Positions 1 to 11,324 of a stretch of 11,324 bases of DNA are shown one piece after another. The notes under the pieces are model-generated. The model had not been told where the DNA came from, searched no databases, and saw nothing but the letters and a program-made list of their open reading frames with translations. The stretch comes from Bacillota bacterium (GTDB lineage: Bacteria; Bacillota; Sulfobacillia; Symbiobacteriales; Symbiobacteriaceae). Position 1 is the stretch's first letter; each line of letters starts with the position of its first letter. The position numbers and the translations under genes are program-made. The stretch is from NCBI GenBank assembly GCA_028287415.1, contig JAQBPS010000459.1, positions 1 through 11,324 of the forward strand, given 5' to 3'.

Positions 1-14
1 CTGAGCTTACCGCC

Positions 15-60
15 GCATAAGAAAGCGCCCTCGGCACGAGCCGGGGGCGTTTGCTTATGC
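15..60. terminator. Hairpin, probable (bidirectional) terminator of the upstream gene
   Basis: A long inverted repeat has an inner GC stem of 25-35 pairing with 40-50 (two G-T wobbles) around the loop ACGA. The outer arms GCATAAG (15-21) and CTTATGC (54-60) are also complementary. The T run after the stem on the + strand is short (TTTGCTT). The A-rich bases before it give a similar T-rich tail on the - strand, so it could end transcription from either side. The gene it would serve lies left of the window. Bases 1-14 are too short to assign. Confidence 0.6.
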
Positions 61-102
61 ATCAGTGGGCACAGTCTCAGTGCATATGGTTGGTCGCAAT
101 TT

Positions 103-137
103 CTCAACAATCCTCAACCATTCCTTATTAATTCCTT
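103..137 (+). promoter_or_regulatory. Short direct repeats in phase with the DNA helix upstream of the phosphoesterase gene
   Basis: CTCAAC occurs at 103-108 and 113-118 (10 bp apart), followed by TTCCTT at 121-126 and 132-137 (11 bp apart). Half-sites repeated about once per helical turn are typical of OmpR/PhoB-family response regulators. Phosphate control would suit a secreted phosphoesterase, but no exact Pho box consensus is present. I found no convincing sigma-A -35/-10 pair in 61-207. Confidence 0.3.
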
Positions 138-157
138 CGGCATTGCATTACATTACA

Positions 158-178
158 CAGCTAAACTGACCTTAGCTG
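158..178 (+). promoter_or_regulatory. Inverted repeat in the leader of the phosphoesterase gene
   Basis: CAGCTAA (158-164) and TTAGCTG (172-178) form a perfect 7-bp inverted repeat with a 7-nt spacer, ending 29 nt before the GTG start and 14 nt before the SD. It could be an operator or a small leader hairpin. The sequence does not decide which. Confidence 0.35.
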
Positions 179-207
179 CACTGATCGCATCATAGGGAGT
201 TGACCGT

Positions 208-2658
208 GTGCAAGGCAAAGCGCGCATGAGCAGGAAGTTGATCGCAGGCGTTACCATGGCAACCGTGTTGCTGGGTTCCGGCAGTGTGTACGCCCTCTAC
301 TCGGTGATTGCCGGACCGAAAGCGGACGGCACGGGCGTCACTTCAGGCGGCTGGAACCTGACGCCGGCCGGCAAACAGCTGACGCTGGGAAGCTTCCCGA
401 TGGGCGGCGCCCTCAGCCCGGACCAGCGGTACCTCGTCGCGGCGAATGCCGGCGCAGGCGTCCAGTCGCTGCAAGTGGTGGACGTAGCGCAGCAGAAAGT
501 CGTCCAAACCCTGCCGTATAACTCGCCGGAGGCGCTCTATCTCGGCGTCGCCTTCTCACCCGACGGCAAGCAACTCTATGCGTCCGCTGGCGGCAATAAC
601 AAAGTCCGCATCTTCAGCTTCACTAACGGCCAGCTCACGGAGCTGGCGCCCATCCAGATGAAGGACCCGAAGGACGCCAACGCCCAGTTCTATCCGGCGG
701 GGATTTCCGTATCGCCCGACGGCAAGGCGCTGTACGTCGCCAACAATCTCCAGAACTCGGTCTCCCGGGTTGATCTGGCGACCGGTCAGATCGCCGTGAC
801 TACCCCCGTTGGGCAGCGGCCGTACACCGCCGTTGTCAGCAGGGACGGCAACACCGTCTACGTCAGCAACTGGGGCGAGAGCAGCGTCACCGTGCTGGAT
901 GCCAAGGACCTGAGCGTCAAGAAGACGATTCCGGTGGGACTCCATCCGAACGCTGTGGCGGAAAATCCGGCGACCGGCACGATCTATGTGGCGAACTCGG
1001 ACAGCGATCAGATTTCGGTGGTGGATCCGTTGAAGCAGAGCGTGCTGCAGACGATCTCGCTCGCCCCGTACCATGGCGCACCGACCGGCAGTCAGCCTGA
1101 TGCGCTCACCCTCAGCAACGATGGCAAAACCCTCTACGTCGCCAATGCGCTGAACAACGACATCGCTGTGATTGACGTCGGCAACGGGGGGGCCAAAGTG
1201 AAGGGCCTGATCCCGACCGCCTGGTACCCGACCGGGGTATTCGCCGGCAACGACGGCAAGCAGCTGATGGTGCTCAACGCGAAGGGCCTCGGGGCGGGGC
1301 CGAACGGCGTCAACCAGGGGTGGAGCGGCAACATGATCCAGGGCAGCGCCTCCCTGCTGGCTGTACCTGACGCCAAGCAGTTGACCGCCTACACGAAGCA
1401 GGTGGAAGCGAACAACCACGTAACGCAGGCCCAGAGCGCAGCCTGGTTCAAGCCGCAGCAAACACAGCAGGCCTTTCCGATTCCCCGCCATGATGACAAG
1501 TCGCCGATCAAGCACGTCATCTACGTGATCAAGGAGAACCAGACCTATGACCACATATTCGGCGATCTTGGCAAGGGCAATGGCGATCCGAGCCTGGCCC
1601 TGTATGGCAAGGACGTGACACCGAACCAACACAAGCTGGCGAACCAGTTTGTGACGTTCGACAACTTCTATGCGGATGGCGAGGTGAGTGCCGACGGGCA
1701 CAACTGGACCACCGCGGCCAAGGCCAACGACTACACCCAGAAGAACTGGCTGGCCGACTATTCGGGGCGCAACCGCGACTACGATTTCGAGGGCGGCGGT
1801 GGCGGCAACCAGCCCAGCGGGGCACCGTTCAGCCGGTCCTCCGCAGGCTATATCTGGGACGTGGCCATGAAAGCGGGGCTCACCTTCCGGAACTACGGGG
1901 AGTTCATGCACAACTATGATCCCAAGACCAAGCAGTACTACCCGAGCGATGTCAAGACCAATGATTTCGGCGGTCAGTATGACCCCCTCTACCCGGGCTG
2001 GGATCTGACGATCTCGGACTCGACCCGCTATCAGGAGTGGGAGCGGGAGTTCAAGCAGTTTCAGCAGAACGGCAAGCTGCCCCAGCTTGAGACGGTCTAC
2101 CTACCGAACGATCACACGGGCGGCGGCAAGTGGGGACCGCAGCAAATGGTTGCCCAGAACGACATGGCGCTCGGCAAGCTGGTCGACACCGTCAGCCACT
2201 CGCAGTACTGGAAGGACACCGTGATCCTCGTGGTCGAGGATGATTCCCAGGGCGGCTTGGACCATGTGGATGCCCACCGGACCGTGGCGCTGGCGATCAG
2301 CCCTTACACCCAGAAGGGCACCGTGGACAGCACGTTCTACGACACGCCGTCGATGCTCCGGACGATGGAGCTGATTCTCGGGCTCAAGCCGATGACCCAG
2401 TTTGAGGCCGCGGCGATTCCGATGGTGAACGCCTTCACGTCGCAGCCGAAGTTCACGCCGTACCAGGCCGAGCAGTCGAAGTTCTGGACCGATGGCGCTG
2501 GCGCCCCGACCGCCGGCAGCCCGGCTGTGCCATCGCCGGCGAGCGTCAGCGGCATGGATTTCTCCGCCCCGGACACGGTTGACCGTGCAGCGCTGAACCA
2601 GGAAAACTGGAAGGCAATCAAGGGCTACTATCCGGCGACACCGGCCAAGAAGAACTAG
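208..2658 (+). CDS. Exported YncE-type beta-propeller / phosphoesterase (alkaline phosphatase superfamily) fusion protein
   Basis: An 816-residue exported two-domain protein. A basic N-terminus and a hydrophobic stretch (about residues 9-30, ending near VYA) form a signal peptide or signal anchor. Residues about 55-380 carry repeated blades of the SPDGKxLYVAN...VxVxD type, as in YncE/YVTN propellers. Residues about 425-760 match the phosphoesterase family that includes bacterial phospholipase C and AcpA: ENQTYDHIFG at 443-452, a DGHNWT motif near residue 500, and EDDSQGG...DHVDAHR at 677-691. The likely reaction is metal-dependent phosphate ester hydrolysis outside the membrane; the substrate is unknown. 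GTG at 208 is preferred because GGGAG ends about 8 nt upstream. ATG at 226 has no good SD but would give a more typical signal peptide. The gene stands alone, bounded by terminators on both sides. The domain fusion is a known architecture in Firmicutes. Confidence 0.9.
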   Translation: MQGKARMSRKLIAGVTMATVLLGSGSVYALYSVIAGPKADGTGVTSGGWNLTPAGKQLTLGSFPMGGALSPDQRYLVAANAGAGVQSLQVVDVAQQKVVQTLPYNSPEALYLGVAFSPDGKQLYASAGGNNKVRIFSFTNGQLTELAPIQMKDPKDANAQFYPAGISVSPDGKALYVANNLQNSVSRVDLATGQIAVTTPVGQRPYTAVVSRDGNTVYVSNWGESSVTVLDAKDLSVKKTIPVGLHPNAVAENPATGTIYVANSDSDQISVVDPLKQSVLQTISLAPYHGAPTGSQPDALTLSNDGKTLYVANALNNDIAVIDVGNGGAKVKGLIPTAWYPTGVFAGNDGKQLMVLNAKGLGAGPNGVNQGWSGNMIQGSASLLAVPDAKQLTAYTKQVEANNHVTQAQSAAWFKPQQTQQAFPIPRHDDKSPIKHVIYVIKENQTYDHIFGDLGKGNGDPSLALYGKDVTPNQHKLANQFVTFDNFYADGEVSADGHNWTTAAKANDYTQKNWLADYSGRNRDYDFEGGGGGNQPSGAPFSRSSAGYIWDVAMKAGLTFRNYGEFMHNYDPKTKQYYPSDVKTNDFGGQYDPLYPGWDLTISDSTRYQEWEREFKQFQQNGKLPQLETVYLPNDHTGGGKWGPQQMVAQNDMALGKLVDTVSHSQYWKDTVILVVEDDSQGGLDHVDAHRTVALAISPYTQKGTVDSTFYDTPSMLRTMELILGLKPMTQFEAAAIPMVNAFTSQPKFTPYQAEQSKFWTDGAGAPTAGSPAVPSPASVSGMDFSAPDTVDRAALNQENWKAIKGYYPATPAKKN

Positions 2659-2672
2659 GTCTGTACAGAGCG

Positions 2673-2713
2673 AGGGGCTGAACACCGCAGTGATGCGGCG
2701 TTCAGCCCCTTTT
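2673..2713 (+). terminator. Strong intrinsic terminator of the phosphoesterase gene
   Basis: AGGGGCTGAAC (2673-2683) pairs perfectly with GTTCAGCCCCT (2700-2710). CCGCA (2685-2689) pairs with TGCGG (2694-2698) above a single A/C mismatch, leaving the small loop GTGA. The stem runs straight into TTTT (2710-2713). It begins 14 nt after the stop codon. The opposite strand has no T run after the stem, so it acts mainly on the + strand. Confidence 0.9.
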
Positions 2714-2876
2714 CGCGTTCAGAAGGTGATGTCAGACGAGGGCGTGAAACGAATCCGGGGTTCGCTTGTCGATGATGATGTCGTCCGGCAGGGGGGCGAT
2801 GGCCGGGTGGATGTCCCAGCCTGGTGTGCCGTGCGCGGGCGCTCCGCCGGGGCCGTCATGATGGGTATTCCTCGGA
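2714..2876. other. Intergenic stretch between the convergent phosphoesterase and MFS genes
   Basis: Apart from the isochorismatase remnant (2732-2863), I see no intact gene, repeat or terminator here. In particular there is no clear terminator for the leftward MFS transcript, which may read through the remnant until it meets the stem at 2673-2713 from the other side. Confidence 0.5.
2732..2863 (-). pseudogene. Remnant of an isochorismatase-family cysteine hydrolase
   Basis: Read on the - strand, this stretch encodes 43 residues from HHDGPGG to HALV and then a stop. The pattern HDGPxG...HGTPGWDIHP...PLP, followed by DKRTPDSFH, matches the middle of isochorismatase-like hydrolases, in the region between the first catalytic aspartate and the catalytic cysteine. 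The N-terminal VIDVQxDF block and the C-terminal block with the catalytic cysteine are both absent, so it cannot be active. It lies 13 bp past the stop of the MFS gene on the same strand, suggesting a third gene of that operon that was deleted at both ends. The family match is from memory of conserved motifs; no alignment was run. Confidence 0.6.
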
Positions 2877-4109
2877 TCAGCGCTTGCCGCGCAGTCGATC
2901 CACCACCCACAGACAGAATGCAGCAAGGCCGAGCACCCCACCGAACAGGCTGACGGCCGTCCAGCCACCGGCGCCATACACAGCGGTACCCGCCGCAGAC
3001 CCTGCGGCGCCGCCCAGGAAGTAGCTCGTCATGTAGGCGCTGTTCACCCGGCTGCGGGCGTTTGGCGCCACCCGATAGATCTCACTCTGATTCAGCACGT
3101 GCATCCCCTGCGCTGCGATGTCCAGGAAGAAGATGCCCGCGATCATCGCCCACAGCTGGCTGCCGCCCAGCCATAGCACGGCGAACGACAGGCCGAGCAT
3201 GCCCGTGAAGAGGCCTGTCCCCCAGCCGGTGCCGCCACGGTCAGCGAGGCGCCCTGCATAAGATGCGGACAATGCGCCCATGGCACCGACCAGGCCGAAC
3301 AGGCCGATGACCGCCGCATTGTAGTGGTAGGGCGGCCCGGAGAGCACGAACGCAACAGTTGTCCAGAAGACGCTGAACGCAGCGAAAGCCAGGGCTCCGA
3401 ACGCCGAGCGCAAGCGCACCACCGGTTCATCGAGCAGGAGGCGCCCGACCGAGCGGATCGCTGCGCCGTAGTTCATTGGCGGTTTGGGCAGGTCTTCAGG
3501 CAGGCTCCGCCACAGGAGCAGGAAGAGGATTGCCATCAAGACCGCGGCGAGATAGTAGACCGCCTGCCAGCCCAGGACCTGCGACACCGCACCGGACAAG
3601 GTGCGGGCGCCGAGGATGCCGATCAGCAGGCCGCTGATCACCGTCCCGACGACCCGGCCGCGCTGTTCATCAGTCGCGAGCGAGGCCGCAAACGGCACCA
3701 TCACCTGGACAACGACGGAGGTGAGCCCTACCGCCAGGCAGCTGGCGATCAGCGCAGGGAACGTGGGGGAGAGGGAGACGGCAAGCAGTGCGAAGGGCGA
3801 CATGGCCAGCACCGACAGGACCAGCTTGCGGCGGTCGAGCATATCGCCGGCGGGCAACAGAAAGAGCAGCCCGAGCGCGAAGCCGAGTTGCGATGCGGTG
3901 ATCACCCACCCGGTGGCGGCCTCGCTGGTCTGGAATACCTGGGCGATGTGGTGGAGCAGCGGTTGCGCGTAGTAGAGGTTGGCGACGGCCATGCCGCAGG
4001 CGGTGGCCATGGTGAGCACGAGCGCCGGGGAGATCCCGGGCGCCGGCTTGGGGGTTGGATGCTGCTGTGACGCGGCCAAGATCAGGTTCACCTCTGGGTT
4101 TTGTGTCAT
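2877..4109 (-). CDS. Major facilitator superfamily transporter (12 predicted membrane segments)
   Basis: A 410-residue integral membrane protein with about twelve hydrophobic segments, the usual MFS_1 size. The first segment contains ANLYYAQPLL, and the loop after segment 2 holds GDMLDRRK (residues 88-95), which is MFS motif A. This pattern is common in drug/metabolite efflux carriers of the AraJ/YnfM-like type; the substrate is not predictable. ATG at 4109 is the only reasonable start, since no in-frame start lies upstream before the preceding gene. Its SD is weak (GAAG about 13 nt away), so translation may depend on coupling to or read-through from the GntR gene, which ends 64 bp upstream. 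The regulator-transporter pair on one strand suggests that the transporter handles the regulator's ligand or a product of the divergent enzyme. Confidence 0.88.
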   Translation of the reverse strand: MTQNPEVNLILAASQQHPTPKPAPGISPALVLTMATACGMAVANLYYAQPLLHHIAQVFQTSEAATGWVITASQLGFALGLLFLLPAGDMLDRRKLVLSVLAMSPFALLAVSLSPTFPALIASCLAVGLTSVVVQVMVPFAASLATDEQRGRVVGTVISGLLIGILGARTLSGAVSQVLGWQAVYYLAAVLMAILFLLLWRSLPEDLPKPPMNYGAAIRSVGRLLLDEPVVRLRSAFGALAFAAFSVFWTTVAFVLSGPPYHYNAAVIGLFGLVGAMGALSASYAGRLADRGGTGWGTGLFTGMLGLSFAVLWLGGSQLWAMIAGIFFLDIAAQGMHVLNQSEIYRVAPNARSRVNSAYMTSYFLGGAAGSAAGTAVYGAGGWTAVSLFGGVLGLAAFCLWVVDRLRGKR

Positions 4110-4173
4110 GTACGCATTTACTTCGATGCCCGGTGAAAGATTCCCTACGTCATTTGCTCGCTGCCTCAGCGCT

Positions 4174-5181
4174 TCAGTGGGCCCTTCGTGCCGTCAGCTT
4201 GCGGCTGCGGATGTTGACGACGACCTGGCGCAGCAGCGCGATGCCGGCCTCATCCAGGTTGTTAGGGAACGGGATGATCCGGGTGGCCGCCGGAACTTTG
4301 CCCGCGAGGACCGCCTGTGCGTAGGCCGACAGCACCAGCACATCCGCTGTGGCGAGCACCGTCGCGACTTCGGACGGGTCCTCCGTCGACGCCTTCAGAA
4401 TGCTGAGCGGACGCCCCGGCAGCGCCCGTACGATCGACCGCTCCATCACCCGGGCGTCCTCCCATGATGGGCAGACCACACCGACGGCGGCAGCCGGCGG
4501 CAGCTTACCCAGCGCCACAGCGACCTCTACCATCTGATCCATCGCGAGGGTGTAGAGGGAGACGTGCGACGAGAAGTTCTCGCACAGGGCGGCCTCAACC
4601 TCCGGACGGTGGACCACCGGCGTCACTACCAGGTCCGCCTCACTCACAGTGTTACGGCATTGTGGAACACCCGCTTGCAAATCCGCAAGCAGGACCGGCG
4701 CGAACGGGATACCCAGATTCCGCTCCAGATCCTCCGCATAACAACGGGCTGTGGGCATGTTCGCCTCGATGATCACCCCGCGCAAAGCCACATCGGTGTT
4801 GGATCCCTGAAGACCGGCGCTGATCACGGCGGAAACGACATTCTCCAGCGGGATGCCTAGCGCCTGTGTGCGGAGGATGAAGCCATGGACCAGGGCGTCA
4901 AATGCCTTCCGATCGATGATGTTGGTCAGCCGCTTTGGCTCGCTGACGAACGCGCCGCGGCCCTGCTCCATGACGATGTAGCCCTCGTGCTCCAGCTCCT
5001 TGAGCGCCTTGAACACAGTGTTCTGGTTGACCCCGAGCGTCGCCGCGAGCTGGCGGATGCCCATGAGCCGGGCCCCGGGCGCCAATGTCCCCACGTTGAT
5101 TGCGGTTTTCAGCTGCTCCTTGAGCTGTACATACAGGGGCAGTTGGTAACGCTTGTTGATGACGAAACGTTCCGGTTGCAG
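4174..5181 (-). CDS. GntR-family transcriptional regulator with an unassigned C-terminal ligand-binding-like domain
   Basis: About 335 residues. The N-terminal 80 form a GntR winged helix: helix 1 (YQLPLYVQLKEQLK, near residues 12-25), GTLAPGARL, and the recognition region LGVNQNTVFKALKELEHEGY ending near residue 67. The in-frame GTG at 5094 would delete helix 1, so the true start must lie upstream. The reading frame closes at a TGA at 5190-5188, and the only sensible initiator after it is CTG at 5181, 9 nt from the GGAGG of a perfect eight-base SD (GGAGGTGA). The C-terminal 250 residues alternate helices and strands but match neither FCD, UTRA nor the MocR aminotransferase fold. They resemble a two-lobed alpha/beta binding domain, and I do not recognise the family. 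It is divergent from the coxG/molybdenum hydroxylase operon and upstream of the MFS gene, so it is likely the local regulator of both. Confidence 0.85.
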   Translation of the reverse strand: MQPERFVINKRYQLPLYVQLKEQLKTAINVGTLAPGARLMGIRQLAATLGVNQNTVFKALKELEHEGYIVMEQGRGAFVSEPKRLTNIIDRKAFDALVHGFILRTQALGIPLENVVSAVISAGLQGSNTDVALRGVIIEANMPTARCYAEDLERNLGIPFAPVLLADLQAGVPQCRNTVSEADLVVTPVVHRPEVEAALCENFSSHVSLYTLAMDQMVEVAVALGKLPPAAAVGVVCPSWEDARVMERSIVRALPGRPLSILKASTEDPSEVATVLATADVLVLSAYAQAVLAGKVPAATRIIPFPNNLDEAGIALLRQVVVNIRSRKLTARRAH

Positions 5182-5187
5182 ACAAAT

Positions 5188-5195
5188 TCACCTCC
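5188..5195 (-). promoter_or_regulatory. Extended Shine-Dalgarno of the GntR gene, defining a CTG start
   Basis: On the - strand GGAGGTGA is fully complementary to the 16S rRNA tail. Its last three bases are the in-frame TGA that closes the GntR reading frame upstream. CTG at 5181-5179 follows after 6 nt (9 nt from GGAGG). TTG at 5185 is closer but out of frame. ATT at 5187 is in frame but directly adjoins the SD. Confidence 0.7.
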
Positions 5196-5205
5196 GTCGG
5201 TATCG

Positions 5206-5235
5206 GTGTTAAATAATATAAATCAGCGTTAACAC
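5206..5235. promoter_or_regulatory. Inverted repeat in the divergent control region
   Basis: GTGTTAA (5206-5212) and TTAACAC (5229-5235) are perfect 7-bp inverted arms 16 bp apart, with half-site centres 23 bp apart, about two helical turns. It sits in a very AT-rich stretch just upstream of the GntR SD, where a bound dimer could block leftward transcription. The right arm also contains TTAACA, a possible -35 for rightward transcription. Confidence 0.5.
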
Positions 5236-5246
5236 TATTGCGCCGT

Positions 5247-5252
5247 ATTATA
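5247..5252 (-). promoter_or_regulatory. Candidate -10 element of the GntR promoter
   Basis: On the - strand these bases read TATAAT, a perfect -10 box, about 65 nt before the CTG start of the GntR gene. No good -35 lies 16-18 bp upstream (ATGCTG at 17 bp), so it would be weak or activator-dependent. It abuts the palindrome at 5251-5265, consistent with autoregulation. Confidence 0.35.
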
Positions 5253-5265
5253 TACACACTGTATA
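5251..5265. promoter_or_regulatory. 15-bp palindrome, likely operator of the divergent GntR regulator
   Basis: TATACA-CAC-TGTATA is a perfect 6-bp inverted repeat with a 3-bp spacer, the compact symmetric shape usual for GntR-family operators. It overlaps the candidate -10 elements of both divergent promoters, so one bound dimer could control both directions. The assignment to this GntR protein is by position only. Confidence 0.55.
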
Positions 5266-5342
5266 GTAACAGCATAACAATTTCAACATGAAAACATAGG
5301 TTTGCGGATGTGGGTGAAACAGATCCCGAGGAGTGAATCACC

Positions 5343-5786
5343 ATGCGCATTGAGGGAAGCCGCCTTGTGAGAGCGCCCCGGGCTGCCGTGTGGGCAGCGC
5401 TGAACGATCCGCAGGTGCTGAAGCGGGTCACCCCCGGCTGCGAGCAGCTTGAAGCTGCCGGGGCAGATCAGTACAGCGTCACCCTGAAGGTGGGGGTGGC
5501 TGCAATCAAGGGCACCTTCAACGGGAGCATTCACGTGCGGGACAAGCAAGAGCCGGAGCGCTTTGTGATGGACGTCGCTGCCAGCGGTACGAGCGGCTGG
5601 GTCAAAATGACTGGCCAGGTGACCCTCATGGAGCAGGGCGGCGGTACGCTGGTCGCCTACGACTGGGACGTCCAGATCGGCGGGGCGGTGGCGGCCGTGG
5701 GGCAGCGGGTGGTGGGCGGCGTTGCCAAGCTCCTGATTGATCAGATGTTCGGCAAAGTCGATGCCGTGCTGGGGGGAGCGGCATGA
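5343..5786 (+). CDS. coxG: CoxG-like SRPBCC-fold protein (carbon monoxide dehydrogenase subunit G family)
   Basis: A 147-residue protein with the CoxG/SRPBCC pattern: an N-terminal RAPRAAVWAALNDP, VLKRVTPGCEQLE, an internal GTFNGSIHVRD strand, and a C-terminal amphipathic helix after GGAVAAVGQRVVGGVAKLL. There is no signal peptide, so it is cytoplasmic. In aerobic CO dehydrogenase clusters CoxG helps anchor the enzyme at the membrane, and recent work links it to quinone delivery. Here it leads a molybdenum hydroxylase operon whose Mo subunit does not look like CoxL in the part visible. GAGGAG at 5328-5333 supports the ATG at 5343. Its stop overlaps the xdhC start (ATGA), so the two are translationally coupled. 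A role in maturation or membrane recruitment of the hydroxylase is an inference. Confidence 0.87.
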   Translation: MRIEGSRLVRAPRAAVWAALNDPQVLKRVTPGCEQLEAAGADQYSVTLKVGVAAIKGTFNGSIHVRDKQEPERFVMDVAASGTSGWVKMTGQVTLMEQGGGTLVAYDWDVQIGGAVAAVGQRVVGGVAKLLIDQMFGKVDAVLGGAA

Positions 5787-6778
5787 CGGATAGTAGCATC
5801 CTGGAACTCGCGAAGGTGGCGCAATCAGGCAGGCGGGCGCTACTGGCGACAGTGATTCGGGCGAGCGGCCCGAGTTACCGCAAGCCGGGTGCCTCCGCCG
5901 TCGTTGCCGAGGACGGCGAGATCATCGGGGCAATCAGCGGCGGCTGCCTGGAAGCCGACCTGCTGGTGGCGGCGGAGGAGATATTGCGTGGGGCGCCGCC
6001 CCGGGTGCTGGAGTATGACACCTCGTCGGAGGAGGACCTGATCTGGGGTACCAGCAGCGGCTGCGGCGGACGTGTCCAGATTCTCCTGGCGCCTGTTCCG
6101 GCGGAACTCGTGTCAGCCGCACAGGCTGAACTGCGCGCCGGACGCGCGGTCGTGTTGCATACCTGCATCGCCCCGGGCCCCGACCTGGGCCGGCGCACGC
6201 TAGGCGGCGCCACCGCCCGGACCGAACCGTACTGGTACAGCGATGGCGAAACGATCTGCCACCAGCTGCTGGCACCGCCTGTAACGATGCTGCTCTGCGG
6301 GGCAGGCAACGACGCGCAGCCGGTAGCCAAACTGGCAGCGGCCGCCACGTTCCGGGTGGCCGTCGTCGACCACCGCGCCTCATGGGCGACGGCGGAGCGG
6401 TTTCCGGACGCCCAGGCGGTGATCGTCTGCCAGCCGGAGGAGCTGGACGCCCACTTGCCGATTCCGGCGGGCAGCTATGCCGTGCTGATGACCCATCACT
6501 ACCACAAGGACCTTGCGTACCTGAAGATGCTGCTTGAGCAGCCCGTGGCATACGTCGGGCTGCTGGGCGCGCGTGAGCGCTCACGGGCGCTGGTGCGGCA
6601 GCTGCTGCGGGAGCGCCCGGACCTGGGCGAGGCCGCCCGTACGCGGCTGCGGGCCCCGGTGGGCCTGGAGATCGGGGCGGACGGCCCGTTCGAGATTGCG
6701 CTGTCGATTGTGGCTGAGTTGGTGGCCGAGCGGGCGGGGATGCAAAAACAGGCGGGAGGTAAGTCACTTGCGCAATGA
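5783..6778 (+). CDS. xdhC: XdhC/CoxI-family molybdenum cofactor maturation protein
   Basis: 331 residues, the normal length for the family. The N-terminal XdhC_CoxI domain carries ISGGCLEAD (S52-G-G-C55-L-E) and a GTSSGCGGRV segment. The C-terminal Rossmann-like XdhC_C domain has LLCGAGND (about 170-177), VVDHR, MTHHYHKD (from residue 236) and VGLLGARERS. XdhC proteins bind molybdopterin and deliver its sulfurated form to xanthine dehydrogenase-family enzymes in the cytoplasm before the enzyme folds or is exported. This one overlaps coxG by 4 nt at its start. The TTG start of the following subunit lies inside its last codons, and the SD of that subunit is also within the xdhC reading frame. 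The placement points to a dedicated chaperone for the enzyme encoded next. Confidence 0.93.
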   Translation: MTDSSILELAKVAQSGRRALLATVIRASGPSYRKPGASAVVAEDGEIIGAISGGCLEADLLVAAEEILRGAPPRVLEYDTSSEEDLIWGTSSGCGGRVQILLAPVPAELVSAAQAELRAGRAVVLHTCIAPGPDLGRRTLGGATARTEPYWYSDGETICHQLLAPPVTMLLCGAGNDAQPVAKLAAAATFRVAVVDHRASWATAERFPDAQAVIVCQPEELDAHLPIPAGSYAVLMTHHYHKDLAYLKMLLEQPVAYVGLLGARERSRALVRQLLRERPDLGEAARTRLRAPVGLEIGADGPFEIALSIVAELVAERAGMQKQAGGKSLAQ

Positions 6779-7433
6779 CGGTGCCGACAGCAAGGGAGAG
6801 CCTGGCTCCGAACTGACCCGGCGGCGGTTCTTGAAGACGGCGGGCGTGGGCGTGGCGGTGCTGGGCGCCATTGGCGGCTGGAGCCTGCGGAGCAGCAAAC
6901 AGGCGACGGCGGATGCCGCGCCGAAGGCGGCCCCGGCGAAGGGGCCGCGCCAGCCGATCCAGCGGACGATTACCCTGCATGTCAACAACCGGGACTACCG
7001 CGTGATCGTGGACACCCGCGAAACCCTGGCGGAAGCGATCCGGGACAAGGTGGGGCTGACCGGTACCAAGGTCGGCTGCAACCACGGGCAATGCGGCGCC
7101 TGCACAGTGATCCTTGGCGGGCAGGCGGTCTATTCCTGCTCCACATTGGCCGTGCAGGCCGAGGGCGCAAAGATCACCACCATCGAAGGGCTGTCGCAGG
7201 GGGAGAAGCTCCACCCCGTCCAGGAGGCGTTCCTGGCCCACGACGCGTTCCAGTGCGGCATCTGCACGTCGGGCCAGATCATGGCATTGACCGCATGCCT
7301 TAACAACGCCCCCGGCAAGGTGACTGAGGAATCGATCAAGGCGGGCATGGGCGGCAACCTCTGCCGGTGTGGCGCCTATGTGCAGATCATCCGGGCGGGG
7401 CTCCAGGCGGCCGCGGCCATGGGGAAGAGCTAG
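6768..7433 (+). CDS. Tat-exported [2Fe-2S] small subunit of a xanthine dehydrogenase-family molybdenum hydroxylase
   Basis: 221 residues from TTG at 6768, with GGGAGGT (6754-6760) about 8 nt upstream; no in-frame ATG lies between this SD and the Tat motif. A Tat signal, TRRRFLK at 17-23 followed by a hydrophobic stretch to about residue 37, precedes an Ala/Pro/Lys linker. The plant-type ferredoxin domain has C104-x4-C109-x2-C112-x11-C124. The helical domain has C163-x2-C166 and C199-x-C201. These are the complete ligand sets for the two [2Fe-2S] clusters that carry electrons from the molybdenum site to FAD. Most small subunits of this family are cytoplasmic and lack a leader; a Tat leader is known in periplasmic aldehyde oxidoreductase PaoA. 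The start overlaps xdhC by 11 nt. The stop shares bases with the SD of the FAD subunit. Confidence 0.93.
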   Translation: MRNDGADSKGEPGSELTRRRFLKTAGVGVAVLGAIGGWSLRSSKQATADAAPKAAPAKGPRQPIQRTITLHVNNRDYRVIVDTRETLAEAIRDKVGLTGTKVGCNHGQCGACTVILGGQAVYSCSTLAVQAEGAKITTIEGLSQGEKLHPVQEAFLAHDAFQCGICTSGQIMALTACLNNAPGKVTEESIKAGMGGNLCRCGAYVQIIRAGLQAAAAMGKS

Positions 7434-7443
7434 GAGGGAAAGC

Positions 7444-8418
7444 ATGGAGAGTTTTGCGTACAGTAAGGCCGCGAACCTGCAACAGGCCCTGGATCTCCTC
7501 AAGTCAACCGAGGGCGCCCAGGTGGTGGCCGGGGGCAGCGACCTGCTCAGCCTGCTCAAGAATGAGGTGCTCACGCCCGAGGCGCTGGTCGATATCAAGG
7601 GCCTCGCCGACCTGAACTACATCAAGGATGAGGGCGGCGTCCTGCGCATCGGCGCAACCACGACCCTGACCGCGCTGGGCAACGATGCGGCCGTGCGGGA
7701 GCGCTTCCCGATCATCGCCCAGACCATTCCCCTGATCGCCTCCCCGCAGATCCGCAACCAGGCGACGGTGGCGGGGAACCTGTGCCAGCGGCCGCGTTGC
7801 TGGTACTTCCGCTCGGAACTGTACGACTGCTTCCGCAAGGGCGGGCCCACCTGCTTCGCAATCACAGGGCGCAATAGCGAGCACGCCATTTTCGGCGGCG
7901 CGGGCTGCTTTATCGTCCACGCATCTGACCTGGCCCCGGTGCTCATTGCGCTGAATGCGGAGATCGCCCTTCAGGGCCCCAGCGGCAAGCGGGTCCTGCC
8001 GCTTGAGGAGTTCTTCGTGCTGCCCAGGATGAACCCGCACGCAGAGAACCTGCTGCAACCGGGCGAACTGGTCGTTGAGATCCGGATCCCGGCGCCCGCC
8101 GCGGATGCGAAGGGCATCTTCGTGAAGACCCGCCTGCGCGGCTCCTGGGACTTCGCCGCCACATCGGTAGCGATGGTGGCACAGGTCCAGAACGGGACCT
8201 TTCAGGATGTCCGGGTCTGCCTGGGCGCAGTTGCTCCGGCGCCGTGGCGCTCCAAAGAGGCGGAGGCGGCGCTGAAGGGCCAGGCCGTCACCGCAGACGT
8301 GGCCGCCGCCGCTGCCAAAGCGGCGGTGCGATACGCACGGCCCATGTCCGAGAATGGCTACAAGATCCGCCAGATCCAGGCGATCATCAAGCGGGCCGCC
8401 CTGGCCCTCGCCAAATAG
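7444..8418 (+). CDS. FAD-binding middle subunit of a molybdenum hydroxylase, with a four-cysteine insertion (PaoB/YagS-like)
   Basis: 324 residues, the usual size of an FAD_binding_5/CO_deh_flav_C subunit. VVAGGSDLL near residue 30 binds the FAD pyrophosphate, and ASPQIRNQATVAGNL leads into the second FAD loop. That loop contains C114-x4-C119-x9-C129-x7-C137, in a GNLCQRPRCWYFR context ending near HAIFGG. This pattern is known from PaoB (YagS) and 4-hydroxybenzoyl-CoA reductase beta, where it holds an additional [4Fe-4S] cluster. The C-terminal third (TRLRGSWDFAATSVA...VCLGAVAPAPWR) is typical of the family. There is no signal peptide, so export would be by association with the Tat-bearing small subunit, as for PaoABC. 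ATG 7444 follows AGGAGG (7432-7437), which overlaps the previous stop. Confidence 0.92.
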   Translation: MESFAYSKAANLQQALDLLKSTEGAQVVAGGSDLLSLLKNEVLTPEALVDIKGLADLNYIKDEGGVLRIGATTTLTALGNDAAVRERFPIIAQTIPLIASPQIRNQATVAGNLCQRPRCWYFRSELYDCFRKGGPTCFAITGRNSEHAIFGGAGCFIVHASDLAPVLIALNAEIALQGPSGKRVLPLEEFFVLPRMNPHAENLLQPGELVVEIRIPAPAADAKGIFVKTRLRGSWDFAATSVAMVAQVQNGTFQDVRVCLGAVAPAPWRSKEAEAALKGQAVTADVAAAAAKAAVRYARPMSENGYKIRQIQAIIKRAALALAK

Positions 8419-8431
8419 GAGGTGCCATTTC

Positions 8432-9139
8432 ATGGCTGACGAGGAGAAGGATCAGGAGCAGGAGGGCGTCTCCCGCCGGAATTTCGTGGTCGCCGGCCTG
8501 CTGGCCGGGGGCGCCCTGGCGACCGGCCTGAGCAGCCTGCCGTTGCTCGCCATGGCGGAGACGCCCCGGCAGTCCGAGGGTGTGATCTGGCCGGACCCCT
8601 CGCTTTGCATCGGCTGCCTCATGTGCGAGCAGGCCTGCTCAGAGTGGCATGAGGCGGAGGGGCTCTCGCCTCTGCCCCGCATCCGCATCTTCCGAACGGA
8701 GACCGGCACCGTGAACCCGCAGGTCGCCGGGTTCTCCGGCGGCATCAGTTTCCAGCAAAGTCCCTGCAAGCAGTGTGCCGGCCCGGACTGTTACCCGGTT
8801 TGCCCCGCGGACGCGCTCAAGCTGGATGCGAAGACGGGTGCCCGCTATATCGATGAAAAGGTCTGCACCGGCTGCGGCAAGTGCGAGACCGCCTGCCCCT
8901 ACCCGATCACGGGGATTCTCCAGGCGACCCTGGAGGAGACGAAAATGAAGCGGATCTGGTACGACAAGGAGCGCAACGTCTACACCAAGTGCGACCTCTG
9001 CCGGGGCCGCGACGAGGGGCCGGCCTGCGTGCAGCGCTGCCCGGTGAACGTTGAGATTCGCGCCGGGCGGGTCAAGAGCGACCACCTTTGCCTGGACCTG
9101 AAGCCATCCACCCCGAACGCCATGAAAGAGATCCTGTAA
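8432..9139 (+). CDS. Tat-exported four-cluster [4Fe-4S] ferredoxin subunit (FdnH/DmsB-like)
   Basis: 235 residues from ATG 8432, supported by AGGAGGT at 8417-8423. A Tat signal, SRRNFVV at 14-20, with a hydrophobic stretch to about residue 42, precedes the mature ferredoxin. Sixteen cysteines form four complete cluster motifs: C59/62/65/69, C112/115/120/124, C145/148/151/155 and C187/190/199/203. This is the arrangement of electron-transfer subunits of the respiratory molybdo-enzymes (FdnH, DmsB, PsrB) and of ferredoxins linked to aldehyde:ferredoxin oxidoreductases, not of the xanthine dehydrogenase family. There is no C-terminal membrane helix, unlike FdnH. The gene lies between the FAD subunit and the cytochrome b genes, and its stop is within the next SD. 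It most likely carries electrons from the hydroxylase to the membrane hemes on the outer face. Confidence 0.92.
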   Translation: MADEEKDQEQEGVSRRNFVVAGLLAGGALATGLSSLPLLAMAETPRQSEGVIWPDPSLCIGCLMCEQACSEWHEAEGLSPLPRIRIFRTETGTVNPQVAGFSGGISFQQSPCKQCAGPDCYPVCPADALKLDAKTGARYIDEKVCTGCGKCETACPYPITGILQATLEETKMKRIWYDKERNVYTKCDLCRGRDEGPACVQRCPVNVEIRAGRVKSDHLCLDLKPSTPNAMKEIL

Positions 9140-9151
9140 GGAGGAGCGCTG

Positions 9152-10039
9152 GTGAACGGTACGTACGATGCTGGTCCATTGTTCGTCCTGAACCACACCT
9201 GGGCCAAGTGGATGCTCATCGCCCTGGGGGTGGGGATTGCGCTCGGGCTGTGGCGGCTCCTGTTCCGGCGCCCCGCGCAGCCATATGATCCGCGCACGGC
9301 CACGATCAAGCGGCACGCCGGGGGCATCGCCCTGGCCCACTGGATCAACGCCGTGGGCTTCATCCTTGCGTTGTACAGCGGTGCATCGCTGGTCCATGTG
9401 CTGCCGCGGTCGCTGTCCGAGGTCGCCTTGTACAAGCTGCACTATGTCGGGCTCAGCCTGATCCTGCTCTCGTTGCTGGCGGTGGCCACCCATCGTTTCG
9501 TGTACGGCGGGCATTCCTTCCGCTTCACAGCGGCCGATGCGCGTGCTGCGTTCAGCGAACTGTTTGTCTATGCGGGTCTCGTCGGCGACGAAGGCATCCT
9601 CGGCTTCCGGGCCCTCCAGTGGCCGGCAGCCTGGCGCCGGGGCACGGAGAAGGCGCTGGGGGCGCATGCCACGCACCGGACGGGCAAGTACCTTCCGACA
9701 GAGCAGGTGCTCTCCCTGCTGCCCTGGATCATCGTCATGGGCGCGATTGTGGCGACCGGCCTGATCAAGGGGCTGCGCTACCTGGTGCCCATCCCGCGCG
9801 GGGTGCTGGGCGTGGCGACGATCATCCACGACTGGGGTGTGTACGCCGGCGCCTTCATGCTGGTGGTGCATGTGGCGGCGCTTGTAGTCGTCCGCACCAA
9901 CTGGCCGCTGTTCATCTCGATGTTTACGACGAGGGTGCCTGCCCGCTATGCAGCCGAGCGCCACCCTGCCTGGTATAAGGATGTTGTGTCGAAGTCCCGG
10001 CCCCAGAAGGCCGAGGAGCCGGCTGTGAGGAGGGTGTAA
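9152..10039 (+). CDS. Membrane diheme cytochrome b, formate dehydrogenase-N gamma subunit (FdnI)-like
   Basis: 295 residues with five hydrophobic segments: about 18-38, 60-80, 93-113, 187-206 and 226-247. The last four match FdnI. Likely heme ligands are H63 in ALAHWINAVGF, H97 in KLHYVGL, and H226 and H240 in the last helix, 14 residues apart as in FdnI. The 120-190 loop with GKYLPTEQ parallels the FdnI GKYNAGQK region. The C-terminal tail RYAAERHPAWYK closely resembles the RWAKKHHPRWYR tail of E. coli FdnI. The extra N-terminal segment is not in FdnI and would place the N-terminus outside. The start is GTG, 7 nt after AAGGAGG. The protein should anchor the ferredoxin and pass electrons to (mena)quinone. 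Confidence 0.9.
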   Translation: MNGTYDAGPLFVLNHTWAKWMLIALGVGIALGLWRLLFRRPAQPYDPRTATIKRHAGGIALAHWINAVGFILALYSGASLVHVLPRSLSEVALYKLHYVGLSLILLSLLAVATHRFVYGGHSFRFTAADARAAFSELFVYAGLVGDEGILGFRALQWPAAWRRGTEKALGAHATHRTGKYLPTEQVLSLLPWIIVMGAIVATGLIKGLRYLVPIPRGVLGVATIIHDWGVYAGAFMLVVHVAALVVVRTNWPLFISMFTTRVPARYAAERHPAWYKDVVSKSRPQKAEEPAVRRV

Positions 10040-10040
10040 C

Positions 10041-11324
10041 ATGGCTGATGTACTTTCCATTGTCGGCAAGCGGCTGCCCCGCGTCGACGGACTGGACAAG
10101 GTGACGGGCCGCGCACAGTATGCCGGAGACCTGCGCATGCCTGGCATGCTCTACCTGAAGACCCTGCGCAGCCCGCTCCCCCACGCGAAGATCAAGAGCA
10201 TTGACACCAGCGCTGCCGAAGCGTATCCGGGCGTCATGGCGGTGCTCACGTACAGGGATGTGCCGAAAGTACCCCTGGAGGCGGACGACGAGGCGTCGCA
10301 GGGCGGGGGCAGCCAGGACCCCGGGGGCGTCGGCGTGCTTGACAGCACCGTGCGCTTTGTCGGCGACGAAGTTGCCGCGGTGGCGGCCGTCGATCGGCAC
10401 GCAGCGGAGGCGGCGCTGAAGCTGATGAAGGTGGAGTACGAGCCGCTGCCCTTTGTGCTCGATGCCGAGGAGGCGATGAAGCCGGGTGCGCCCATGGTGC
10501 GCACCGGTGGCAACCTGGTGGGCGGCAAGGCCGCCGTGATCAAGCGCGGCGACATCGACAAGGGCTTCGCGGAAGCAGACCTCGTCTACGAAGGCACCTA
10601 CGAAACGCCCCATGTCAGTGCGACGCCCCTTGAGCCGCGCTCGTGCATCGCGGACTGGCGCGGCGATCAACTGACGGTCTACAAGTGTGGTCGCAACGTA
10701 TACGGGGACCGGGCCACGCTGGCGAAGGTCTTCAGCCTGCCGCTGGACAACGTGCGGGTGGTCGGGCCGACGATCGGTTCCAGCTATGGGAACAAGGATG
10801 AGAGCCGCCAGGCGTTCATCGCAGCCTTGCTTTCGAAGAAGGCGGGGCGCCCGGTCATCAGCGAGTACACCCGCCAGGAGGAGCTGATCGCCGGCCGGTT
10901 GCGGCATCCGTCGAAGATCACGATCAAGATCGGGCTCAAGAAGGATGGCACGCTGACCGCCATCTACGGCAAATCAATCCTGAACACCGGCCCCTATGTC
11001 CCGGGCACGGGCGTCACCCGCCGCTCAGGCCAGGGCATCATCTACCTGTATACCTGCGCGAATGCCCGCTTCGACGGGTACACCGTCTACACGAATGCCC
11101 CGGTTGCCGGCTCTTTCCGCGGCCTCGGCGCCCCGCAGGGCCACTTCGCACTGGAGAGCCTGGTTGATCGGATCTGCCAGGAGCAGGGGTGGGATCCGCT
11201 GGAATTCCGCCTGAAGAATGGGGTCAAGCTGGAGGGCCAACCGGGACCTGCTTACGTGCCGAACGACACCTTTGTTGACGTACAGCCCGTGCAGGGCGGC
11301 ATACCGTTCTCGAGCAATGGCCTC
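10041..11324 (+). CDS. Molybdopterin-binding catalytic subunit of a xanthine dehydrogenase-family hydroxylase (cut by the window edge)
   Basis: The first 428 residues of a protein normally about 750-800 long; the frame is open to the last base. The N-terminal ald_Xan_dh domain is clear: GKRLPRVDGLDKVTGRAQYAGD, LRSPLPHAKI, VRFVGDEVAAVAA and VEYEPLPFVLDAEEA. The molybdopterin region begins with ETPHVSATPLEPRSCIAD. The usual GGGFGxK loop is replaced by G246-SSYGNKDE, and G357-SFRGLGAPQG matches the conserved FRGFGxPQ loop. The VAYRCSFR active-site loop of CO dehydrogenase is not present, so CO is unlikely as substrate. The catalytic glutamate near the C-terminus lies outside the window. There is no signal peptide. 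ATG 10041 follows GAGGAGGG (10027-10034) and comes 1 nt after the cytochrome b stop. The substrate (aldehyde, purine or N-heterocycle) is undetermined. Confidence 0.93.
   Translation, partial: MADVLSIVGKRLPRVDGLDKVTGRAQYAGDLRMPGMLYLKTLRSPLPHAKIKSIDTSAAEAYPGVMAVLTYRDVPKVPLEADDEASQGGGSQDPGGVGVLDSTVRFVGDEVAAVAAVDRHAAEAALKLMKVEYEPLPFVLDAEEAMKPGAPMVRTGGNLVGGKAAVIKRGDIDKGFAEADLVYEGTYETPHVSATPLEPRSCIADWRGDQLTVYKCGRNVYGDRATLAKVFSLPLDNVRVVGPTIGSSYGNKDESRQAFIAALLSKKAGRPVISEYTRQEELIAGRLRHPSKITIKIGLKKDGTLTAIYGKSILNTGPYVPGTGVTRRSGQGIIYLYTCANARFDGYTVYTNAPVAGSFRGLGAPQGHFALESLVDRICQEQGWDPLEFRLKNGVKLEGQPGPAYVPNDTFVDVQPVQGGIPFSSNGL

What the first reader, a model, noticed from the sequence alone, without database searches (positions are those of the whole stretch)
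6768..11324. Molybdenum hydroxylase fused by operon to a formate-dehydrogenase-type respiratory module
Five contiguous genes encode all three subunits of a xanthine dehydrogenase-family enzyme plus a four-cluster ferredoxin and an FdnI-like diheme cytochrome b. Known exported members of this family usually give electrons to cytochrome c or soluble acceptors (Pao, isoquinoline and aldehyde oxidoreductases), and cytoplasmic ones use NAD+, O2 or ferredoxin. A quinone-reducing chain Mo - 2x[2Fe-2S] - FAD/[4Fe-4S] - 4x[4Fe-4S] - 2 heme b would be a membrane-bound respiratory hydroxylase. To my knowledge this combination is not well described.
Basis: partly seen in the sequence, partly recalled or inferred. 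Interest (0 to 1): 0.82.

Follow-up and report, generated by a model that had tools for sequence, protein, structure and literature searches.

The report
Molybdenum hydroxylase wired to membrane cytochrome
A bacterial enzyme of the xanthine dehydrogenase family comes packaged with an iron-sulfur wire and a membrane cytochrome of the kind known from formate respiration, so it probably feeds electrons from an organic compound into the respiratory chain; the same gene set recurs in related bacteria.

Summary

Clusters with the same subunits occur in three other genomes, two from another family of the class, and in a second copy in this genome (split over two contigs). The usual order is small-large-FAD-ferredoxin-cytochrome; the window is rearranged.

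Best explanation: an extracytoplasmic Mo hydroxylase that reduces menaquinone through an FdnHI-like module. Complex formation, quinone reduction and substrate are inferred, not shown; one presumed quinone-site residue of FdnI is not conserved. The nearest module relatives with a visible catalytic partner sit beside tungsten aldehyde oxidoreductases, so it looks like a portable quinone adaptor. New variant of a known kind.

The parts
5343..5786 (+). CoxG-like protein (SRPBCC), first gene of the operon; no export signal seen
   Evidence: Pfam COXG 89.6 bits, cut-off 22.2
5783..6778 (+). XdhC-type Moco sulfuration/insertion factor
   Evidence: Pfam XdhC_C and XdhC_CoxI over cut-off; NCBIfam XdhC_rel_AOR 178.8 of 350 bits, below cut-off
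6768..7433 (+). Small subunit, 2x[2Fe-2S], twin-arginine signal (LTRRRFLK, about 6813-6836)
   Evidence: Pfam Fer2, Fer2_2; TIGR01409 Tat model 23.9 bits, cut-off 16.7; cluster Cys conserved with E. coli PaoA
7444..8418 (+). FAD subunit with PaoB-like four-Cys insert (C119, C129, C137, C155; codons within 7798-7908), presumed [4Fe-4S]
   Evidence: Pfam FAD_binding_5, CO_deh_flav_C; PDB relatives 5y6q_B, 5g5g_B; the four Cys conserved with PaoB
8432..9139 (+). Four-cluster ferredoxin, twin-arginine N-terminus (SRRNF), 16 cluster Cys between 8606 and 9040
   Evidence: Pfam Fer4 models; all 16 Cys invariant in 3 of 3 and 14 of 14 sequences aligned
9152..10039 (+). FdnI-like cytochrome b; heme-type His 63, 97, 226, 240 (codons at 9338, 9440, 9827, 9869)
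10041..11324 (+). Mo-binding large subunit of the xanthine dehydrogenase family, cut off by the contig end after 428 aa
   Evidence: Pfam Ald_Xan_dh_C, MoCoBD_1; best PDB matches 3hrd_A and 1rm6_A; likely continues on contig C523 (inferred)
4174..5094 (-). GntR-type regulator, divergent from the operon; a regulatory link is only a guess
   Evidence: Pfam GntR 42.0 bits, cut-off 27; start codon uncertain

Best explanation
The operon encodes a membrane-attached, extracytoplasmic molybdenum hydroxylase. XdhC matures the Mo cofactor; the small, FAD and large subunits fold in the cytoplasm and are exported together by Tat on the small subunit's signal; the ferredoxin carries its own Tat signal. Outside the membrane an organic substrate (aldehyde, aromatic or N-heterocycle; not resolved) is oxidised at Mo. 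Electrons pass through two [2Fe-2S] clusters, then FAD and the four-Cys [4Fe-4S] of the FAD subunit, then four [4Fe-4S] clusters of the ferredoxin, then two b hemes, to menaquinone on the cytoplasmic side, as in formate dehydrogenase-N. This would be one half of a proton-motive redox loop. Shown by sequence: gene content, conserved cluster, ligands, fold. Inferred: the complex, the path, quinone as acceptor, energy conservation.
For: Clusters with the same subunits: G003 small-large-FAD-Fd-cytb then MobA and XdhC; G476 five genes, G475 five with the small subunit cut by the contig start; second copy in this genome on C52 (small + start of large) and C760 (rest of large, FAD, Fd, cytb), whose ends share 10 bases. 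Contig-length pairing: FAD-Fd 10 pairs of 119 x 119 listed proteins (own pair removed) against mean 1.3, maximum 6, over 400 shifted controls; contigs of 3000 bases or more 8 against 0.30, maximum 3; cytb-FAD 3 of 9 against 0.12, maximum 2. 16 Fd Cys invariant; four His in 15 of 15 cytochromes, at positions of FdnI His 18, 57, 155, 169 by context. FdnI is the best structural match. Between G475 and G476 dN/dS is 0.12 to 0.22 for all five genes. The genome has TatC, a menaquinone-pathway family match and a cytochrome bd subunit I, and a separate formate dehydrogenase-N catalytic subunit with its own FdnH-like gene on C67. Co-export of PaoABC on PaoA's signal is published (PMC4273604, abstract and passages).
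Against: No complex was modelled and no cofactor distance measured. FdnI Asn110, recalled as a quinone-site residue, is Leu in 14 of 15 cytochromes and Thr in one; the position of FdnI Gln113 is Glu in 13 and Gln in 2. No family model assigns the cytochrome over cut-off (FDH gamma 25.8 of 115.85). One search found no other cytochrome of this kind for the genome's own formate dehydrogenase (contig C67 ends just after its FdnH-like gene). The third copy (C788) shows only small and large before its contig ends. Family members lack it: no FAD match in G001 and G004, only distant ones in G002; G001 keeps a cytochrome remnant. Distant pairs give dN/dS up to 0.99 at high synonymous divergence, so the selection claim rests on one close pair. 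CoxG, a cytoplasmic-side anchor in other enzymes, sits in the operon. A NarG search found nothing over cut-off.
Confidence: 0.8

Rival explanations
1. The hydroxylase is a soluble exported enzyme like PaoABC, and the ferredoxin-cytochrome pair serves another enzyme and is only a neighbour.
For: The three hydroxylase subunits resemble PaoABC-type enzymes, which work without membrane subunits; many FAD-subunit relatives exist for which I saw no such cytochrome.
Against: FAD-Fd-cytb stay together in that order in the window, C760, G003, G476 and G475 although the place of the large subunit differs; in the window Fd-cytb lie between FAD and large genes; the genome's formate dehydrogenase has its own FdnH-like gene.
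Confidence: 0.08
2. A cytoplasmic hydroxylase attached to the membrane by CoxG, as for CO dehydrogenase, with the ferredoxin-cytochrome in a side role.
For: CoxG is the first gene of the operon; CoxG homologues anchor dehydrogenases to the membrane (PMC11962113, passages).
Against: The small subunit passes a Tat model and the ferredoxin has a twin-arginine N-terminus, as do the counterparts; no CoxG gene was matched next to the G003, G476, G475 or C52/C760 clusters.
Confidence: 0.05
3. The complex runs backwards or sideways: quinol-driven reduction (compare 4-hydroxybenzoyl-CoA reductase), or electrons to another extracytoplasmic acceptor rather than quinone.
For: The best PDB relative of the L013 large subunit is 4-hydroxybenzoyl-CoA reductase; FdnI Asn110 is not conserved.
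Against: Menaquinol is far too weak a donor for such reductions (general knowledge); the four heme-type His and FdnI fold fit a quinone-facing diheme protein; no c-type cytochrome gene was recognised in the window.
Confidence: 0.07

Closest known systems
E. coli PaoABC periplasmic aldehyde oxidoreductase (5g5g) and 5y6q aldehyde oxidase
   Same: Tat signal on the small subunit only among the three, PaoB-like FAD subunit with four conserved Cys, XDH-family large subunit
   Different: No ferredoxin or cytochrome b genes in the E. coli cluster as annotated; NCBIfam PaoA and PaoC cut-offs not reached
E. coli formate dehydrogenase-N, FdnH and FdnI (1kqf)
   Same: Four [4Fe-4S] clusters, diheme cytochrome b with four His, same fold
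   Different: Catalytic unit is XDH-family, not DMSO-reductase family; ferredoxin has a Tat signal and no C-terminal membrane helix; cytochrome has an extra N-terminal helix
Cytochrome b-ferredoxin pairs beside tungsten aldehyde oxidoreductase in G084 and G252
   Same: About 300-aa cytochrome and twin-arginine ferredoxin; sister group to the XDH-linked set in both trees
   Different: Different catalytic enzyme family; long branch in the ferredoxin tree
Membrane-bound aldehyde dehydrogenase of acetic acid bacteria (8gy3, seen only as a PDB hit; biology recalled)
   Same: XDH-family large subunit, membrane-bound and respiratory
   Different: Uses a c-type cytochrome subunit (recalled), no FAD subunit, no FdnHI-like module
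Mo-CO dehydrogenase with CoxG (recalled; PMC11962113 passages)
   Same: Three-subunit XDH-family enzyme with a CoxG partner and electrons to quinone
   Different: Cytoplasmic; no ferredoxin-cytochrome b module; its active-site Cys motif (recalled) is absent here

Membership tests
Xanthine dehydrogenase (xanthine oxidase) family | Large subunit with a/b hammerhead and MoCo-binding domains | tested here: met
   Ald_Xan_dh_C 100.8 and MoCoBD_1 224.7 bits; second MoCo domain missing because the contig ends
Xanthine dehydrogenase (xanthine oxidase) family | Two [2Fe-2S] clusters and FAD domain | tested here: met
   Fer2, Fer2_2, FAD_binding_5, CO_deh_flav_C over cut-off
Xanthine dehydrogenase (xanthine oxidase) family | Catalytic Glu in the C-terminal part | tested here: inconclusive
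   Lies beyond the window; GMGEPP in L015 and, by L013's alignment, GMAEPP; GVGEV in L037, the presumed continuation; motif recalled
True xanthine dehydrogenase XdhABC | NCBIfam equivalog cut-offs | tested here: not met
   Large 313 of 916 bits on the fragment; full-length L013 497 of 780
PaoABC | NCBIfam PaoA and PaoC cut-offs | tested here: not met
   PaoA 181 of 322; PaoC 165 of 1180 on the fragment; L013 PaoC 400 of 1180
PaoABC | Four-Cys insert in the FAD subunit | tested here: met
   Four Cys conserved with PaoB; that these are the cluster ligands is recalled
FdnHI-type quinone-reducing module | Sixteen Cys for four [4Fe-4S] | tested here: met
   Invariant in 14 of 14 sequences
FdnHI-type quinone-reducing module | Four heme-ligand His in the FdnI fold | tested here: met
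FdnHI-type quinone-reducing module | FdnH C-terminal membrane anchor | tested here: not met
   Ferredoxin ends after the fourth cluster region
FdnHI-type quinone-reducing module | NCBIfam formate dehydrogenase beta and gamma cut-offs | tested here: not met
   39.3 of 334.7 and 25.8 of 115.85 bits
FdnHI-type quinone-reducing module | Quinone reduction | not testable with these tools
   Needs biochemistry; Asn110 of FdnI (recalled as site residue) replaced
Mo-CO dehydrogenase | NCBIfam CoxL cut-offs | tested here: not met
   157 of 991 and 148 of 950 bits on the fragment

The most novel reading that the evidence does not exclude
The Tat-tagged ferredoxin plus five-helix cytochrome b is a portable menaquinone adaptor that has been joined to three unrelated catalytic families (DMSO-reductase-type, tungsten AOR and xanthine dehydrogenase-type), and the XDH version founds a class of extracytoplasmic, energy-conserving hydroxylases that let anaerobic or microaerobic bacteria respire aldehydes, aromatics or N-heterocycles directly, probably also outside this class of bacteria.
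Probability: 0.4. Interest if true: 0.78.

Novelty: new variant of a known kind. Interest (0 to 1): 0.62.

Why it matters
Molybdenum hydroxylases are mostly seen as catabolic or detoxifying enzymes with soluble acceptors. A version hard-wired to the quinone pool would turn hydroxylation or aldehyde oxidation into a respiratory, proton-motive step, and would extend the modular construction of respiratory Mo/W enzymes from the DMSO-reductase family to the XDH family. One database ferredoxin of this type is named as Symbiobacterium terraclitae, so a cultured host may be available for a direct test.

Tried and rejected
Insertion by chance: rejected by the other clusters. Formate dehydrogenase remnant: rejected, since no DMSO-reductase-type gene is in the window and the genome has a separate formate dehydrogenase-N. 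CO dehydrogenase or xanthine dehydrogenase proper: NCBIfam cut-offs not reached.

Led nowhere: genome-contig scan with the cytochrome gave two weak loci, neither XDH-linked; viral-contig scan with the ferredoxin alignment gave no relative; plasmid search gave only matches under 60% identity. The cytochrome profile matched 49 of 398 phylum genomes at 1e-12, mostly over its C-terminal third; I fetched nine of those places: three beside AOR genes, one (G243) with a fused XDH-type gene about 3 kb upstream but not adjacent, the rest without XDH genes. Ferredoxin profile: 1 of 398 phylum genomes at 1e-40 (G003, G475 and G476 did not appear in its list) and 4 of 154 class genomes at 1e-30. No search outside the phylum was possible. 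The two short contig pairs (2297 and 1910 bases) are within what the control expects. The first tree script held a mis-framed row (FDH_C67) and labelled some pairs FDH without seeing a catalytic gene; one search replaces it. In one search the G004 cytochrome is labelled XDH although its contig starts inside what looks like the ferredoxin gene and no FAD match was found in G004. Structure: only the cytochrome was predicted; Foldseek against the PDB itself was not run, only the VIA-align second look. No complex was modelled.
Full report
What is there. The window is a whole contig (C326) of a fragmented assembly, 822 contigs and 77.8% complete. A seven-gene run on the + strand goes CoxG, XdhC, small subunit, FAD subunit, ferredoxin, cytochrome b, large subunit. 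Gaps between the last five genes are 10, 13, 12 and 1 bases; the first three genes overlap. No promoter-like site was found on the + strand by a simple scan. The large subunit stops at the contig end. Contig C523 starts with the missing kind of C-terminal half; there is no exact overlap, but window fragment and C523 fragment have the same two best PDB relatives, nicotinate dehydrogenase and 4-hydroxybenzoyl-CoA reductase, so I take it as the likely continuation.

Is the association real? In family f1 (five genomes held), G003 has small-large-FAD-ferredoxin-cytochrome, then MobA and an XdhC-like gene. The window's own genome has a second set on C52 and C760 (inferred to be neighbours; their ends share 10 bases) and a third small-large pair on C788. 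G004 has the cytochrome at a contig start, with no FAD match in the genome; G001 (by its size probably S. thermophilum, recalled) has only an N-truncated cytochrome and no FAD match; G002 has only distant FAD matches. A class-wide ferredoxin search, 4 of 154 genomes at 1e-30, added G475 and G476 of another family, both with all five genes in the order small-large-FAD-ferredoxin-cytochrome (in G475 the small subunit is cut by the contig start). Between these two, dN/dS is 0.12, 0.22, 0.16, 0.22 and 0.15 for small, FAD, ferredoxin, cytochrome and large; more distant pairs run from 0.2 to 0.99 at high synonymous divergence and say little.

In the protein database the cytochrome search listed 10 proteins including the window's own, the FAD search 6135 of which 120 were shown, the ferredoxin search 344 of which 120 were shown; candidate numbers were capped in all three. 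Using contig length as a fingerprint, FAD and ferredoxin lists share 10 lengths (control mean 1.3, maximum 6), 8 at 3000 bases or more (0.30, maximum 3); three contigs (16175, 16342, 35299) carry all three of FAD, ferredoxin and cytochrome. Two further cytochromes (P0007, P0008) pair with ferredoxins, but no FAD partner is in the shown list.

Ancestry of the module. In trees of ferredoxin (34 rows) and cytochrome (24 rows) the XDH-linked rows lie on one side of a branch against the AOR-linked rows (100/97 for 13 rows; 99/99 for 9 rows; rows of unknown linkage are not counted and some lie inside), and the AOR-linked pairs of G084 and G252 are their nearest relatives with a visible catalytic partner (roots are midpoint, some branches are long). 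The AOR identity rests on Pfam AFOR domains for G084 and a sub-cut-off NCBIfam AOR match for G084 and G252 C60. FdnH and FdnI fall further out.

How it works. PaoABC is exported as a trimer on the PaoA signal (PMC4273604, abstract and passages); I expect the same here. Extracytoplasmic substrate oxidation, transfer through the ferredoxin and two hemes, and menaquinone reduction near the cytoplasmic face would make it electrogenic, as in formate dehydrogenase-N (recalled). The genome has TatC, a match to the VitK2_biosynth family of the futalosine menaquinone route and cytochrome bd subunit I; no NarG over cut-off. Against a simple FdnI copy, Asn110 and Gln113 of FdnI, recalled as near the quinone site, are replaced by Leu and mostly Glu. 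The substrate is open: no equivalog cut-off is reached.

Literature. Five searches aimed at the combination (listings read, the last with no paper) and one on Symbiobacterium with xanthine dehydrogenase (one paper, listing only) showed no description. One listed paper on an uncultured Symbiobacteriaceae concerns an antimony oxidase of the DMSO-reductase family feeding quinone and mentions xanthine dehydrogenase genes only in passing (PMC11521347, abstract and passages). Passages of PMC10609526 and PMC10100899 were also seen. CoxG as membrane anchor: PMC11962113, passages.

Noticed in passing
L074 3785-7558, L075 5163-8933, L076 4815-8502: Cytochrome b, twin-arginine ferredoxin and tungsten AOR-type genes in a row: a possible membrane-bound or exported AOR using a related module.
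   Followed up: partly
L012 8321-9019 (G001): N-truncated cytochrome b of the same type with no FAD subunit in the genome: a likely relic of a lost hydroxylase.
   Followed up: partly
window 10794-10850 (large subunit): The loop that reads GGGFGSK in the L013, L015 and L021 copies reads GSSYGNK here, which may mark a different substrate.
   Followed up: no
L040 2188-5250 (own genome, C67): Formate dehydrogenase-N alpha gene in two frames split by a stop, perhaps a selenocysteine codon.
   Followed up: no
L035 17-5725 (own genome, C50): Large-FAD-small set close to CO dehydrogenase group models but below cut-off, next to a cytochrome bd subunit I gene.
   Followed up: no
P0204, P0214, P0231 with P0007, P0008, P0076: Related ferredoxins, some neighbours in the list named Chloroflexota, share contig lengths with cytochromes (P0007, P0008) or, at chance level, with a FAD subunit (P0076): possible occurrence outside this phylum.
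   Followed up: partly
window 208-2658: Beta-propeller plus phosphoesterase protein on the same strand upstream; no link to the operon known.
   Followed up: no
window 2877-4109: MFS transporter on the opposite strand; possible but unproven link to the hydroxylase substrate.
   Followed up: no
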